DNA of 64,000 nucleotides from Roseibium aestuarii. Lineage in GTDB: Bacteria; Pseudomonadota; Alphaproteobacteria; Rhizobiales; Stappiaceae. The notes below the pieces were generated by a model. It did no database searches, was not told the DNA's origin, and worked only from the letters and a program-made list of their open reading frames with translations. Below are positions 1-64,000 of the stretch, piece by piece. Both the position numbers and the translations under genes were made by a program. Positions within the stretch are counted from its first letter, which is position 1, and the number at the start of each line of letters is the position of its first letter. The stretch is taken from the NCBI RefSeq assembly GCF_008477545.1, contig NZ_VORA01000005.1, positions 62,001-126,000 on the forward strand, written 5' to 3'.

Positions 1-1
1 C

Positions 2-835
2 GCCGGATCGGGCGTGGGCAAGTCCGTGCTCATGTCGATGCTGGCGCGCAACACCGACTGCGACGTCTCCGTGATCGGGCTGATCGGCGAACGTGGCCGC
101 GAGGTGCAGGAATTCATCGAGGACGATCTGGGCGAGGAGGGGCTGGCCCGTTCCGTGGTGGTGGTCGCCACTTCCGATGAGAGCGTGCTCATGCGCCGGC
201 AGGCCGCCTATCTCGCCATGACCGTGGCCGAGCATTTCCGCGACGATGGCCAGAGCGTCCTGTGCATGATGGACAGCATTACCCGCTTTGCCATGGCCCA
301 GCGAGAGATCGGCCTGTCCGTCGGCGAGCCGCCCACTTCCAAGGGTTATACACCCACCGTCTTCACCGAGCTGCCGCGCCTGCTGGAGCGGGCCGGGCCC
401 GGCAAGGTCGGCAAGGGCATGATCACCGGGCTCTTCACGGTTCTGGTGGAAGGCGACAATCATAACGAGCCGGTGGCCGATGCGGTGCGTGGCATTCTGG
501 ACGGCCATATCGTGATGGAGCGCGCCATTGCCGAGCGGGGGCGCTATCCGGCCATCAACGTGCTGAAGTCGGTCTCGCGCACCATGCCGCGCTGCGTGCC
601 CGAGGCGCAGCTGCCGGTCCTGCGCAAGGCCAAGCAGCTGATGGCGACCTTCTCCGACATGGAGGAGCTGATCCGGCTGGGCGCCTATCGCAAGGGCTCG
701 GACCCGACAGTGGACGAGGCAATCCGCCGGCACGAGCCGCTCGAAACCTTCCTCACTCAATGGAAAGACGAGGCCACTTCCCTGGAAGAGGGTTATTCGC
801 GTCTTGCCAACCTTTTGGAAATGACTCCGGGATAA
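2..835 (+). CDS. fliI: Flagellar export ATPase FliI, C-terminal part (5' end outside window)
   Basis: The reading frame is open from the first bases, so the N-terminal beta-barrel domain lies outside the window. The first visible residues, AGSGVGKS, are the Walker A loop of a rotary-type (F1-beta-like) ATPase. They are followed by [11 protein letters not shown] and by the Walker B strand [19 protein letters not shown], both characteristic of FliI/YscN proteins. The C-terminal part matches the FliI helical domain ([20 protein letters not shown]). FliI hydrolyses ATP at the cytoplasmic base of the flagellar type III export gate. FliJ follows 28 bases downstream, which supports FliI over the injectisome or F1 paralogues. 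Confidence 0.95.
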
Positions 836-863
836 TGTGATCCGGCAAGGGGAGTATTGAGTG

Positions 864-1274
864 ATGAAAACCCGTGAGAGTCTCATTCGGCTGAAGCGTT
901 TCCAGGTCGACGACAAGCGTCGTCAGCTCAGCCAGATCGAAAGCATGATTGCGGAATTCAACCGCATGGCCGACGAACTGGATGACCAGATCAAGAGCGA
1001 ACAGGAGCGCGTCGGGATCACCGATGTCAGCCACTTCGCCTATCCGACCTTCGCCAAGGCCGCTGCGACCCGCCGGGACAATCTTCGCAATTCCGCCCAT
1101 GAGCTGAATGATCAGCTGGAGCGGGCGCGTGACGAGCTCAACGAGGCGATCGAGGAGCTGAAGAAGTTCGAGCAGCTGGAAGAACGTGACCAGCAGCGCG
1201 AGCGCACCGCTCAGGAACTGGCCGAGCAGGACCAGATGGACGAGATCGCCGGCCGGGCCCACGCCCTGAAGTAA
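864..1274 (+). CDS. fliJ: Flagellar export chaperone/stalk protein FliJ
   Basis: This is a protein of 136 residues, almost entirely charged alpha-helix and coiled coil (ESLIRLKRFQVDDKRRQL at the N-terminus, a Glu/Arg-rich second half). That is the size and composition of alphaproteobacterial FliJ. FliJ sits in the centre of the FliI hexamer like the F1 gamma subunit and couples it to the export gate. A GTG at 861 lies directly before the ATG at 864, and both are within range of the GGGGAG at 849-854. The ATG was chosen because homologues begin MK. It probably forms one transcript with fliI. Confidence 0.9.
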   Translation: MKTRESLIRLKRFQVDDKRRQLSQIESMIAEFNRMADELDDQIKSEQERVGITDVSHFAYPTFAKAAATRRDNLRNSAHELNDQLERARDELNEAIEELKKFEQLEERDQQRERTAQELAEQDQMDEIAGRAHALK

Positions 1275-1329
1275 CGCTCCCCGCGTTCAATTCTCCTGAC
1301 CCTTTCCGGTCCTTGCAGACCCGACCTCC

Positions 1330-1371
1330 TTCAGGCGCTGATGGCGCCTGAAGTGCCATTCCGAATGGCAC
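1330..1371. repeat. Two adjacent perfect hairpins after fliJ
   Basis: TTCAGGCGC (1330-1338) pairs with GCGCCTGAA (1344-1352). Immediately after it, GTGCCATT (1353-1360) pairs with AATGGCAC (1364-1371). No T-run follows, so this is not a classical intrinsic terminator. It may still end the flagellar transcript or protect its 3' end. Confidence 0.45.
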
Positions 1372-1452
1372 AGTCTGCGGCCTCGGCTTCTTCCCCGGCA
1401 GATCTGTGCTAGGGTCCCGGATCCCTTCCGATCCGCGCGCCGACGGCCCTTC

Positions 1453-1884
1453 ATGCGATTGCTTCTTTCCCTTCTTCTGCCGGTTTCCACCTTCGCCTTC
1501 GCGCTGGGCATCACCCTGCCTCTGCTGCGGTTCGACCGGCTGTATTTCTTCCAGGAACGTCCCTCCCTGATCGGCATGCTGCATGGCCTGTGGATCGACG
1601 GGGAAATGGGGCTGGCCCTTCTGGTGGGCACGTTCTCCCTGCTCCTGCCGGCCTGCAAGATCCTGTTGCTGCATGTGGTTCTGCTCGCCGGGCGGCAAAG
1701 CCGCTCGCTTGTCCTGCTCTCGGGCCTGAGCAAGTGGTCCATGCTGGACGTGATGGTGGTCGCGCTGGTGGTCTTTGCGGCCAAGACCTCGGGACTGGCG
1801 GCGGCCAGCGTTCTGCCGGGGCTCTGGTTCTACGGGATCGCGGCGCTGGGGACAGCGGTTGCGGCGCAGCTCTGCAAGGAGTGA
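1453..1884 (+). CDS. Small PqiA-like (paraquat-inducible protein A) membrane protein
   Basis: This 143-residue protein has about four membrane segments. It carries the PqiA-domain pattern: an N-terminal hydrophobic stretch ending in TLPLLRFDRLYFF, then GEMGLALLVGTFSLLLPACKILLL, and the signature LSKWSMLDVMVVALVVF. Classical PqiA/YebS has two such domains and CxxC-type cysteine motifs. Here there is one domain without the N-terminal cysteine pair. The family is linked to inner-membrane lipid transport with MCE proteins, but no MCE gene is nearby, so the role is open. The start codon has no strong ribosome binding site. Confidence 0.7.
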   Translation: MRLLLSLLLPVSTFAFALGITLPLLRFDRLYFFQERPSLIGMLHGLWIDGEMGLALLVGTFSLLLPACKILLLHVVLLAGRQSRSLVLLSGLSKWSMLDVMVVALVVFAAKTSGLAAASVLPGLWFYGIAALGTAVAAQLCKE

Positions 1885-1903
1885 GCTAGCGTCATCCGGC
1901 ACC

Positions 1904-3013
1904 TCAGAGAGGCGAGGCGCGCAAGGTGCGGCGGCGGCGCGGCTTGATTGGCCGACGGGCCGAGAAGCTGCCATCGCCGCGGCGCGGATGGCGGGGGACG
2001 GCATCCTTTTCCCGGTCGCGATAGGCTTCGATCCATCCCACCGCCTGGGTGAGGGGGATCTTCAGGGCCTGGCAGCGGCTGCGGGCGAGTGCGGCAAAGG
2101 TACGCTCGCTGAGGTCCAGGCTGTGGGCGATGTCGATGATCAGGCGGGCGTTGCCCCGGAAGATGCCGTTGCGCACATCCGACTGGTTCATCCGTGCCAG
2201 ATAGGCCAGCAGGTCGGTTGTGAGCGGCAGCCGGTTGTCCTGGAGCAGCAGCTGGATCAGGTCGTCGAGGGGGATGTCCTCCTTCTGGGCATAGAGCCAG
2301 AGGGCCTTTGGGTCCGGCACGTCCAGCTTGCTGCCGTGCTTGCGGCGGAGCTCGCGCAGGCGGACGAGCGCTTCCAGCTCGTCCTTGCCCATCACCCCCT
2401 CGATCATGGCGAGAAGGCGCTGCTTGCCGGCCTTGTCGACCTGGGGAAGCAGCTTCTTGCAGACGCCGGGGGTCAGGTCCGGGCGCAGGGTCAGGTCCTC
2501 GCGCAGCACCGCGTCGCTGACCGCCTGCTCCACGAGAAAGCGCAGCGTCGCGGGGGACAGGTGGATGTGCCGGTTCCCGGCCAGAAGCCGCTGAACCGTG
2601 CGGGTGCCGCGATGGGCGAGCACATCGGAGACCGGCTCGCCCAGATCCCGGCGGCGGGCCAGGAACTGAAGATAGGGATCCTCGAGGGTCTGGGCCATTT
2701 CCAGGAGATCGCGCTGGGAAAAGACCGGGCAATGTTCCAGCACGGGCTGGGCAATGATGATCGGTTCCTCGGCGAGATGGCGGGCGAGGGGCGCCGGTGT
2801 GCCGGCATAGCGGGAGATCTTGCGGGACAGGCGCAGCTTGTCCTTCTGCTCGGACCGGTCATAGAGCAGGCGGATGATCTCGCCGAAGAGCACGCGCTCG
2901 CGCTCGGACATGGGCGTGCTGCTGCGCATCACCAGACCGGTAACGTCCAGAAGGATCTCTCCCCAGACCTCCGGCGGAGCACTCCTTGAGAGCTTCTTCA
3001 GCGATGTCAGCAT
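1904..3013 (-). CDS. DUF2336 domain-containing protein
   Basis: This cytoplasmic helical protein of 369 residues has a first two thirds (LTSLKKLSRSAPPEVWGEIL onward, SERERVLFGEIIRLL, ARHLAEEPIIIAQPVLE, FLVEQAVSDAVL) that follow the alphaproteobacterial DUF2336 pattern of HEAT-like helical repeats. The C-terminus is a basic tail (PIKPRRRRTLRAS). The ATG at 3013 was preferred over an upstream TTG at 3040 because GGGGACAGG lies just before it. DUF2336 proteins have no firmly established function. It is divergent from the dehydrogenase gene at 3235. Confidence 0.75.
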   Translation of the reverse strand: MLTSLKKLSRSAPPEVWGEILLDVTGLVMRSSTPMSERERVLFGEIIRLLYDRSEQKDKLRLSRKISRYAGTPAPLARHLAEEPIIIAQPVLEHCPVFSQRDLLEMAQTLEDPYLQFLARRRDLGEPVSDVLAHRGTRTVQRLLAGNRHIHLSPATLRFLVEQAVSDAVLREDLTLRPDLTPGVCKKLLPQVDKAGKQRLLAMIEGVMGKDELEALVRLRELRRKHGSKLDVPDPKALWLYAQKEDIPLDDLIQLLLQDNRLPLTTDLLAYLARMNQSDVRNGIFRGNARLIIDIAHSLDLSERTFAALARSRCQALKIPLTQAVGWIEAYRDREKDAVPRHPRRGDGSFSARRPIKPRRRRTLRASPL

Positions 3014-3234
3014 TCCTGTCCCCGAGAGCGTTCCCGCCAACGCTTCAATCTCGTCAAATTAGACATTCAAACTAAAGGGAACGTTACCCGTAATTCTGTC
3101 AGTATTTTGAGGTACGCACCTTGCAATCCGTCTCTGCACATGAAACTCCCTATGCAGCATTCGGATTTGGCGACCTGCCTCTGGTCGGGGTGAGGAGCCG
3201 TCTACTTTCAGTTATCGACTATGGAGGTTGCGTC

Positions 3235-4794
3235 ATGCTGACCGGCAAGCATCTGATCGACGGGGAATGGGTTGCAGGCGGCGGGGTCTTCCAGACCGTT
3301 GCTCCGGCCACGGGTGAGGTTCTGCAGGCGCAGGTCTGCGACGCGGATGCCGCCACCGTCGCGCTTGCCGCAGAAGCCGCCGAGCGCGCCTTCCCGGCCT
3401 TCAGCGCCACGACGCCGGCCGAGCGCGCCGCGTTTCTGCGCGCCATCGCCGAGGAGATCGAGGCCCGCGGCGAGCAGCTGACCGAGGTTGCGGGCAAGGA
3501 AACCGCGCTTCCCGCCATGCGGCTCAACGGCGAGCGCGGCCGCACCACCGGACAGCTCAAGCTGTTTGCCGACTGGATCGAGGACGGTTCCTGCTTCGAC
3601 GCGCGCATCGATCGCGCCATGCCCGACCGCCAGCCGCTGCCGCGCCCGGACATCCGCCTGGTGCTGAAGGCCATCGGCCCGGTCGGCGTCTTCGGCGCGT
3701 CCAACTTCCCGCTGGCCTTTTCCACCGCCGGCGGTGACACCGCCTCCGCTCTGGCGGCTGGCTGCCCGGTCGTGGTGAAGGGTCATCCGGCCCATGCGGG
3801 CACCGCCGAAATCGTCGCCGAAGCGATCCGCGCCGCCATCGAGAAGACCGGCATGCCCAAGGGTACCTTCGGTCTGGTGCAGGGCGCCAGCATCGAGTCC
3901 GGTTCCGCACTGGTCAAGCATCCGCTGATCAAGGCCGTCGGCTTCACCGGCTCGCTGCGGGGCGGTCGCGCCCTCTTCGATCTGGCGGTGTCCCGCCCCG
4001 AGCCGATCCCCTTCTATGGCGAGCTCGGGTCGATCAACCCGACCTTCCTGATGCCGGCGGCCCTTGCCGCCCGGGCTGATGAGATCGGCAAGGGCTGGGC
4101 CCAGTCCCTGACCATGGGCGTCGGCCAGTTCTGCACCAACCCGGGTCTGGTGATCGCGCTCGACGGTCCGGATCTGGCCACCTTCACCGCCAGCGCCTGC
4201 GACGCGCTGGGCGGCGTTCCGGCCCAGACCATGCTGACCGCCGGCATTGCCAAGGCCTATCGTTCTGCCATCGAGGCCCGTCAGGCCTCCGGCGTGGTGG
4301 AGGTGAAGGTCAGCGGCACCCAGGGCGCAGGCTGCGATGTGGCTCCGGTGGTCTTCGAGACGACGGCTGCCGTCTGGCTGGAAAACCCGGATCTGCATGA
4401 CGAGGTCTTCGGCCCGGCCGCGGTGATCGTGAAATGCGCCAATGCGGATGAAGTCGCCCGTGTTGCCGCCGCGCTGGAAGGCCAGCTGACCGCGACCTTC
4501 ATCATGGAGGACGCCGATCTCGAGGCGGTGCATCCGCTTCTTCCGGTGGTTGAGCGCAAGGTCGGCCGGATGATCCGCAACGCCTATCCGACCGGTGTCG
4601 AGGTCTGCCATGCGATGATGCACGGCGGTCCCTATCCGGCGTCCACTGACGTGCGCTCCACCTCGGTCGGCACCAAGGCCATCGAGCGCTTCCTGCGACC
4701 GGTCGCCTATCAGGGCTTCCTGCAGGAGATGCTACCGGCAGCGCTCAAGGACGATGCGGCGACCCCGGTTCTGGACAACGGAACCCGCCGCTGA
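3235..4794 (+). CDS. Alpha-ketoglutaric semialdehyde (2,5-dioxovalerate) dehydrogenase
   Basis: This 519-residue aldehyde dehydrogenase oxidises 2-oxoglutarate semialdehyde to 2-oxoglutarate with NAD(P)+. The catalytic cysteine is Cys300 in GQFCTNPG, and the general base region is Glu263 in GELGSINPTF. The segments FTGSLRGGRALFDLA and PEPIPFYGELGSINP are typical of the KGSA dehydrogenase subgroup rather than of betaine- or succinate-semialdehyde dehydrogenases. The start at 3235 follows GGAGG with good spacing; an open extension upstream to 3121 lacks family similarity. This activity is the last step of hydroxyproline catabolism, whose other enzymes are encoded at 19.2-22.4 kb. It could also serve pentose or glucarate pathways. 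Confidence 0.85.
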   Translation: MLTGKHLIDGEWVAGGGVFQTVAPATGEVLQAQVCDADAATVALAAEAAERAFPAFSATTPAERAAFLRAIAEEIEARGEQLTEVAGKETALPAMRLNGERGRTTGQLKLFADWIEDGSCFDARIDRAMPDRQPLPRPDIRLVLKAIGPVGVFGASNFPLAFSTAGGDTASALAAGCPVVVKGHPAHAGTAEIVAEAIRAAIEKTGMPKGTFGLVQGASIESGSALVKHPLIKAVGFTGSLRGGRALFDLAVSRPEPIPFYGELGSINPTFLMPAALAARADEIGKGWAQSLTMGVGQFCTNPGLVIALDGPDLATFTASACDALGGVPAQTMLTAGIAKAYRSAIEARQASGVVEVKVSGTQGAGCDVAPVVFETTAAVWLENPDLHDEVFGPAAVIVKCANADEVARVAAALEGQLTATFIMEDADLEAVHPLLPVVERKVGRMIRNAYPTGVEVCHAMMHGGPYPASTDVRSTSVGTKAIERFLRPVAYQGFLQEMLPAALKDDAATPVLDNGTRR

Positions 4795-4817
4795 CTGCGG
4801 AAAACACATGACTTCCG

Positions 4818-4848
4818 GAAGGCGGCTTCGGCCGCCTTCTTCATTTTC
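4818..4848 (+). terminator. Intrinsic terminator with TTCG tetraloop
   Basis: The stem GAAGGCGGC (4818-4826) / GCCGCCTTC (4831-4839) closes a TTCG loop and is followed by TTCATTTTC. It lies 24 bases after the dehydrogenase stop codon. Confidence 0.85.
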
Positions 4849-5007
4849 GCTGCAAAAACTGCTTTGGTTGCGGGGAACCGAGAGCGTTCTTGGAACGTTG
4901 CCTCACGAGGGTCTTGCTCTATCTGCCCGACTGCGCCTGTCTCCCGACGGGCGCGACAGAGGCGGCAACAAGGCCGCCAAGCCGATGAATTTGCCCAGGA
5001 CCTCCGG

Positions 5008-7437
5008 ATGTTGCGAAAGCGCCTGCTTCCCGCCCTTGCCACCCTTCTTCTCACCCTTTTGATCGTCGCGCCTCAGGCTCTCCATGCCCAGGGGATTCCG
5101 CTGAACGCCCTGATGTCGAGCGCGTCGAGCAAGGCGTCGCAGGACAAGGTCGAGGCAACCTCTTCCAGTGCCGCCTCCGGTGAGGCGACGGATGCGGCCA
5201 GCTCTGCGGATGCGGCCGATGCGCTCATCCGCCTGCTGGAAGATCCGGCAGGCCGTGCGGCGCTGATCGAGACGCTGAAGGCACGAGAGACGGGGGCTCC
5301 GGCCTCGGCCGAGACTGCGGCCCCGGCCAATACCGATCCGTCCGCTCCGGCGTCCGGCGACACGGCAGGGGAGGCGGCCGACACGCCTGCGGAAGAGACC
5401 GCGGCCTCCGTTCCGCTGGCGGTGCAGCTCGGCAAGTATACGGGCATCCTCGTCGATGAGACGATGGTGGTGGTCGAGCGTGTGCGGCATTTCCTGCGCG
5501 GCTTTGAGGTCATCGCCAACGGGGATGTGTCCCTGCGCTGGTCGCGCCTGACCGAGTCCCTGTGGCAGGTGGTGGAGATCATCGCCACGGCTACGGTGGT
5601 CTTCTGGTTGCTTCAGCGGCTGGTCGGTCTGCTGTACCGTCGGCTGGCTCCGGCTTCCAGCCGGGGGCATTTCCTGTGGCGCCTGAAATATGTGGTGCCG
5701 TTCCTCCTTCTCGACGGTCTGACACTTGTCCTGGGCGCGCTGGCTGCCGGCGCCGTTGCGCTGTATGAGGGGCTCGGCTTCTCCGAGCACCTGACCCAGT
5801 TTCAGACTTTCGCCCTCAACGCCTTCTTCCTGACCCATCTCTTTGCCATCGGCCTGCGGATGATCTTCGCCCCTGTGCGCGGCGCCCTGCGCCTTCTGCC
5901 GGTGAGCGACGAGACCGCAAAATACTGGTGCCGCCGATTGATCGGCGTCACGCTCTGGCTCGGTTACGGGGTGATGCTGGCCGTGCCGATCGCCAACGTG
6001 AGCATTTCCTTTGCGGTTGGAAACACGGTCAAGTTCCTGATCGTCTTCGCGGTCTTCATCTATCTGCTGCTGCTCATCCGGGCCAACCGTGCGCCGGTAC
6101 GCCGTGGCATTCGCGCCTATGCGGAAACCCTGTCCGGCGAGCTGAGCAGCCGCGCGATGCTCTTCGTCTCGCGCATCTGGGACCTTCTGGCCTCGGTCTA
6201 TGTGCTGGTGGTGTTCTTCATCTGGCTGTCCCGGCCGCTGGATGCCTTCACCATCACCATGCGCTCCACGCTCCTTTCGGTGCTGATCGTCGGGGCGGGC
6301 TTCCTGTTCTCCGCCATCGTCACCCGGGCGATCACCGGCGGCATCCGCCTGCCGGAAGAGGTGCGCACCAAGCTTCCGGCCCTGCAGGGGCGGGTCAATG
6401 CCTTCGTGCCGCGGATCCTGAAGATCTTCCGCTTCCTCGTCTTCGTGACGGCGGTGCTGCTGCTGCTTGATGTCTGGGGTGCGGTGCCCTTCGTCAGCTG
6501 GGTGAGCAGCGACGCGGGTCAGCTCTTCATCGGCCGCTATTTCTCCGCCTTCCTCGTGGTGGTGGTCTCCTTCTGCATCTGGCTGGCGGTGATGGCCTGG
6601 ATCGACCTGCGCCTGCGCGAACACGCGGGCTATGTGGTCACGGCGCGGGTGCGCACCCTGTTCCAGTTGTTCCGCAATGCCTTCACGGTGGTCATCCTGG
6701 TGATGGCCAGCCTGCTGGCGCTGGCGGAGATCGGCGTCGACATCGGCCCGCTCATCGCCGGTGCCGGGGTCGTCGGTCTGGCCATCTCCTTCGGTGCCCA
6801 GACGCTGGTGAAGGACATCATCACAGGGGCCTTCATCCAGATCGAGAATGCGATCAACGAAGGCGATGTGGTCACCGTCGGCGGCACCACCGGTGTGGTG
6901 GAGCGGCTGACCGTGCGGTCGGTGCGCCTGCGCGACATCGATGGCACGACCCATATCGTGCCGTTCTCCTCGGTCGACACGGTGTCCAACTTCATGCGCG
7001 ACTTCGCCTACCATGTGGCGGTGATCGGCGTGTCCTATGACACGGACATCAAGAAGGCGAAGGCCGCGCTTCAGGAAGCCTTCGACCGGCTGCGTGCGGA
7101 GGCGGACTTCGCGCCGAAGATCCTCGATGATCTGGAGATGCACGGGGTGACAGCCTTTGCCGACAGTTCCGTCAATCTGCGCGTGCGGATCAAGACCTTG
7201 CCGGGGGACCAGTGGTCCACCGGTCGCGCTTACAACGAGTTCGTGAAGGAGGTCTTTGACGAGCGCGGCATTGAGATCCCTTTCCCGCAGGTGATGTACC
7301 ATTCGGCGCCGTCCACCGTGGTGGATCAGAGCGGCTCGCGGATGGCGTCCACGCCCGATGACGATGACGGCGCGGAGGGCCCGACCGGGGCCCAGGACAA
7401 GCCGGACATCGACATTCCGGATCAGGACGAGGATTGA
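5008..7437 (+). CDS. Large MscS-family mechanosensitive channel protein
   Basis: This 809-residue inner-membrane protein begins with a signal-like hydrophobic N-terminus (LLTLLIVAPQALHAQG). A low-complexity Ala/Ser/Glu periplasmic region follows to about residue 130, then some ten membrane helices, and a C-terminal MscS core. The pore helix reads GPLIAGAGVVGLAISFGAQ, with the Gly/Ala pattern of TM3. It is followed by the beta domain (GDVVTVGGTTGVVERLTVRSVRLRDIDG). Such large MscS relatives (YbdG/YbiO/MscK-like) release solutes on osmotic downshock. The ATG at 5008 was chosen because AGGA precedes it and the signal sequence follows. The acidic tail ends in DIDIPDQDED. Confidence 0.88.
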   Translation: MLRKRLLPALATLLLTLLIVAPQALHAQGIPLNALMSSASSKASQDKVEATSSSAASGEATDAASSADAADALIRLLEDPAGRAALIETLKARETGAPASAETAAPANTDPSAPASGDTAGEAADTPAEETAASVPLAVQLGKYTGILVDETMVVVERVRHFLRGFEVIANGDVSLRWSRLTESLWQVVEIIATATVVFWLLQRLVGLLYRRLAPASSRGHFLWRLKYVVPFLLLDGLTLVLGALAAGAVALYEGLGFSEHLTQFQTFALNAFFLTHLFAIGLRMIFAPVRGALRLLPVSDETAKYWCRRLIGVTLWLGYGVMLAVPIANVSISFAVGNTVKFLIVFAVFIYLLLLIRANRAPVRRGIRAYAETLSGELSSRAMLFVSRIWDLLASVYVLVVFFIWLSRPLDAFTITMRSTLLSVLIVGAGFLFSAIVTRAITGGIRLPEEVRTKLPALQGRVNAFVPRILKIFRFLVFVTAVLLLLDVWGAVPFVSWVSSDAGQLFIGRYFSAFLVVVVSFCIWLAVMAWIDLRLREHAGYVVTARVRTLFQLFRNAFTVVILVMASLLALAEIGVDIGPLIAGAGVVGLAISFGAQTLVKDIITGAFIQIENAINEGDVVTVGGTTGVVERLTVRSVRLRDIDGTTHIVPFSSVDTVSNFMRDFAYHVAVIGVSYDTDIKKAKAALQEAFDRLRAEADFAPKILDDLEMHGVTAFADSSVNLRVRIKTLPGDQWSTGRAYNEFVKEVFDERGIEIPFPQVMYHSAPSTVVDQSGSRMASTPDDDDGAEGPTGAQDKPDIDIPDQDED

Positions 7438-7466
7438 TCCGCTTCTGATCAGATCCGAAAACCCAG

Positions 7467-7498
7467 GAAAGGCGGCCCCGTGGCCGCCTTTCGTTTTT
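7467..7498 (+). terminator. Intrinsic terminator after the MscS-like gene
   Basis: A perfect 11-bp stem GAAAGGCGGCC (7467-7477) / GGCCGCCTTTC (7482-7492) closes a CCGT loop and is followed by GTTTTTG. Confidence 0.9.
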
Positions 7499-7630
7499 GT
7501 TCGCTGCGCATGATTTGAATTTCGGATATTTTCGTAATAGGCTCCGGCCCGAGGGGGGACAGGTCCGGTAACGGACCGGTGGAGGAGCCGGGAAGACCCC
7601 GGTCACACCTTGCTCAGGAGCTCAGACGTC

Positions 7631-9151
7631 ATGACAGCCGAATACGATCTCGTGGTGATCGGCGGGGGCATCAACGGAACCGGGATTGCGCGCGACGCGG
7701 CGGGCCGTGGCCTTTCTACCCTTCTCGTGGAGATGGGCGACCTGGCGGGCGCCACCTCGTCTGCCTCGACCAAACTGATCCACGGCGGCCTGCGCTATCT
7801 CGAGTATCACGAGTTCTCTCTGGTGCGGAAAGCCCTGAAGGAACGCGAGGTTCTCTGGCAGATCGCGCCGCATATCGCATGGCCCCTGCGTTTCGTCCTT
7901 CCCCATCACAAGGGCCTGCGGCCGGCCTGGTTCCTGCGTCTCGGGCTCTTCCTCTATGACCATCTGGGCGGCCGCGAGCGGCTGCCGGCCACCCGCAGGG
8001 TGCGCCTCGACAAGGGGACGCTCGCGGGGGGACTGAAGCCGGGGTTTCGTTTCGGGTTCGAATATTCCGACTGCTGGGTCGATGACGCGCGCCTTGTGGT
8101 GCTCAACGCCCGGGACGCGGCCGATCGCGGGGCGCGCATTCTCACCCGGACGCGTTGCGTGAGCGCGAAACGGGACGGGGAACGCTGGCGGATCGTCCTG
8201 GAAGACGCCGTGACCGGAGAGCGTCGCGAGGTGCTGGCGCGGGCCCTGGTCAACGCGGCGGGACCCTGGGTCGACCGCATGGCAGGCGAGATGTCATCGA
8301 CCGGTGCGGGCAAGGGCATTCGCCTGGTGCGCGGGAGCCATATCGTGGTGCCGCGCCTGTTTGCGCATGACCGTTGCTTCATCTTCCAGAATGGCGATGG
8401 CCGGATCGTCTTTGCCATTCCCTACGAGCAGGACTTCACCCTCGTCGGCACCACCGACGTGGATCACGGCGGAGACCTGAGCCAGGTGCGGATCTCGCAG
8501 GACGAGACCGATTACCTCTGCCGGGCGGTCAGCGAGTATCTGCGCCGGCCGGTGCGCCCGGAGGATGTGGTGCACAGCTTCTCCGGTGTGCGCCCGCTGG
8601 TGGATGATGGCGCCGAGGACGCCAAGGCCGCGACGCGCGACTACGTGCTCGATCTGGAGACCGACAAGGGGCGGACACCGCTGCTCTCGGTCTATGGCGG
8701 CAAGATCACGACCTATCGCAAGCTGGCCGAGGAGGCGATGGCGCGTCTCGGCTCCGCGATCCCAGTCGAGGATTGCAGCTGGACCGGGGACGTGCCGCTG
8801 CCGGGAGGCGATTTCTCCGTCGACGCGCGTGGCGATCTGGGAGACGGCCTTCGTGCGGCCTATCCGTTCCTGGGCGAGGCCCATGCGGAGCGGCTGGTCC
8901 GGCTCTACGGGCTCGACGCCTGGCGGGTGCTGGGCGATGCGCGGGCCGTGGCGGATCTGGGCCGGGACTTCGGGGCGACGCTGCATGCCCGCGAAGTGCA
9001 CTGGCTGATGGACCGGGAATGGGCGCGCAGCGCCGAGGACATCCTGTGGCGACGGACCAAGCTCGGCCTGCGTCTCACGGTGGAGGAGGCCGGCGCGCTA
9101 CAGGAATATGTGGAGGAGCGGCTTGCCGCCACGCGGGTGGACGCCGCATAA
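7631..9151 (+). CDS. glpD: Aerobic glycerol-3-phosphate dehydrogenase
   Basis: This 506-residue flavoprotein oxidises sn-glycerol 3-phosphate to dihydroxyacetone phosphate and passes electrons to the quinone pool at the inner membrane. It starts with the FAD-binding dinucleotide fold VIGGGINGTGIARDAAGRG. The GlpD signatures SSASTKLIHGGLRYLE and SVYGGKITTYRKLAEEA are present, followed by the C-terminal helical DAO_C domain. The ATG at 7631 follows CAGGAG; a TTG further upstream is less likely. glpK follows after 72 bases, so the pair converts glycerol to DHAP. No glpF or glpR is adjacent. Confidence 0.95.
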   Translation: MTAEYDLVVIGGGINGTGIARDAAGRGLSTLLVEMGDLAGATSSASTKLIHGGLRYLEYHEFSLVRKALKEREVLWQIAPHIAWPLRFVLPHHKGLRPAWFLRLGLFLYDHLGGRERLPATRRVRLDKGTLAGGLKPGFRFGFEYSDCWVDDARLVVLNARDAADRGARILTRTRCVSAKRDGERWRIVLEDAVTGERREVLARALVNAAGPWVDRMAGEMSSTGAGKGIRLVRGSHIVVPRLFAHDRCFIFQNGDGRIVFAIPYEQDFTLVGTTDVDHGGDLSQVRISQDETDYLCRAVSEYLRRPVRPEDVVHSFSGVRPLVDDGAEDAKAATRDYVLDLETDKGRTPLLSVYGGKITTYRKLAEEAMARLGSAIPVEDCSWTGDVPLPGGDFSVDARGDLGDGLRAAYPFLGEAHAERLVRLYGLDAWRVLGDARAVADLGRDFGATLHAREVHWLMDREWARSAEDILWRRTKLGLRLTVEEAGALQEYVEERLAATRVDAA

Positions 9152-9223
9152 CTTGAACCAGCAACAAGAGCGGAGCCGGGCCGGGAAGGGCCCGGTATCC
9201 GGTGCATGACAGGGGAGGAATTC

Positions 9224-10717
9224 ATGGCGGGGCACATTCTGGCAATCGACCAGGGCACGACCTCCAGCCGCGCGATCGTCTTCGATCGGGACATGGATGT
9301 GTGCGGGGTCGGACAGGAGGAGTTCACCCAGCATTTTCCGAAGTCGGGCTGGGTTGAACACGAGCCGGATGATCTGTGGCAGAGCACGGTCCGGGTCTGC
9401 CGCGCAGCGCTCGACAAGGCCGGCCTGAGCGCGGCCGACATTTCCGCGATCGGCATCACCAATCAGCGCGAGACGGTGGTCGTCTGGGACCGCAAGACCG
9501 GCAAGCCCGTCTACCGGGCGATCGTCTGGCAGGATCGGCGCAGTGCGGCCCTGTGCGAAAGCCTGCGGGCCGCTGGTCACGAGGCCCTGTTCACGAGCCG
9601 CACCGGCCTGCTGCTTGACCCCTATTTTTCCGGCACGAAGCTCGCCTGGGTCCTCGACAATGTGGAGGGTGCCCGCGCCCGGGCCGAGGCCGGCGAACTG
9701 GCCTTCGGCACGGTGGACAGCTGGCTGATCTGGAACCTCACCGACGGGGCGCGCCATGTCACCGATGCGACGAATGCGTCGCGCACCCTGCTCTTCAACA
9801 TCCATGAGAACCGCTGGGACGCGGAGCTCTGCGGTCTTCTCGATGTTCCGGTCGCGATGCTGCCCGAGGTGCTGGACAGCGCCGATGACTTCGGCATGGC
9901 GCGGGCGGATCTCTTCGGCGCGGAAATTCCGATCCGAGGGGTTGCCGGCGACCAGCAGGCGGCGACTGTGGGTCAGGCCTGCTTCAAGCCGGGCATGGTC
10001 AAGTCGACCTATGGTACGGGCTGCTTTGCGCTGATCAATACGGGCACCCAGCCGGTGGCCTCGCAGAACCGCCTGCTCACCACCGTGGCCTACCGGCTCA
10101 ACGGCCAGTCGACCTATGCGCTCGAGGGCTCGATCTTCGTGGCTGGCGCTGCGGTGCAGTGGCTGCGCGACGGGCTCGGGATCATTTCCAAGGCCGGCGA
10201 GACCCAGGCGCTGGCCGAACAGGCCGCCGGGCGGGACCGGCTCTATCTGGTGCCGGCCTTCGTCGGCCTGGGGGCGCCCTACTGGGATCCGGAAGCGCGC
10301 GGTGCGGTCTTCGGCCTGACCCGTGACAGCGGGCCGGCGGATTTCGCAAGGGCGGCGCTGGAAAGCGTGGGCTATCAGACCCGCGACCTGATCTCGGCGA
10401 TGCAGTCGGACTGGGCGTCGAGCGGGGAAACCGTGCTGCGGGTCGACGGCGGCATGACCGCGTCCGACTGGACCATGCAGTTCCTCGCCGACATCCTGGA
10501 TGCCCCGGTCGACCGGCCGAAGGTTCTGGAGACCACCGCCCTGGGGGCCGCCTGGCTGGCGGGCCAGCATGTCGGGGTCTGGCCCGGCATGGAAGAATTC
10601 TCCGCCCACTGGCGTCTGGATCGCCGATTCCTTCCGGAGATGAGCACAGATGTGAGAACAAGGCTTCTCGGTGGCTGGCAGGATGCGGTGCGCCGGACCC
10701 GTGGAGCGCTGGTCTGA
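9224..10717 (+). CDS. glpK: Glycerol kinase
   Basis: This 497-residue FGGY-family kinase phosphorylates glycerol to sn-glycerol 3-phosphate using ATP. Visible hallmarks are the N-terminal phosphate-binding motif [15 protein letters not shown], the substrate segments [11 protein letters not shown] and [24 protein letters not shown], and the FGGY C-terminal signature around [20 protein letters not shown] and [10 protein letters not shown]. The length is normal for the family. The ATG at 9224 follows GGGGAGG and was chosen over an in-frame ATG at 9206. It is co-oriented with glpD directly upstream and supplies its substrate. Confidence 0.96.
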
Positions 10718-10748
10718 CCGGACTGGCCACATCGTTGAAACAACTTGG

Positions 10749-10781
10749 TCCAGGTTCCGGAAGACCTGTCCGGAACCTGGA
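10749..10781. repeat. 12-bp inverted repeat downstream of glpK
   Basis: TCCAGGTTCCGG (10749-10760) and CCGGAACCTGGA (10770-10781) are perfect arms around a 9-base loop, with flanking CTTG/CAAG extending the pairing across a one-base bulge. No T-run follows, so it is either a Rho-assisted 3' end of glpDK or a regulatory dyad. Confidence 0.6.
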
Positions 10782-11058
10782 CAAGATTGGCGGACTGAAA
10801 GGTCTGTGAAGTATTTTTCAGTCTCTGAAATATCTTCAACTTGGAAATGGTTTTGCGTAATCGCAAAATTAACCCCTTAGCGAATTTCCCGATCACGCTC
10901 TCCCTGATAATAAAAATTCCCTGAATCCGTAAATTTAGGAATGTTTCGCCTATTGATTTAGGCGAAAAAACGGACTTAGTTTGGCATGCCCCGGGCAGAG
11001 AACTGCCGTTTTTCCGAATTCGGCCTCCGGGGAGCTTCATCAAGGGGAGAACAGTTTG
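10782..11058 (+). promoter_or_regulatory. AT-rich leader of the dpp operon with three dyads
   Basis: This gene-free stretch before dppA is much richer in A+T than its surroundings. It holds an imperfect 21-bp dyad at 10813-10833, centred on TTTCAG-TCT-CTGAAA. It also holds TTTTGCG-TAAT-CGCAAAA (10851-10868) and TTTCGCCTA...TAGGCGAAA (10944-10967). The composition and position suggest promoter, operator and structured 5' UTR for dppA. I cannot assign the individual elements to a regulator. Confidence 0.45.
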
Positions 11059-12663
11059 ATGAATATCACTAAGTCGCTGAAGGCCACCCTTCTCGGTGCC
11101 AGCCTTGCCGTGATCGCCGCCTCCGGCGCATCCGCCAAGACCCTGGTCTATTGCTCCGAAGGGTCTCCGGAAGGCTTTGATGCCGCGCTCTACACCGCCG
11201 GCACCACTTTCGACGCTTCTTCCAAGCCGATCTACAACCGTCTCGTCGAATTCAAGCGCGGCACCACCGAAGTGCAGCCGGGCCTCGCCGAGAGCTGGGA
11301 AGTTTCCGAAGACGGGCTGGAATACACCTTCAACCTGCGCAAGGGCGTCAAGTTCCACACCACCAGCTTCTTCACGCCGTCGCGCGACTTCAACGCCGAT
11401 GACGTGATCTTCTCGTTCAAGCGTCAGCAGGACGCAACGAGCCCCTGGTACGAGTACACCGCAGGCGCTTCCTGGGAATACTTCAACGGCATGTCCATGC
11501 CGGACCTCATCCAGGACATGGTCAAGGTTGACGATTACACCGTCAAGTTCGTGCTGAAGCGTCCGGAAGCTCCGATGCTGGCGAACCTGGCCATGGACTT
11601 CGCGTCCATCATGTCCGCCGAATATGCCGATGCCCTGGCTTCCGCCGGCAAGATGGAAATGCTGAACCAGGAGCCGGTCGGCACCGGTCCGTTCTCCTTC
11701 GTCGGCTACCAGAAGGACGCCGTCATCCGCTACGCAGCCTTCGCTGACTACTGGGGTGGCAAGCAGCCGGTCGACAACCTGATCTTCGCGATCACCCCGG
11801 ATGCAGCCGTTCGCCTGCAGAAGCTGAAGGCTGGCGAATGCCACGTGATGCCGTACCCGGCACCGGCCGACATCGCCGACATCCAGGCTGACAGCTCGCT
11901 GACCATGATGGAACAGCAGGGTCTGAACGTTGGCTACCTGGCCTACAACACCAAGCAGGCTCCGTTCGACAAGCCGGAAGTCCGCAAGGCGCTGAACCAC
12001 GCCATCAACAAGCAGGCCATTCTGGACGCCGTGTTCCAGGGTTCGGGCGTTGCCGCCAAGAACCCGATCCCGCCCACCATGTGGTCCTATAACGACGCTG
12101 TCGAAGACGATGCCTTCGATCCGGAACTGGCCAAGAAGATGCTCGCCGACGCCGGCGTCACCGACCTGTCCATGAAGATCTGGGCCATGCCGGTTCAGCG
12201 TCCGTACAACCCGAACGCCCGTCGTATGGCTGAAGTCATGCAGGCCGATTTCGGCAAGATCGGCGTGAACGTGGAAATCGTGTCCTACGAATGGGGTGAA
12301 TACCTGTCCCGTTCCAAGGCCGAAGACCGCGACGGCGCCGTCCTGCTCGGCTGGACCGGTGACAACGGCGACCCGGACAACTTCCTGGCCGTTCTGCTCG
12401 GCTGCGACGGTGTGGGCGGTTCCAACCGTGCACAGTGGTGCAACGACGAGTTCGAAGCCCTGATCCAGAAGGCCAAGGTCGTTTCCAGCAAGGAAGAGCG
12501 CACCAAGCTTTATGAAGAAGCTCAGGTTGTCTTCAAGCGGGAAGCTCCGTGGGCGACCATCGCTCACTCCACCGTCTTCATGCCCATGTCCTCCAAGGTG
12601 TCCGGCTATGTCATGGACCCGCTGGGTGGCCACTGGTTTGACGGCGTGGACATCGCGGAGTAA
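11059..12663 (+). CDS. dppA: Dipeptide ABC transporter periplasmic binding protein
   Basis: This 534-residue family 5 solute-binding protein has a clear signal peptide (MNITKSLKATLLG through ASGASAKT). The mature part opens LVYCSEGSPEGFDAALYTAG, close to E. coli DppA. It also has YRLVEFKRGTTEVQPGLAESW-type features, KVDDYTVKFVLKRPEAP and the C-terminal VFMPMSSKVSGYVMDPLGGH. It captures di- and possibly tripeptides in the periplasm for the DppBCDF importer. GGGGAG sits at good distance from the ATG. Codon choice is strongly C/G-ending and uniform, as expected for an abundant protein. A terminator follows, separating it from dppB. Confidence 0.93.
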   Translation: MNITKSLKATLLGASLAVIAASGASAKTLVYCSEGSPEGFDAALYTAGTTFDASSKPIYNRLVEFKRGTTEVQPGLAESWEVSEDGLEYTFNLRKGVKFHTTSFFTPSRDFNADDVIFSFKRQQDATSPWYEYTAGASWEYFNGMSMPDLIQDMVKVDDYTVKFVLKRPEAPMLANLAMDFASIMSAEYADALASAGKMEMLNQEPVGTGPFSFVGYQKDAVIRYAAFADYWGGKQPVDNLIFAITPDAAVRLQKLKAGECHVMPYPAPADIADIQADSSLTMMEQQGLNVGYLAYNTKQAPFDKPEVRKALNHAINKQAILDAVFQGSGVAAKNPIPPTMWSYNDAVEDDAFDPELAKKMLADAGVTDLSMKIWAMPVQRPYNPNARRMAEVMQADFGKIGVNVEIVSYEWGEYLSRSKAEDRDGAVLLGWTGDNGDPDNFLAVLLGCDGVGGSNRAQWCNDEFEALIQKAKVVSSKEERTKLYEEAQVVFKREAPWATIAHSTVFMPMSSKVSGYVMDPLGGHWFDGVDIAE

Positions 12664-12680
12664 AAGCGCTCCCACCTCAG

Positions 12681-12717
12681 ACGCCGGCGAGGCTTCCTCG
12701 CCGGCGTTCTTCCTTTT
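12681..12717 (+). terminator. Hairpin terminator/attenuator between dppA and dppB
   Basis: A perfect 12-bp stem ACGCCGGCGAGG (12681-12692) / CCTCGCCGGCGT (12696-12707) with a 3-base loop is followed by TCTTCCTTTT. It lies inside the operon, which would let dppA be transcribed in excess over the membrane and ATPase subunits. Confidence 0.82.
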
Positions 12718-12783
12718 GCGGCCGGCTGAGACTCTAGGTAAATCTGACGAGTCTCGCTGGTTCTTCGTATCCGGAACCCAAAA

Positions 12784-13791
12784 ATGTTTCGCTTTCTCAT
12801 CGGCCGTCTCGGCCTGCTGATCCCGACCTTCTTTGGGGTGACGCTCGTCGCGTTCTGGTTCATCCGGCTGCTGCCGGGCGACCCGCTCGATCTTCTCGCC
12901 GGCGAACGGGGCATGGACCCCGAGCGCAAGGCTCAGCTCATGGCCCAGATGGGCTTCGACAAACCCTGGTGGCAGCAGTACTTCGACTATGTCATCAACA
13001 TCTTCCACGGTGACCTCGGGGTGTCCTTCGCTTCGAAGAAGCCGGTGCTCGTGGAGTTCCTGACGCTGTTCCCGGCCACGGTCGAACTGTCGCTCTGCGC
13101 CATCATCATCGCCATCTGCCTGGGCATTCCGGCCGGCATCTTCGCCGCCGTGAAGCGTGGCTCGGCCGCCGACCAGGCCATCATGGGCACCGCGCTCGTC
13201 GGGTATTCCATGCCGATCTTCTGGTGGGGCCTGCTGCTCATCATCCTCTTCTCCGGCATCCTGCAGTGGACGCCCGTCTCGGGCCGCATCTCGCTGATGT
13301 ATTTCTTCCCGCAGGTGACCGGCTTCATGCTGATCGACAGCCTGCTGTCTGGGGAAAAGGGTGCCTTCGCCTCGGCGCTCAGCCACCTGATCCTGCCCTC
13401 GATCGTTCTGGCGACCATTCCGCTGGCGGTGATTGCCCGCCAGACCCGGTCGGCCATGCTCGAGGTGCTTGGTGAAGACTATGTGCGCACCGCGCGGGCC
13501 AAGGGCCTGTCGCCGGCCCGCGTCATCGGCCTGCATGCCCTGCGCAATGCGCTCATTCCGGTCATCACCACCATCGGCCTGCAGGTCGGGGTGCTGCTGG
13601 CGGGGGCCATCCTCACGGAGACCATCTTCTCCTGGCCGGGCATCGGCAAGTGGCTGGTCGACAGCATTTCGCGCCGTGACTATTTCGTGGTGCAGGGCGG
13701 ACTTCTGCTGATCGCCGGCATCATCATGGTCGTGAACCTGATCGTGGACCTGCTCTATGGTCTGATCAATCCGCGCATCCGTCACAACTGA
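12784..13791 (+). CDS. dppB: Dipeptide ABC transporter permease DppB
   Basis: This 335-residue inner-membrane protein has six predicted helices. It begins MFRFLIGRLGLLIPTFFGVT with the conserved FIRLLPGDP motif of OppB/DppB permeases. The cytoplasmic EAA coupling loop is visible as VLGEDYVRTARAKGLSPARV, followed by HALRNALIPVITTIGLQVG. It pairs with DppC to form the channel through which peptides captured by DppA enter. It is followed by dppC after 17 bases. Confidence 0.93.
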   Translation: MFRFLIGRLGLLIPTFFGVTLVAFWFIRLLPGDPLDLLAGERGMDPERKAQLMAQMGFDKPWWQQYFDYVINIFHGDLGVSFASKKPVLVEFLTLFPATVELSLCAIIIAICLGIPAGIFAAVKRGSAADQAIMGTALVGYSMPIFWWGLLLIILFSGILQWTPVSGRISLMYFFPQVTGFMLIDSLLSGEKGAFASALSHLILPSIVLATIPLAVIARQTRSAMLEVLGEDYVRTARAKGLSPARVIGLHALRNALIPVITTIGLQVGVLLAGAILTETIFSWPGIGKWLVDSISRRDYFVVQGGLLLIAGIIMVVNLIVDLLYGLINPRIRHN

Positions 13792-13808
13792 CGCGGGGAA
13801 GAACAAGA

Positions 13809-14738
13809 ATGACAAAATCAACTTCTACGGAGCTGGCGACGGAAACCGTGCTCGAGCGCGAGAGCCGCAACGCCACCAAGGCCATGCTGACCGAGTTCTG
13901 GTACTACTTCTCCCAGAACAAGGGGGCCGTGATCGGCCTTGTCGTCTTTGCCGTGCTCGTCGCCGTGGCGCTCCTCGCGCCGCTGGTTGCGCCCCATGAC
14001 CCGGACGTCCAGTACCGCGACGCCCTTCTGCAGCCGCCCTTCTGGCAGGACGGCGGCAGCTTCGCCTTCCCGCTGGGAACGGATGCGGTCGGCCGCGACA
14101 TCCTTTCGCGCCTGATCTTCGGTTCGCGTTTCTCGCTCTTCATCGGCGTGGTTGTCGTGACCATTGCTCTGGTCGGCGGCATTGTCATCGGTCTGGTGGC
14201 CGGTTACGCCCGCGGGTGGGTCGACACGCTGATCATGCGCGTGATGGACATCATCCTGGCCTTCCCGTCCCTGCTGCTGGCGCTGGTGCTCGTCGCCATC
14301 CTCGGCCCGGGCCTGGTGAATGCGATGATCGCCATTGCCATCGTGCTGCAGCCGCATTTCGTGCGTCTGACCCGTGCGGCGGTGCTGGCGGAAGTGAACC
14401 GGGACTATGTGGTCGCCGCCCGCGTGGCCGGTGCCGGCCACCTGCGCCTGATGTTCAAGACCATCCTGCCGAACTGTCTGGCGCCCCTGATCGTTCAGGC
14501 AACCCTGTCCTTCTCCAACGCCATTCTCGATGCGGCAGCCCTCGGCTTCCTGGGCATGGGTGCCCAGCCGCCCACTCCGGAATGGGGCACGATGCTTGCG
14601 GAAGCCCGCGAGTTCATCCTGCGCGCCTGGTGGGTCGTGACCTTCCCGGGCCTGGCCATCCTGATCACCGTGCTGGCGATCAACTTGGTGGGCGACGGTC
14701 TGCGCGATGCCCTCGATCCGAAGCTGAAGAGGAGCTAA
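13809..14738 (+). CDS. dppC: Dipeptide ABC transporter permease DppC
   Basis: This 309-residue permease has a cytoplasmic N-terminus and the OppC_N hydrophobic segment (NKGAVIGLVVFAVLVAVALL). It also has PLGTDAVGRDILSRLIFGSR, the standard DppC/OppC motif after the first helix. The EAA loop NRDYVVAARVAGAGHLRLM and the terminal AINLVGDGLRDALDPKLK are present. GGGGAAG precedes the ATG. It is the partner of DppB. Confidence 0.93.
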   Translation: MTKSTSTELATETVLERESRNATKAMLTEFWYYFSQNKGAVIGLVVFAVLVAVALLAPLVAPHDPDVQYRDALLQPPFWQDGGSFAFPLGTDAVGRDILSRLIFGSRFSLFIGVVVVTIALVGGIVIGLVAGYARGWVDTLIMRVMDIILAFPSLLLALVLVAILGPGLVNAMIAIAIVLQPHFVRLTRAAVLAEVNRDYVVAARVAGAGHLRLMFKTILPNCLAPLIVQATLSFSNAILDAAALGFLGMGAQPPTPEWGTMLAEAREFILRAWWVVTFPGLAILITVLAINLVGDGLRDALDPKLKRS

Positions 14739-14742
14739 GCCC

Positions 14743-15579
14743 ATGCCGCTTCTTGAAATTCGCAACCTGAAGGTCGAGTTTGCCACCGCCAAGGGTCCGT
14801 TCAAGGCTCTCGATGGCGTCGACTATACCGTGGAAGCCGGCGAAGTGCTGGCCATCGTGGGCGAGTCCGGTTCGGGCAAGTCCGTGGCCATGCTCGCCGT
14901 GATGGGTCTTCTGCCGGACACGGCGACGATCACTGCCGACAAGATGGAATTTGAGGGTCGCGACCTTCGAACCCTGTCGGCCAAGGAACGTCGCAAGGTC
15001 ATCGGCAAAGACATCTCGATGATCTTCCAGGAGCCGATCGCCAGCCTGAACCCGTGCTTCACGGTCGGGCACCAGCTGGAAGAAACCCTGAAAGCCCACA
15101 CCACGCTGGGCCGCCGCGAGCGCAAGGCGCGGGTCATCGAGCTGATGAAGGCCGTGGGCCTGCCCAAGCCCGAAGAGCGCGTCAGCGCCTTCCCGCACCA
15201 GATGTCGGGCGGCCAGTGCCAGCGCGTGATGATCGCCATGGCGATTGCCTGTGCGCCGAAGCTGCTGATCGCCGACGAGCCGACCACCGCGCTCGACGTG
15301 ACGATCCAGAAGCAGATCCTGGATCTGCTGGTGAAGCTGCAGCAGGACAGCGGCATGGGCCTCATCATGATCACCCATGACATGGGTGTCGTGGCCGAGA
15401 CCGCCGACCGGGTGATCGTGCAGTACAAGGGCAACAAGATGGAAGAGGCGGATGTCCTCTCCCTGTTCGAAAACCCGCAGCACGCCTATACCCGCGCGCT
15501 GCTTTCCGCCCTGCCGGAAAATGCCACGGGCGACCGTCTGCCGACGGTCAGCGACTTTGTCGGCGCAGGAGGCTTCTGA
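14743..15579 (+). CDS. dppD: Dipeptide ABC transporter ATPase DppD
   Basis: This 278-residue ABC ATPase has Walker [10 protein letters not shown]-loop [10 protein letters not shown], signature MSGGQCQRV, Walker [13 protein letters not shown] and H-loop ITHDMGVV, all intact. It energises peptide import by DppBC. It is about 50 residues shorter than E. coli DppD. The chain ends shortly after [13 protein letters not shown] and lacks the cysteine-containing Oligo_HPY C-terminal extension. Its TGA overlaps the ATG of dppF by one base, indicating translational coupling. Confidence 0.9.
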
Positions 15580-16406
15580 TGAGCGACACCATTCTGAAGG
15601 TGCGCGATCTCTATCGCACCTATGACATCAAGGGCGGACTGTTCAAGAAGCCCGGCAAGTTCACCGCCGTGAAGGGCGTGAGCTTCGACGTGGAGCGGGG
15701 CTCGACCCTGGCGATCGTCGGGGAATCCGGTTGCGGCAAGTCCACCCTTGCCCGCATGCTGACGATGATCGATGCCCAGACCTCCGGCTCCATCGAGATC
15801 GACGGCTTGCCGATCGACATCGCCAAGACCGGGATCTCGAAGGACATGCGCCAGAAGGTGCAGATCGTCTTCCAGAACCCCTATGGCTCGCTGAACCCGC
15901 GCCAGAAGATCGGCCACGTGCTGGAAGAGCCGCTGCTGCTCAACACCAGCATGCCGGCTGCCGAGCGGCGGGATCTGGCGCTGGAAATGCTCACGAAGGT
16001 AGGTCTCCAGCCGGAGCATTACGGCCGCTATCCGCACATGTTCTCCGGTGGTCAGCGACAGCGCATCGCCATCGCCCGGGCCATCATGATGAAGCCGAAG
16101 CTGCTGGTTCTCGACGAGCCGGTCTCGGCGCTCGACCTTTCCGTGCAGGCGCAGATCCTCAATCTGCTCAAGGACCTGCAGGACGAGATGGGCCTGACCT
16201 ACATCTTCATCTCGCACGATCTGTCCGTGGTGCGCTATCTCGCGGACAAGGTGATGGTGATGTATTTCGGCGAAGTGGTGGAATACGGCACCCGCGACGA
16301 GGTCTTCGGCGATCCGAAGCACGAGTATACGCGCACGCTGTTTGCCGCGACGCCGAACGCCGATGTGGACAGCATCAAGGCACGGCTCGCGAAAAAGGTC
16401 GCCTGA
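15579..16406 (+). CDS. dppF: Dipeptide ABC transporter ATPase DppF
   Basis: This 275-residue ABC ATPase is the partner of DppD. Walker A is GESGCGKS, the Q-loop FQNPYGSLNPRQ, the signature FSGGQRQRI, Walker B LLVLDEPVSALD and the H-loop ISHDLSVVRYL. Like DppD it stops soon after the helical domain (HEYTRTLFAATP, then about 20 residues) and lacks the usual Oligo_HPY tail. Having both ATPases shortened in the same way suggests a subfamily trait rather than a mutation. It is the last gene of the operon. Confidence 0.9.
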   Translation: MSDTILKVRDLYRTYDIKGGLFKKPGKFTAVKGVSFDVERGSTLAIVGESGCGKSTLARMLTMIDAQTSGSIEIDGLPIDIAKTGISKDMRQKVQIVFQNPYGSLNPRQKIGHVLEEPLLLNTSMPAAERRDLALEMLTKVGLQPEHYGRYPHMFSGGQRQRIAIARAIMMKPKLLVLDEPVSALDLSVQAQILNLLKDLQDEMGLTYIFISHDLSVVRYLADKVMVMYFGEVVEYGTRDEVFGDPKHEYTRTLFAATPNADVDSIKARLAKKVA

Positions 16407-16433
16407 GGCGCCCGGCTTTAACGAGATCACGAG

Positions 16434-16463
16434 AAGGCGGAGCCGCAAGGCTCCGCCTTTTTT
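16434..16463 (+). terminator. Intrinsic terminator of the dpp operon
   Basis: A perfect 11-bp stem AAGGCGGAGCC (16434-16444) / GGCTCCGCCTT (16449-16459) closes a GCAA tetraloop and ends in six T residues. Confidence 0.95.
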
Positions 16464-16565
16464 CGTTTCAGGGGAGGGGCACGGGAACGCAGGTCGGGCG
16501 GTGGCGAGTAAGGCGCGGTGCCGCCGTCGAATGCTGCCCTCGGCATTCGGGCTGCCTTTCCTGCC

Positions 16566-16760
16566 GTCATCCCTGCGCAGGCAGGAATCCAGTAACCGGC
16601 TGAGGCTGCTTCCTTTTTCGGCAACCCGCGTCGCTGGTTGCCGGATCCTCGGCACAGGGCCGAGGATGACGACCGAGAGGGGAGGAGGACGGAGGAGAGG
16701 GGGCGAAGGAGAGGGCGAACATAACGGTGGTGAGGACGAGGACGAAAGAGGGTCCGAGGG
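16566..16760. repeat. Dispersed intergenic repeat, copy A (GTCATCCC family)
   Basis: The stretch at 16566-16602 (beginning GTCATCCCTGCGCAGGCAGG) is nearly identical, with 2 differences in 37, to 52506-52542. A second block at 16643-16682 (beginning GGATCCTCGG) recurs at 52663-52701 in the same order. A purine-rich tail of GGAGGACGG-like units follows. The block pair is non-coding and lies between the dpp terminator and the arsR gene. The remainder of this gap (16464-16565, 16761-16822) shows nothing else I can identify. Confidence 0.75.
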
Positions 16761-16798
16761 TGGGGGTGGAGACGGGGGCAGTTTTCTCTTGCCTGTTT

Positions 16799-16821
16799 CG
16801 ATAATTCGACTATTCTCGAAT
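16799..16821 (+). promoter_or_regulatory. Candidate ArsR operator/promoter
   Basis: An AT-rich island interrupts very GC-rich flanks directly before arsR. It contains the repeated half-site ATTCGA (16804-16809) and TTCTCGAA (16813-16820), the latter a palindrome. The assignment rests on position and symmetry only. Confidence 0.35.
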
Positions 16822-16822
16822 T

Positions 16823-17164
16823 ATGCAAAAGGAAAACGCACTTGAGGCCCTGGCGGCGCTGGGGCAGGAAACGCGGCTGGATGTGTTCCGCCTGCTGGTG
16901 GAGGCGGGCCCGGAGGGCTTGACCGCCGGAGCCGTGTCGGAGGGGCTGGGTGTCAGGGCCAATACCCTGTCGACCCATCTGGGGGTGCTCACCCGCTCCG
17001 GCCTGATCCGGGCGGAACGGGACGGGCGCTCCATCATCTATCGCGCGGATCTGACGACCATGCAGGAGCTTGTCGCCTATCTGCTGCAGGATTGCTGTGG
17101 CGGCCGACCGGACCAGTGCGGGCCGCTGCTCAACCTGTTCGCCTGCGGCAGCAAGGCCGGCTGA
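16823..17164 (+). CDS. arsR: ArsR-family (SmtB/ArsR) arsenic-type transcriptional repressor
   Basis: This 113-residue winged-helix protein ([21 protein letters not shown]; recognition region [20 protein letters not shown]) ends in the cysteine-rich segment [13 protein letters not shown]...FACG. C-terminal paired cysteines are typical of the ArsR subgroup that senses arsenite outside the alpha-3 helix. It should repress itself and the ACR3 pump gene that starts 86 bases downstream. The AT-rich stretch TTTCGATAATTCGACTATTCTCGAATTATG just before the start contains TCGA/ATTCGA half-site repeats that could be its operator. Confidence 0.85.
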
Positions 17165-17249
17165 TCCGTTTTCGCTCCCTTCGCTCGTCCGCCCATCACC
17201 CGTTTCAAGACCTGATGCCTCCCGCGCGGAGGCCTGCCGGAGACCGACC

Positions 17250-18290
17250 GTGACCGCAGCTGATACCTCCCCGCTCGGACTGTTCGAGCGTTATCTTTCC
17301 GTCTGGGTTGCCCTGTGCATCGGCGCTGGCGTCGGTCTGGGGCTCCTCGTGCCGGGGGCCTTCTCCGCCATTGCCGCGATGGAATATGCCAACGTCAATC
17401 TGGTGGTGGCGGTGTTCATCTGGGTGATGATCTACCCGATGATGGTCAATGTGGACTTCGCCTCCCTGAAGGATGTGGGGCGCAAGCCGAAGGGCCTGTG
17501 CATCACGCTGGTGATCAATTGGCTGATCAAGCCCTTCACCATGGCCGCACTCGGCATCCTGTTCTTCGAGCATGTCTTTGCCGGGCTTGTCTCGCCGGAA
17601 GACGCCAAGGAATATATCGCGGGCATGATCCTGCTCGGGGTCGCGCCCTGCACGGCGATGGTCTTCGTCTGGAGCCAGCTGGTGCGCGGGGATGCGAACT
17701 ACACGCTGGTGCAGGTCTCCATCAACGACATCATCATGGTCTTTGCCTTCGCGCCGATCGCGGCCTTCCTGCTGGGGGTGACGGATATCGTCGTGCCCTG
17801 GGAAACGCTGCTCTTCTCGGTGCTGCTTTATGTCATCATTCCGCTGGCGGCCGGCTATTTCACCCGCAAGTCCCTGGACCGGAACGGGGATCACGAGCGG
17901 ATCGCCGCCTTCACCGGCAAGGTGAAGCCCTTCTCCGTGATGGGGCTGCTGGCGACCGTCGTGCTGCTCTTCGGCTTCCAGGCGGGGACCATCGTCGAGG
18001 ATCCGGCGGTGATCGGCCTGATCGCGGTGCCCCTGCTGGTGCAGAGCTACGGCATTTTCGCCGTCGCCTATCTGTGGGGCTATGTGTGGCGGGTGCCGTT
18101 TGCAACCGCCGCGCCGGCCGCCCTCATCGGCACCTCGAATTTCTTCGAACTGGCCGTGGCCGTGGCCATCAGTCTCTTCGGCCTCAATTCGGGGGCGGCG
18201 CTGGCGACCGTCGTCGGCGTGCTGGTGGAAGTGCCGGTGATGCTGTCACTCGTGGCCTTCGCCAACCGTACCCGGCACCGCTTCGCCTGA
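17250..18290 (+). CDS. acr3: ACR3-family arsenite efflux permease
   Basis: This 346-residue membrane protein has about ten helices. The conserved ACR3 cysteine lies in [19 protein letters not shown]. Other family motifs are [38 protein letters not shown] and [43 protein letters not shown] (in parts). It extrudes As(III) using the proton motive force. The GTG start at 17250 follows GGAG; longer upstream frames overlap arsR out of phase and are not protein-like. It is co-transcribed with arsR. No arsC or arsH is adjacent, so As(V) reduction must be encoded elsewhere. Confidence 0.9.
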
Positions 18291-18306
18291 TCCGGCCGAG
18301 ACGATC

Positions 18307-18969
18307 CTACACAGGCCGCGGCGGGGTCACTTCGGCCACAAGAGACGCCGCCTGACGGCGCATGTAGCGCATGAGGTCGTCCGCCATGGTGCGGGCGACC
18401 GTCTCGTCTCCGCTCTCGATCGCCTGCATCAGTTCCAGATGGCCGGTGGCGGCGGCGATCAGGTTGCTCTCGCCCCAGTAGCGGTACCAGAACCTGCGGC
18501 TGAGGGTCTGCAGCGGCGCGACCGCCTTGGCCGCGAAGGGATTGCAGGCGGCCACCGCCACGATCTCGTCGAAGATCTTGTCGAGACGCAGGAAGCCGAT
18601 GGTATCGTTGGCCGAGGCCGCATCGCGCATGGCGGCGGCACAATCATGCAGTTTCTGGCGCTCTTCCCGGCTGGCGAGCCGGGCCGCACTGGTGGTCAGC
18701 AGCACCTCCAGCGGATGGCGCGCGTCCATCACGCGGGTGTAGTCGCCGGGGTTGAGCTCGGAGATGACGATGCCCAGGCGCGGGCGGATGGTGACCAGAC
18801 CCTCCCAGCTCAGGCGCTGGATCGCCTCGCGGATCGGGGTGCGGCCCATGTCGAGTTCCTTCGTCAGGCGCGCTTCTGTCAGGGCCTCGCCGGGCTGCAG
18901 GCGCAGGGTGACGATGTCCTCTTCCAGACGGCGATAGGCGCTTTCCGCCAGACTCTGATCTTCGCTCAT
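18307..18969 (-). CDS. GntR/FadR-family regulator, probable hydroxyproline repressor
   Basis: This 220-residue protein has an N-terminal winged helix (AESAYRRLEEDIVTLRLQPGE, then MGRTPIREAIQRLSWEGLV) and an all-helical FCD ligand-binding domain with the metal-site pattern D...H (MDARHPLEVLLT, and HLELMQAIESGD). It is divergently placed from the hydroxyproline operon, 208 bases away, with a perfect palindrome between them. This suggests it is the local regulator, equivalent to HypR of Sinorhizobium. The ATG at 18969 follows GGAG; an earlier in-frame start lacks similarity. Confidence 0.85.
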   Translation of the reverse strand: MSEDQSLAESAYRRLEEDIVTLRLQPGEALTEARLTKELDMGRTPIREAIQRLSWEGLVTIRPRLGIVISELNPGDYTRVMDARHPLEVLLTTSAARLASREERQKLHDCAAAMRDAASANDTIGFLRLDKIFDEIVAVAACNPFAAKAVAPLQTLSRRFWYRYWGESNLIAAATGHLELMQAIESGDETVARTMADDLMRYMRRQAASLVAEVTPPRPV

Positions 18970-19035
18970 GGGCGGTCTCCGGTGATGGCGCGCAAGCGAT
19001 AGCCCGCGACGTGCCGCAGGGCAAATCCGCATTTG

Positions 19036-19064
19036 AATATGTCTGATATATCACGTGTTGACAA
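19036..19064. promoter_or_regulatory. Divergent promoter region with GntR-type palindrome
   Basis: TGATATATCA (19044-19053) is a perfect 10-bp palindrome. On the minus strand TTGTCA (19064-19059) and CATATT (19041-19036) are spaced by 17 bases, a good sigma70 promoter for the regulator, with the palindrome in its spacer. On the plus strand TTGACA (19058-19063) could be the -35 of the catabolic operon. A repressor bound to the palindrome would block both. This is inferred from layout. Confidence 0.5.
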
Positions 19065-19177
19065 GTGATGGGCGGAAGCGCATCGTGAGCCTCACCTGAA
19101 GGGGTGCGGCCGGTCTGTTTCCGGTGCGGGCTCCGCGACAGACACTTGCAAAACCAGTCAGAAGAAGGTCTCCCGTC

Positions 19178-20071
19178 ATGTGGAAGGGCGTATTCCCCGC
19201 AGTCACCACCAAGTTCACCGAAGCCGACACGCTGGATCTGGCCGAAAACGAACGCTGCTTCGCGCTGCAGTTCGAGGCCGGCTGCCACGGCATGATCCTC
19301 TGCGGTTCGCTGGGCGAAGCCATGGCGCTGGAGCCGGAAGAGAAGCTCGAGCTGCTGAAGCTCGCCAAGAGCGTGGCCGGCGACAAGCCGGTGCTGATGA
19401 CCGTTTGCGAAAGCTCTACCAGGCGCGCCGCCAAGGCCGCTGAAGCAGCGGCTGCTGCCGGTGCCGCCGGCCTGATGGTGCTGCCGGGCGTGCCCTACAA
19501 GTCCGCGCCGCACGAGACCATCGCTCATCTGAAGACCGTGGTGAATGCCGCTGGTCTGCCGTCGATGATCTACAATAACCCGGTTGCCTACGGTGTGGAT
19601 ATCTCTCTCGACATGTTCGAGGAGCTGGCCGGCGAGAAGCATGTGGTGGCCATGAAGGAATCCACCGACGACATCCGCCGGGTGACCGATGTGATCAACC
19701 GCTTCGGTGACCGGTTCGACATCTTCACCGGCGTCGACAACCTGGCGCTGGAAAGCCTGGCCATGGGTGCCATCGGCTGGGTGGCCGGTCTCGTGGTCGC
19801 CTTCCCGCGGGAAACGGTCGCGATCTATGAGCTGGTGCAGCAGGGCCGCATGGCCGAGGCGCTGGACATCTATCGCTGGTTCCGTCCGCTGCTCGACCTC
19901 GATGTCTCCACCAACCTGGTGCAGAACATCAAGCTGGCCGAAGTCCACGCCATCGGTTCCAATGACCGCTGCCGTGCGCCACGCCAGCCGCTGTCGGGTG
20001 CCGAGCGCGCCCGCGTCGAGGCCGTGATCACCTCTGCTCTTGCCAAGCGGCCCGAACTGCCGTCCTTCTGA
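19178..20071 (+). CDS. DapA-family 1-pyrroline-4-hydroxy-2-carboxylate deaminase
   Basis: This 297-residue class I aldolase-type TIM barrel has a Schiff-base lysine, Lys160, in VVAMKEST and the conserved tyrosine Tyr132 in MIYNNPVAYG. The family contains dihydrodipicolinate synthase, N-acetylneuraminate lyase and KDG dehydratases. Because it is followed by a D-amino-acid-type oxidase and a hydroxyproline epimerase, the best reading is the enzyme converting the 4-hydroxy-pyrroline carboxylate to 2-oxoglutarate semialdehyde plus ammonia (HypD/LhpC). The ATG at 19178 follows AGAAGG. Five bases separate it from the next gene. Confidence 0.85.
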   Translation: MWKGVFPAVTTKFTEADTLDLAENERCFALQFEAGCHGMILCGSLGEAMALEPEEKLELLKLAKSVAGDKPVLMTVCESSTRRAAKAAEAAAAAGAAGLMVLPGVPYKSAPHETIAHLKTVVNAAGLPSMIYNNPVAYGVDISLDMFEELAGEKHVVAMKESTDDIRRVTDVINRFGDRFDIFTGVDNLALESLAMGAIGWVAGLVVAFPRETVAIYELVQQGRMAEALDIYRWFRPLLDLDVSTNLVQNIKLAEVHAIGSNDRCRAPRQPLSGAERARVEAVITSALAKRPELPSF

Positions 20072-20076
20072 GGATC

Positions 20077-21318
20077 ATGAGCAAGCCCAACGTCACCATC
20101 GTCGGGGCCGGCATTGTCGGCCTCGCCACCGCCTCCGTTCTGGTCAGCCGCGGTGCAAGCGTTACGATCATCGATCGGGAAGGTCCGGCCGCGGGTGCCA
20201 GTCAGGGCAACGCGGGCGGCATCGCCTGGACCGATGTGTCGCCTCTCGCCTCGCCGGGCATCTGGAAGGATGCGCTGAAGTGGCTGATGGATCCGCTCGG
20301 GCCGCTGACCGTGCGCCCGGCCTATGCGCTGAAGATCCTGCCCTGGATGATCCGCTTCCTGGCGGCGTCCGGCAAGGATCAGGTGGCGCGCAGCACCGTG
20401 GCGCTGGCGGCGCTGAACGGCTCCGCGCTGCCCGCCTGGGAGCGGGTGTGGAAGCTGACCGGCACCCACAATCAGGTGCGCCGCAACGGCTGCCTGGAAA
20501 TCTTCGACAACCGGGCCAAGTTCGAGGCCTATCGGGCGACCTGGGCCCAGCAGCGCGACCACGGCATCGAGGTGCGCGAGCTGACCGGCGATCAGATCCG
20601 CGACATGGAGCCTGACCTGACGGCGAATATCGTCGGCGGCGGTTTCCTGCCCGGCTGGGCGCAGATGGACGACCCGAAGAAGCTGTGCCTGTCGCTGGCC
20701 GACTGGCTGGCGGCGCAAGGGGTGACCTTCGAGGTGGCCAGCGTGTCCGGTGTCTCGGCCACGGCCAACGGCGCGGAGCTTCGCCTGGTCGATGGAACCG
20801 TGCGCGGTGTCGAGAAGCTCGTCATTGCCTGCGGGGCCTGGTCCAAGAAGCTGACCGCGCAGCTGGGGGATGCGGTGCCGCTCGACACGGAGCGGGGCTA
20901 CAACATCACCGTGCCGCAGCCTGGGGTGAGCGTGACCAACTTCATCATGCTGCCGGGCCATGGCTTCGTGCTGTCGCCGCTGGAGACCGGCCTGCGCATC
21001 GGCGGCGCGGTGGAATTCGGCGGGCTGGACCTGCCGCCCAACTGGGGCCGGGTGGATGCGATGATCGCCAAGGCGAAGACCATCTATCCGAAGCTCGATG
21101 CGTCCACCGGCAAGCGCTGGATGGGCTTCCGCCCCTCCATGCCCGACAGCCTGCCTGTGATCGGGCCGTCTTCGGCAAGCCCGCATATCCTCTATGGTTT
21201 CGGCCATGCCCATCACGGCCTGACGGAAGCCGCCACCACCGCGGAAATGCTGACCGCGATGATCTTCAACGAGACGCCCGCCGTCGATCCTTCTCCCTTC
21301 AGCGCGACCCGCTTCTAG
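20077..21318 (+). CDS. FAD-dependent D-hydroxyproline dehydrogenase (DadA-like)
   Basis: This 413-residue DAO-family flavoprotein begins with the Rossmann motif IVGAGIVGLATASVL. It has the DadA-type GNAGGIAW segment after the second beta strand and a C-terminal FAD-binding end (MGFRPSMPDSLPVIGPSS, FGHAHHGLTEAATT). In this gene context it should oxidise cis-4-hydroxy-D-proline to 1-pyrroline-4-hydroxy-2-carboxylate and feed electrons to the respiratory chain (HypO type). It is the single-subunit type, not the three-subunit LhpBEF type of Pseudomonas. The family alone would also allow another D-amino acid as substrate. Confidence 0.83.
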   Translation: MSKPNVTIVGAGIVGLATASVLVSRGASVTIIDREGPAAGASQGNAGGIAWTDVSPLASPGIWKDALKWLMDPLGPLTVRPAYALKILPWMIRFLAASGKDQVARSTVALAALNGSALPAWERVWKLTGTHNQVRRNGCLEIFDNRAKFEAYRATWAQQRDHGIEVRELTGDQIRDMEPDLTANIVGGGFLPGWAQMDDPKKLCLSLADWLAAQGVTFEVASVSGVSATANGAELRLVDGTVRGVEKLVIACGAWSKKLTAQLGDAVPLDTERGYNITVPQPGVSVTNFIMLPGHGFVLSPLETGLRIGGAVEFGGLDLPPNWGRVDAMIAKAKTIYPKLDASTGKRWMGFRPSMPDSLPVIGPSSASPHILYGFGHAHHGLTEAATTAEMLTAMIFNETPAVDPSPFSATRF

Positions 21319-21337
21319 AGCCCGGAGTTTACCTGTC

Positions 21338-22369
21338 ATGGCCCGCCACACGTTCTTCTGCGTCGATGGTCACACTTGCGGCAATCCGGTGCGTCTGGTG
21401 GCCGGGGGCGGACCGCGCATCGAGGCGACTTCCATGTTCGAGCGGCGGCAGAAGTTCATCGCCGCCTATGACTGGATCCGCACCGGGCTGATGTTCGAGC
21501 CGCGCGGCCACGACATGATGTCGGGCTCGATCCTCTATCCGCCGTCGTCGGACGACTATGATGTGGGCGTGCTCTACATCGAGACCTCCGGCTGCCTGCC
21601 CATGTGCGGGCATGGCACCATCGGCACGGTGACCATGGCGATCGAGGAGGGGCTCCTGACCCCGCAGACGCCGGGTGTGGCGCGGCTGGAAACACCGGCA
21701 GGACTGGTGCTTGCCGAATACGAGATGGACGGGGAGTATGTCGCCTCCGTCAAGCTGACCAACGTGCCGTCCTTCCTGGCGGCCGAGGGTCTGGAGATCG
21801 ACTGCCCGCATTTCGGACGGCTGACCTTCGACGTGGCCTATGGCGGCAATTTCTACGCGATCTTCGAGCCGCAGGAGAATTTCGCCGGGGTTGGCACCGT
21901 GGACGTGGACACGCTGGTGCAGGTGAGCCCGAAGCTCAGGACCCTGCTCAACGAAGCCTACGAGATGGTGCATCCGGTCAATCCGGGCATCCGGGGCATC
22001 ACCCATCTGCAGTGGACCGGACCGGCGACCCAGCCGGAAGCCGATGCACGCAATGCGGTCTTTTATGGCGACAAGGCCATCGATCGCAGCCCCTGCGGCA
22101 CCGGCACCTCGGCCCGCATGGCGCAGCTGCATGGCAAGGGCCTGTTGAAGGTGGGCGACAGCTTCACCCATGAAAGCGTTATCGGATCGCTGTTCGAGGG
22201 CGGGGTGAAGGAAGAGGTGCTGGTGGGCACGAAGCGCGGCATCATCCCCACCATCAAGGGCTGGGCGGTGAAGACGGGAACCAGCATCATCACCCTGGAT
22301 GAGCGCGATCCCTACATGACCGGCTTCTCGGTGACCGGCACGGGCGTGAAGCGCTATCCGCGGCCTTGA
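21338..22369 (+). CDS. 4-hydroxyproline 2-epimerase (proline racemase family)
   Basis: This 343-residue member of the proline racemase family has both catalytic cysteines, Cys90 in MCGHGTIG and Cys253 in SPCGTGTSARMA. That separates it from trans-3-hydroxyproline dehydratases, in which one cysteine is replaced. It interconverts trans-4-hydroxy-L-proline and cis-4-hydroxy-D-proline, the entry step of the pathway encoded by the two genes upstream and the dehydrogenase at 3.2 kb. The gap to the previous gene is 19 bases, consistent with one operon of three genes. Confidence 0.9.
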   Translation: MARHTFFCVDGHTCGNPVRLVAGGGPRIEATSMFERRQKFIAAYDWIRTGLMFEPRGHDMMSGSILYPPSSDDYDVGVLYIETSGCLPMCGHGTIGTVTMAIEEGLLTPQTPGVARLETPAGLVLAEYEMDGEYVASVKLTNVPSFLAAEGLEIDCPHFGRLTFDVAYGGNFYAIFEPQENFAGVGTVDVDTLVQVSPKLRTLLNEAYEMVHPVNPGIRGITHLQWTGPATQPEADARNAVFYGDKAIDRSPCGTGTSARMAQLHGKGLLKVGDSFTHESVIGSLFEGGVKEEVLVGTKRGIIPTIKGWAVKTGTSIITLDERDPYMTGFSVTGTGVKRYPRP

Positions 22370-22567
22370 GCGGCGGATCAGAGCGGACCAGTTCCACGGC
22401 TGTGCCAATGACGATCTGCGAGACTGGATGGCGCATGATGCTGCCGAGGCCCCTGTGGCGAGCGGGGGGCGGGGCGTTTCTGCACAACCGCACGGCCTTA
22501 ATCTCTGATTGCAATTAATTCTAATGCACTTAAATTAATTGTGGTTTTCATATTGTCGGAGATTGTG

Positions 22568-22996
22568 GTGAATTTCAGTCGTATCCTTACTCCCTTCATT
22601 CTTTCCATTCTGGTTCTTTTTGCCGGGCAGGCCTCTGCTGCGGGTAGCATGTCCAGAAGGACGATTGTTGTCTACAACAAGGCGCATGGGCCCCAGGTTG
22701 AATACTATGCCCCCGACGGGCGGTCTTATCTTTGGTACCCGGGTAACAGGCGGCCGGTTACTGGGAGCTGGAAGATGAGTAGTAACAAGATCTGTTTTTG
22801 GTACTCCGATAAGGTGACGGATCCGACCACTGGTAAGAAGATGGGATCCTGGAAATGCCGGCCGATGTCCGGTTTCATGGAAATGACCGTCAGCAGTTGC
22901 AAGGGCGACCCCTTTCGCCTTTCCAAAGGCAAGATTCCCTATGTCTTGAGCAAGTCAAAGTCTGAGCTTGCACGAGTAACAAAGACCTGCAAATAG
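22568..22996 (+). CDS. Secreted protein of unknown function (possibly DUF995-like)
   Basis: This is a short protein of 142 residues with a clear signal peptide (MNFSRILTPFILSILVLFAGQASAAGS). The mature part has EYYAPDGRSYLWYPGNRRP, GSWKMSSNKICFWY and WKCRPMSG, plus four cysteines that could form two disulfides. The YYAPDG...YPG...ICF...W.C pattern resembles DUF995-type periplasmic proteins, but I am not certain of that family. GTG at 22568 was chosen because GGAG is six bases before it. Codon use is visibly more A/T-ending and mixed than in neighbours, and the upstream sequence is AT-rich, so recent acquisition is possible. Confidence 0.6.
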   Translation: MNFSRILTPFILSILVLFAGQASAAGSMSRRTIVVYNKAHGPQVEYYAPDGRSYLWYPGNRRPVTGSWKMSSNKICFWYSDKVTDPTTGKKMGSWKCRPMSGFMEMTVSSCKGDPFRLSKGKIPYVLSKSKSELARVTKTCK

Positions 22997-23050
22997 GCCT
23001 GTCGACAGTGTGTCGTTCAAGGCCAGATATCTGCACTGCATGACTGGAAG

Positions 23051-23077
23051 GCGGGACCAATCCTTGGTTCCGCTTTT
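23051..23077 (+). terminator. Intrinsic terminator after the secreted orphan
   Basis: GCGGGACCAA (23051-23060) pairs with TTGGTTCCGC (23064-23073), one G-T wobble, 3-base loop, followed by TTTTCG. Confidence 0.75.
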
Positions 23078-23162
23078 CGTCTGTGACGTCTGATTACAAG
23101 TCCTTCCTTGAAACATGAGTTTTTTCATCATATTTGATGCAGATGCTCAACAAGGACGTGAC

Positions 23163-23942
23163 ATGCCCCACTCTGCCTCGGAAATTTCGCCTGACGTTGA
23201 TCTGTCTCTCCCGCGCAGCGAGCGGATTTCCATCGAGCTGAAGCGGCGGGAGCTGACCGTTTCCGCCCACGAGCTCTTCACGCCTCACATGCTGCGGATC
23301 ACCCTGACGGGCGAGGATCTCAGCGACTTCCAGAGCCCCGGGTTCGATGACAACGTGAAGCTGTTCCTCACTGTGCCGGGACCGGACGGAGAGGATGTGC
23401 TGGAACGGCGCAGCTACACGCCCCGGCGTTTCGATGTGGCGGCGCGCGAGCTGGTGCTCGACTTTGCCCTGCATGATGCGGGCCCGGCGACGGCCTGGGC
23501 GCTGGAGGCGCAGGTCGGCGACACGCTGGTGGTCGGCGGTCCGCGCGGCTCGCGCGTGGTGCATGGCGACATCTCCGAGTGGCTGCTGATCGGTGACGAA
23601 ACCGCCCTGCCGGCCATCGGTCGCAAGGTGGAAGAAGCTCCGGCGGGCACGCGCATCACCGTGATTGCCGGTGTGCCCGGCGCGGAAGACGAGCAGCAGT
23701 TCGACAGCGCGGCGGAGGTCACGTGCCAGTGGCTCCACCGCCCGGAAGATCAGGCGGCGGAGATTGCCCCCTTCCTCCAGGCGGTGCGGGCGCTGGAGAT
23801 CGGCCCGCGCACCTTCATCTGGATTGCGGCGGAGGCCGCCGTGGCCCAGGCGCTCAAGGCCCATGTTCTGGACGAGCGCGGCATCAACCCGGCCTGGATC
23901 AAGCCTTCGGGCTATTGGGTGAAGGGCGAAGCCGGAAAATAG
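23163..23942 (+). CDS. Siderophore-interacting protein (FAD/NAD(P)H-type ferric reductase)
   Basis: This 259-residue protein has an FAD-binding barrel followed by the SIP domain. The flavin-binding motif is RRSYTPRRFD, and the motif following it is LDFALHDAGPATAWA, as in ViuB/YqjH. The nucleotide-binding half includes LLIGDETALPAIGRKVEE and the terminal PSGYWVKGE. Such enzymes reduce iron(III) in siderophore complexes in the cytoplasm. The ATG at 23163 follows AAGGA with six bases between. It stands alone; the iron-siderophore transporter genes are not in the window. A weak ATGA-N6-TCAT dyad lies at 23114-23127. Confidence 0.88.
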   Translation: MPHSASEISPDVDLSLPRSERISIELKRRELTVSAHELFTPHMLRITLTGEDLSDFQSPGFDDNVKLFLTVPGPDGEDVLERRSYTPRRFDVAARELVLDFALHDAGPATAWALEAQVGDTLVVGGPRGSRVVHGDISEWLLIGDETALPAIGRKVEEAPAGTRITVIAGVPGAEDEQQFDSAAEVTCQWLHRPEDQAAEIAPFLQAVRALEIGPRTFIWIAAEAAVAQALKAHVLDERGINPAWIKPSGYWVKGEAGK

Positions 23943-24002
23943 TCCGGGCACAGGCCGGAGCGGGGCCAGAGCATCTGCAAGGCCACCTGCCAGCACGACA
24001 AG

Positions 24003-24031
24003 CGCCGCGAGGGAAACCTCCGGCGTTTTTT
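24003..24031 (+). terminator. Intrinsic terminator after the siderophore-interacting protein
   Basis: CGCCG-C-GAGG (24003-24012, one bulged C) pairs with CCTC-CGGCG (24017-24025) around GAAA and is followed by six T residues. Confidence 0.85.
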
Positions 24032-24541
24032 CGTTTTCGGTTTGCAGCATGCCACGGGATGGCAGGCGCCCGGACCTTGCCGGGAGTGAGCAGGAGGAGG
24101 GGAGGCGTGGCAAGAGCGAGCGCCTGCCCGAAAGCCGTTCCCCAGGCGCGCGATCGTCCGGGACGAGAGCAAGGTCTGCCACAGCACGGCCCTAGGGCGG
24201 CCAGGGAACGCGACAGGCATGAGCCATGCGCAACCGTGGCCTGCGGGCGGACCCTTGCGGACGGAGCCCGTTGCCCCGTCACCTCTTCCCGACATGCGAC
24301 CCTGCAAGCTGCCGGAGATGGTCCCCGACCTCTGCCGATCCGCGATCTGCGCCGATGCGTGTTCCCGGTCCGTTAGGCGGGGACGCGCATCCGGCTTCCG
24401 GTTTCTGCCACCGCGAACGGTCGGTCCGGTCTCGGCCCCGTGATGGCAGGAACGGCGCCAGTGTAAGGCAGAGCGGACGGACGGGGATAAGTTTACGGGA
24501 GGGGCTTCCCAAAAGGGGCGGGAAGGCGTTACGGAGAGAAT
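24032..24541. other. Gene-free, hairpin-rich gap of about 510 bases
   Basis: No reading frame here has family similarity or a convincing ribosome binding site. The first 200 bases hold several short hairpins: TGCCA...TGGCA, CCCGG...CCGGG, GGCCCTAGGGCGGCC. The composition is GC-rich and not obviously coding. It could be a degraded gene or an unrecognised structured RNA; I cannot decide which. Confidence 0.3.
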
Positions 24542-24559
24542 GTAATGTAATAACGTTAC
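24542..24559 (+). promoter_or_regulatory. Candidate Zur operator upstream of zinT
   Basis: GTAATGTAA-TAACGTTAC is an 18-bp dyad with 7 of 9 symmetric pairs, in an AT-rich island 43 bases before the zinT start. Its form fits the AT-rich dyads recognised by the zinc repressor Zur, and zinT is a classical Zur target. Confidence 0.55.
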
Positions 24560-24601
24560 GATTCGCTCCGACCTCACGGTCTTCGTACAGGATTGCACCG
24601 C

Positions 24602-25279
24602 ATGAACCGTTCCCCCCTTCCTTCCCTTCTCGCCCTTGTCCTCGCTGCCGGCCTCACCGCGCCCGCCCTTGCGGATGGGGCGAAGGACGCCGCCCACACC
24701 CATGGCACTCATCAGGGCCACAGCCACGGCCAGAGCGACAGCGAACGCCAGATCTACAAGGGTTATTTCGAGGACAGCCAGATCCAGCCGCGCACGCTTG
24801 CCGACTGGCAGGGCGACTGGCAGTCCGTCCATCCCTATCTGCTCGACGGAACGCTGGATCCGGTGATGGCGCACAAGGCCGAGCACGGCAGCATGAGTGC
24901 TGACGAGTACCGGGCCTATTACGACACGGGCTATGCCACCGACGTGGACCGGATCGTGATCGACGGAGACCGCTTCACCTTCCACAGCAAGGCCATGGCG
25001 CTGAGCGCGACCTATGCGGCGGACGGGTTCGAGGTGCTGACCTACAAGAAGGGCAATCGGGGCGTGCGCTACATCTTCCGCAAGGTGGAGGGCGATGCCG
25101 GGGCACCGGGCTTCGTCCAGTTCAGCGATCACAAGATCTCGCCGAGTGCGGCGGATCATTATCACCTCTACTGGGGCGATGACCGGGCCGCGCTGCTGGA
25201 GGAAGTCACCAACTGGCCGACCTATTACCCCTCCGCGCTGAGCGGCGCGGAGATCGTGTCGGAAATGCTGGAGCACTGA
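24602..25279 (+). CDS. zinT: Periplasmic zinc-binding protein ZinT (YodA)
   Basis: This 225-residue protein has a signal peptide (LPSLLALVLAAGLTAPALAD) and a His-rich linker (HTHGTHQGHSHGQ), then the lipocalin-like ZinT fold. Family motifs are LADWQGDWQSVHPYLLDG, GYATDVDRIVIDGD, YIFRK, FSDHKISP and the metal-ligand segment ADHYHLYWGD. ZinT binds zinc in the periplasm and hands it to ZnuA under zinc starvation. The ATG at 24602 has only a distant AGGA; a TTG at 24593 is a possible alternative. znuABC is not in the window. Confidence 0.92.
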   Translation: MNRSPLPSLLALVLAAGLTAPALADGAKDAAHTHGTHQGHSHGQSDSERQIYKGYFEDSQIQPRTLADWQGDWQSVHPYLLDGTLDPVMAHKAEHGSMSADEYRAYYDTGYATDVDRIVIDGDRFTFHSKAMALSATYAADGFEVLTYKKGNRGVRYIFRKVEGDAGAPGFVQFSDHKISPSAADHYHLYWGDDRAALLEEVTNWPTYYPSALSGAEIVSEMLEH

Positions 25280-25347
25280 CCGGCCTCCGGTCAACGGATC
25301 TCGGGCGCATCGCCTTCCTGTCCTTGACCTGACGCCGGATCTGCGGA

Positions 25348-27072
25348 TCAGCGGGCGGGGTCAAGCCAGAAGGGCGGGGCGCCCGGGGTCTGGCCGGTCA
25401 CGGCGGCGTCGGCGCAGGCGGAAAGGGATCCGAAGCGCAGGTCGCGGCCGGAGAGGCCGGGGCCGTAATGGGCATATTTGCCGGAATTGGTCATGACGGT
25501 GCGCGCGGCGGGCGGGAAGACCGGCTCGGAAATCGAGCACCAGCACAGGTCCTGCACCAGGGTGACACCGGCCGCGCTCAGGCGCTCCACCAGCCCTTCG
25601 GCCTGCGCCTGCGCCAGGGTGCCACGGCCGAGGGTGACAAGCGCGGTGATGCCGGGATGACATGTGCGGCCGTCCATGAGACGGGCCAGATTGCGGCATT
25701 CTTCCAGCGAGAAATGCGGGCTGCCGAAGGCGACCAGATCGACCGGAACCGGCGCTCCGGCGGGATTGAAGCCGGTCCATGCGGCCAGAAGATCCGCGAG
25801 GGTGATCTCCTCGCTATCGGCTTGCGGATCGATCTGATCGGACTCGGGCGTGTGACCTGCCACATGCAGCATGGGGGCGGCGGAGGTGGTGCCGAAGGCC
25901 GCACACAACGCCTTGAGGTCGTCGGCGGAGGGGGCGAGCCGCTCGAGCCCGGTGAGCAGGGGGATGCGGTCCGGGGCCTTGAGGCCGGTCACATAGCCGA
26001 GCAGAGGCCAGAAGGCATCATCGACCACGGGCACCCCGGCTGCACCCGTGGCGGGCAGCTCCACCCGCAGGAGGCGGCGGGCGGCGCGGTTGCCGTCCAG
26101 ATAGACCCCGGCGGCCGGCGCCCGGCCGGTCAGCGCCATGCTGAGATCGAGAAAGTCCGGGTGCTTGGGCGTGCGGGCGCCGAGCACGCTGTTGGCATAG
26201 ATGACCGCGTTGGATTCCGCCCAGGCGATCGGCTCGCCGAACTCCGGCACGCTTTCGAGCAGATAGGGGGCGCAGGTGAAGCTGCCGGCTGCGCCCATGC
26301 GCAGATAGGCATCGGCAAGGCGGGCGGCCTTGCGGCCGAAGTCTTCCGGCGTGCCCTGACTGCGCCAGTTGTCGTGATCGACGGAAATGGAATTCATGGT
26401 GGTGGGCACGGTGACCCTGGCGCCCAGACCAGCGAAGACCTCGGCCACGTCGAGCAGGGCTTCGCTGGCCAGAAGGCAGCCGTCGATGTGGACGCGGGTG
26501 ATGTCCAGAAGCGTCTCGGCGCCCTGGATGAGGGCCATGTCGCGCAGGATGCGCTGGGCGAGGGCGGCGGCCTCCCCGCTCTCTCCGGCTAGCCGCGCCT
26601 CGTCCGCGGGGGAAAGCTGGAGCCGCGTTGCGTCGAGCGGAACAAGCGGGAGGTCGAGAGCCGTGGTTTCATGGCCATCGGCCCGGAGCATGGTCTCGCC
26701 GATTTCGGCGCGGGTGGCGCGGGCCAGACGATCAAAGCTGGATGCGTCGAGGCGCAGGACGGGCAGGGTGAGGCCGAAGACATGCCGCCCGACCAGCGCG
26801 CCGAGGGTGAGCACGTCTTCCGGCTCGCGGAAAATCAGGGCGGCGGGGCCGAGCCCGGCGCGCAGGAGCTGCAGCAGAACGCCGGAGCCGGTGCAGGATC
26901 CGCGCGAGGTGGGCAGCATGAGGATCCGCCCGGTCAGGCACTGGCCGTGCAGGGGGTGATGCGCATCGATCACCCGCCCGGTGCCGGGATCCACCCCGCC
27001 CCAGAAGCTCAGGCCCTGCTCGCAGGCAAGGATGTCGCCCGCAGCCGTGCCGGGCAGGATCTTCAGGGCCAT
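25348..27072 (-). CDS. Aconitase-X family hydratase, probable cis-3-hydroxy-L-proline dehydratase
   Basis: This 574-residue single chain joins an N-terminal swivel domain of about 140 residues (DUF126: ILPGTAAGDIL, DAHHPLHGQCLTGRILMLPTSRGSCTGSGVLLQL in parts) to the large DUF521 catalytic part. The catalytic part has TVPTTMNSISVDH, AESNAVIYANSVLGART, DGRTCHPGI and DLCWCSISEPVFPP, with TNSGKYAHYGP near the C-terminus. Fused aconitase-X proteins include Fe-S-dependent cis-3-hydroxy-L-proline dehydratases; the split form includes mevalonate-5-phosphate dehydratase. With a 4-hydroxyproline operon 3 kb away, the former is favoured. The ATG at 27072 has GGAG eight bases upstream; ATG 27078 is too close to it. 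Confidence 0.8.
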   Translation of the reverse strand: MALKILPGTAAGDILACEQGLSFWGGVDPGTGRVIDAHHPLHGQCLTGRILMLPTSRGSCTGSGVLLQLLRAGLGPAALIFREPEDVLTLGALVGRHVFGLTLPVLRLDASSFDRLARATRAEIGETMLRADGHETTALDLPLVPLDATRLQLSPADEARLAGESGEAAALAQRILRDMALIQGAETLLDITRVHIDGCLLASEALLDVAEVFAGLGARVTVPTTMNSISVDHDNWRSQGTPEDFGRKAARLADAYLRMGAAGSFTCAPYLLESVPEFGEPIAWAESNAVIYANSVLGARTPKHPDFLDLSMALTGRAPAAGVYLDGNRAARRLLRVELPATGAAGVPVVDDAFWPLLGYVTGLKAPDRIPLLTGLERLAPSADDLKALCAAFGTTSAAPMLHVAGHTPESDQIDPQADSEEITLADLLAAWTGFNPAGAPVPVDLVAFGSPHFSLEECRNLARLMDGRTCHPGITALVTLGRGTLAQAQAEGLVERLSAAGVTLVQDLCWCSISEPVFPPAARTVMTNSGKYAHYGPGLSGRDLRFGSLSACADAAVTGQTPGAPPFWLDPAR

Positions 27073-27249
27073 GACCATGTCTCCGCGTCGTTGCCGGATC
27101 TTAGCGTCACGGTGCGCGCCTGCCAGACATTTTGCGCGATCAGATGGGAAATGCTGCAAGGGGCGGTGCAAGCTCTTGCCCGCAGGCGTAGCCTCGGGCG
27201 GCAAAACCCGGTATGAAGCCGGGGAATAGAACGAAACGGGAATCATTGC

Positions 27250-28374
27250 ATGAGCTGGTCGCCGGAACAGGACAAGGCGCTTTCGGACGTTTCCGCCTGG
27301 TTCAAGCGGGGGGACAAGCAGGTCTTCCGGCTGTTCGGTTATGCGGGCACGGGCAAGACGACGCTCGCCCGCCATCTGGCCGAAGGCATCGACGGGGACG
27401 TGTGTTTCGGCGCGTTTACCGGCAAGGCGGCCCATGTGCTGCGGCAGAAGGGCTGCGAGAATGCCGGCACCATCCATTCCCTGATCTATCGTCCGCGCTC
27501 GGCCAAGGAAGAGGAAGATCTGGACGACGACGAGGATGACAGCGGCCCGCAGTTCGCCATCAAGCGCGACAGCGATGCGGCGACGGCCAAGCTCATCATC
27601 ATCGACGAATGTTCCATGGTGGATGAAGAGCTGGGGCGCGATCTCCTGTCCTTCGGCACGCCGGTGCTGGTGCTGGGCGATCCGGCACAGCTGCCGCCGG
27701 TGAAGGGCGGCGGCTATTTCACCGAAGCCGAGCCCGACGTGATGCTGACGGAAGTGCACCGCCAGGCCCAGGACAATCCGATCGTCCGGCTTTCCATGGA
27801 CATTCGCGAGGGCGGCAGCCTGACCTATGGCACCTATGGCGAGAGCAAGGTGATCCGCCGCAACGAGATCGACAAGGACCAGATCCTGTCGAGCGATCAG
27901 GTGCTGGTGGGCACCAACCGCACGCGGCGGCTCTACAACGGCCGGATCCGCGAGCTGAAGGGCTTCACCACGCCCATGCCGGCGGTGGGCGACAAGCTGG
28001 TCTGCCTGCGCAACGACAAGACCAAGGGCCTGCTGAACGGCGGGCTGTGGTCGGTGAAGCGCCTGCGCCAGCCGCGCGGCAACACCCTGCGCTTCGACGT
28101 GGTGCCGGAAGAGGATCTGGGCGCCAAGACGCTGGTGAAGGTGAAGGTGCTGCCGGCCATGTTCGAGGACGGGGCGGAACAGATCCCCTATGCCATCCGG
28201 CGCAAGGCGGACGAGTTCGACTATGGCTATGCGCTGACCGTGCACAAGTCCCAGGGCTCGCAGTGGAACGACATCGTGCTCTTCGACGAGAGCTATGCCT
28301 TCCGCGAACATCGCGAGCGCTGGCTCTATACCGCCGTGACCCGCGCGGCGGAGCGCATCACCGTGGTGCGCTGA
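27250..28374 (+). CDS. RecD/Dda-like superfamily 1B DNA helicase
   Basis: This 374-residue helicase has motif I GYAGTGKTTLARHL, motif II LIIIDECSMVDEEL, motif III VLVLGDPAQLPPVKGGGYF and the 1B-specific TEVHRQAQDNPIVRLS. Its C-terminal UvrD_C_2 domain has the SH3-like insertion and YALTVHKSQGSQWNDIVLFDES, ending in LYTAVTRAAERITVV. An acidic insertion (KEEEDLDDDEDDSG) is present at about residue 85-98. It is much shorter than RecD or RecD2, so it is closer to phage Dda-type helicases common in alphaproteobacteria. It probably unwinds 5' to 3' in repair or replication restart. The start follows GGGAATCATTGC without a strong Shine-Dalgarno. Confidence 0.85.
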   Translation: MSWSPEQDKALSDVSAWFKRGDKQVFRLFGYAGTGKTTLARHLAEGIDGDVCFGAFTGKAAHVLRQKGCENAGTIHSLIYRPRSAKEEEDLDDDEDDSGPQFAIKRDSDAATAKLIIIDECSMVDEELGRDLLSFGTPVLVLGDPAQLPPVKGGGYFTEAEPDVMLTEVHRQAQDNPIVRLSMDIREGGSLTYGTYGESKVIRRNEIDKDQILSSDQVLVGTNRTRRLYNGRIRELKGFTTPMPAVGDKLVCLRNDKTKGLLNGGLWSVKRLRQPRGNTLRFDVVPEEDLGAKTLVKVKVLPAMFEDGAEQIPYAIRRKADEFDYGYALTVHKSQGSQWNDIVLFDESYAFREHRERWLYTAVTRAAERITVVR

Positions 28375-28469
28375 TCCGCCTGGGGAGACGGTGCGTATCA
28401 ACCCGTACTTGTGATCGCCGCGACCGGAAGACCCTTCCGGGACGGCGGCGGCAGCGGGAGGATAGGCCC

Positions 28470-29024
28470 TTGTCCCACACGATGGAACTTGCCGATCTCG
28501 GCGGATTGCTGCGCCAGGTGGCGGCGCAGGACCGGCATGCGTTCAAGTCTCTCTACAGCGCGACGAGCGCGAAACTTTTCGGCATCATCCTGCGTATCCT
28601 CAAGGACAGGGATCTGGCGAGCGACGCCTTGCAGGAGACCTACATCAAGGTCTGGCAGAATGCGGGGACCTATGACGCGGGCCAGAGCCGGCCGGTGACC
28701 TGGCTGGTGGCTGTCGCCCGCAACACCGCCATCGACGCGCTGCGCCGCCGGGCGCCGTCCCGTCTGGTGGTGGAGGATGAAGACGCGCTGGAACAGATCG
28801 CCGATCCTCTGGTCTCGCGGCTGGACCCGGCGGACCGGCAGACCCTGCGCGGCTGCCTGAAGGAACTGGATGACGTGCAGCGCCGCTGTGTCATCCTGGC
28901 CTATTGCGACGGATATTCCCGGGCGGAGCTGGGGCAGGCGACCGGGCGTCCGGAGGCGACGGTGAAGACCTGGCTGCGGCGCGGCTTGCAGCGGCTGAAG
29001 GCCTGCATGGAACGCGGCCTCTAG
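28470..29024 (+). CDS. ECF sigma factor (SigK/RpoE-like)
   Basis: This 184-residue extracytoplasmic-function sigma factor has region 2 (DRHAFKSLYSATSAKLFGII, DRDLASDALQETYIKVWQNA, RPVTWLVAVARNTAIDALRR) and region 4 (DVQRRCVILAYCDGYSRAEL, GRPEATVKTWLRRGLQRLK). The TTG start at 28470 has a GGGAGGA seven bases upstream. An ATG at 28482 would sit 19 bases from it, so the TTG is preferred. The next gene encodes an RskA-type anti-sigma factor, which identifies this as the SigK-like subgroup controlled by a membrane anti-sigma protein. Confidence 0.9.
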   Translation: MSHTMELADLGGLLRQVAAQDRHAFKSLYSATSAKLFGIILRILKDRDLASDALQETYIKVWQNAGTYDAGQSRPVTWLVAVARNTAIDALRRRAPSRLVVEDEDALEQIADPLVSRLDPADRQTLRGCLKELDDVQRRCVILAYCDGYSRAELGQATGRPEATVKTWLRRGLQRLKACMERGL

Positions 29025-29098
29025 GGGCGGCGAGGGGAGAGGCCCCGACCCTTCCACAGGGCGAGGCTCCCCGGACGGATGACGAATGGACAGCGCGC

Positions 29099-29914
29099 AT
29101 GAGCGATGCAGAAATCCGCGGCCAGGACCGCGAGGCTCTGGCCGGAGAATATGTTCTGGGAACCCTGACGGCGGAGGAGCAGGCCCGGGCCGAGCGCCTG
29201 ATGCTCACCGACGCCGCCTTCCGCAAGCAGGTCAATGACTGGCGCGAACGGTTTCTGCCGCTGGACGAGGCGGTGCCGCCCGAGCCTGTGCCCGACGAGA
29301 TCTGGCGCCGGATCGAGGCCCATGTGAACACGCTGGACGCCCTGGGGCCGCAAGGGGTTTCAAACCGGAGCTCCGGGCGCAGCTCCGGGGACGGTGCCGG
29401 GATGGGCGAGACCGCAAGACTGATTTCCCTCGAAGCCTGGCAGCGGCGCGCCCGGTTCTGGCGGCGGGCCACCGTGTCCGCCGGGGCGCTGGCGGCCTGT
29501 CTTGCCGCGCTCGTGGCCAGCGCACCGCCGCCGTTCCTGCTGGAACGGCTCGGAATTTCCGCGCCAGCACCACAGCGCTATGTGGCCGTCGTCAACCGGG
29601 ACGGCGACCTGCCGGCCCTGCTGGTGAATGTGGATCCGGTGGCCGGGGTGGTGGAGGTGCGCAGCGTTGCGGCCGAGACCCCGCCCGACAAGAGCCTGGA
29701 GGTCTGGTACATCGAGGATGGCCAGCCGCAGCCCCTGTCGCTCGGCATCGTCGAGGCGGGTCTGGACGTGACCCGGCTGGTGGCCCGGTCCGGCGAGGTT
29801 CTGACCGGCGCCAATCCGCTGATCGCCATCACCCTCGAGCCCCTCGGCGGGTCGCCGGTGCCAGGTCCCACGGGACCGCTGGTCTATTCCGGCAAGCTCA
29901 TTCCGGTGGAGTGA
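29099..29914 (+). CDS. RskA-family anti-sigma factor
   Basis: This 271-residue protein has an N-terminal cytoplasmic anti-sigma domain with AGEYVLGTLTAEEQARAERL. A linker and a single membrane helix (ATVSAGALAACLAALVAS, around residue 125-142) follow. The periplasmic RskA C-terminal domain has VAVVNRDGDLPALLVNVDP, KSLEVWYIEDGQPQPLSLGI and ITLEPLGGSPVPGPTGPLVY. It should hold the preceding sigma factor inactive at the membrane until regulated proteolysis. No zinc-type HxxxCxxC motif is seen, as is usual for this class. ATG 29099 was chosen; its ribosome binding site is weak. Confidence 0.9.
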   Translation: MSDAEIRGQDREALAGEYVLGTLTAEEQARAERLMLTDAAFRKQVNDWRERFLPLDEAVPPEPVPDEIWRRIEAHVNTLDALGPQGVSNRSSGRSSGDGAGMGETARLISLEAWQRRARFWRRATVSAGALAACLAALVASAPPPFLLERLGISAPAPQRYVAVVNRDGDLPALLVNVDPVAGVVEVRSVAAETPPDKSLEVWYIEDGQPQPLSLGIVEAGLDVTRLVARSGEVLTGANPLIAITLEPLGGSPVPGPTGPLVYSGKLIPVE

Positions 29915-29975
29915 GGGTCTTTGGAATTGGGGCCGTTGGCGTAAGGGCCGAGACGACAGTCCATTCTCACAAGAA

Positions 29976-30003
29976 AGCCCCGCCGGAGCGATCCGGCGGG
30001 GCT
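29976..30003. terminator. Hairpin between convergent rskA and fasciclin genes
   Basis: A perfect 12-bp stem AGCCCCGCCGGA (29976-29987) / TCCGGCGGGGCT (29992-30003) closes a GCGA loop. T-runs are weak on both strands (ATTGTC on plus; TTCTTG on minus), but the position between converging genes favours a shared terminator. Confidence 0.65.
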
Positions 30004-30105
30004 ATTGTCATGTCGGGGTGTGGGGCGGGCGCGCGGTTGGGGGGCGGAGAGCCGCGCGCCCGAGGCCGGCCTCAGCGGGAGGCCGGCGGGAGCGGGTCAG
30101 CGGCC

Positions 30106-30672
30106 TCAGGACGCCGGGAGAAGAACCGTGTCGATGACATGAATGACGCCGTTGGACTGGTCCACGTCGGCGATGGTGACGGTCGCGGTCTGGCCCTTGC
30201 CGTCCTCGATCACGACCTTGCCATCCATCAGCTTGGCGGTGAAGGTGCAGCCGCCGACGGTCTTGACCGGGTGGGCGCCGCCGTCATCGGCAATCATCTT
30301 CACCAGGGCTTCGGACATCACGTCGGCCGCCACCACGTGGCAGGTCAGGATCTCGGTGAGCTGGTCCTTGTTTTCCGGCTTCAGCAGGGTTTCGACCGTG
30401 CCGGCGGGCAGGGCGGCGAAGGCGTCATTGGTCGGCGCGAAGACGGTGAAGGGGCCTTCGCCGGCGAGGGTGTCGACAAGGCCTGCGGCCTTCACGGCGG
30501 CGACCAGGGTGGTGTGGTCGGCCGAGTTCACGGCGTTCTCGACGATGTTCTTGGAGGGATACATGGGCGCGCCGCCCACTTCCTTGGTCGTTTCGGCATA
30601 GGCAGCGGCGGCCAGGGTCAGCGCGGAGGCGGCGACGGTGGCGCGAACGATGGACTTCACGGAAATGGTCAT
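30106..30672 (-). CDS. Secreted fasciclin-domain protein
   Basis: This 188-residue protein has a signal peptide ([19 protein letters not shown]...AYAET) and one FAS1 domain. The domain shows [30 protein letters not shown] with [18 protein letters not shown], then the YH-motif region [10 protein letters not shown] and the final [14 protein letters not shown]1 proteins act in cell-surface adhesion or redox/stress responses. It converges with the sigma/anti-sigma pair; in Mycobacterium tuberculosis SigK-RskA controls the FAS1 proteins Mpt70/Mpt83. AGAGGAGAAG precedes the ATG. Confidence 0.92.
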
Positions 30673-30763
30673 GGTCTTCTCCTCTTGGGTTCGATGATGC
30701 CCGGGCCATAAGGGCCGGTGGACAGATGCCGCCGTCCGGTGCGGTCCGGGGCAATCACGGGCA

Positions 30764-30792
30764 GTTACGGGAGGGGTTCGGGGAAAGTTTCA
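30764..30792 (-). promoter_or_regulatory. Possible ECF-type promoter of the fasciclin gene
   Basis: On the minus strand TGAAAC (30792-30787) is separated by 17 bases from CGTAAC (30769-30764), about 90 bases before the gene. The GAAAC-N17-CGT form resembles ECF promoters generally. I did not find a clear matching pair upstream of the sigma gene itself, so this is tentative. Confidence 0.25.
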
Positions 30793-30935
30793 GCGGGGGC
30801 ATAAAAATTTTGCAGAGGCTATTACGCCCCCTACGCAGTTTCCCTGATGAGTCGTGCAACCTTACGTTAAGTCCCCTCCGGCAATGTGCCGATGAGGAAC
30901 GTGCCCGCATGACCCAAGACCAAAACGACTGATCC

Positions 30936-33026
30936 ATGCTCGATGACCTGCCGGTCAAACTGAAGATCTATCTGCCGATCTGGATCGTCCTGACGTTCCT
31001 GCTGGGAGTGGGGATCTATGGGGTCAACGTTCTCAATGACACCCTGAAACAGGGCCATCTGGACAAGGTGCGGGCCCAGGTGGAGAGTGCCTGGTCGATT
31101 GCCGAAGTCAACCGGATGAAGGCGGAGGAGGGAAGCCTCACGCTTGAAGAGGCCCAGATCCGCGCCCGGGATGCGATCCGTTCCATGGTCTTCGACAATG
31201 GGGCGCGGGTCTTCGTCTTTACCGAGCAGGGCATTCGCGTCGTCAGCAGCCAGCTCTTTGCCGAAGGATCGAGCGCCTGGGAGTCTGCCCAGACCAAGTC
31301 CATGATCCGTCTGGCGCTGGCCGGTGGCGGGGTCACTTACTACAAGGGCGCGCGCGAGCTGAACGGGGTCGTCACCCGGGGCGTTCCCAAGGCGTCCTGG
31401 TCGCAGCATTATGCCCCCTGGGGATGGGTGATCGGCTCGGCTGTCTATCTGGACGACGTGGAGGCGGCCTACTGGAACAGCCTGATCAAGTTCGTCTTCT
31501 ACCTGACCCTCAGTGGCTCCGTGGTGATGCTGGTCGCCCATGCGATCATCCAGAACATGACCCGGCCGCTCAGCCAGCTGACTGCCAACATGCGCCAGCT
31601 CGCCCGCGGCAATGTGGAGTTCACCATTCAGGGCCAGACCCGGCGGGACGAGCTCGGCCGCATGGCCCAGGCCATGCAGACCTTCCAGGAACATGAGCGC
31701 CAGCGCCACGAGCTGCGCGCCCAGCTGAGCATGCTGGCCTACACGGACAGCCTGACGGGGCTGGCCAACCGGGCGCGCTTTGTGGAGCTGCTGCGGGCGG
31801 CCATCGACAGGGCGCTGGATGATGGCCGGCAATGTGCCCTGCTGATCTTCGATCTGGACCGGTTCAAGACCGTCAACGACAGCCTCGGGCATCTGGCGGG
31901 CGACATGGTTCTGATGGAATTCGCCAGACGGCTGGAGAGCGCCGTGGGTGACAGCCATTCCGTCGGTCGCCTGAGTGGCGACGAGTTCTTCGTCATCCTG
32001 ACCGATCAGCCGGGCGGAGCGGAGACGGAGGCTTTCGTGCGGGCCTGCTTGCGTAACGTGAGTACGCCGATGACCATCGAGGGGCGGACGTTCCAGCTGC
32101 TGGCCAGCTGCGGCATGGCCTATGGCCCCGGGGACACGGAGTCCGAGGCGGCACTCTACCGCTTTGCCGACATGGCGCTCTACGAGGCCAAGACATCGGG
32201 CGGCGGCGCGCTTCACGTCTACAAGCCGGAACTGAGCGAACGGGTGGACAATCGCTTTGCCATGGAAGCGATGATGAAGATGGGGCTCGCGGAAGGCCAG
32301 TTCCATGCGTATTTTCAGGCCAAGCGGGACCTGAAGACAGGACGCATTGCGGGGGCGGAAGCCCTGTGCCGCTGGATGCACCCGGACAAGGGGATGATCA
32401 GCCCTGCCGACTTCATTCCCGTGGCGGAGGAAACGGGGCTGATCCTGCAGATCGGCAACCAGATGCTGGCGCAGGCCTGCGACATGGCGGTGCGTTGCAA
32501 TGGTCCCGGCCGGCCGCGCTTTGTCGTCGCCGTCAACGTCTCGCCCAAGCAGCTGCTGCATGGTGGCTTCCTGTGCGACGTGCGACGTGTGTTGGAAGAC
32601 AGCGGCTGCCGGGCGCAATGGTTGGAACTGGAGATCACCGAAAGCCTGCTGCTTGCGGATCTGGAGGAAACGGTCGAGCTGCTGGAGGCCCTGGCGGAGA
32701 TGGGGCTGATGATCACCATCGACGACTTCGGCACGGGTTATTCCGCCATGAGCTATCTGTCTCGCTTCCCGATCAAGTGCCTGAAGATCGACCAGTCCTT
32801 CGTGCGCGACATGGCGCAGGATCCGGAAAAGCAGATTCTGGTGCGGGCCATCCTCGCCATGGCCCAGGGGCTTGGGCTGAAGACGGTGGCCGAGGGCGTG
32901 GAGGATGCGGCCGCCGCTGCCCTTTTGAGCGAGCTCGACTGCGACTACGGTCAGGGCTATCTCTGGCACCGGCCGGTTCCGGCGCATAATTTCTATCAGC
33001 TTCTGGCCGCCAGCCGGGTGGCGTGA
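30936..33026 (+). CDS. Cache-HAMP-GGDEF-EAL cyclic-di-GMP enzyme
   Basis: This 696-residue membrane sensor begins with TM1 (IYLPIWIVLTFLLGVGIYGV). A periplasmic single-Cache domain follows (about 30-165, with VFTEQGIRVVSS and WSQHYAPWGWVIGSAVYLDD), then TM2 (about 180-202) and HAMP. The GGDEF domain spans about 265-425 and the EAL domain 440-690. The GGDEF signature reads SGDEF (347-351), and no RxxD inhibitory site precedes it. The EAL domain keeps its catalytic set: E475 in AEAL, VNVSPKQL, LEITES, DDFGTGYS, LKIDQSF, AEGVED and QGYLW. Phosphodiesterase activity is likely; cyclase activity is less certain. It probably adjusts motility or adhesion to an external small molecule. Confidence 0.92.
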   Translation: MLDDLPVKLKIYLPIWIVLTFLLGVGIYGVNVLNDTLKQGHLDKVRAQVESAWSIAEVNRMKAEEGSLTLEEAQIRARDAIRSMVFDNGARVFVFTEQGIRVVSSQLFAEGSSAWESAQTKSMIRLALAGGGVTYYKGARELNGVVTRGVPKASWSQHYAPWGWVIGSAVYLDDVEAAYWNSLIKFVFYLTLSGSVVMLVAHAIIQNMTRPLSQLTANMRQLARGNVEFTIQGQTRRDELGRMAQAMQTFQEHERQRHELRAQLSMLAYTDSLTGLANRARFVELLRAAIDRALDDGRQCALLIFDLDRFKTVNDSLGHLAGDMVLMEFARRLESAVGDSHSVGRLSGDEFFVILTDQPGGAETEAFVRACLRNVSTPMTIEGRTFQLLASCGMAYGPGDTESEAALYRFADMALYEAKTSGGGALHVYKPELSERVDNRFAMEAMMKMGLAEGQFHAYFQAKRDLKTGRIAGAEALCRWMHPDKGMISPADFIPVAEETGLILQIGNQMLAQACDMAVRCNGPGRPRFVVAVNVSPKQLLHGGFLCDVRRVLEDSGCRAQWLELEITESLLLADLEETVELLEALAEMGLMITIDDFGTGYSAMSYLSRFPIKCLKIDQSFVRDMAQDPEKQILVRAILAMAQGLGLKTVAEGVEDAAAAALLSELDCDYGQGYLWHRPVPAHNFYQLLAASRVA

Positions 33027-33075
33027 CCCGATCAGCCGTGGCTGAAAAAGGCCGCCTGGTCTCTGGCTGGCGCGC

Positions 33076-33693
33076 TCAGGGGTTGCCTGTCTCTCCGGAT
33101 CCTGCGGGAAGGACGGTAAGCGAGACCTCGATCATGGCTTCGAGATCTTTCAGCGGAAGGCCGGACTGGGCCATGACGCTGAGCGCTGCGGACTGCCCGG
33201 CGAAATAATTCGCCAGAGGCTCCGGATCGGCGCTCGCAGGAAGGTCTCCTTCATCCCGCGCCCGCAGTAACCGCCTGAGAAAGGCATCCCTGCGCTCCAT
33301 GTTCAGCTCTTGCAGCCGCTGACCGATCGCGGGTGCTCCCTCCCGGCATTCAAAGGTACTGTTCAGCACAAAGCAGCCCATCGGCAGTCCGCTGCCCTTG
33401 ATGGAGTGGAGGATCTTTTCGAGCGCCTGCCTGAGATCCTGGCGCAGGGACGTGCCGGGTGTGGCGAGCTCTTCTACAATCGGATGGTACAGCTCCTCCA
33501 CATAATGGCCGAGGGCTCTTTGATAGAGCTGCTCCTTGTCGCCGAAATTCGCGTAGATCCCGGGTTTTGCCATGCCGGTGGCCGCAACGAGATCGGACAT
33601 GGATGTGGCTTCATAGCCCTTGGACCAGAAGCAGCGCATGGCCGCTTTCAGGGCGTCTTCCGGTTCGATCTTGCGCGGTCGCCCTCTGGGCAT
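33076..33693 (-). CDS. TetR-family repressor
   Basis: This 205-residue regulator has the N-terminal helix-turn-helix ALKAAMRCFWSKGYEATSMSDLVAATGMAKPGIYANFGDKEQLY (in parts) after a basic arm MPRGRPRKI. Its helical ligand-binding domain contains a cysteine in GCFVLNSTFEC, as found in the TetR subgroup of NemR/AcuR-like electrophile sensors. It is divergent from a short-chain dehydrogenase gene, and two symmetric TACC...GGTA sites lie in the 133-base space between them. It most likely represses itself and that gene. Confidence 0.88.
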   Translation of the reverse strand: MPRGRPRKIEPEDALKAAMRCFWSKGYEATSMSDLVAATGMAKPGIYANFGDKEQLYQRALGHYVEELYHPIVEELATPGTSLRQDLRQALEKILHSIKGSGLPMGCFVLNSTFECREGAPAIGQRLQELNMERRDAFLRRLLRARDEGDLPASADPEPLANYFAGQSAALSVMAQSGLPLKDLEAMIEVSLTVLPAGSGETGNP

Positions 33694-33729
33694 GGGGTCT
33701 CCTGACGGGAATGTGATGGTTTTCGTACT

Positions 33730-33790
33730 TACCGGTATTTTATTCGCTTGAAGGATGGTTTCAAGCTCGCTATTAAAATACCAATCGGTA
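33730..33790. promoter_or_regulatory. Two candidate TetR operators in the tetR-SDR divergent region
   Basis: TACCGGTA (33730-33737) is a perfect palindrome. TACC-AATC-GGTA (33779-33790) is a perfect dyad with a four-base spacer. Both are flanked by the same AAAATACC half-site (read on the minus strand for the first copy). The region is AT-rich and placed between divergent starts at 33693 and 33827. Confidence 0.6.
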
Positions 33791-33826
33791 CTTAAATAGT
33801 TTCACTCATCCCAGAGGAGCAAGAAC

Positions 33827-34570
33827 ATGGGTGTAATTAAAGGAAGTACGGCACTGGTCACTGGCGCTAACCGGGGGATCGGCAAGGCCTTCGTGACTGG
33901 GCTGCTGGCGCGGGGTGCGGTCAAGGTCTATGCGGCGGCCCGCAATACACATAGCCTGGCCCCTCTGGTGGCCGACCACGGCGACCGGGTGGTTCCCCTG
34001 ACGCTGGATGTGACACGCGAGCAGGATGTGGCCGATGCGGTGGCACGCGCCGGCGATATCTCCCTTCTGATCAACAATGCGGGAACCGCTGCGTTCTCCA
34101 GCTTCACCGCAGAGGACGCCGTGGAAAGCGCACGGGAGGAAATGGAGACGAACTATATCGGCCCGCTGCGCCTGTCGCGTGCCTTTGCCCCGGTTCTCAA
34201 GGCCAACGGGGGCGGGGCTATCATCAATCTCGGGTCGATCGCGTCCTACGTGAATTTTCCCGTGCTCGGAACCTACAGCGCTTCCAAGGCGGCGGTTCAT
34301 TCGCTGACCCAGGGCCTGCGGGCGCAATTGGCAGGTCAGGCGACGCAGGTGCTCGGCGTCTACCCCGGACCGGTGGACACGGACATGGCTGCGGGTTTTG
34401 ATACGGACAAGACCTCGCCGGAGGCGGTGGTGAAGGCGATCCTCGACGCCCTCGAACAGGGAGAGGACTCGGTCTTTCCGGACGTGGCCTCTTCGCAGCT
34501 CCATGGCCAGTTTCAGGCGGATCCCTCCGCGACGGCTCAGGCCGTCGGTCAGGCCTATCTGCCAGCCTGA
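33827..34570 (+). CDS. Short-chain dehydrogenase/reductase
   Basis: This 247-residue classical SDR has a cofactor motif TGANRGIGKAF, an adenine-ring-binding DVTREQD, the structural NNAG in LLINNAGTAAF, the catalytic Ser in INLGSIAS, and YSASKAAVH with the Tyr-Lys pair. The arginine right after the glycine motif (AARNTHS) suggests NADPH. The substrate is unknown. Its control by the divergent TetR repressor points to an inducible detoxification or quinone/aldehyde reductase role. GAGGAG precedes the ATG. Confidence 0.88.
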   Translation: MGVIKGSTALVTGANRGIGKAFVTGLLARGAVKVYAAARNTHSLAPLVADHGDRVVPLTLDVTREQDVADAVARAGDISLLINNAGTAAFSSFTAEDAVESAREEMETNYIGPLRLSRAFAPVLKANGGGAIINLGSIASYVNFPVLGTYSASKAAVHSLTQGLRAQLAGQATQVLGVYPGPVDTDMAAGFDTDKTSPEAVVKAILDALEQGEDSVFPDVASSQLHGQFQADPSATAQAVGQAYLPA

Positions 34571-34813
34571 CGAGCCGTTCAAGGCTTGAAGACCTGGCAT
34601 TGGTTCGGGGCGTTTCCGGAAGGGAACGCCCCGGGCGGCGAGAGGCGCCGGGGGGATCCGGGAACGCGGCTTTCAGACACTCGCCAAATTCGAGCAGGCA
34701 ATCGACAATCTTCGAAAATCTATTTCTCCGGCCTTGCATGGCGGAGATGAAACGTCCCTGCGGGACCTGCGGGAAAAGGCATAGACTCCAGCCACCCTCT
34801 CTGGAGCTCTGTC

Positions 34814-35473
34814 ATGGTCGACATCTGGGAATTTCTGATCTTCACCGGCATTGGCTTTCTCGCCCAAATGGTCGACGGAGCGCTGGGCATGGCCTATGGG
34901 CTGACTTCGACCACGGCGCTGCTGACGCTGGTGCCTGCGGGCCTGCTGGGCGGTGTGCTGGGCGCGTTTCTGCTGGTGTCGGTCGATGGTGAAGCGATCC
35001 GGCCCTATGTGATCGCCTATCTGGGTGTCATGGGGCTGGTGGTGTTGTCACGTGTCTTCCGCTTTCCCGAACCCAGGCCGCTGCCGGGCCGACTGGTCGC
35101 GCCCGTTGGGCTCACCGGTGGCTTCGTCGATGCGGTTGGGGGTGGCGGCTGGGGGCCGGTTGTGTCCAGCAGCCTGCTCGGGGCAGGCGGCGAGCCGCGC
35201 TACGTGGTCGGGACCGTGAACCTGGCCGAGTTCTTCGTGACAGTGGCGATCTCTGCCACCTTCATCTTGAGCGTGGTCTTGGGCGCGACCGATGAAATCT
35301 CGGGTCTGGCTCACCTTGGGTCCGCTGTTGCCGGGCTTGTGCTCGGCGGTGTTCTGGCCGCGCCCTTCGCCGGCTATATCGTTCGCATCGTCCCGCGGCG
35401 TCTGCTTGGCGGGCTTGTCGGATGCCTGATCATCGGCCTTGCTGTCTATCAGGGCGTCACCCTCTATCTCTGA
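34814..35473 (+). CDS. TauE/SafE-family permease with an internal deletion
   Basis: This 219-residue membrane protein shows clear TauE/SafE motifs: GFLAQMVDGALGMAYGLTST at the start, GLTGGFVDAVGGGGWGPVVS, VGTVNLAEFFVTVAIS and VRIVPRRLLGGLVGCLI at the end. Full-length relatives are about 250-265 residues. After MAYGLTSTTALLTL the chain jumps straight to VPAGLLGGVLGAFLLVSVDG. The usual stretch with the HAAE...SGLSH...N.D segment, which closes the first repeat, is absent (about 40 residues). The reading frame is intact. Family members export sulfite or organosulfonates. Whether this one still works is doubtful. Confidence 0.8.
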   Translation: MVDIWEFLIFTGIGFLAQMVDGALGMAYGLTSTTALLTLVPAGLLGGVLGAFLLVSVDGEAIRPYVIAYLGVMGLVVLSRVFRFPEPRPLPGRLVAPVGLTGGFVDAVGGGGWGPVVSSSLLGAGGEPRYVVGTVNLAEFFVTVAISATFILSVVLGATDEISGLAHLGSAVAGLVLGGVLAAPFAGYIVRIVPRRLLGGLVGCLIIGLAVYQGVTLYL

Positions 35474-35607
35474 GCGACGTGGCACGAAACGGCAATTTCA
35501 GGAGAGGTGTCTCGGCTTTCCCCGTGGATCTCGGAGGTTTGACGCTTTATCGCCTCGTCTTGCGGCACTATCGTCGCGACCCGATATAGTCCGATGGAAA
35601 CAGCCCC

Positions 35608-38076
35608 ATGTCCGAGATCCTGTCTGCCGCCTCCGGAACCTCTTCCGCCACGAAAGCCTCCGCCTTGCCGACGGATGTGGCCATCCGCATCGCCCGGCGC
35701 ATTGCCGACGAGATCGGGTGCCAGCCCGCGCAGGTGAGTGCCACCGTCGCCCTGCTGGACGAGGGCTCGACCGTTCCCTTCATCGCCCGCTACCGCAAGG
35801 AAGCGACCGGCGGACTGGATGACACCCAGCTGCGCAAGCTGGAAGAGCGGCTGATCTATCTGCGCGAGCTGGAGGACCGGCGCGGCGCAATCGTCAAGTC
35901 CATCGATGAACAGGGCAAGCTGACGGACGAGCTGGCCAAGGCCATCGCGCTGGCCGACACCAAGGCGGTGCTGGAAGATCTCTATCTCCCTTACAAGAAG
36001 AAGCGCCGCACCAAGGCGCAGATTGCCCGCGAAGCCGGGCTGGAGCCGCTGGCCGATCTGCTTCTGTCCGATCCGATGAAGGATCCGGAAGCGGAGGCGG
36101 GCGCCTTCATCGCCGCCGACAAGGGCGTCGAGGACACGAAGGCAGCCCTCGATGGGGCGCGGCAGATCCTGATGGAACGCTTTGCGGAAAACGCCGCGCT
36201 TGTGGGGCGCCTGCGGTCCCATGTGGCCGAGAAGGGCGTCGTTCAGGCGAAGCTCATCGACGGGCAGGCCGAGAAGGGCGCGAAATTCGCCGATTATTTC
36301 GACTATTCTGAACCCCTGTCGAAGATCCCCAGTCACCGGGCGCTGGCCCTGTTCCGCGGCCGCAACGAAGGGGTCATTTCCGTCGACCTGACCGTGGATG
36401 CGGATGACGTCTCGCCGGTGAAGCCTGCGGAAAAGATGGTCGCCGACACCTATGGCATCGCCGACAAGGGGCGGCCGGGCGACAAGTGGCTGATGGATGT
36501 GGCGCGCTGGGCCTGGAAGGTGAAGCTGGCGCTGCATCTGGAACTGGACCTGATGGGCGGCTTGCGCGACAAGGCGGAAGAGGCCGCCATCGACGTGTTC
36601 GCCAGGAACCTGAAGGACCTGCTTCTGGCAGCGCCCGCCGGCTCCAAGGCGACGCTGGGCCTCGACCCGGGCATCCGCACCGGGGTCAAGGTGGCGGTGG
36701 TGGACGAGACGGGCAAGCTGATCGACACGGCGACCGTCTATCCCTTCCAGCCGCGCAATGACGTGGCCGGGGCGCGCATGGCGCTGCTGGCGCTGATCGC
36801 CCGGCACAAGGTGGGGCTGATCGCCATCGGCAACGGCACGGCGAGCCGCGAGACGGACCGTCTGGCCGCCGACGTGCTGGCCGAGATCCCGCCGGCCAGC
36901 CGCCCGATCAAGGTGATCGTCAACGAGGCCGGGGCCTCGGTCTATTCGGCGTCTGAACTGGCGGCCAAGGAAATGCCGGATGTGGACGTTTCCTTACGCG
37001 GGGCGGCCTCCATCGCCCGGCGCCTGCAGGATCCGCTGGCGGAGCTGGTGAAGATCGAGCCCAAGTCCATCGGCGTCGGCCAGTATCAGCATGACGTCAA
37101 CCAGACGAAGCTGGCCCGTGCTCTGGATGCGGTCGTGGAAGATGCGGTGAACGCGGTGGGCGTCGATCTCAACACGGCGTCCCAGGCGCTGCTGTCGCGG
37201 ATCTCCGGCTTGTCGGACAGTCTGGCGCGCGCCGTGGTGGAACACCGGGAAAGCATCGGCCGCTTCACCAACCGCCGTCAGCTCAAGGACGTGCCGCGTC
37301 TGGGCGCCAAGGCCTTCGAGCTCTGCGCCGGCTTCCTGCGCATCGCCGACGGGGACGAGCCGCTCGATGCCTCCTCCGTGCACCCGGAGGCCTATCCGGT
37401 GGCCAAGCGCATCGTGAAGGCCTGTGGCCGCGACCTGCGCCAGATCATGGGTGAGGCCTCCGTGCTCAATGCGCTGGACCCGAAGGAATTCACCGACGAG
37501 ACCTTCGGCCTGCCGACGGTGAAGGACATCTTCAAGGAGCTGGAAAAGCCCGGCCGGGATCCGCGCCCCGAGTTCAAGACCGCCGCCCTGCAGGACGGGG
37601 TGGAAGAGATTTCCGACCTGAAGCCCGGTATGAAGCTGGAAGGCACGGTCACCAACGTGACCAATTTCGGCGCCTTCGTGGATGTGGGCGTGCATCAGGA
37701 CGGGCTGGTGCACGTGTCGCAGCTGTCCGACAAGTTCGTCGACGATCCGCACAAGGTGGTGAAGGCCGGCGACATCGTGAAGGTGACGGTTCTGGAAGTG
37801 GACGTGAAGCGCAAGCGCATCTCCATGACCATGAAATCGGCCGTCGACTATCAGGGCCAGCGGGAACGCGCCGCCGAGACCCGCCGCGATGATCGCGGCC
37901 CGGGAGGACGTGGTCCCGGCAATGGCCGGGGCCCTGGCGGCAATGGTCCGCGTGGGGGCGGGCGCGATGGAGGCGGGCGCGATGGCGGCAACCGGTCCGG
38001 TGGCGACAGCTCGGGCGGCGGCAACAGCGCCATGGCGGCTGCCCTCGCCGCAGCCATGAACCGGGGCAAGAAGTAA
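35608..38076 (+). CDS. tex: Tex family RNA-binding transcription accessory protein
   Basis: This 822-residue protein starts with the Tex N-terminal helical domain ([31 protein letters not shown] in parts). The YqgF-like RNase H fold follows ([30 protein letters not shown]), then helix-hairpin-helix repeats ([34 protein letters not shown]) and an S1 RNA-binding domain ([19 protein letters not shown]). The length of the Tex core is normal. It ends in a Gly/Arg-rich tail ([16 protein letters not shown]) of about 65 residues, which may add RNA binding. Tex is a conserved nucleic-acid-binding factor at RNA polymerase. Confidence 0.95.
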
Positions 38077-38100
38077 ACCTCTTCGAACCGACACAACACG

Positions 38101-38134
38101 AAGGCCGGGCATCACGGATGCCCGGCCTTTCTTG
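38101..38134 (+). terminator. Intrinsic terminator of tex
   Basis: A perfect 13-bp stem AAGGCCGGGCATC (38101-38113) / GATGCCCGGCCTT (38117-38129) has a 3-base loop and is followed by TCTTG. Confidence 0.85.
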
Positions 38135-38310
38135 ATTGTGATGGAAGCATAAAGCCTTGCGCGGGTCATCCCGCGCGAGCGAGCTCATTGGCCCCTGATC
38201 TTCGGGCCTTGCTCTCGTCCGGGGTGTTCGTTCTGGTTGCTGTTATGATTGGGGGGCTCTCCCGGCCCCTGCCGGCCGCAGGGTGTCGCGCCAGCGCCAG
38301 ACACACCACC

Positions 38311-38820
38311 CGTCATCCCCGGTCGAGCCGGGGATCTACTCGCTTGCGGAGCCTCAGGTGCCTGATCAGGCGCCCGCCTCACCCCATTCCCCTAGGTCTC
38401 GCCGTGCCGATGGGGACACAGGCTCCCCGGTCGAGCCGGGGATGACGGTGGAGGGACATTGCCAGAGAGGACAGCGTCTCCGGGTGAAGGCCCAAAAACA
38501 GAGTTGAGGACGCGGAAGAGCCAATGAACGCTTCCGCAGCGACCGCTCCGCCGTCCCGGACGCAGCGGGAGCGGAGATCCGGGACCTCGCAAGCAACGCG
38601 CACATGAATCTTCGCGAGAAGGGTTGGTCCCGGATCAGTCCGGGACGGCGCGGAGCGCGGGGGGAAGCTCGCGATAGTACCCTCACCACCGTCATCCCGG
38701 CCTTGAGCCGGGACCGGTGAGCCACAGAGAGGCCTTGGGCTCACCGATCCCGGATCTCCGGCTTGCAGCCTTCGTCCGGAATGACGGTGGAGGGACAGTG
38801 CAGGAGGGGGACAGCCTCTC
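38311..38820. repeat. Cluster of dispersed GTCATCCC/GGATGACG inverted repeats
   Basis: The 789-base gap after tex contains no supported gene. It holds at least four inverted-repeat units: ATCCCCGG-TCGAG-CCGGGGAT (38315-38335), CCCCGG-TCGAG-CCGGGGATGACGG (38425-38447), TCATCCCGGC-CTTGA-GCCGGGA (from 38693) and a diverged unit ending ATGACGG at 38786. The sequence after two of the units (ATGACGGTGGAGGGACA, at 38443 and 38780) is shared for about 40 bases. The region between (38500-38680) is GC-rich and shows fragments of the same CCGGGA motifs. Confidence 0.75.
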
Positions 38821-38865
38821 GAAGGTGACGCCGGTGACCCGCCGCAATGGAGGCGGCTGCGCCGT

Positions 38866-39588
38866 TCAGGCCGGGTGGCCCTCCTCGAGATCCTTGTCGT
38901 GGGCGGCGAGCACCGTGGCGCAGAAGCCGAGGATGGAGAGGCCGGAGAGCAACTTGACCACGAAGATGCCGCCCAGTTCGCCCGCAGCGCGGTAGAGATC
39001 GCCGGCCGGGGCCGAGCCGATCACGCCGGTGACCACCAGCAGCACGGAGAGCGCGAAGGCGGCAACCGCGAAGGGGGCCATGAAGAAGAGCAGGCGCGGC
39101 AGGGTCGCGCCGATCTGGCGACGGCTGCGGGCGAAGCCGGTGCGCAGGCTGTCCGCCGGCTGCTGCAGGGCGCCGGGCAGGCAGAGGCCCGCCAGCACCA
39201 TCATGGCGAAATAGACGAGCCCGGCGAGCACGCTCAGCGCCAGGGCCGAGATCTGCAATTGCAGCAGATGGCCCGCTCCCAGCACAAGCAGCAGGACCAG
39301 AACGATCACCGGAGCGATGACGGCCGGAAACCCGATCAGGAAGACGTAGCGCATGATGATGCGCTGGCCGCTCTTCGGATCGCTCTTCAGCACGGCCTTG
39401 CGATCGCCGAGCAGCGTCAGGGCCATCATGCAGAAACCGCCTTCCAGAAAGAGCTGGGCGATGCTCAGCCCCGCGTTGCTCTGGATCTGGAAATAATCCA
39501 CCGCCGCGACAAGCACCGTGGCAAGCGCGGCAAATCCGAGGAGATAAAGGGCGAGAGAGGCTTTTGCAGACGAGGGCATGGAGGACAC
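38866..39588 (-). CDS. Multi-span membrane protein of unknown function
   Basis: This protein of 240 residues has about five to six hydrophobic helices, for example ALYLLGFAALATVLVAAVDY, VIAPVIVLVLLLVLGAGHLL and FAVAAFALSVLLVVTGVIG. The last segment is VKLLSGLSILGFCATVLAAHDKDLEEG. I do not recognise a family. The GTG at 39588 has AAAGG seven bases before it and is preferred. The ATG at 39579 is too far from that site, and a TTG at 39609 has none. It stands alone between the repeat cluster and the adenylation-acyltransferase gene, transcribed divergently from the latter. Confidence 0.6.
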   Translation of the reverse strand: MSSMPSSAKASLALYLLGFAALATVLVAAVDYFQIQSNAGLSIAQLFLEGGFCMMALTLLGDRKAVLKSDPKSGQRIIMRYVFLIGFPAVIAPVIVLVLLLVLGAGHLLQLQISALALSVLAGLVYFAMMVLAGLCLPGALQQPADSLRTGFARSRRQIGATLPRLLFFMAPFAVAAFALSVLLVVTGVIGSAPAGDLYRAAGELGGIFVVKLLSGLSILGFCATVLAAHDKDLEEGHPA

Positions 39589-39819
39589 GGAATGGCCTTT
39601 CGGTATCAAGTGCGAAGGCCAACCATTTGACCTGGCATAGTGCCCTCTGTGGACTTAACCAATCCGCAAAGGGCACCGTCGTTCTTCTATACAAGAGCAG
39701 TCCGCCTTGATAAAACTATCAAATATTCGATTTTACATGGTTCTGAGCGCGTTTTGAGCCTGAACCAATTTCGTTGCTTTCGTTTCGCTCGTTCATTTCG
39801 TGAGCTTTGACCGGTCCTC

Positions 39820-42405
39820 ATGTTTCCAGTTTTTCAAGCACCATCGGTGGAGCCGCTTCGCGCTCCGGCTCTCGTGACCCAGGGTCACGAGTTTTCTTGG
39901 GGCGATGTGATTGGGGAAATGGACCGCTTCAGCGCCGAAGTGGATGAGCTTTTCTCCTTCCGGCCGCTGATTCTCCTGGAGGCGAGCAATGAGGTTGGCG
40001 CCGTTGTTGCCTATCTTGCTGCACTCAGGGCCGGTTGGCCAATCATACTGGTGGCTCGCGGGCAAGCTGATGTAGACGGCGATATTGTCAGAACCTATCG
40101 ACCGAATCTTATCGTCACGGTGACTTCGGGGCGCTGGTGCCTCCGAGCCAGTGATCCCGAACCCGTGGAGATGCATCCGGATCTGGCGGTGATGCTGTCG
40201 ACCTCCGGAACCACGGGTGCGGCCAAGCTTGTGCGGCTGTCGCGTGAGAATTTGCGGAGCAATGCGACTGCGATCGCCGAGTATCTGGGCGTGAAAGGTG
40301 ACGACCGCGCGATCACCGCATTGCCCTTTCATTATTCCTATGGAATGTCGGTTCTGAACGTACAGGCCTTGTGCGGCGGTTCGCTCGTGCTGACAGAGGC
40401 TTCTGTGACCGAGCCGGTTTTCTGGAGCCTGGCCGCCGAGGCCCGGGCGACCTCCGTTGCGATGGTTCCAACCCAGTTTGAAATGCTCGATGCTGCAAAG
40501 TGGTCCGCTTCGGCGGTTCCCGGCCTCCGATATGTGACCCAGGCCGGTGGACGGCTGGATCTTCAACTTGTGCGCAAGTTTGCGGCTCAGGCGAAGCAGG
40601 AGGGGTGGCGGCTTTTCATCATGTATGGCCAGACGGAGGCTGGGCCACGTATGGCTTATCTGCCACCGGAGGACGCCCTCGATCATGCTGGGTGCATTGG
40701 CCGGGCGATCCCTGGAGGGCAGTTCAAGCTGATCGATCAGGACGGTCGGGACATCGAGGAGATAGGCTGCGCTGGTGAGCTGGTTTTCGAAGGCCCCGGC
40801 GTAATGCTGGGCTATGCCAGGTCACGGGATGAGCTGCGCGAGCCTGCCGGCCCACCCCAGCTCATGACCGGGGATATCGCCGAACGTCTGGAAAGTGGGT
40901 ATTTCCGCATTCTCGGGCGTTCCGCCCGTTTTCTCAAACTGCATGGGCTGCGTATCGGCCTGGATGAGGTTGAAGCGAGCCTTCGAGATGCCGGTCACAA
41001 GGCGTATGCCGTTGGCACTGACCAGTCCGGTTTGACGCTTTTTCTGCTTGACCGGTCACAAGGAGCTGCCGAGGCGCTGGCACGGGAGGTGTCGCAGCGG
41101 TATGGGCTTCCTCAGATGCTCGTCAACGGACTGGCGCTTGAGACGGTGCCGGTGCTTGCGTCCGGGAAGGTCGATTATCAGGCGCTTGCAAAACGGGCGA
41201 GCAAGGCGCCGCGGCCCGTGCAGCAGGATACCCTTTCCCTCTTGCGGCAGATCCTCAGGGATCGCTACCCGGACCTGTCACTCAGCTTCCGCGAGAGCGG
41301 GGGAGACAGTCTGGGATTCCTGACCGTTCAACTGCATTTTTCCGAGTCCGGTGTTCAGTTGCCTGACGGCTGGGAAGACGTTCCTCTTTCCGACATCGTT
41401 GCGCTCGAAATGTCTGCACCGTCGCAAGCCAGGGGGCTTGCGTGGCATCTTGTACTCGTCCAGCTCAATGCAGATGTCCTCATGCGCGTCTTTGCCGCGT
41501 TGGCCGTGATCGCGCTCCACGCGACCGAGTGGCCTTCTGGCGGTGGTGCCTATCTCCTGACGGTGCTCATCGGATATTCTCTGGCACGGTTTCAGTTTGC
41601 GCCCCTGTCGCGAGGCAAGATCATGCGAATGCTGGTGACGATGCTGCTTCCGATCCTCACCATCTATTATATACTCATTACAGGAACTGCGCTTCTGCGC
41701 CGTCCCTTGCCTCCTGAGATGTTCCTGCTGACCGCGAATTTCGGACATGATCTGGCGGATCCGGAGCCATACTGGTTCGTCAGCGCGTATGTGCAGGTCA
41801 TATTGCTTGTCGCGATCATCTTTTCAGTTCGGCCAGCGAGAAATTTCATCTTCGCAAGGCCGTTTTTAGCAGGCGTGGTTGCAATCGGAGTTGCCGCATC
41901 GGTTGTCTTTCTTCTCGGGTTGGATCAGGCGAGTTTCACGGATCGCTTCAGGCATCCGGCCGGCGCATTCGAGTTGGTGACGTTCGGTTGGTGTGCCTGG
42001 TTTGCGAGGACATGGGCACAAAGGCTTCTGGTCACCGGTCTCATGATCCTGATCTGGATCTTGGAGTGGCGCGACCTGCCGGTGGGGCCCGTGATGTTCT
42101 GCATGCTCGGTCTTCAGGCGGTGCTCTGGCGCGTGCGGATGCCGGTTCCACGAGCCCTGTTTCAGGTTCTGACCTGGATCGGAAGCCTCGCGCTGTACAT
42201 CTATCTCTGTCACCCGATTGCGATCTCGCTTGTCGTTCGGAAGTTGCCACCTGTCTCAGATGGCGTGGCTTTCATTTGCGTGGCGCTCGGGTCCATCGTG
42301 CTCGCCTATGCCACGAAAAGATCCTACGACTTCGTACTCGCACGGGTCATGCGCGGGATCGAGATGCTTCGCCAGCGCCAGGCTGAGAGTGCCACGCTTT
42401 CCTGA
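39820..42405 (+). CDS. Adenylation-carrier-membrane acyltransferase fusion protein
   Basis: This 861-residue protein carries three functions. Residues 1-455 are an ANL adenylation domain with STSGTTGAAKLVRLS (about 126-140), MYGQTEAGPR (268-277), TGD at 350, GRSARFLKLHGLRI and the catalytic Lys450 in ASGKVDYQAL. Residues about 465-540 are a carrier domain with the phosphopantetheine serine Ser497 in GGDSLGFL. Residues 545-850 hold about nine membrane helices resembling acyltransferase family 3, starting MRVFAALAVIALHATEW with a conserved His567. It probably activates a carboxylic acid, loads it on its own carrier and transfers it across the membrane to a surface acceptor. Base composition is less GC-rich than neighbours. 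No other biosynthetic gene is adjacent. Confidence 0.8.
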   Translation: MFPVFQAPSVEPLRAPALVTQGHEFSWGDVIGEMDRFSAEVDELFSFRPLILLEASNEVGAVVAYLAALRAGWPIILVARGQADVDGDIVRTYRPNLIVTVTSGRWCLRASDPEPVEMHPDLAVMLSTSGTTGAAKLVRLSRENLRSNATAIAEYLGVKGDDRAITALPFHYSYGMSVLNVQALCGGSLVLTEASVTEPVFWSLAAEARATSVAMVPTQFEMLDAAKWSASAVPGLRYVTQAGGRLDLQLVRKFAAQAKQEGWRLFIMYGQTEAGPRMAYLPPEDALDHAGCIGRAIPGGQFKLIDQDGRDIEEIGCAGELVFEGPGVMLGYARSRDELREPAGPPQLMTGDIAERLESGYFRILGRSARFLKLHGLRIGLDEVEASLRDAGHKAYAVGTDQSGLTLFLLDRSQGAAEALAREVSQRYGLPQMLVNGLALETVPVLASGKVDYQALAKRASKAPRPVQQDTLSLLRQILRDRYPDLSLSFRESGGDSLGFLTVQLHFSESGVQLPDGWEDVPLSDIVALEMSAPSQARGLAWHLVLVQLNADVLMRVFAALAVIALHATEWPSGGGAYLLTVLIGYSLARFQFAPLSRGKIMRMLVTMLLPILTIYYILITGTALLRRPLPPEMFLLTANFGHDLADPEPYWFVSAYVQVILLVAIIFSVRPARNFIFARPFLAGVVAIGVAASVVFLLGLDQASFTDRFRHPAGAFELVTFGWCAWFARTWAQRLLVTGLMILIWILEWRDLPVGPVMFCMLGLQAVLWRVRMPVPRALFQVLTWIGSLALYIYLCHPIAISLVVRKLPPVSDGVAFICVALGSIVLAYATKRSYDFVLARVMRGIEMLRQRQAESATLS

Positions 42406-42500
42406 TCTGTGCTTGCTTCCCCTCCTGGCGATCCTGCACGCCTTGCCGTTGCGCCCTGATCCATCATGTGCCTGTCACAGAAGCCGGGTAAGGGAGCGGC

Positions 42501-43547
42501 ATGTCCATTCTGGTCTCTGCCGCCCGAAAGCTCTTCGGGTCTCATCCCGCCCTTGACGATGTCAGTCTCTCCGTCGCGGAGGGGGAATTCTTCGTGGTGC
42601 TTGGCCCCTCTGGCTGCGGCAAGTCGACCTTGCTGCGCGCCATCGCGGGGCTGGAGCCGCTGGATGAGGGGGCGATTTCGCTGGGCGGCGAGCAGGTGGC
42701 GGGGCCCGGCCTGCATGTGCCGCCGGAGCGGCGCAACGTGGGCGTGGTCTTCCAGTCCTATGCCCTGTGGCCGCACATGAGCGTGGCGCAGAACGTCGCC
42801 TTTCCGCTGGAAAGCGCCGGTGCGTCGCGGTCTATGGTCGAGGGACGGGTCGCGACCTGTCTGGAGACGGTGGAGCTTTCCGCCCATGCCGGGCGCAAGC
42901 CGGCGGATCTGTCGGGCGGGCAGCGCCAGCGGGTGGCGCTTGCGCGCTGTCTGGCGCAGGGGGCGCGGACGGTGCTGATGGACGAGCCGCTCGCCAATCT
43001 CGATCCGCATCTGCGGGCCGCGATGGAAGAGGAACTTGCCGCCTTCCACCAGCGCAGCGGGGCGACGACCCTGTTCATCACTCATGACCAGCGCGAGGCC
43101 ATGGCGCTTGCCGACCGGATGGCGGTGATGTGGGCGGGGCGGGTGCTGCAGGCGGGCACGCCGGAGGAGCTTTATGACCGCCCCTGCGACGAGCGGGTGG
43201 CCGGCTTCATCGGCCGCAGCAGCCGGTTGAACGTGACCGTGCAGGCGGTTCGCGGGCCAAGGGCGCTGGTGCTGCTGGGCAAGCGTCAGGTCGAGGTGGC
43301 CTGCGGGGCGGAGGTTGCGGCCGGTCCGGCGCGACTGATGCTGCGGCCGGAGCATCTGGCCGTGGCGGGCGAGGCGTCGGATCTCGCGGGGCGCGTGGCC
43401 CGTGTCACCTATCGCGGCGGTGTCTTCGAAGCGCTGGTCCGTGTGGAGGGGCTTGATGCGCCGCTGCTCGTCAACCTGCCGCAACGGGCCCGGATCGGAG
43501 ACACGCTGGCCCTTAAGGTCACTGGCGGCTGGCTTCTGCCGCGGTGA
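42501..43547 (+). CDS. ABC transporter ATPase, FbpC/PotA-like (CUT1/Fe type)
   Basis: This 348-residue ATPase has Walker A LGPSGCGKSTLL, Q-loop VFQSYALWPHMSV, signature LSGGQRQRVALARCL, Walker B TVLMDEPLANLDPHL and H-loop ITHDQREAMALAD, all intact. A C-terminal TOBE/OB domain of about 110 residues follows. The organisation matches iron(III), thiamine, phosphonate and polyamine importers. It is placed tail to tail with a two-domain permease and binding-protein gene pair on the other strand (22 bases between stops) and is the obvious ATPase for them. AAGGGAG precedes the ATG. Confidence 0.85.
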   Translation: MSILVSAARKLFGSHPALDDVSLSVAEGEFFVVLGPSGCGKSTLLRAIAGLEPLDEGAISLGGEQVAGPGLHVPPERRNVGVVFQSYALWPHMSVAQNVAFPLESAGASRSMVEGRVATCLETVELSAHAGRKPADLSGGQRQRVALARCLAQGARTVLMDEPLANLDPHLRAAMEEELAAFHQRSGATTLFITHDQREAMALADRMAVMWAGRVLQAGTPEELYDRPCDERVAGFIGRSSRLNVTVQAVRGPRALVLLGKRQVEVACGAEVAAGPARLMLRPEHLAVAGEASDLAGRVARVTYRGGVFEALVRVEGLDAPLLVNLPQRARIGDTLALKVTGGWLLPR

Positions 43548-43569
43548 GGTCGTCCAACGACGCCGCGCT

Positions 43570-45285
43570 TCAATCCCGCCAGGGGATGGTTCCGGCGGGG
43601 ACCTTTCGGGCCAGACCGTTCATGGCGATCATGATCACCACCGTGGCCAGCACGACGACGACCGACATGGCAGCGGCGAGCGTGGTGTAGCCGCCATCCT
43701 CGTAGTTGAAGATGGTGGTGCCGATGGTTTCCGTGCCGGTGGACCAGAGCAGGGCGGAGACGGTCACCTCGTTATAGGCGGTGAGGAAGACCAGAATGGC
43801 GCCCGAGGCGGCAGACGGCGCCACGAGGGGCGCGAAGACCTTGCGCAGCCGGCGTCCGAAACCCGCGCCCGAGACGCGGGCGGCATCTTCCAGCGAGCGA
43901 TCCATCTGCAGGAAGGCGGCGATGACCGGCTTCAGCCCCACCGCCATGAAACAGGCGACATAGGCCAGCAGGATGATCCAGAGCGTGCCGTAGAGCGAGA
44001 CGTTCAACACGGGAAGAGGACGAATCAGGGCGAGGATGAAGGCAACCGACATGACGAGGCCCGGCACCGCATAGGCGATTTCTGCCTGCCAGGCGCCAAG
44101 GGCCGCAAGCCGCCGGGCGAAGGCGCTGCGGGCGGTGAGGAAATAGGCGAGCGGCAGCGAGAGCGCCGCGATGCCCGCCGCAGCCAGCGCCCCAAGCAGG
44201 GTGGAATTGCCGAAGGCGCGCAGGGTGACGGACTGGCGCCACAGCACCTCGGCGAAATTGTCCCAGGTGAGGCTGCTCGGTCCAAGCGCCACGCCGTAGG
44301 TGCGCACCAGCGCCGTGGCCAGAAGCGAGGCGGCGGGGAGCACCAGAATGCAGGCGATGAAGGCCCAGAGCAGCCCTTCCACGGCGAGGCGGCGGCGCCC
44401 CAGCGCAATGGCCAGCGGGGCCTGGGGCAGGCCGATCAGCTGGCTGCGCATGCGGCCCTGCAGGAGGCTTTGCGCCCAGAGGGCGACCAGGGTGACGAGG
44501 CCGAGGATCACCGACAGAACCGCCACATTGGGCAGGACATCCGGGCCGAAGCTCGCCAGACGCTGCCAGATGAGCAGCGGCAGGGTGGGGATGCGGGCCG
44601 GAACGCCGATGAGGGCATTGATGCCGAAGTTGCCGAGCGAGGCGACGAAGGCGAGCGCAAGGCTGCCGAGCAGGGCGGGGGCGAGAAGCGGCAGGGTGAT
44701 GCGCAGGAGCATGCGGGTGGCGCTGGCGCCGGAGACCCGCGCCGCGTCGGAGAGCTCGCGCGGGAAGGCCCGCAAGGCGGCGCGCACCAGAAGAAAGACC
44801 AGCGGGGCGGCCTGAAGGCCGAGCAGCAGGACGAGGCCGGCGCGGGAATAGAGCGGATGGGTGGCACCGATCTCCGGCGCCAGACCGAGCGCGCGCAGCA
44901 CCGGGCTTGCGGGGCCCAGAGCCTGGATCCAGGCAATCGCCGTCACATGGGGCGGGATCATCATGGGCAGCAGCACGAGGAAGACAAGCACGCCCTTGGC
45001 GCGCACATCCGTCAGGCCGATGACCAGCGCCAGGGCCGTGCCTGTCAGCACCGCCAGAAGACTGGCAAGGGCGCTGGTTTCCAGCGAGTTCCACAGGGCC
45101 TTTTGCACCGAGCGGCTGCCCAGGGCCTCGATCAGGGGCGTGATGTCCGGAACGCCATCAGGCGCGATCCCCAGCCGGAAGAGCAGCGCCAGCGGCAGAC
45201 CGCAGAGCGCCGTCAGGGCCAGCACGAGCAAGACCAGGGTCAGGCGGTCGGCACGAAAGATGGCGTTGCGGAGGACGGCGAGCAT
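43570..45285 (-). CDS. ABC transporter permease, duplicated FbpB type
   Basis: This 571-residue inner-membrane protein is made of two fused permease halves, each with a BPD_transp_1 domain. The coupling loops are LSDAARVSGASATRMLLRIT and LEDAARVSGAGFGRRLRKVF. This double-permease form is typical of FbpB/AfuB/ThiP-like importers. The ATG at 45285 was chosen because upstream in-frame sequence up to 45495 is only the translation of an intergenic tandem repeat. It lies downstream of the binding-protein gene on the same strand. Confidence 0.85.
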   Translation of the reverse strand: MLAVLRNAIFRADRLTLVLLVLALTALCGLPLALLFRLGIAPDGVPDITPLIEALGSRSVQKALWNSLETSALASLLAVLTGTALALVIGLTDVRAKGVLVFLVLLPMMIPPHVTAIAWIQALGPASPVLRALGLAPEIGATHPLYSRAGLVLLLGLQAAPLVFLLVRAALRAFPRELSDAARVSGASATRMLLRITLPLLAPALLGSLALAFVASLGNFGINALIGVPARIPTLPLLIWQRLASFGPDVLPNVAVLSVILGLVTLVALWAQSLLQGRMRSQLIGLPQAPLAIALGRRRLAVEGLLWAFIACILVLPAASLLATALVRTYGVALGPSSLTWDNFAEVLWRQSVTLRAFGNSTLLGALAAAGIAALSLPLAYFLTARSAFARRLAALGAWQAEIAYAVPGLVMSVAFILALIRPLPVLNVSLYGTLWIILLAYVACFMAVGLKPVIAAFLQMDRSLEDAARVSGAGFGRRLRKVFAPLVAPSAASGAILVFLTAYNEVTVSALLWSTGTETIGTTIFNYEDGGYTTLAAAMSVVVVLATVVIMIAMNGLARKVPAGTIPWRD

Positions 45286-45354
45286 GAGCGGAGCCAATGT
45301 CTGGACAAGGGAGCGTTGTGCTTTTCGATCCGGCTGACCACTCGGGCTCTCCGT

Positions 45355-45470
45355 TCCCGGCTCAAGGCCGGGATGACGAGGGAGGAGGGGCGCGGGATGA
45401 CGAACGATAAGGGGCGCGGGATGACGAGTGAGGAGGAGCCCCGGATGACGCGGGAGAGGGAGATCTCCGG
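45355..45470. repeat. Inverted repeat plus 24-bp tandem units (GGGATGACG)
   Basis: TCCCGGC-TCAAG-GCCGGGA (45355-45373) runs into direct repeats beginning GGGATGACG at 45370, 45394 and 45418, with a fourth at 45443 beginning CGGATGACG. The period is 24, 24 and 25 bases. It sits between the permease and the binding-protein genes of the same operon. The same unit and period occur at 52599 and 52623. Confidence 0.75.
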
Positions 45471-45534
45471 AACGGCGCAGAAAGACCGACGGCACGGGGC
45501 GTGCCCGTGCCGTCGATCGGGATCAGGACCGGTC

Positions 45535-46509
45535 TCAGCCGCCGAAGATCTCGGTGAACTTCATCTTGTCGGCCGCGTCGTTTTCAAGGGCGGCCTTCGG
45601 GTCGAAGTCGAGCAGCTTGATCTTGTCGCGGGCGGGGAAGCCGTCCGGCGCCGGAACGCTCGGGTCGGCGGGCAGGTAACCCATGGTGGCGGCGAGCTTC
45701 TGGCCTTCGGTGGAGATCAGGAAGTCGACGAAGGCCTTGGCCGCGTCCGGGTTCTTCGCGGTGGAGAGGATCGCGACCGGCTCGCTGACGGCGGAGACGC
45801 CTTCCTCGGGGAAGACGAACTCGACCGGTGCACCGTTCAGCTTCTCGCGGATGGGCAGGAAGTCGACGACGAAGCCATAGAGCTTCTCGCCACCGGCAAT
45901 CGCCTTGTAGACGCCGCCATTGCCGCCCTGGGCAATGGCCCCCTGATCGGCGAGGCCTTCATAATAGGCCCAGCCCAGATCATCGCGGCCGGTGAGGGCG
46001 GTCATGTGGATGGTGGCGGCGCCGGAGGTGAGCGGCGAGGCCATCACGATCTTGTCCTTTGCTTCCGGCTTGAGCAGATCCTTGTAGGAGGTCGGCTTCA
46101 TGGGCGCGCTGGTGTTGTACATGATGCCGGTCGTGATCAGCTTGGTGGAGAAGTAGGTCTTGTCCTTGTCCATCAGCGCCGGATCATAGGCGGAGACGTC
46201 GGCTGCCTCGTGCGCCATCAGACGGCCTTCGGCCTTCAGGCTTTCCATGGTGACCGTGTCGGCGATGAGAAGCACGTCCGGCTGGGGGCTGCCGGCTTCG
46301 AATTCGGCGCGCAGCTTGGCCATGATCTTGGTGGTGCCGTCGCGCACCCATTCCACGTCCACGCCCGGGTTGGCGGCCTTGAAGGCATCAACGGTTGCCT
46401 GGGCGTCGGCGTTGGGCTGGGAGGTATAGAGCACCAGCTTGCCATCGGCGGCGAGGGTCTGGCCTGCGGTGGCGGCGAGGAGCGTGGCCGCAATCAGAAG
46501 CTTCTTCAT
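45535..46509 (-). CDS. Periplasmic binding protein of a FbpABC-type importer
   Basis: This 324-residue protein has a signal peptide (MKKLLIAATLLAATAGQTLA) and an iron/phosphonate-type binding fold: KLVLYTSQPNADAQATVDAF, VEWVRDGTTKIMAKL, PDVLLIADTVTMESLK. The tyrosine pair that holds Fe3+ in FbpA is not evident; the matching region reads KLYGFVVDFLP. The ligand may therefore not be iron; organophosphonates or another anion are possible. AAGGA lies just upstream of the ATG. It is transcribed ahead of the permease gene, with a repeat array between. Confidence 0.82.
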   Translation of the reverse strand: MKKLLIAATLLAATAGQTLAADGKLVLYTSQPNADAQATVDAFKAANPGVDVEWVRDGTTKIMAKLRAEFEAGSPQPDVLLIADTVTMESLKAEGRLMAHEAADVSAYDPALMDKDKTYFSTKLITTGIMYNTSAPMKPTSYKDLLKPEAKDKIVMASPLTSGAATIHMTALTGRDDLGWAYYEGLADQGAIAQGGNGGVYKAIAGGEKLYGFVVDFLPIREKLNGAPVEFVFPEEGVSAVSEPVAILSTAKNPDAAKAFVDFLISTEGQKLAATMGYLPADPSVPAPDGFPARDKIKLLDFDPKAALENDAADKMKFTEIFGG

Positions 46510-46587
46510 CTCGTAAGGTCCTTGTGATCCTTGCGCCGCCGGGGACGTGCGGCTGTGGGTGGACCTAGCAGGCTTTCATGACAGTTT

Positions 46588-46617
46588 TTGCAAGCCGGGC
46601 GCGAAGGCCGCTTGCAA
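46588..46617. promoter_or_regulatory. Inverted repeat in the divergent region before gnd and the binding protein
   Basis: TTGCAAGC (46588-46595) and GCTTGCAA (46610-46617) are perfect 8-bp arms separated by 14 bases, located 79-108 bases upstream of the binding-protein start. It may be an operator or an RNA stem. I cannot name a regulator. Confidence 0.4.
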
Positions 46618-46736
46618 GCTTTGCCAGCACGCGGGCGGACGGCAGGTGACGGGTCGATTTTGCACTGGCCGACGCCGGGGCTTTGGGCTATCAGACCCCA
46701 TCAAATCCATTGAAATTCCCGAACAGGAGGCAGCAC

Positions 46737-48170
46737 GTGTCCGAGGCAGTGACGAAGACGGCCGAGATCGGCTTGATCGGACTTGGCACCATGGGGGGCA
46801 ATCTGGCTCTCAACATTGCCGAGAACGGCTTCCGCATCGCGGTCTGGAACCGCACCGTCGAAAAGACCGAGACCTTCCACGCCAAGGCCGGTGATCTGGC
46901 CGCCAATCTGGTGCCGACCAAGACCCTGGAAGAGTTCGTCCAGGCCATCGCCAAGCCCCGTGCGATCATCCTGATGGTTCCGGCGGGCGAGGCGGTCGAT
47001 GCGCAGATCGAGGCGCTGAAGCCCCTGCTCGACGCGGATGACCTGATCATTGACGCGGGCAACGCCAATTACCACGAGACCAACCGGCGCGATGCGGCAG
47101 TAACCGCCGACAGCCCGCGCTTCATGGGGATCGGCGTGTCCGGTGGCGAGGAAGGGGCACGATTCGGCCCCTCCATCATGGCCGGCGGCCCGAAGAGCGC
47201 CTGGGAGCAGGTCGGTCACATTCTTGAAGCCATCTCCGCCAAGCACGAGGGCACGCCCTGTGCTGCCCACCTGGGCGAGGCCGGTGCGGGCCATCTGGTC
47301 AAGACCGTCCACAATGGCATCGAATATGCCGACATGCAGATGATCGCCGAAGTCTATGGCGTGATGCGTGACGGGCTGGGCCTCGATGCTTCCGAGATTT
47401 CCAAGGTCTTTGGCGCGTGGAACGAGGGCATCCTCCAGTCCTATCTGATCGAGATCTCCCACAAGGTAGCCGGCACGGCAGACCCGGACACCGGCAAGCC
47501 GATGCTCGACATCATTCTCGATACGGCCGGCCAGAAGGGCACGGGCCGCTGGACCGCCATCGAGGCGCTGATGCTGGGCACACCGGCGTCGGCCATCGAG
47601 GCTGCAGTGGCGGCGCGCAACATGTCGGCGCGTCTGGGCGAGCGCAAGGCAGGCCAGGCGGCCTTCGGCGCGGCACCGGGCAAGGTGCTGGGCGATGCGG
47701 TCTCGGCGAAGGATCTGGAAGCCGCGCTGGTGGCGGGCAAGATCATCTGCTACGCGCAGGGCTTCGGCCTGATCCTGGAAGCCGCCAGGCAGTATGGCTG
47801 GTCCATGCCCCTGCCGGAGATCGCAAGGATCTGGCGTCAGGGCTGCATCATCCGCTCGGCCATGCTGAACGACATGTCGGAAGCGCTGGGCGAAGACCCG
47901 GAGCGCAACCTGATGCTGGCGCCGTTCTTCGCGGAGAAGCTGAAGGAAACCCACGGCGCGCTGCGCAAGGTGGTGGCGCTGGGCGCGCTCAACGGCCTGG
48001 CCGTTCCGGCCCTCTCCGCCGCGCTGTCCTATTTCGACATCATGCGCACCGAACGCTCCACCGCCAACATGTTGCAGGGCCAGCGCGACTTCTTCGGCGC
48101 CCATGGCTTCGAGCGGACGGACAAGGACGGCAAGGGCTACCACGGCCCCTGGGCGATGAACACGGTCTGA
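46737..48170 (+). CDS. gnd: 6-phosphogluconate dehydrogenase, decarboxylating
   Basis: This 477-residue protein oxidatively decarboxylates 6-phosphogluconate to ribulose 5-phosphate with NADP+. The cofactor motif is IGLIGLGTMGGNLALNIAEN. The substrate signatures are GIGVSGGEEGARFGPSIMAGG and KTVHNGIEYADMQMI, with the catalytic lysine and asparagine. The C-terminal part has GTGRWTAIEAL, IIRSAMLND and QGQRDFFGAHGFER. The GTG at 46737 has AGGAGG six bases upstream. The longer upstream frame has no family similarity. zwf and pgl are not in the window. Confidence 0.96.
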   Translation: MSEAVTKTAEIGLIGLGTMGGNLALNIAENGFRIAVWNRTVEKTETFHAKAGDLAANLVPTKTLEEFVQAIAKPRAIILMVPAGEAVDAQIEALKPLLDADDLIIDAGNANYHETNRRDAAVTADSPRFMGIGVSGGEEGARFGPSIMAGGPKSAWEQVGHILEAISAKHEGTPCAAHLGEAGAGHLVKTVHNGIEYADMQMIAEVYGVMRDGLGLDASEISKVFGAWNEGILQSYLIEISHKVAGTADPDTGKPMLDIILDTAGQKGTGRWTAIEALMLGTPASAIEAAVAARNMSARLGERKAGQAAFGAAPGKVLGDAVSAKDLEAALVAGKIICYAQGFGLILEAARQYGWSMPLPEIARIWRQGCIIRSAMLNDMSEALGEDPERNLMLAPFFAEKLKETHGALRKVVALGALNGLAVPALSAALSYFDIMRTERSTANMLQGQRDFFGAHGFERTDKDGKGYHGPWAMNTV

Positions 48171-48197
48171 TCCGCATCATCGGTCGTCGACCACGCG

Positions 48198-48226
48198 AAA
48201 GGCCGGGCATCGCCCGGCCTTTTTTG
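48198..48226 (+). terminator. Intrinsic terminator of gnd
   Basis: An 11-bp stem AAAGGCCGGGC (48198-48208) / GCCCGGCCTTT (48212-48222) has a 3-base loop and ends in a T-run. Confidence 0.9.
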
Positions 48227-48323
48227 CTGTGTGGTGGCTCATCATGGGGTTGAAACGAAACGTGCTCTCGTTCGGCGTGACGGTGGAGCGGCCCCGGCGG
48301 TCGCCCGGCTTCGGCGCCGAGGC

Positions 48324-49235
48324 TCAAGTGGCAGCAATGAATGCTTCCAGCTTGGCGAGGGTCTGGTGCCCCAGTTCGACCGCGCCGAAGCCCCTGGCCG
48401 TCTGATACTCGGCCTCGGTGGTGAAGATCATGCCCAGGGTGACGCGTGTCGAGCCGTCGGGCTGGGCCTCGAAGGATGCCCAGGCGTCGGCGTGTTTCGG
48501 GCCGTTTTCCCCCCAGAGCAGCGTGTAGCTCAGCAGGTCCGGGGCGCTGACAAGCGTGTAGAGATGATGATTGGGGTAGACCGTGCCGTCCGGGCCGATC
48601 ATGTCGAAGAGCCATTCTCCGCCGGTGCTCAGGTCGATCCGGGTGGTGCGGCAGGAAAACCCGTCCGGGCCCCACCATTGGGGCAGGGTGTCCGGATTGA
48701 CCCAGGTGCCCCAGACGATGTCCCGTGGTGCCGGGATCCGCCGCTGGAGGATCATGGTGCGATCGGCCATGCTTGCCATGTTGCCGAGGCAAGCACCATA
48801 GCCGGCCCGGTAGCCGCCGGTCATCTCGCTGTCGAGGGCGGAGATCTGGATGGTCAGGGTCAGACGGGTGCCCGTATCCCGGGCCTGGAGATCCGCTGTA
48901 ATCAGGGCCGCAGACTGGATCACCCCGTCGCAGGTCATGACTTCGGAGCTGATGCTGCGGAGCTCCGGGGCGAGATCGAGCCAGCGGACGTCGCAGAGCA
49001 TGTCCGGATGGCCCTCGGCCGAGCAGCGCGACACTTCGCGCCCGCCAACACGGGTGTCGGCCTCCAGAAAGTCCACGGTGACAGCAGGATAGGGTGGCGC
49101 CCAGAGCAGCCGGGCAGCCGGGGAGGTCCAGATCTGCCAGACCACGGAGGCCGGGGCGGCGAAGTCCCGTTCGAGGGTCAGGGTAGCGAAGCGTTCGGAG
49201 GAGAGAGCCTCCACGGCGGCGGACTGCTGCGTCAT
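48324..49235 (-). CDS. Tandem AHSA1/SRPBCC-domain protein
   Basis: This 303-residue cytoplasmic protein has two START-like AHSA1 domains. The first is around LERDFAAPASVVWQIWTSPAARLLWAPPY. The second is around LQRRIPAPRDIVWGTWVNPDTLPQWWGPDGFSCRT, with FDMIGPDGTVYPNHHLY and TRVTLGMIFTTEAEY after it. Such domains bind hydrophobic ligands or act like Aha1 C-terminal parts. In bacteria they are often paired with ArsR regulators, as here, where the ATG overlaps the regulator's stop by four bases. The ligand is unknown; the pairing suggests stress or detoxification. Confidence 0.83.
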   Translation of the reverse strand: MTQQSAAVEALSSERFATLTLERDFAAPASVVWQIWTSPAARLLWAPPYPAVTVDFLEADTRVGGREVSRCSAEGHPDMLCDVRWLDLAPELRSISSEVMTCDGVIQSAALITADLQARDTGTRLTLTIQISALDSEMTGGYRAGYGACLGNMASMADRTMILQRRIPAPRDIVWGTWVNPDTLPQWWGPDGFSCRTTRIDLSTGGEWLFDMIGPDGTVYPNHHLYTLVSAPDLLSYTLLWGENGPKHADAWASFEAQPDGSTRVTLGMIFTTEAEYQTARGFGAVELGHQTLAKLEAFIAAT

Positions 49236-49573
49236 TCCTCTTGCTCCTTCATGGTCTGGTTCACCAGTGCCTCGAACCGGTCAAGTCGGGCGCTCCACAG
49301 GGCGCGCTGCTCGTCGAGCCAGGTTCTCGCTGGGGTCAGGGCCTCCGGCACGAGGGCGCAGGTGCGCACCCGTCCGTCCTTGGCGGATGTGATCAGGCCG
49401 GCGTCTTCCAGCACGCCGAGATGGCGCATGACCGTCGGCAGGCTGAGCCCCGTGGGTGCTGCCAGTTCGGTGACCGGGCACGGGCGCTCGGCCAGCCGGG
49501 ACAGCATGGCGCGCCGGGTCGGGTCGGCCAGGGCATGGAAGAGCAGGGAGAGATCGGGATCATGCTTAGACAT
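49232..49573 (-). CDS. ArsR-family regulator
   Basis: This 113-residue winged-helix regulator (LSLLFHALADPTRRAMLSRLAER, TGLSLPTVMRHLGVLEDAGLI, KDGRVRTCALVPEALTPARTWLDEQRALW in parts) belongs to the ArsR subgroup that accompanies AHSA1/SRPBCC proteins and lacks metal-binding cysteine motifs. The ATG at 49573 was chosen; the longer frame to 49609 has no similarity. The start overlaps a CTTAG-N8-CTAAG dyad (49564-49581). GCTAAGTRT recurs at 49577 and 49628, a possible pair of self-operator half sites. Confidence 0.85.
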   Translation of the reverse strand: MSKHDPDLSLLFHALADPTRRAMLSRLAERPCPVTELAAPTGLSLPTVMRHLGVLEDAGLITSAKDGRVRTCALVPEALTPARTWLDEQRALWSARLDRFEALVNQTMKEQEE

Positions 49574-49687
49574 GTTGCTAAGTATTGACCGGGTCTGCTC
49601 CTGGCGCAAGAAAAACTTTGATGGTCAGCTAAGTGTCTGCCGCAGCCCCGGACAGGCGGATCCGTTCGGGGCGGTGCCTTGGCGGCG

Positions 49688-50647
49688 TCAGCTCCGGTTG
49701 GCCAGAACCACGCCGGCGGACATGACGAGGATGGCGACGAAGGTGGCGAGGCCCAGGCTTTCGCCCAGCAGGGGCACCGCGAGGAGGGCGGCCAGGGCCG
49801 GGGCGAGCGAGCCCACCGTGGCGCTGCGGGCGGCACCCAGGCGGGAGATCGCGAAGGCATAGCCGATGGTGGAGATGACGCCGACGCCGAGGCCCTGGAT
49901 CAGCAGGAAGGGCAGGGCGCTGTGGAAGGTGATGGTGGAGAGGTGGCTGTCGACAAGGCCGCTCAGCATCAGCGGGATCTGGACCAGAAGCGACCCCACG
50001 GCCACCAGCAGGCCATTGGACACCGGGTCCAAGCCGGTGCGGCGCAGGCCGGTGGTGTAGACGCCCCAGATCAGGCTGGCGGCGAGCAGCAGGCCCATGC
50101 CACCGAGGCTTGCGCCCGACAGGGTGAGGCCCTGACCAAGCACGAGACCCAGCACGCCGAGGGCGATCAGCGCCAGTCCGCGGGCTTGCGCCCGGGTGAT
50201 GGCGCGCCGTTCCACCAGCAGGCCGATGAGGGCGACCGACAGGGGCGAGGTGCCGGCCACCAGCGCGCCCACATGGGCAGCCGAGGTGGCGGCGGCGCCC
50301 GCCGAGGCGACGAAGAAGAAGGGCACGCCGCCCAGCAGCACCATGGCTGCGTCGCGCAGGCGGATGCGGCGGAAGGCCGTGACCGCACGCGGCAGCAGCG
50401 GCGCCAGGCAGATGACCGGCACGGCAAAGCGGATCAGGGCCACATCGGCGGTGGTGAGCGCCGAGGCGCCGATGGCGCGCATGGTGAGGGCGAAGGCAGC
50501 CCAGATGAGCACGACCACGCTGAGAACCGCATAGCCCGCCGCCGGGGTCTCGTGCCACCGGACACGGTGTGCCGAGCTGTCCAGGCCGGTGTCCAGGCTG
50601 GTGGCCAGGGAGGTGACGAGCGGGGTGTCGAGGGTCGCGTGGGACAT
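49688..50647 (-). CDS. EamA/DMT-family drug-metabolite exporter
   Basis: This 319-residue membrane protein has ten helices in two EamA repeats: AVLSVVVLIWAAFALTMRAI, SAAHVGALVAGTSPLSVALI, LLLAASLIWGVYTTGLRR and RSATVGSLAPALAALLAVPLLGE in the second repeat. Members export amino acids, purines or other metabolites. It is divergent from an Lrp-type regulator with a perfect dyad between, which suggests amino-acid efflux under Lrp control. ATG 50647 follows AGGAAGG. Confidence 0.88.
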   Translation of the reverse strand: MSHATLDTPLVTSLATSLDTGLDSSAHRVRWHETPAAGYAVLSVVVLIWAAFALTMRAIGASALTTADVALIRFAVPVICLAPLLPRAVTAFRRIRLRDAAMVLLGGVPFFFVASAGAAATSAAHVGALVAGTSPLSVALIGLLVERRAITRAQARGLALIALGVLGLVLGQGLTLSGASLGGMGLLLAASLIWGVYTTGLRRTGLDPVSNGLLVAVGSLLVQIPLMLSGLVDSHLSTITFHSALPFLLIQGLGVGVISTIGYAFAISRLGAARSATVGSLAPALAALLAVPLLGESLGLATFVAILVMSAGVVLANRS

Positions 50648-50752
50648 GGTTCTGCCTTCCTGAAACGCCGCCATGCAAGGGGCGGGCGAGGCGGCAGATT
50701 ATCCTTCTCCTTCAAGCCAGTTCTTGCTATCTCTGCCACAATTGAATGACAT

Positions 50753-50771
50753 ATTGGCAGGTTCTGCCAAT
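50753..50771. promoter_or_regulatory. Lrp-type operator between eamA-like and lrp-like genes
   Basis: ATTGGCAG-GTT-CTGCCAAT is a perfect 19-bp dyad, 105 bases upstream of the exporter start and 64 bases upstream of the regulator start. Its size and symmetry fit an AsnC/Lrp binding site. Confidence 0.65.
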
Positions 50772-50835
50772 TTTTCGGATTTTTGGGGCAGGTTTGCGAA
50801 GTCCGTTCCGGGGCTCGTCAAAGGGAGTGCGCGAC

Positions 50836-51291
50836 ATGGATGCGAAGGACCGGCAGATCATCTGGGCCCTGCAGGAAGAGGGGCGGCTCTCCAATCAGGA
50901 TCTTTCCGAGCGGGTGTCCCTGTCGCCCTCGCCCTGCTTGCGGCGGGTGCGGCTGCTGGAAGACAGCGGGGTGATCCGGGGCTATACGGCCATCGTCGAC
51001 GAGGAAGCCTATGGTCTGCCGATCACCGCCTTCGTGCGCATCCGGCTGGAGCGGCATTCCAAGGCTAGCGTCTCGGCCTTCGAGCAGAAGGTGCGAACCC
51101 TGGATGCGATTCAGGACTGCTACGTGATGACCGGCGAGGCGGACTATCTGCTGCGGGTTCTGGTGAAGAGCCTGAAGGACTACGAGCAGTTCGTGCGCAA
51201 CCAGCTGCACAATATCGAAGGGGTGGCGGCCATCGACACCAGCTTTGCCTATGGCACGGTGAAGCGCTCGACGGTGTTTCCCAAGGTGTGA
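50836..51291 (+). CDS. Lrp/AsnC-family regulator
   Basis: This 151-residue protein has an N-terminal helix-turn-helix (DAKDRQIIWALQEEGRLSNQDLSERVSLSPSPCLRRVRLLEDSG in parts) and a RAM ligand-binding domain (ITAFVRIRLERHSKASVSAF, DCYVMTGEADYLLRVLVKSL). The ATG at 50836 follows AAGGGAG. It probably controls the divergent EamA exporter in response to an amino acid, by analogy with the many Lrp-exporter pairs. Confidence 0.9.
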   Translation: MDAKDRQIIWALQEEGRLSNQDLSERVSLSPSPCLRRVRLLEDSGVIRGYTAIVDEEAYGLPITAFVRIRLERHSKASVSAFEQKVRTLDAIQDCYVMTGEADYLLRVLVKSLKDYEQFVRNQLHNIEGVAAIDTSFAYGTVKRSTVFPKV

Positions 51292-51414
51292 GCGGCCCTT
51301 GCCGGTGCCTGACGTTGAGACAGTTTGCGCGTTGGCCCCCTATGCAGCGCGCTCTTCAGCCTTCATGTTGTTTCCAAAGCCCTTTTGAGGAGAAGGGTGC
51401 AAGGGAGGAACCAC

Positions 51415-52452
51415 ATGCGTGCTGCGGTCATTCGCGCTTTCAACGAAGATCTGTCTCTGGAAACCGTTGCCGATCCGGCCTGCCCGGATACGGGCGTGGT
51501 GCTGAAAGTTTCGGCCTGCGGGGTCTGCCGGTCGGACCATCACGGCTGGTCGGGGGAACATCCCCGGGTGAAGCCGGGGGCGATCCTCGGTCATGAATAT
51601 TGCGGCGAGGTGGTCGAGGCCGGACGGCTGGCCAGCTACAAGGTGGGCGACAAGCTGATCGCGCCCTTCATTCTTGCCTGCGGCCGCTGCCAGGCCTGCA
51701 AGATGGGCGTCTCCCAGACCTGCCCGGACCAGGTGGCGCCGGGCTTCACCTGTCAGGGCGCCTACGCGGAATATGTGGCCGTGCCCTTTGATCACAATCT
51801 GGTGCGCCTGCCCGACAGCCTGTCGCCCCGGCTCGCCGCCGGGCTCGGGTGCCGGGTGACCACCTCCTGGCATGCGCTGACCGACCGGGCGGCGCTGCGC
51901 CCGGGCGAGTGGCTGGCGGTGCATGGCACCGGCGGCATCGGTCTGGCCGCCGTGGTGCTGGGCAAGGCTTTGGGCGCGCGGGTCATCGCCGTCGACATCG
52001 TGGCCGAGAAGCTGGAACTGGCCCTGAAGCTCGGGGCGGAGGCTGCCGTCAACGCGTCAGAGGTCAACGCGGCCGAAGCGATCCGCGAGATCACCGGCGG
52101 CGGGGCGCAGGTGTCCATGGAAGCGCTCGGGGTCACGGCCACCGCCAATGCCTCGATCGAATGTCTGGGCCAGCTCGGGCGGCACATTCAGGTGGGCATG
52201 CCGGTGGGCAAGACGGCGCGCATGGAACTCAACATGAACGCGGTCTACATGAAGAACCTGGCGCTCTTCGGCTCGCGCGGCATGCCGAGCTGGAAATATC
52301 CCTCGCTGCTGGAGCTGATCGAGCGCGGCGAGGTGGACCTGTCGCCCATGGTCTCGCGGGAGATCGGACTTTCCGGCGCCAGTGCCGAACTCAAGGCGAT
52401 GAACGGCCCCACCCCTCCCGGCACGGCGGTGATCACCGATTTTCTGAACTGA
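51415..52452 (+). CDS. Zinc-dependent alcohol dehydrogenase (MDR)
   Basis: This 345-residue MDR enzyme has catalytic-zinc ligands in ACGVCRSDHHGW and ILGHEYCGEV, and the four structural-zinc cysteines in CGRCQACKMGVSQTC. The NAD motif is HGTGGIGLAAVVLGKALGA, with an acidic residue at VDIVAEKL favouring NAD+. The substrate alcohol cannot be read from the sequence. AGGGAGGA precedes the ATG at 51415. It stands alone, with a repeat-rich gap downstream. Confidence 0.88.
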   Translation: MRAAVIRAFNEDLSLETVADPACPDTGVVLKVSACGVCRSDHHGWSGEHPRVKPGAILGHEYCGEVVEAGRLASYKVGDKLIAPFILACGRCQACKMGVSQTCPDQVAPGFTCQGAYAEYVAVPFDHNLVRLPDSLSPRLAAGLGCRVTTSWHALTDRAALRPGEWLAVHGTGGIGLAAVVLGKALGARVIAVDIVAEKLELALKLGAEAAVNASEVNAAEAIREITGGGAQVSMEALGVTATANASIECLGQLGRHIQVGMPVGKTARMELNMNAVYMKNLALFGSRGMPSWKYPSLLELIERGEVDLSPMVSREIGLSGASAELKAMNGPTPPGTAVITDFLN

Positions 52453-52505
52453 GGAGAGGGGCTCGCGTCGCTCCGTTCCTTGACGTGTTCCAGGGCCCTT
52501 CTCTT

Positions 52506-52704
52506 GTCATCCCTGCGCAGGCAGGGATCCGGTAACCGGCTGCGCTGATGGTCTTTTCCGGTCTCTGAGGGTGGTGAGTACTGGATCCCCGCCTTCGCGG
52601 GGATGACGGAGGAGAGGGGTATGGGGATGACGGAGGAGAGGGTGTTGTCGGGCCCGGGTTCTGGATCCTCGGGACGAGCCCGAGGACGACGATCGAGAGG
52701 GGGC
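52506..52704. repeat. Dispersed intergenic repeat, copy B, with 24-bp tandem units
   Basis: 52506-52542 matches 16566-16602 (35 of 37 bases) and 52663-52701 matches 16643-16682, in the same order. In addition GGATCCCCGC-CTTC-GCGGGGATGACGG (about 52583-52611) is an inverted repeat. Its GGGGATGACGGAGGAGAGGG tail is repeated at 52599 and 52623, a 24-base period. No gene is seen in 52453-52762. Confidence 0.75.
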
Positions 52705-52762
52705 GCCGGAGGGGCCGGGGAGAAGGGGGCGTGGTGGCGCGCGACGTTCCGGGCCTTGAGCG

Positions 52763-53581
52763 TTACTGGGCGAGGCCGAGGTTCTCGAGGTGGCGGATGG
52801 AGCGGGGGACGTCGTTCTGGTCGCGCAGTTCGAGGATCAGGCGCGGCTGGCTCGTCAGGCGGGTGAGGGCGGCGAAGATCGCCGGGAAATTGACCGTGCC
52901 CAGACCGAGGGACCAGTGCCGGTCCGCATAGCCGTCGGCGTCCTGAAGATGCACGTGGCGCAGCAGGTTGCCGGCGGCCAGCACATGGGCGTCGACCGGC
53001 GGAGCGCCCGTGGCGCCATGGGCATAGTGGGCGTGACCCGTGTCGAGGGAGACGCCGACCACCGGGGTGTCGAAGCTTGCGGCGAGTGCCACCCGGTCAC
53101 CCGGGTTGCGGTCCTCGATGTTCTCGATCACCAGTTCGCAGCCGATGTCGCTGGCGCGGCGCACGGGATCGGCAAGGGTCTCATGGCAAAGGGCGATCGC
53201 CCGGGCGTTGCCCGGATCGAAGAAGGGGGCATTGTGGGCGCCCCAGGTGGTGAAGGGGCTGTGGATGACCATCTGGGTGGCCCCGAGCGCTTCGCAGATT
53301 TCCAGACCCTGCAGCAGGCGGCGGGTCACGACGGCACGGATGGCCGGATCGGGGCTGGCGATGGAGAAGCCCCAGAACGGACCGTGGATGCCGAGGCGAC
53401 CCGTGTAGGGGGGCAGCAGCGCCCGGATCTCGTCGACGCGCGGACGCCAGTCCCCGTCCAGCAGGTCGGCGGAGATGAAATCCTGGATCTCCAGATCCCG
53501 GTTCTTCTCCAGGATGAGATCGAGGTGGGTCTTCAGGCCGGGCAGGGTGAGGGCGGCGCCGACAATTGGCAGGTCAGTCAT
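52763..53581 (-). CDS. Xylose-isomerase-like TIM-barrel (sugar phosphate isomerase/epimerase) protein
   Basis: This 272-residue member of the AP_endonuc_2 family has the barrel strands LGIHGPFWGFSI, MVIHSPFTTWG, LVIENIEDRNPGD, GVSLDTGHAHYAHG and HVHLQDADGYADRHWSLGLG. These carry the metal-binding Glu, Asp and His residues. Relatives isomerise or epimerise sugars, inositols or hydroxypyruvate. Which substrate is used here is unknown. The start at 53581 was chosen over an upstream frame without similarity. The next genes on the same strand encode a hydroxyacid dehydrogenase and a VOC protein. Confidence 0.82.
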   Translation of the reverse strand: MTDLPIVGAALTLPGLKTHLDLILEKNRDLEIQDFISADLLDGDWRPRVDEIRALLPPYTGRLGIHGPFWGFSIASPDPAIRAVVTRRLLQGLEICEALGATQMVIHSPFTTWGAHNAPFFDPGNARAIALCHETLADPVRRASDIGCELVIENIEDRNPGDRVALAASFDTPVVGVSLDTGHAHYAHGATGAPPVDAHVLAAGNLLRHVHLQDADGYADRHWSLGLGTVNFPAIFAALTRLTSQPRLILELRDQNDVPRSIRHLENLGLAQ

Positions 53582-53753
53582 GAAAGGGGCCTCGCATGGA
53601 TCGTCCGCGAAATGACGGAGACGGCTCCATAAACCCCTTTCATGACAGGCGTGCAATGCCCCTGCGTGAGGCGGGTGTCCGATCCGTCACATTGCTCACG
53701 TCACATGGCACCCGTCACACTCAATCCGTCAGGTTCGATCCGTCATTGGCGGA

Positions 53754-54722
53754 TCAGTAGCCCCGTGTCCGGTCCACCCGGCTGGCGGGAAGGGTGCCGG
53801 TTGCCCACCAGGTGCGGATGTTTTGCGCCACCACCGCGGCCGAGGAGGCCCGCGTCGTTGGTCCGGAAATGTGGGGCAGAACGGTGACGGAGGGATGCTG
53901 CCAGTAGGGATCGGCCGCGCCTAAGGGCTCGCGGGCGAAGACGTCGAGCACCGCGTGGCCGATCTGGCCGCTGTCGAGGGCGCGCAACAGGGCGGCATCG
54001 TCGATGAGCGGGCCGCGGGCGAAGTTGATGAGCTGCGCGCCGCGGGGCATGAGGCCCAAGGTCTCGTCGTTCAGGATGCCGCGGGTGTCCGGCGTCAGGG
54101 GCATCAGCATCACGGCGATGTCGGTGCGGGAGAGCACCTCGCGCAGGCCGTCGGCCCCGGAATGGCAGGCGACGCCGGGAATGTCCTTGGGGCTGCGGCT
54201 CCAGCCCTGGACCTGAAAGCCCTGGGCGAGCAGGCGGGCGGCGGCGACGGAGCCGAGATAGCCGAGGCCGAGCAGGGTGACGCGGCGCTCGCCGGCCGGC
54301 ACATAGTCCAGATCCTGCCAGATGGTCTTGCGCTGCTGGCGCGCATAGGCGGGCATGTCGCGGTGCAGATAGAGGGTCCAGGCAAGGACCGCCTCGGCCA
54401 TGATGTCGGCCATGTTCGGGTCGGACAGGCGCACGATCTCCAGATCCGGGCGCTGCAGCTCTTCGACCAGACGCTCCACGCCGGCCCAGAGGCTGTGCAC
54501 CCATTTCAGCCGCGGCAGGGTGTCGAGCTGGGCCGGGTCCGGATTGGCGACGATGGCGACCTCGGCCAGGGCGCGTTCCTCGGCGCTCAGGTCCTCGAAG
54601 GCGCGCACGATGGCCGTGCCTTCGAAAGCCTCGGTGAGGGCGCTGGTCCAGGTCTCGTCCCGGTGTTCCGGACGGCGGGCCAGCAGGGGCAGGACGGGGA
54701 GAGAGGGGCGGGAGGTGCTCAT
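53754..54722 (-). CDS. D-2-hydroxyacid dehydrogenase, GhrA-like glyoxylate/hydroxypyruvate reductase
   Basis: This 322-residue NAD(P)-binding protein resembles GhrA. It has KWVHSLWAGVERLV, the Rossmann motif LLGLGYLGSVAAARL and WSRSPKDIPGV, which suggests NADP+. The catalytic arginine is in INFARGPLIDD, and the C-terminal pair is in DVFAREPLGAADPYW and VLPHISGPT. It reduces glyoxylate or hydroxypyruvate, or a related 2-oxoacid. Its ATG overlaps the stop of the preceding VOC gene (ATGA), so the two are translated together. Confidence 0.87.
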   Translation of the reverse strand: MSTSRPSLPVLPLLARRPEHRDETWTSALTEAFEGTAIVRAFEDLSAEERALAEVAIVANPDPAQLDTLPRLKWVHSLWAGVERLVEELQRPDLEIVRLSDPNMADIMAEAVLAWTLYLHRDMPAYARQQRKTIWQDLDYVPAGERRVTLLGLGYLGSVAAARLLAQGFQVQGWSRSPKDIPGVACHSGADGLREVLSRTDIAVMLMPLTPDTRGILNDETLGLMPRGAQLINFARGPLIDDAALLRALDSGQIGHAVLDVFAREPLGAADPYWQHPSVTVLPHISGPTTRASSAAVVAQNIRTWWATGTLPASRVDRTRGY

Positions 54723-55141
54723 GCTGCGAAGATCCCGCTGGTGTCGGCAAAACCCTTGACCTCGATCGGATTGCCGGAGGGATCGCGGAAGAACATGGTG
54801 CGCTGTTCGCCGGGTTTGCCGGCAAAGCGGGTCATGGGCGGAAACTCGAAGGCAATTCCGGCCTCTTCAAGCCGTGCGGCGAGGGCGTTGAAACTCGCCA
54901 GATCCAGGATCACGCCCAGATGGGGCATGGGGACCATGTGATCGCCCACCTTGCCGGTGTTGGTTGTCTTGAAGGGTTCACCGAGATGCAGCGATATCTG
55001 ATGGCCGAAGAAGTCGAAGTCGACCCAGGTCTGCGTGGAGCGTCCCTCGGCGCAGCCCAGCACGCCGCCATAGAAGGCGCGGGCCGCGTCCAGATCGGTG
55101 ACGTGGTAGGCGAGATGGAAACAGGAGGGCATGGCACTCAT
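54719..55141 (-). CDS. VOC-superfamily (glyoxalase/dioxygenase-like) protein
   Basis: This 140-residue protein has one vicinal-oxygen-chelate fold: FHLAYHVTDLDAARAFYGGV at the N-terminus and MFFRDPSGNPIEVKGF at the C-terminus. Metal ligands are likely His near the start, His in HLG or PMPHLGV and Glu in IEVKG. The small family includes glyoxalase I, fosfomycin resistance proteins and ring-cleaving enzymes; the substrate is unknown. ATG 55141 was chosen; another ATG at 55132 is possible. It is coupled with the GhrA-like gene. Confidence 0.82.
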   Translation of the reverse strand: MSAMPSCFHLAYHVTDLDAARAFYGGVLGCAEGRSTQTWVDFDFFGHQISLHLGEPFKTTNTGKVGDHMVPMPHLGVILDLASFNALAARLEEAGIAFEFPPMTRFAGKPGEQRTMFFRDPSGNPIEVKGFADTSGIFAA

Positions 55142-55654
55142 CGATGGCTGGAGGGCGACCCGAAGCGGATCGGGACTGATTGTGTGCCCGCAAATCTGCT
55201 GACACGTCAAGGCGATGGGGCCGGCATGCGCTGACGGCCTCCCGAAAGAGCGCAGAATTCCGCCACAATTTCGGAACCAATCGGGCGCTCTTGCGTTCAA
55301 ATTTCGGCCGCCGATGAGGGCTCCAGATTCAGGTAAGTCATTCAAGGTATTGAAAACAGGCTCTCATAGTGTATTGTTCCAATCCATCAGATGCGATTTT
55401 GATGCCGAAAATACTCATCAGAATGAACGAGCTCGGCGTTCGCATACCTGAAAATTCTGGATCGGTTTGCCATGGGGGACTTGCTGTTCTGAAGACAGCC
55501 CTGTCTATCGGGAATACGTTCCCCTGAACCGGCAGAGGCTCTCGATCCGACACCTCTTTTTCCCAAATAACAACAAGCCTGTCTGGATGACATAAAGTTG
55601 TTTCCAGAGCGGGCCTGCTGTTGTCCTGAAAATCGACTGCTGAGGAGAAATCAG
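55142..55654 (+). promoter_or_regulatory. Long gene-free leader upstream of proX
   Basis: This 513-base region is AT-richer than the flanking genes. It holds the small dyads AGACAG-CC-CTGTCT (55493-55506) and GGGAA-TACG-TTCCC (55510-55523). A minus-strand open frame (55338-55715) overlaps proX and is not protein-like. The region probably contains the osmoregulated promoter of proXWV and a structured 5' UTR. I see no known riboswitch. Confidence 0.35.
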
Positions 55655-56650
55655 ATGAAGAAACTGTTCCTGGCCGCGGCTGCGGCGACCCTGTCCATGG
55701 GGGCGTCCGGTGCAATGGCTGCCGAAGACTGCGGCACCGTGACCGTGGCCGAGATGAACTGGGCTTCCGCTGGCGTTATCGCGCAGATTGACAAGATCAT
55801 TCTGGAAGAGGGCTACGGCTGCAAGGTCGAGCTGGTCACCGGCGACACCATGCCGACCTTCACCTCCATGAGCGAGAAGGGCGAGCCGGACATGGCGCCC
55901 GAGCTCTGGATCAACGCGTTCCGCGAGCCGCTGGACAAGGCCGTGGCCGAAGGCACCCTGGTGATCGGCGGCGAAGTGCTGCTGGATGGTGGCGTCGAAG
56001 GCTGGTGGGTGCCGAAGTACCTGGCCGAAGAACACGGGATCAAGACCGTCGAGGACGCGTTCAAGCATCCGGAACTCTTCCCGGGCGCCGAAGACGAAAG
56101 CAAGGGTGCTTTCTTCAACTGCCCGGCAGGCTGGAACTGCCAGATCACCACGGCCAACCTGTTCAACGCCTATGGCGGTCCGGACGCGGGCTTCGAGCTG
56201 GTGGACTCCGGCTCTGCTGCCGGTCTTGACGGCTCCATCGCTCGCGCTTTCGAGCGCAAGGAAGGCTGGCTGGGCTACTACTGGGCGCCGACCGCCATTC
56301 TCGGCAAGTACGAGATGACCCTGCTGGACTTCGGCGTCGAGCATGACAACGAAGAGTGGAACCGCTGCACGGTGGTCGCCGACTGTACCGACCCGAAGAA
56401 GAACTCATGGGTGAAGTCCGAAGTCTTCACGGTCCTGTCCCCGAGCTTCGTCGAGAAGGCCGGTGTGGCGGTCGATTACGCCAAGGCGCGCGCCTGGCGC
56501 AACGAGACCTGCAACAAGGTCCTGGCCTGGATGACCGAAAATCAGGCCACCAACGAGGATGGCGCCTACTACTTCCTGGAAAACTTCGAGGACGTGTGGA
56601 CCCAGTGGGTCTCCACCGAGGTCGCCGAGAAGATCAAGGCTTCGCTCTGA
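55655..56650 (+). CDS. proX: Glycine betaine/proline ABC transporter binding protein
   Basis: This 331-residue OpuAC-family periplasmic protein has a signal peptide (MKKLFLAAAAATLSMGASGAMAA). Family segments include VTVAEMNWASAGVIAQIDKI, GDTMPTFTSMSEKGEPDMAPELW and GAFFNCPAGWNCQITTANLF. The aromatic residues (Trp in PELW, GWWVP, GWLGYYWAP) would form the betaine box. The paired cysteines are typical of alphaproteobacterial ProX. GAGGAG precedes the ATG. It delivers quaternary ammonium osmolytes to ProWV encoded next. Confidence 0.9.
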   Translation: MKKLFLAAAAATLSMGASGAMAAEDCGTVTVAEMNWASAGVIAQIDKIILEEGYGCKVELVTGDTMPTFTSMSEKGEPDMAPELWINAFREPLDKAVAEGTLVIGGEVLLDGGVEGWWVPKYLAEEHGIKTVEDAFKHPELFPGAEDESKGAFFNCPAGWNCQITTANLFNAYGGPDAGFELVDSGSAAGLDGSIARAFERKEGWLGYYWAPTAILGKYEMTLLDFGVEHDNEEWNRCTVVADCTDPKKNSWVKSEVFTVLSPSFVEKAGVAVDYAKARAWRNETCNKVLAWMTENQATNEDGAYYFLENFEDVWTQWVSTEVAEKIKASL

Positions 56651-56760
56651 TCTGACGCTGCGGGGCGCCTGAGCTGCGCCCCGCACCTGCCCAAGCCCGC
56701 AGCCGGAGCCTCTTGCCCCGGTTGCCTGTCCGTCTCATCCGGAACGTCAGGAAAAACAAT

Positions 56761-57645
56761 ATGGACTGGATCGAATTTCCGTCCCTCGGCCGCCGGGATC
56801 TGCGCGATCTGCGCCTGACCATCGACGGCGCCTTCCGCGAATTCACGCGCGCCTATGGGCCGACCCTCGAACGGGCCTTCGAGCCGCTCGAGGACTTTCT
56901 CGTCTGGCTCGAACATCTGCTTATCGAAAGCCCCTGGCCGCTGGTCCTCATCGGCATCGTCGGCATCGTCTTCCTCCTCAGCCGCAATGTCAGGATCGCG
57001 GCGGGCGCCACGCTCGCCCTGCTGGCCATCGGCTATTTCGGCATGTGGGAAGACACCATGCGCACCATCGCGGTGGTGACGGTCTGCACGATGGTTGCGG
57101 TGATCATCGGCATTCCCATCGGTATCGCCATGGCGCGTTCGGACCGCATGCAGGGGATCATCAATCCGATCCTCGATCTCATGCAGACCATGCCGAGCTT
57201 CGTCTATCTCATTCCCGTGGTGATGATCTTCGGCCTGGGCAAGGTGCCCGGCGTGATCGCCGTGGTGGTCTATGCCATTCCGCCGATGATCCGCCTGACC
57301 AACCTGGGCATCCGGCTCGTCGATCCGGCGGTGCTGGAAGCGGCTGATGCCTTCGGCTCGTCGAGCTTCCAGAAGCTGAGCAAGGTGCAGCTGCCGCTGG
57401 CCCTGCCGACGATCATGGCCGGGATCAACCAGTGCATCATGATGTCGCTCGCCATGGTGGTGGTCGCCTCGATGATCGGCGTGAAGGGCCTCGGCCAGCC
57501 GGTGCTCCAGGCCATCAACAACCAGTATTTCACCATGGGTGTCATGAACGGTCTGGCCATCGTTGCCATCGCCATCATCTTCGACCGCGCCACCCAGGCC
57601 TATGGCAAGCGCCTGCAGAAACACTCGGAGGTGATCCATGGCTGA
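56761..57645 (+). CDS. proW: Glycine betaine/proline ABC transporter permease
   Basis: This 294-residue permease has a soluble N-terminal arm, one TM and a BPD_transp_1 core. The EAA loop is visible as LEAADAFGSSSFQKLSKVQL, and MQTMPSFVYLIPVVMIFGLG is the ProW/OpuAB signature. ATG 56761 follows AGGAAAAAC; an upstream in-frame start lacks similarity. It overlaps proV by eight bases. Confidence 0.92.
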   Translation: MDWIEFPSLGRRDLRDLRLTIDGAFREFTRAYGPTLERAFEPLEDFLVWLEHLLIESPWPLVLIGIVGIVFLLSRNVRIAAGATLALLAIGYFGMWEDTMRTIAVVTVCTMVAVIIGIPIGIAMARSDRMQGIINPILDLMQTMPSFVYLIPVVMIFGLGKVPGVIAVVVYAIPPMIRLTNLGIRLVDPAVLEAADAFGSSSFQKLSKVQLPLALPTIMAGINQCIMMSLAMVVVASMIGVKGLGQPVLQAINNQYFTMGVMNGLAIVAIAIIFDRATQAYGKRLQKHSEVIHG

Positions 57646-58708
57646 TGCAGCTCTCGCCAACGGGGCGAGCGAGGAGGAGCGGGTGGCACATGGCGTCGAG
57701 ATCCGCAACCTCTACAAGATCTTCGGTCCCAACGGAGCGGAGATGGTGGAGAAGGTCAAGGGCGGCATGTCCAAGACCGAGCTCAACGAGAAGCACAATC
57801 ACGTGCTGGGCCTGAACGACATCAACATCTCCATGCCCGGCGGGCAGATCCAGGTGGTGATGGGGCTGTCGGGCTCAGGCAAGTCCACGCTGATCCGCCA
57901 CATCAACCGGCTGATCGATCCCACCGCGGGCGAGGTGCTCTACGGGGATCAGGACGTCTGCGCGATGAACGCGAAGGAGCTGCGGGAATTCCGGCGTCAC
58001 AAGACGGCGATGGTGTTCCAGAAATTCGCGCTCCTGCCCCATCGGACGGTGATCGAGAACACGGTCTATGGTCTGGAAATCCAGGGCGTGAACCGGCGCA
58101 CCGCCCGCAAGGCGGCTGCGCGCTGGATCGCCCGGGTGGGCCTCGAAGGCTTCGAGGACCACTATCCCAACCAGCTGTCAGGCGGCATGCAGCAGCGTGT
58201 GGGTCTGGCCCGGGCGCTGACCAATGACGCGGACATCCTGCTCATGGACGAGGCCTTCTCGGCCCTCGATCCGCTGATCCGGGTCGACATGCAGTCGGTG
58301 CTGCTCGACCTTCAGGCGGAACTGCGCAAGACCATCGTCTTCATCACCCACGATCTGGACGAGGCTCTGCGCCTGGGGGATCGCATCGCCATCCTGCGGG
58401 ACGGCGCGGTGATCCAGCAGGGCACGGGGCAGGAAATCGTGCTGCGTCCGGCCGATGAATACATCTCCAACTTCGTTCAGGAAGTGAACCGGGCCCGGGT
58501 GATCTTCGTCGACACGATCATGGATCGGGGCGAGATCGTGGAAGGGGCACCGGAGCTGCGCCAGCGCATGCTGCTGGAAGATGCGGCCAAGCTCTTTGCC
58601 GAAACCGGTCAGGACCGGGCGAACGTTCTGGACAAGACGGGCCGGCCGATCGGGTCGGTCAGCCTGCAGAGCACGATCTCGGCCATGGTGACGCCGAACA
58701 CCCACTGA
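57638..58708 (+). CDS. proV: Glycine betaine/proline ABC transporter ATPase
   Basis: This 356-residue ATPase has the ProV-type N-terminal IRNLYKIFGPNG, Walker A GLSGSGKSTLIRHINRL, Q-loop VFQKFALLPHRTV, signature LSGGMQQRVGLARAL, Walker B ILLMDEAFSALDPLI and H-loop ITHDLDEALRL. E. coli ProV has 400 residues with two C-terminal CBS domains acting as an ionic-strength sensor. Here only about 80 residues follow the nucleotide domain, so the tandem CBS sensor is largely missing. Osmotic gating must then work differently or rest on transcription. Confidence 0.92.
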   Translation: MADAALANGASEEERVAHGVEIRNLYKIFGPNGAEMVEKVKGGMSKTELNEKHNHVLGLNDINISMPGGQIQVVMGLSGSGKSTLIRHINRLIDPTAGEVLYGDQDVCAMNAKELREFRRHKTAMVFQKFALLPHRTVIENTVYGLEIQGVNRRTARKAAARWIARVGLEGFEDHYPNQLSGGMQQRVGLARALTNDADILLMDEAFSALDPLIRVDMQSVLLDLQAELRKTIVFITHDLDEALRLGDRIAILRDGAVIQQGTGQEIVLRPADEYISNFVQEVNRARVIFVDTIMDRGEIVEGAPELRQRMLLEDAAKLFAETGQDRANVLDKTGRPIGSVSLQSTISAMVTPNTH

Positions 58709-58737
58709 CCGGGCCGGACGTCCGGACCGCTGACATG

Positions 58738-58788
58738 AAAAACCCCCGGAAAGGAAGGTCTGTCGACCGTTCGTTTCCGGGGGTTTTT
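58738..58788. terminator. Bidirectional intrinsic terminator between proV and the secretion genes
   Basis: A 15-bp perfect inverted repeat, AAAAACCCCCGGAAA (58738-58752) and TTTCCGGGGGTTTTT (58774-58788), with a 21-base loop gives a T-run on both strands and serves both convergent operons. Confidence 0.9.
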
Positions 58789-58843
58789 CTCTTCCGGTCG
58801 ATGGGGCTGACCTTGCAGGCCGATCTGGGGGGCTGATCTGGCG

Positions 58844-60178
58844 TCAGCGTTCCGTGAAGATCGTGCGCATGGCGCGGGTGACCGGGTGCAGCAGATAGCG
58901 CAGGATCGACTTGGATCCGGTGACGATCTGGGCGTTGACCTGCATGCCGGGGCGGACGGGGCGCTGGTTCGCGCCCTCGCCGATGGTGTTGCCCGTGAAG
59001 GCAACGATGGCCTTGAAGTAGTATTCGCCTTTCTCGTTCTCGAAGCTGGAGGCGGAGATGGTCTCCACCTGACCCTTGATCGTGCCCTGGATATTGGGGT
59101 CATAGCTGGTGATAGTGATCTCGGCCTCGTGGCCGACCTCGATGTGGCCGATGTCCTTCGGATCGACCTTCACCTCGGCGACGAGCTGCTCGCTGATGGG
59201 CACGATCTCGGCGATGAGATCGCCGGGATTGACCACCGCGCCGCGACCGGACTGTCCGACCAGCTGGATGTAGCCGTCGATGGGCGCCTTGACGAAGAGG
59301 CGGCTCTGCCGGTCCTTCAGCTTGGCGGCCTCCTGGGTCAGCTCGTTGCGCTCCTGGGCGATGCGGGCCCGTTCGTCGGCGACGTCGCGGTTGACCACGG
59401 CTCCTGCCTGCGCGAGGCCCGCCTGGGCTTCGGCCAACATCTCGCGGGCGGTCTCCAGATTGCCGGCGGTCTGCTGACGGTTCAGCAGCGCGCGCTGATA
59501 TTCGGTCTGGGCATCGAGATAGCGGCGGCGGGAGGTGAAGCCGTCCTTGAGCAGACCTTCCTGAATCTCGAACTTCTGCCGTTCCAGATCGACCTGGGCA
59601 TCCTGCAGGGTGATCTGCATCTGCAGGCTGGCGATCTCCGCCTGTTTCTGGGCGACGCGGGCGGCAAGGCCGGCCTGTTCGTCGGAAAGGGCCTGACGGT
59701 TTGCCCGCAACGCGTCGCGCTGCTGGTCGCTCAGCTCGTTCAAGGAGGATTGCAGCCGCAGCCCGACCTTGACCCCCTCGTCATATTCCTGGGCCTGAAG
59801 GCGTTCTTCCTCCAGGGCGAGGTAGCGCATGCGGCTCTCGATGCGGGCAAGCTCTGCGGTGGTGTCTTCCTTCTCCAGCCGGGCGAGCGGCTGGCCGGCG
59901 GTCACGAAGTCGCCCTCGCGCACCATGAGTTCCTGCACGATGCCGCCTTCCAGATGTTCGACGGCCATGATGTTGCCGGTGGGCTTGATGTCGCCGACCG
60001 TGTTGGCCACTTCGCGGATCTCGCCGATGGAGGCCCAGACGAGCAGGGTGACCGTGGTCAGCGTCAGGCCGTAGAGCAGGCGGGAATAGATCTGGGGTGG
60101 CGCGCCGTCCTCCAGTTCCAGAGGCAGGTTCACCGAGCCATACATGGCCTGCTGCAGGGCGGTCTTCTTCTGGGTCAT
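58844..60178 (-). CDS. HlyD-family type I secretion adaptor protein
   Basis: This 444-residue membrane-fusion protein has a cytoplasmic N-terminus, one TM (LLYGLTLTTVTLLVWASIG), a lipoyl half (GDIKPTGNIMAVEHLEGGIV) and a long alpha-helical coiled coil (about 110-280, rich in Gln/Glu/Leu). The second lipoyl half and beta barrel follow, ending in the HlyD signature VRPGMQVNAQIVTGSKSILRYLLHPV. It links the inner-membrane ABC exporter to a TolC-like outer-membrane channel. It is the last gene of the operon, 32 bases after the ABC gene. The secreted substrate is not in the window. Confidence 0.92.
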   Translation of the reverse strand: MTQKKTALQQAMYGSVNLPLELEDGAPPQIYSRLLYGLTLTTVTLLVWASIGEIREVANTVGDIKPTGNIMAVEHLEGGIVQELMVREGDFVTAGQPLARLEKEDTTAELARIESRMRYLALEEERLQAQEYDEGVKVGLRLQSSLNELSDQQRDALRANRQALSDEQAGLAARVAQKQAEIASLQMQITLQDAQVDLERQKFEIQEGLLKDGFTSRRRYLDAQTEYQRALLNRQQTAGNLETAREMLAEAQAGLAQAGAVVNRDVADERARIAQERNELTQEAAKLKDRQSRLFVKAPIDGYIQLVGQSGRGAVVNPGDLIAEIVPISEQLVAEVKVDPKDIGHIEVGHEAEITITSYDPNIQGTIKGQVETISASSFENEKGEYYFKAIVAFTGNTIGEGANQRPVRPGMQVNAQIVTGSKSILRYLLHPVTRAMRTIFTER

Positions 60179-60210
60179 CTGCTGATGTCCTCTTTCGCGT
60201 CGTCTCTGGC

Positions 60211-62394
60211 CTAGCGGCTCATGATGTCGTCAAGGACCTCGTCGGGCGGTCCATAGATGGTCAGCTGGCCGTTCTGCAGATAGGCGACCTTGTCGGCGAG
60301 CCGCATGTGGCTCGGCCGGTAGGTGGTCATGATCACGGTGGCGGTGCCGCGCATCTTCTCGATCTTCTCCACCAGCAGCTTGTCGCCGGCCTGATCGAGG
60401 CTGCTGCCCGGATTGTCGAGCAGGTAGATCGGCGCCGGGCGCAGGAAGGTGCGGGCCAGAAGCATGAGCTGCTTCAGGTTGTCGGGCATGGCCTGCATCA
60501 GGGTGCCGGTCAGGCGGGTTTCCAGACCTTCGGGCAGGAAGTCGGGATAGTTGTGCAGCCCGAAGTCCTTGAACACCTCCAGCACCTGGGCGTCGTCGGC
60601 CTGGGGATCGGCCATGCGCAGGTTCTGGGCCACCGTGCCATAGAAGAAGTCGAACTCGTCGGGCGCATAGCCGATGCAATAGCGCCATTCGCCCGGGTCG
60701 AGCTGGCGGATGTCCAGGTTGTCGACGAGGATCGCGCCCATCTGGGTGGGATAGAGCCCGAGGATCGCCTTGAGCAGGGAGGACTTGCCCGATCCGCTGG
60801 GGCCGGTGATCGCCAGAACCTCGCCCTTGGGGATTTCCAGCGACAGGTTCTTCAGTGCCGGTTCCTGACGGGTGGGATAGCGCAGCAACAGGCCGGAGAC
60901 GCGCAAGGTGCCCTGGAGCGAGCGCTGCAGGCTGGGCAGGGCACCGGGTTCGCGCTCTAGCGGCACGCGGAACAGGCCGTCGATACGCTCGATGGTCTGC
61001 TGCACCTGACCGAGCTGTGTGAGGCTGAGGAAAGCCTGATGCATGGGGTTGAGAGAGCGCCAGGACAGGGCCATCACGGCGATCAGCGCACCGGCGGTCA
61101 TCTGGCCATCGAGGACCCGTATGGCCCCGAAGGCGAGAACCGCCACCCCGCAGGAGGTCATCATGGTCTGGGACAGGATCTGGATGATTGCCGAGAGGTG
61201 GCGGGTGCGCAGGTTCTTCTGGGCGAAGTCGGAATAGATCGTCCGGTATTTCTCCAGCCACACGTCATTGGCCGACAGGCTGCGGATGGCCCGGTTCTTG
61301 GTCAGGCTTTCGACGGTGATGTTCTGCAGGCGCGACTTGGCTTCCCCGGTCACGGCAATGGCCCGTTTCATGCGCGGCACGAGGAAATAGCCCGCCAGCA
61401 CATAGCCGAAGAGAAGACCAGCCGGCAGCAGGGACAAGGTGCCGCCGATGATCGCCAGGGCGACGATGAAGATCGCCGAGAAGGGCAGGTTGATCAGCGC
61501 ATTGGCCAGGTTGCTGTGAAAGATCTCGCGCACCCCGTCGAACTGGCGCAGGCGGGTGATCTGGGCGCCGATGGGGGCGTTAGAGGTGACCGGCAGGGGC
61601 ATGTGCAGGAAGTGCCGGAAGGTGGAATTGGTGATCACGTTGTCGAGGCGCGTGCCGAAATAGGCCTGCAGGCGCGACTTCGTGTGCTTGGTCAGGGCGT
61701 CAAGGGCGAAGATCAGCAGGATGCCGATCAGCAGGGTCACCAGCACCGACATGGACTTGGCACCCATCGCCTTGTCGTAGATGGTCATGGTGAAGATGGG
61801 CAGGGCGAGCGCCAGGAAGTTGCTCAGCAGGCCGATCAGGAACAGCTTCGCCAGCGTGCCGCGGAACTGGTGTGCCAGACGCGAGGACCAGTGCTTGAAC
61901 TGGGCCTGGCTCTTGAAGGTCTGGGCGTTGTCCGACATCAGGTAGAGCGTGCCGCGGAGCTTGCCACCCGAGGGCAGGCACTGCTCTGCCTTGCTGCGTC
62001 CGCTGTAGGCGAGAAGATCCCCCGCTTCGGTCTTGCCCAGAAGAACGAGAATGTCGTCCTCCGTCTCGAAGAGGCAGGGGAAATACTCCGGCGTGAGGGC
62101 GCCGGGCGACTTGCGCGAGGGTGTGGTCGCGTAGTTCAGCCGCGCTAGGATTGCCCGAAGGCCGTAAATGCTGGCGACGGGCTCGAGATGGGGAAGCGCC
62201 TCGAAGAGGTGTCGCTCCAGCCCGTCCCACTTCAGGGCGCGCAGAAGGGGCAGCAGACAGTTTTCCGCCGGTGTGCTTTCACCCTCCTTGCCGCCGGTTC
62301 TCTGGTGCAGGCGCAGGTCGAGGTCGGCCACGGCGCGGCGTGGGCCGGTCGTGTCACGGGTCATCTGCGGTTCGGAAAAGGCACTGATGGACAT
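60211..62394 (-). CDS. Type I secretion ABC transporter with a degenerate ATPase domain
   Basis: This 727-residue protein starts with a C39-like (cysteine-less) domain of about 150 residues. Six TM helices follow (LIGLLSNFLALALPIFTMTI, PIGAQITRLRQFDGVREI), then a nucleotide-binding domain. Walker A is intact (GPSGSGKSS, Lys537). The Q-loop position reads GYAPDEFDF, the signature reads MPDNL instead of LSGGQ, the Walker B run is IYLLDNPGSSLD with Asn661 in place of the catalytic Glu, and the H-loop histidine is Tyr692. The overall fold is that of LapB/PrsD-like exporters. It lies three bases after the partner gene, which is also degenerate, so the two probably form a heterodimer. Confidence 0.88.
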   Translation of the reverse strand: MSISAFSEPQMTRDTTGPRRAVADLDLRLHQRTGGKEGESTPAENCLLPLLRALKWDGLERHLFEALPHLEPVASIYGLRAILARLNYATTPSRKSPGALTPEYFPCLFETEDDILVLLGKTEAGDLLAYSGRSKAEQCLPSGGKLRGTLYLMSDNAQTFKSQAQFKHWSSRLAHQFRGTLAKLFLIGLLSNFLALALPIFTMTIYDKAMGAKSMSVLVTLLIGILLIFALDALTKHTKSRLQAYFGTRLDNVITNSTFRHFLHMPLPVTSNAPIGAQITRLRQFDGVREIFHSNLANALINLPFSAIFIVALAIIGGTLSLLPAGLLFGYVLAGYFLVPRMKRAIAVTGEAKSRLQNITVESLTKNRAIRSLSANDVWLEKYRTIYSDFAQKNLRTRHLSAIIQILSQTMMTSCGVAVLAFGAIRVLDGQMTAGALIAVMALSWRSLNPMHQAFLSLTQLGQVQQTIERIDGLFRVPLEREPGALPSLQRSLQGTLRVSGLLLRYPTRQEPALKNLSLEIPKGEVLAITGPSGSGKSSLLKAILGLYPTQMGAILVDNLDIRQLDPGEWRYCIGYAPDEFDFFYGTVAQNLRMADPQADDAQVLEVFKDFGLHNYPDFLPEGLETRLTGTLMQAMPDNLKQLMLLARTFLRPAPIYLLDNPGSSLDQAGDKLLVEKIEKMRGTATVIMTTYRPSHMRLADKVAYLQNGQLTIYGPPDEVLDDIMSR

Positions 62395-62397
62395 GGC

Positions 62398-63999
62398 TCA
62401 GCGCTCCTTCCGGGGCGGGGCGTAATAGCCCGATGCGGTTGAGGCTCCGCTCATGGACATGGTGAGGGAGGGGGGCAGGGTGGGACCCTGAGCGCCAGGC
62501 TGTCCGGAGTCGTCCGTCCTCGGCATTCCAGCCGGTTTGTCGGCCGGCGGCGGCGCCAGGCGGCCGCGTTCCAGGCGGATCTCCCGGTCGGCTATGGCCC
62601 GGAAGGAGGGGCGGTGGCTGGCGAGCAAGATGGTCAGCTGACCCTTGATGCGCGTCAGGCCCTGCAGCAACCCGGCTTCGCCCGGCATGTCGAGCACGCC
62701 ATTGGCATTGTCGAGCAGCAGGATCTCCGGTTCGGAGGCAAGCGCGCGGGCGATGGCAATGCGCTGCAGGAAGGAAGCGGTGAGGTTCTCGTCCAGACCG
62801 GCGCCCAGCATGGTGTCATAGCCCTGGGGCAGCAGGTGGATGTCGCGTTCCAGCCCGATCAGGTCCGCGGCGAGGCGGGCCTTGTTCGGATCGGCGCGGG
62901 AGCCGAAGAGGGTGAGGTTCTGCAGGATGGTGCCGGTGAAGACCTGCGCTTCCTGGCCCACATAGGCGATGCGCCGGCGCAGGCTCTGGTGGTCGTCGCC
63001 GAAGAGGTCCAGATCATCGATCAGCACCTTGCCGGAGGTGGGCTGCATGTCGCCGCTGATGAGGCGCAGCAGAGCCGAACGGCCCGAGCCGTCGGGGCCG
63101 GCCAGAGCCACGGTCTCGCAGGCCTCGATGCGGATCTCGCTGTCGGACAGGTCGAGGGGGACGCCGCTCTTGCCTTCGCAGGACACGCGCTGAAGGGTGA
63201 TATGGCCCTCGATCGCTGCGGCGGTCTCGGGATAGGCGTCTTCCGGCGGCAGCTCGAACAGGCGGCTTGCCTCCCGGTGGTCGTGATTGATGCGCTGCAT
63301 GTCGGTCCAGTAGTTCACGCCACGCAGCAGGGGCTGCATCACCTGACCGGCGAGAAGCGTGCAGGCGGCGACCGCGCCGATGCTGAGCTGCTCGTGAATG
63401 ACGAGGACCGCCCCCACGGCGACGATGAAGACGGTCGTCAGGCCGGTGAAGAGGGTGGAGATGTCGCGGGCGTTGTTGGACCACTCGATGTAATTCTGCC
63501 CTTCCTCGGAGACGGTGCGCTGAAGGCGCTCGAAGCGGCGCATGATCATCGGCTCCAGGGCCATGGCCTTGATGGTGGTGAGGCCGGCCAGAACTTCCAG
63601 CAGGAAGTCGTACTTGCGCTGATCGAGCTGGGCCCGGCTTTCGACCAGTCCCTGCAGCCTGCCGTTGATGGAGGAGGTGAGCAGGGTGAAAACGAGGATG
63701 AGCGCGATGGGCACGAAGCCGATCGGTCCGCCGATGACGAAGAGAAGGGCCAGGAAGATCAGGCTGGCGGGCAGGTCGATCACGAGAAGCCGGGAGGGGC
63801 TGGCATAGTGATCCGCGAGCGATTGCAGCGCCTTCAGCTCCTCGATCTGGCGCGAGACGCTCATGCGGGCGCGGGTTTCCGAGCGGGCGTAGAGGATCCG
63901 CCGCATGGCCTCCATGTGGGCCTTGTGGCTGAAGCTCGCCGCGAGCCAGGAAACGACAAAGCCGCGCATGATCTTGAGGGTCGCGTCCAGAAACAGCAC
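62398..63999 (-). CDS. Second type I secretion ABC subunit, degenerate, 5' end outside window
   Basis: Of this ABC exporter half, 533 residues are visible; the N-terminus lies beyond the window end. The TM domain shows the type I secretion pattern SVSRQIEELKALQSLADHYA and VIDLPASLIFLALLFVIGGP. In the ATPase domain the Walker A lysine is arginine (GPDGSGRSA). The Q-loop is kept (YVGQEAQVF), the signature reads LTASF, Walker B is ILLLDNANGVLD with Asn for the catalytic Glu, and the H-loop His is kept (ASHRPSF). A Pro/Gly/Ser-rich tail of about 55 residues follows. The ATG of the next ABC gene begins three bases after its stop. Confidence 0.85.
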   Translation of the reverse strand: MLFLDATLKIMRGFVVSWLAASFSHKAHMEAMRRILYARSETRARMSVSRQIEELKALQSLADHYASPSRLLVIDLPASLIFLALLFVIGGPIGFVPIALILVFTLLTSSINGRLQGLVESRAQLDQRKYDFLLEVLAGLTTIKAMALEPMIMRRFERLQRTVSEEGQNYIEWSNNARDISTLFTGLTTVFIVAVGAVLVIHEQLSIGAVAACTLLAGQVMQPLLRGVNYWTDMQRINHDHREASRLFELPPEDAYPETAAAIEGHITLQRVSCEGKSGVPLDLSDSEIRIEACETVALAGPDGSGRSALLRLISGDMQPTSGKVLIDDLDLFGDDHQSLRRRIAYVGQEAQVFTGTILQNLTLFGSRADPNKARLAADLIGLERDIHLLPQGYDTMLGAGLDENLTASFLQRIAIARALASEPEILLLDNANGVLDMPGEAGLLQGLTRIKGQLTILLASHRPSFRAIADREIRLERGRLAPPPADKPAGMPRTDDSGQPGAQGPTLPPSLTMSMSGASTASGYYAPPRKER

Positions 64000-64000
64000 C

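Follow-up and report, generated by a model that had tools for sequence, protein, structure and literature searches.

At the end of the window (the whole stretch of Roseibium aestuarii DNA analysed, 64,000 nucleotides) lie the gene of an HlyD-family adaptor and, 32 bases from it, the first of two genes for ABC subunits, A and B; a divergent adhesin gene and a TolC gene belong to the same locus beyond the window end (Table 1). The adaptor is one of two HlyD matches in the genome above the TIGR01843 cut-off. A preliminary description of the window had placed subunit B at 62398-63999; the start stands, but the frame runs on past that end in L012, a stretch reaching beyond the window (L012 base n is window base n+58000; subunit B, L012:4398-6260). 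The same description had proposed looking for a giant RTX/adhesin substrate beyond 64000, and just past the window there is indeed a frame of 2,561 residues (P0004) in which a domain search found 12 cadherin stretches and 2 RTX stretches. This giant surface protein is probably the substrate of the A-B pair. Among the frames of at least 250 aa from subunit B to the end of L012 there was no third ABC exporter. The same listing contains the adhesin, TolC and a frame that by eye resembles fumarase. An ABC ATPase at 57638-58708 was rejected as a part of the exporter locus because it sits in a separate, convergent uptake-type operon (betaine-type, as named by eye and motif); this uptake ATPase neighbours the exporter in 13 of 14 loci of the clade described below.

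Table 1. Genes and nucleotide-binding motifs of the exporter locus in window coordinates, with residue counts in the Roseibium clade
Feature	Position	Strand	Remarks
HlyD-family type I secretion periplasmic adaptor, 444 aa	58844..60178	-	TIGR01843 314.3 bits, cut-off 208.65 exceeded
Subunit A, 727 aa: N-terminal region, TMD and NBD	60211..62394	-	
A H-loop position, Tyr692 (canonical His)	60319..60321	-	Y in 14/14 clade pairs
A Walker B / D-loop IYLLDNPGSSLD	60394..60429	-	Asp660 retained; Asn661 replaces catalytic Glu (clade Glu 0/14)
A signature position AMPDNLKQL (canonical LSGGQ)	60466..60492	-	
A Q-loop position, Asp579 (canonical Gln)	60658..60660	-	Clade: Gln 0/14, E 12, D 2
A Walker A GPSGSGKSS, Lys537 retained	60778..60804	-	K in 14/14 clade pairs
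Subunit B, TMD and NBD, window portion of 620-aa frame	62398..64000	-	Full frame to 64260
B H-loop His549 retained	62614..62616	-	H in 14/14 clade pairs
B Walker B / D-loop ILLLDNANGVLD	62689..62724	-	Asn518 replaces catalytic Glu; clade Glu 0/14, D 13, N 1
B signature position NLTASFLQR (canonical LSGGQ)	62761..62787	-	
B Q-loop Gln436 retained in window copy	62953..62955	-	Asn in the other 13 pairs
B Walker A GPDGSGRSA, Arg394 replaces Lys	63073..63099	-	R in 14/14 clade pairs

In both A and B, PF00664 and PF00005 scored above their cut-offs, that is, TMD and NBD are fused in a single chain. The best NCBIfam match of both subunits is TIGR03375 (LssB), at 430.6 bits for A and 358 bits for B, both well below the cut-off of 693.1, and neither subunit scored above the curated NCBIfam cut-offs for LssB, PrtD or HlyB. 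In the predicted folds of the single chains the NBD blocks are mostly at pLDDT 80-97, and the closest solved structure to the models is HlyB (8dck).

The residue changes that the preliminary description had reported were borne out one by one: in A, the motif losses beside a retained Walker A Lys; in B, the Arg, LTASF and Asn changes beside a retained Q-loop and His. The Walker B core reads IYLLDN in A and ILLLDN in B. The canonical set of Walker A Lys, LSGGQ, Walker B Glu and H-loop His was found in neither subunit. When the motifs are assigned to composite sites, site 1 (A's Walker motifs with B's signature) retains the A-loop Tyr506, the Walker A Lys537 and the Mg-binding Asp660, whereas in site 2 (B's Walker motifs with A's signature) some of the nucleotide-binding residues are gone too.

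Are these losses peculiar to the window copy? A clade with neither the catalytic Glu nor LSGGQ in A or B, and with Arg at the position of B's Walker A Lys, was found in 15 Roseibium genomes. All three changes recur in every one of the 14 clade pairs that were aligned and in L016 (Roseibium denhamense), which exceeds what chance would give. In A, the A-loop Tyr, Walker A Lys, Walker B Asp and D-loop Asp are retained in every one of the 14 pairs, while the Q-loop Gln, the catalytic Glu and the H-loop His are each found in none, the Glu position being occupied by Asp in 10. Six of the 14 B subunits have Asn where the Walker B Asp would stand, and the A-loop of B is variable. The claim that neither composite site is canonical thus extends to the whole clade, and the one consensus site that heterodimeric exporters normally keep is absent from it. 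Two possible objections had been raised beforehand, canonical orthologues and sequencing errors at these codons: no clade pair has canonical motifs, and recurrence of the same losses in 15 genomes rules out sequencing error.

That the pair is losing its function, with the motif changes as drift, is very improbable. A has no internal stop in the 15 clade genomes and the B frames are open in 15 loci, which agrees with the intact frames noted at the outset; the partner genes are intact as well. A, B, HlyD and an adhesin homologue are co-located in 14 of 14 clade loci (for 7 of the homologues, the frame extends beyond the end of the stretch). In seven within-clade comparisons, several with common members, dN/dS (Nei-Gojobori) was 0.00-0.06 for the NBD of A, near zero among close pairs, and 0.05-0.11 for the NBD of B; the TMDs of A and B gave 0.007-0.066. 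The NBD of A is under strong purifying selection. Identical replacements are moreover fixed across species (B Arg and A Tyr, each in 14/14). Drift has in its favour that no other clade row in the tree has so long a branch as the window copy and that its comparison with L174 gave dN/dS of 0.17 (A NBD) and 0.28 (B NBD), at a dS near 1, where the method becomes unreliable, as it also is above 1. The window copy therefore looks less constrained than the rest of the clade. For the clade, however, the open frames, low dN/dS, fixed replacements and retained partners contradict decay, and a pseudogene pair was rejected on the same grounds. We conclude with near certainty that both composite sites of this conserved, intact pair, which has HlyD, TolC and the adhesin alongside, lack residues that a competent ABC ATPase has.

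The Roseibium pair is a member of a widespread family of paired T1SS exporters, some split and some fused, which spans several classes and extends beyond Alphaproteobacteria. Of 124 A genes, 119 have a B gene on the same stretch and five do not. Thinning of the 119 pairs left 106 distinct ones, and LSGGQ occurs in either subunit of none of these. As a control, 19 other T1SS stretches and L010 (the PrtD-type exporter locus of the R. aestuarii genome) were examined: LSGGQ was present in 17 of 17 loci with a single ABC gene and in 0 of 3 with two. This control rests on the number of ABC genes per stretch; the presence of LSGGQ in tree group OUT is no result of the tree, since OUT was defined by it. 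The pair counts omit L097 (a duplicate of the window locus), L017, L018, L019 and L029 (duplicates of L180, L184, L186 and L177) and L016, and L145-L173, L190-L206 and L207-L215 also stand outside them. The 104-row tree omits L050 and L081, whose split B frames are represented in the counts by the best piece.

In the trees, which are of the 'quick' type with SH-aLRT support only, A and B each occupy one side of a branch, and their branching orders look alike by eye. A and B share a single reading frame in L020, L099 and L207-L215; nine long frames that were read are true fusions, and such natural fusions lend indirect support to a putative physical A-B heterodimer. In 69 of the 106 distinct pairs, the set K, Q, D, E, H is complete in neither site. 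Double loss of Glu amounts to five changes on the family tree, at least two of them on long branches (L087 and L123 sit on flagged long branches, and that of L020, at 0.74, also exceeds four times the median). Because the first-branching pairs retain one near-complete site in A, the loss of the second site is derived. Judged from these alignments and trees, the Roseibium pair represents a derived state that was arrived at repeatedly within a distinct family of paired subunits, in all of which LSGGQ is missing. In a lineage rich in Parvularculaceae the course was different, the Walker A Lys being absent from both subunits. For a putative salt bridge between an Asp in A's signature and B's Walker A, tied to the loss of B's Lys, the raw counts agree, at 47 pairs with both changes, 38 with neither and 13 + 6 discordant (n=104), but of its 9 independent contrasts 1.7 went with the pairing and 0.4 against it. 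Loss of Glu in A gave 1.8 contrasts with and 0.1 against loss of Gln in A, and 0.0 with and 2.3 against loss of His in A, of 6 in each case; at these numbers of contrasts significance is unreachable for all three pairings.

As both sites lack key residues, the exporter of these marine bacteria may work unlike textbook ABC exporters. The reading we favour, at a probability of roughly 45%, is a gate or lock, with ATP bound at site 1, hydrolysis absent or rare, and threading biased by folding outside. A and B would form a heterodimer that exports the single neighbouring adhesin; ATP at site 1 would close or lock the NBD dimer and so gate the conduit; any hydrolysis would be a reset per substrate and not a repeated power stroke; and the chief bias on threading of the chain would come from outside the cell, where the cadherin and RTX domains would fold in a calcium-dependent manner. 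The fuller picture, a giant-adhesin exporter without sustained hydrolysis in which A holds ATP as a ligand for structure or gating, B's site is a pseudo-site and folding outside does the work, we offer only tentatively. Counted in favour of the gate are the residues retained in A and changed in B, the low dN/dS of both NBDs, the conserved locus, the cadherin and RTX content of the adhesin, the modelled folds and the lone T1SS adaptor at E 1e-30 in genome G231 (see below). Part of the TmrAB literature bears on the gate both ways: ATP binding alone drives the translocation switch, which counts for it, whereas the return step still requires hydrolysis, which counts against it (PMC7205462, in part). 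In the haemolysin system, as far as one portion of PMC5018854 reports, a hydrolysis-deficient His mutant of HlyB brought no substrate to the surface, and the rate of HlyA secretion was independent of outside calcium, so that the model system offers no established case of export without hydrolysis or of a calcium drive. The longest branch and higher dN/dS of the window copy also count against the gate.

The main rival of the gate is residual hydrolysis: the pair may be a slow but true ATPase for which a few turnovers per adhesin are enough, working at site 2 through B's His with Asp or Asn for Glu, or at site 1 through Asp. This is a real possibility, if short of an even chance. The His conserved throughout the B subunits and the frequent Asp at the Glu position (A 10/14, B 13/14) hint at residual catalysis and so argue against the gate; hydrolysis by HlyB depends on its His, in the same portion of PMC5018854, and the relevant section of a review reports Glu-to-Asp sites to be slow hydrolysers and a residual ATPase to persist in ABCB1 when its two Walker B Glu are mutated (PMC7756269). 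Site 2, however, lacks LSGGQ, has Arg for Lys in 14/14 and Asn at the Mg-binding Asp in 6/14, and in the window copy the Glu is Asn in A and B alike and the H-loop of A has Tyr, a combination of Glu-to-Asn and His-to-Tyr that the same section also gives for the degenerate site of Pdr5.

Alternatively, A and B could be the structural or substrate-selecting part of an assembly powered by another, canonical ABC protein, for example a PrtD-type exporter. The genome holds a second T1SS exporter of this type, L010, with canonical motifs (GPSASGKS, LSGGQ, LDEP, AHRP), and 42 of 45 genomes of the genus have a match to it (E 1e-60). The haemolysin system reportedly has three ABC transporters, to go by the title of Zhao et al. 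2022, and this too was counted in favour. L010, though, is adjoined by its own HlyD and RTX frame, and the low dN/dS in the TMDs of A and B speaks against a borrowed motor as well. Genome G231 carries the degenerate pair with no PrtD-type match at E 1e-60; its other LssB-like matches at that threshold (L201-L206) have LSGGQ or LSGGE with no T1SS adaptor found alongside, and its one T1SS HlyD at E 1e-30 belongs to the degenerate pair. As G231 thus has no second T1SS adaptor at E 1e-30, we regard a borrowed motor as rather unlikely. The third ATPase envisaged in the preliminary description is disfavoured likewise, by G231 and by the L012 frames.

Among the open-access PMC matches listed, there was no description of such a pair or of a natural exporter degenerate at both sites, nor of a family of paired T1SS exporters that includes both split and fused members. 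The pair resembles the LapB/HlyB-type T1SS exporters (TIGR03375 LssB, TIGR01846 HlyB) in its best match, its nearest fold and its HlyD, TolC and RTX neighbours, but differs in having two unlike subunits, LssB scores below the cut-off, no LSGGQ and no catalytic Glu. An asymmetric pair is also found in TmrAB, TM287/288, TAP and MsRv1273c/72c; the parts of PMC7756269 on degenerate sites list similar replacements in heterodimeric exporters (Glu to Asp, altered signature, H-loop changes), in ABCG5/G8 (Walker A Lys to Arg) and in NBS1 of Pdr5, where Walker A Lys and signature are changed too. Pdr5, however, is a full-length drug pump of reverse topology with a canonical second site, TmrAB-type heterodimers are described with one hydrolysing site, and the degenerate-site exporters in those parts of the review retain one as well, whereas the A-B pair has no consensus site. 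At the level of components the locus is like the four-component MARTX T1SS with RtxB and RtxE (two ABC proteins, an HlyD kind, TolC and a divergent giant substrate gene), in which both ABC genes appear to be required, according to a section of PMC3034196; there, the substrate is a toxin. An exporter clade under selection without a competent site would separate the roles of ATP binding and hydrolysis in protein secretion, and the Roseibium pair would be a natural experiment on what drives T1SS substrates, an open question raised in PMC5018854. In HlyB, according to the same paper, blocked hydrolysis stops secretion; in Roseibium a clade without a competent site is conserved.

The two adjacent type I secretion (T1SS) ABC subunits, A and B, are selected genes with intact partners and a substrate, and they have no competent nucleotide site. 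A composite site takes its A-loop, Walker A, Walker B, Q-loop and H-loop from one nucleotide-binding domain (NBD) and its signature from the partner (PMC7756269, accessible part). In the window's copy (L012), site 1 joins A's K, D for Q, D, N for E and Y for H to the LTASF of B, and site 2 joins B's R for K, Q, D, N for E and H to the MPDNL of A. The residues that a preliminary description had listed for both subunits were all correct on checking, as was its statement that neither site is canonical. The same description took the HlyD partner and the ABC frames as preserved, and the HlyD, A and B genes are intact; B, which had been read as ending at 63999, is cut there by the window edge and continues. 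A giant RTX/adhesin, sought past 64000 as the substrate, is present: a divergent frame that contains 12 cadherin stretches and, close to its end, RTX repeats. Together with the TolC-like protein, these genes form a complete type I secretion locus. The convergent uptake-type ATPase adjoining HlyD is present at 13/14 Roseibium clade loci (L182 is without it).

Table. Features at the secretion locus, in window numbering (window, bases 62001-126000 of contig 17; genome 4.35 Mb)
Feature	Coordinates	Strand	Remarks
Uptake-type ABC operon	55598-58708	plus	binding protein, permease, canonical ATPase; betaine-type, named by eye; convergent with T1SS locus
HlyD adaptor	60178 to 58844	minus	third in transcript order, after A
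Subunit A	62394 to 60211	minus	727 aa; starts 3 bases beyond B stop
Subunit B	64260 to 62398	minus	620 aa; first in transcript order
Cadherin/RTX frame	64427-72112 (past window)	divergent	2,561 aa
TolC-like protein	72933-74441 (past window)	minus	beyond the cadherin/RTX frame

A search for A at 1e-100 over the 87 genomes of the family matched 35, in 2/7 genera. Apart from the window itself, the matches fell into two sets, at 58-70% and 44-48% identity; the former plus the own genome makes 15 of the 45 genus genomes (the clade). Longer loci were obtained for 13 of the 14 clade relatives, giving an alignment of 14 pairs; the remaining relative, Roseibium denhamense (L016), was inspected separately and agrees with the clade replacements. 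A, B, HlyD and the adhesin all have homologues at 14/14 loci, with 7 adhesin frames extending off the stretch end. In A, all 14 pairs have Tyr at the A-loop, Lys in Walker A and Asp in Walker B, while Gln is absent from the Q-loop (Glu 12, Asp 2) and the H-loop has Tyr in 14/14 and His in none. In B, Arg replaces the Walker A Lys in 14/14, the Q-loop has Gln once (the window's own) and Asn 13 times, Walker B has Asp in 8 and Asn in 6, and the H-loop His is kept in 14/14. Orthologues with canonical motifs had been set as the refutation of the preliminary description, and the catalytic Glu occurs in 0/14 A (Asp 10, Asn 4) and 0/14 B (Asp 13, Asn 1). Conservation extends to the replacement residues: the signature position of A has Asp in 14, Pro in 13 and Asn in 13, and that of B has Thr and Ser in 14. 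In B of six pairs (L178, L182-L186), LND stands instead of LDE, with loss of the Mg-binding Asp.

We estimated dN/dS by Nei-Gojobori. Seven within-clade comparisons, several with members in common, gave 0.000-0.062 for the A NBD and 0.050-0.109 for the B NBD; L188 versus L189, from another genus, gave 0.074 (A) and 0.098 (B). The window's copy against L174 gave 0.172 (A) and 0.282 (B) at dS near 1, and L175 against L176 gave 0.118 for A at dS 1.8, B being saturated and yielding no value. Among the 14 pairs, mean column identity was 0.873 (NBD) and 0.867 (TMD) in A, and 0.791 and 0.840 in B. Thus constraint holds across the clade, is somewhat weaker in the window's copy and is weakest in the B NBD.

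AlphaFold2 single-chain models reached a mean pLDDT of 80.3 for A and 87.2 for B, with NBDs mostly at 80-97 and a few blocks at 68-79. For both, the best match was HlyB as solved with HlyD (HlyB/HlyD complex, 8dck; TM by query 0.77 for A, 0.74 for B), which indicates a retained fold; the models are uninformative on nucleotide. Because A invariably retains its A-loop Tyr, its Walker A Lys and the Asp of Walker B, it is predicted from sequence to bind ATP at site 1. The B site would be a pseudo-site, ATP hydrolysis would be rare or absent, and folding outside the cell would assist export. In the accessible parts of the literature, this mechanism is favored by TmrAB, in which ATP binding alone makes the stroke and hydrolysis serves the return (PMC7205462), and by the Brownian ratchet stated for RTX (PMC8486122); against it count the lack of export by hydrolysis-deficient HlyB and the calcium-independent rate of HlyA (both PMC5018854). 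Alternatively, the pair may catalyze slowly: B keeps its His throughout the clade, Asp often stands at the Glu position, and ABCB1 retains a residual ATPase when both of its Glu are mutated (PMC7756269, in part).

A need for a third ATPase had also been proposed. The window's own genome has a single further exporter accompanied by an over-cut-off T1SS adaptor: L010, canonical and PrtD-type with an RTX frame alongside, which is matched at 1e-60 in 42/45 genus genomes. The clade genome G231 carries the degenerate pair, has no match to L010 at 1e-60, and its single HlyD at 1e-30 is the pair's own; therefore a second T1SS engine is not needed in every clade member. The other LssB-like matches of G231 at 1e-60 (L201-L206) have LSGGQ or LSGGE. 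In another six clade genomes, HlyD was matched two or three times. An ATPase of another kind may be involved. The window's genome also contains a long ABC-type frame (L008:1000-3714, over 900 aa, Walker A GPDGSGRSE) with a large stretch apparently inserted in its NBD.

The pair belongs to a wider family. The A profile matched at least 527 stretches encoding some ABC relative, of which we took the 80 best; most of the 80 have the order B, A, HlyD, B was not found at two of them (L074, L090), and the exceptions to this order include a second Roseibium set. In this Roseibium/Labrenzia set (L021, L022, L024-L028, L030, L064), A carries Asn in place of Glu and Gln in place of His, B keeps Lys, Glu and His, and HlyD does not lie immediately downstream of A. 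Phylum-wide, a match at 1e-150 was obtained in 46/299 sampled genomes, and 42 of the 46 belong to classes other than the window's. The 18 loci inspected (L190-L198, split; L207-L215, single frames of 1,306-1,484 aa) all have A- and B-like halves, and none has LSGGQ or LSGGE. Each of the nine long frames is a true fusion of B and A, and the Walker B motifs caught in them by pattern mostly keep Glu; L020 and L099 are likewise fused. Among 106 distinct pairs, neither subunit of any has an LSGGQ-like signature. The full K, Q, D, E, H set is found at site 1 in 35 pairs, site 2 in 8, both in 6 and neither in 69. A tree was built from A and B sequences (46 each) plus 17 exporters with LSGGQ, and in it each group was confined to one side of a branch. 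L132, L138 and L144 branch first in both A and B and keep all five residues in A but not in B, from which we infer a one-site heterodimer as ancestor, whose remaining site would have been lost later.

Loss of Glu from both subunits was repeated. It is seen in 17/106 pairs (13 of the clade, L020, L053, L087 and L123) and requires five changes on the transmembrane-part tree (104 rows), and also five from starred branches alone. The L020 branch is rather long; L087 and L123 have long branches and further residue losses, and may therefore be decaying. By a second route, nine pairs (L035, L037, L040, L044, L054, L055, L056, L060, L061; seven titled Parvularculaceae, two untyped alphaproteobacteria) have the Walker A Lys in neither subunit (Thr, Val, Ala or Ser in A, Arg in B), though A keeps Glu.

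Neither a naturally occurring exporter whose two sites are degenerate nor the paired A-B family without LSGGQ is described in the accessible parts of PMC7756269, PMC8277102, PMC3034196, PMC7544095, PMC11026475, PMC7205462 and PMC5018854 or in the entries listed for other papers. T1SS and heterodimeric ABC exporters are already known; what is new is two degenerate sites maintained by selection.
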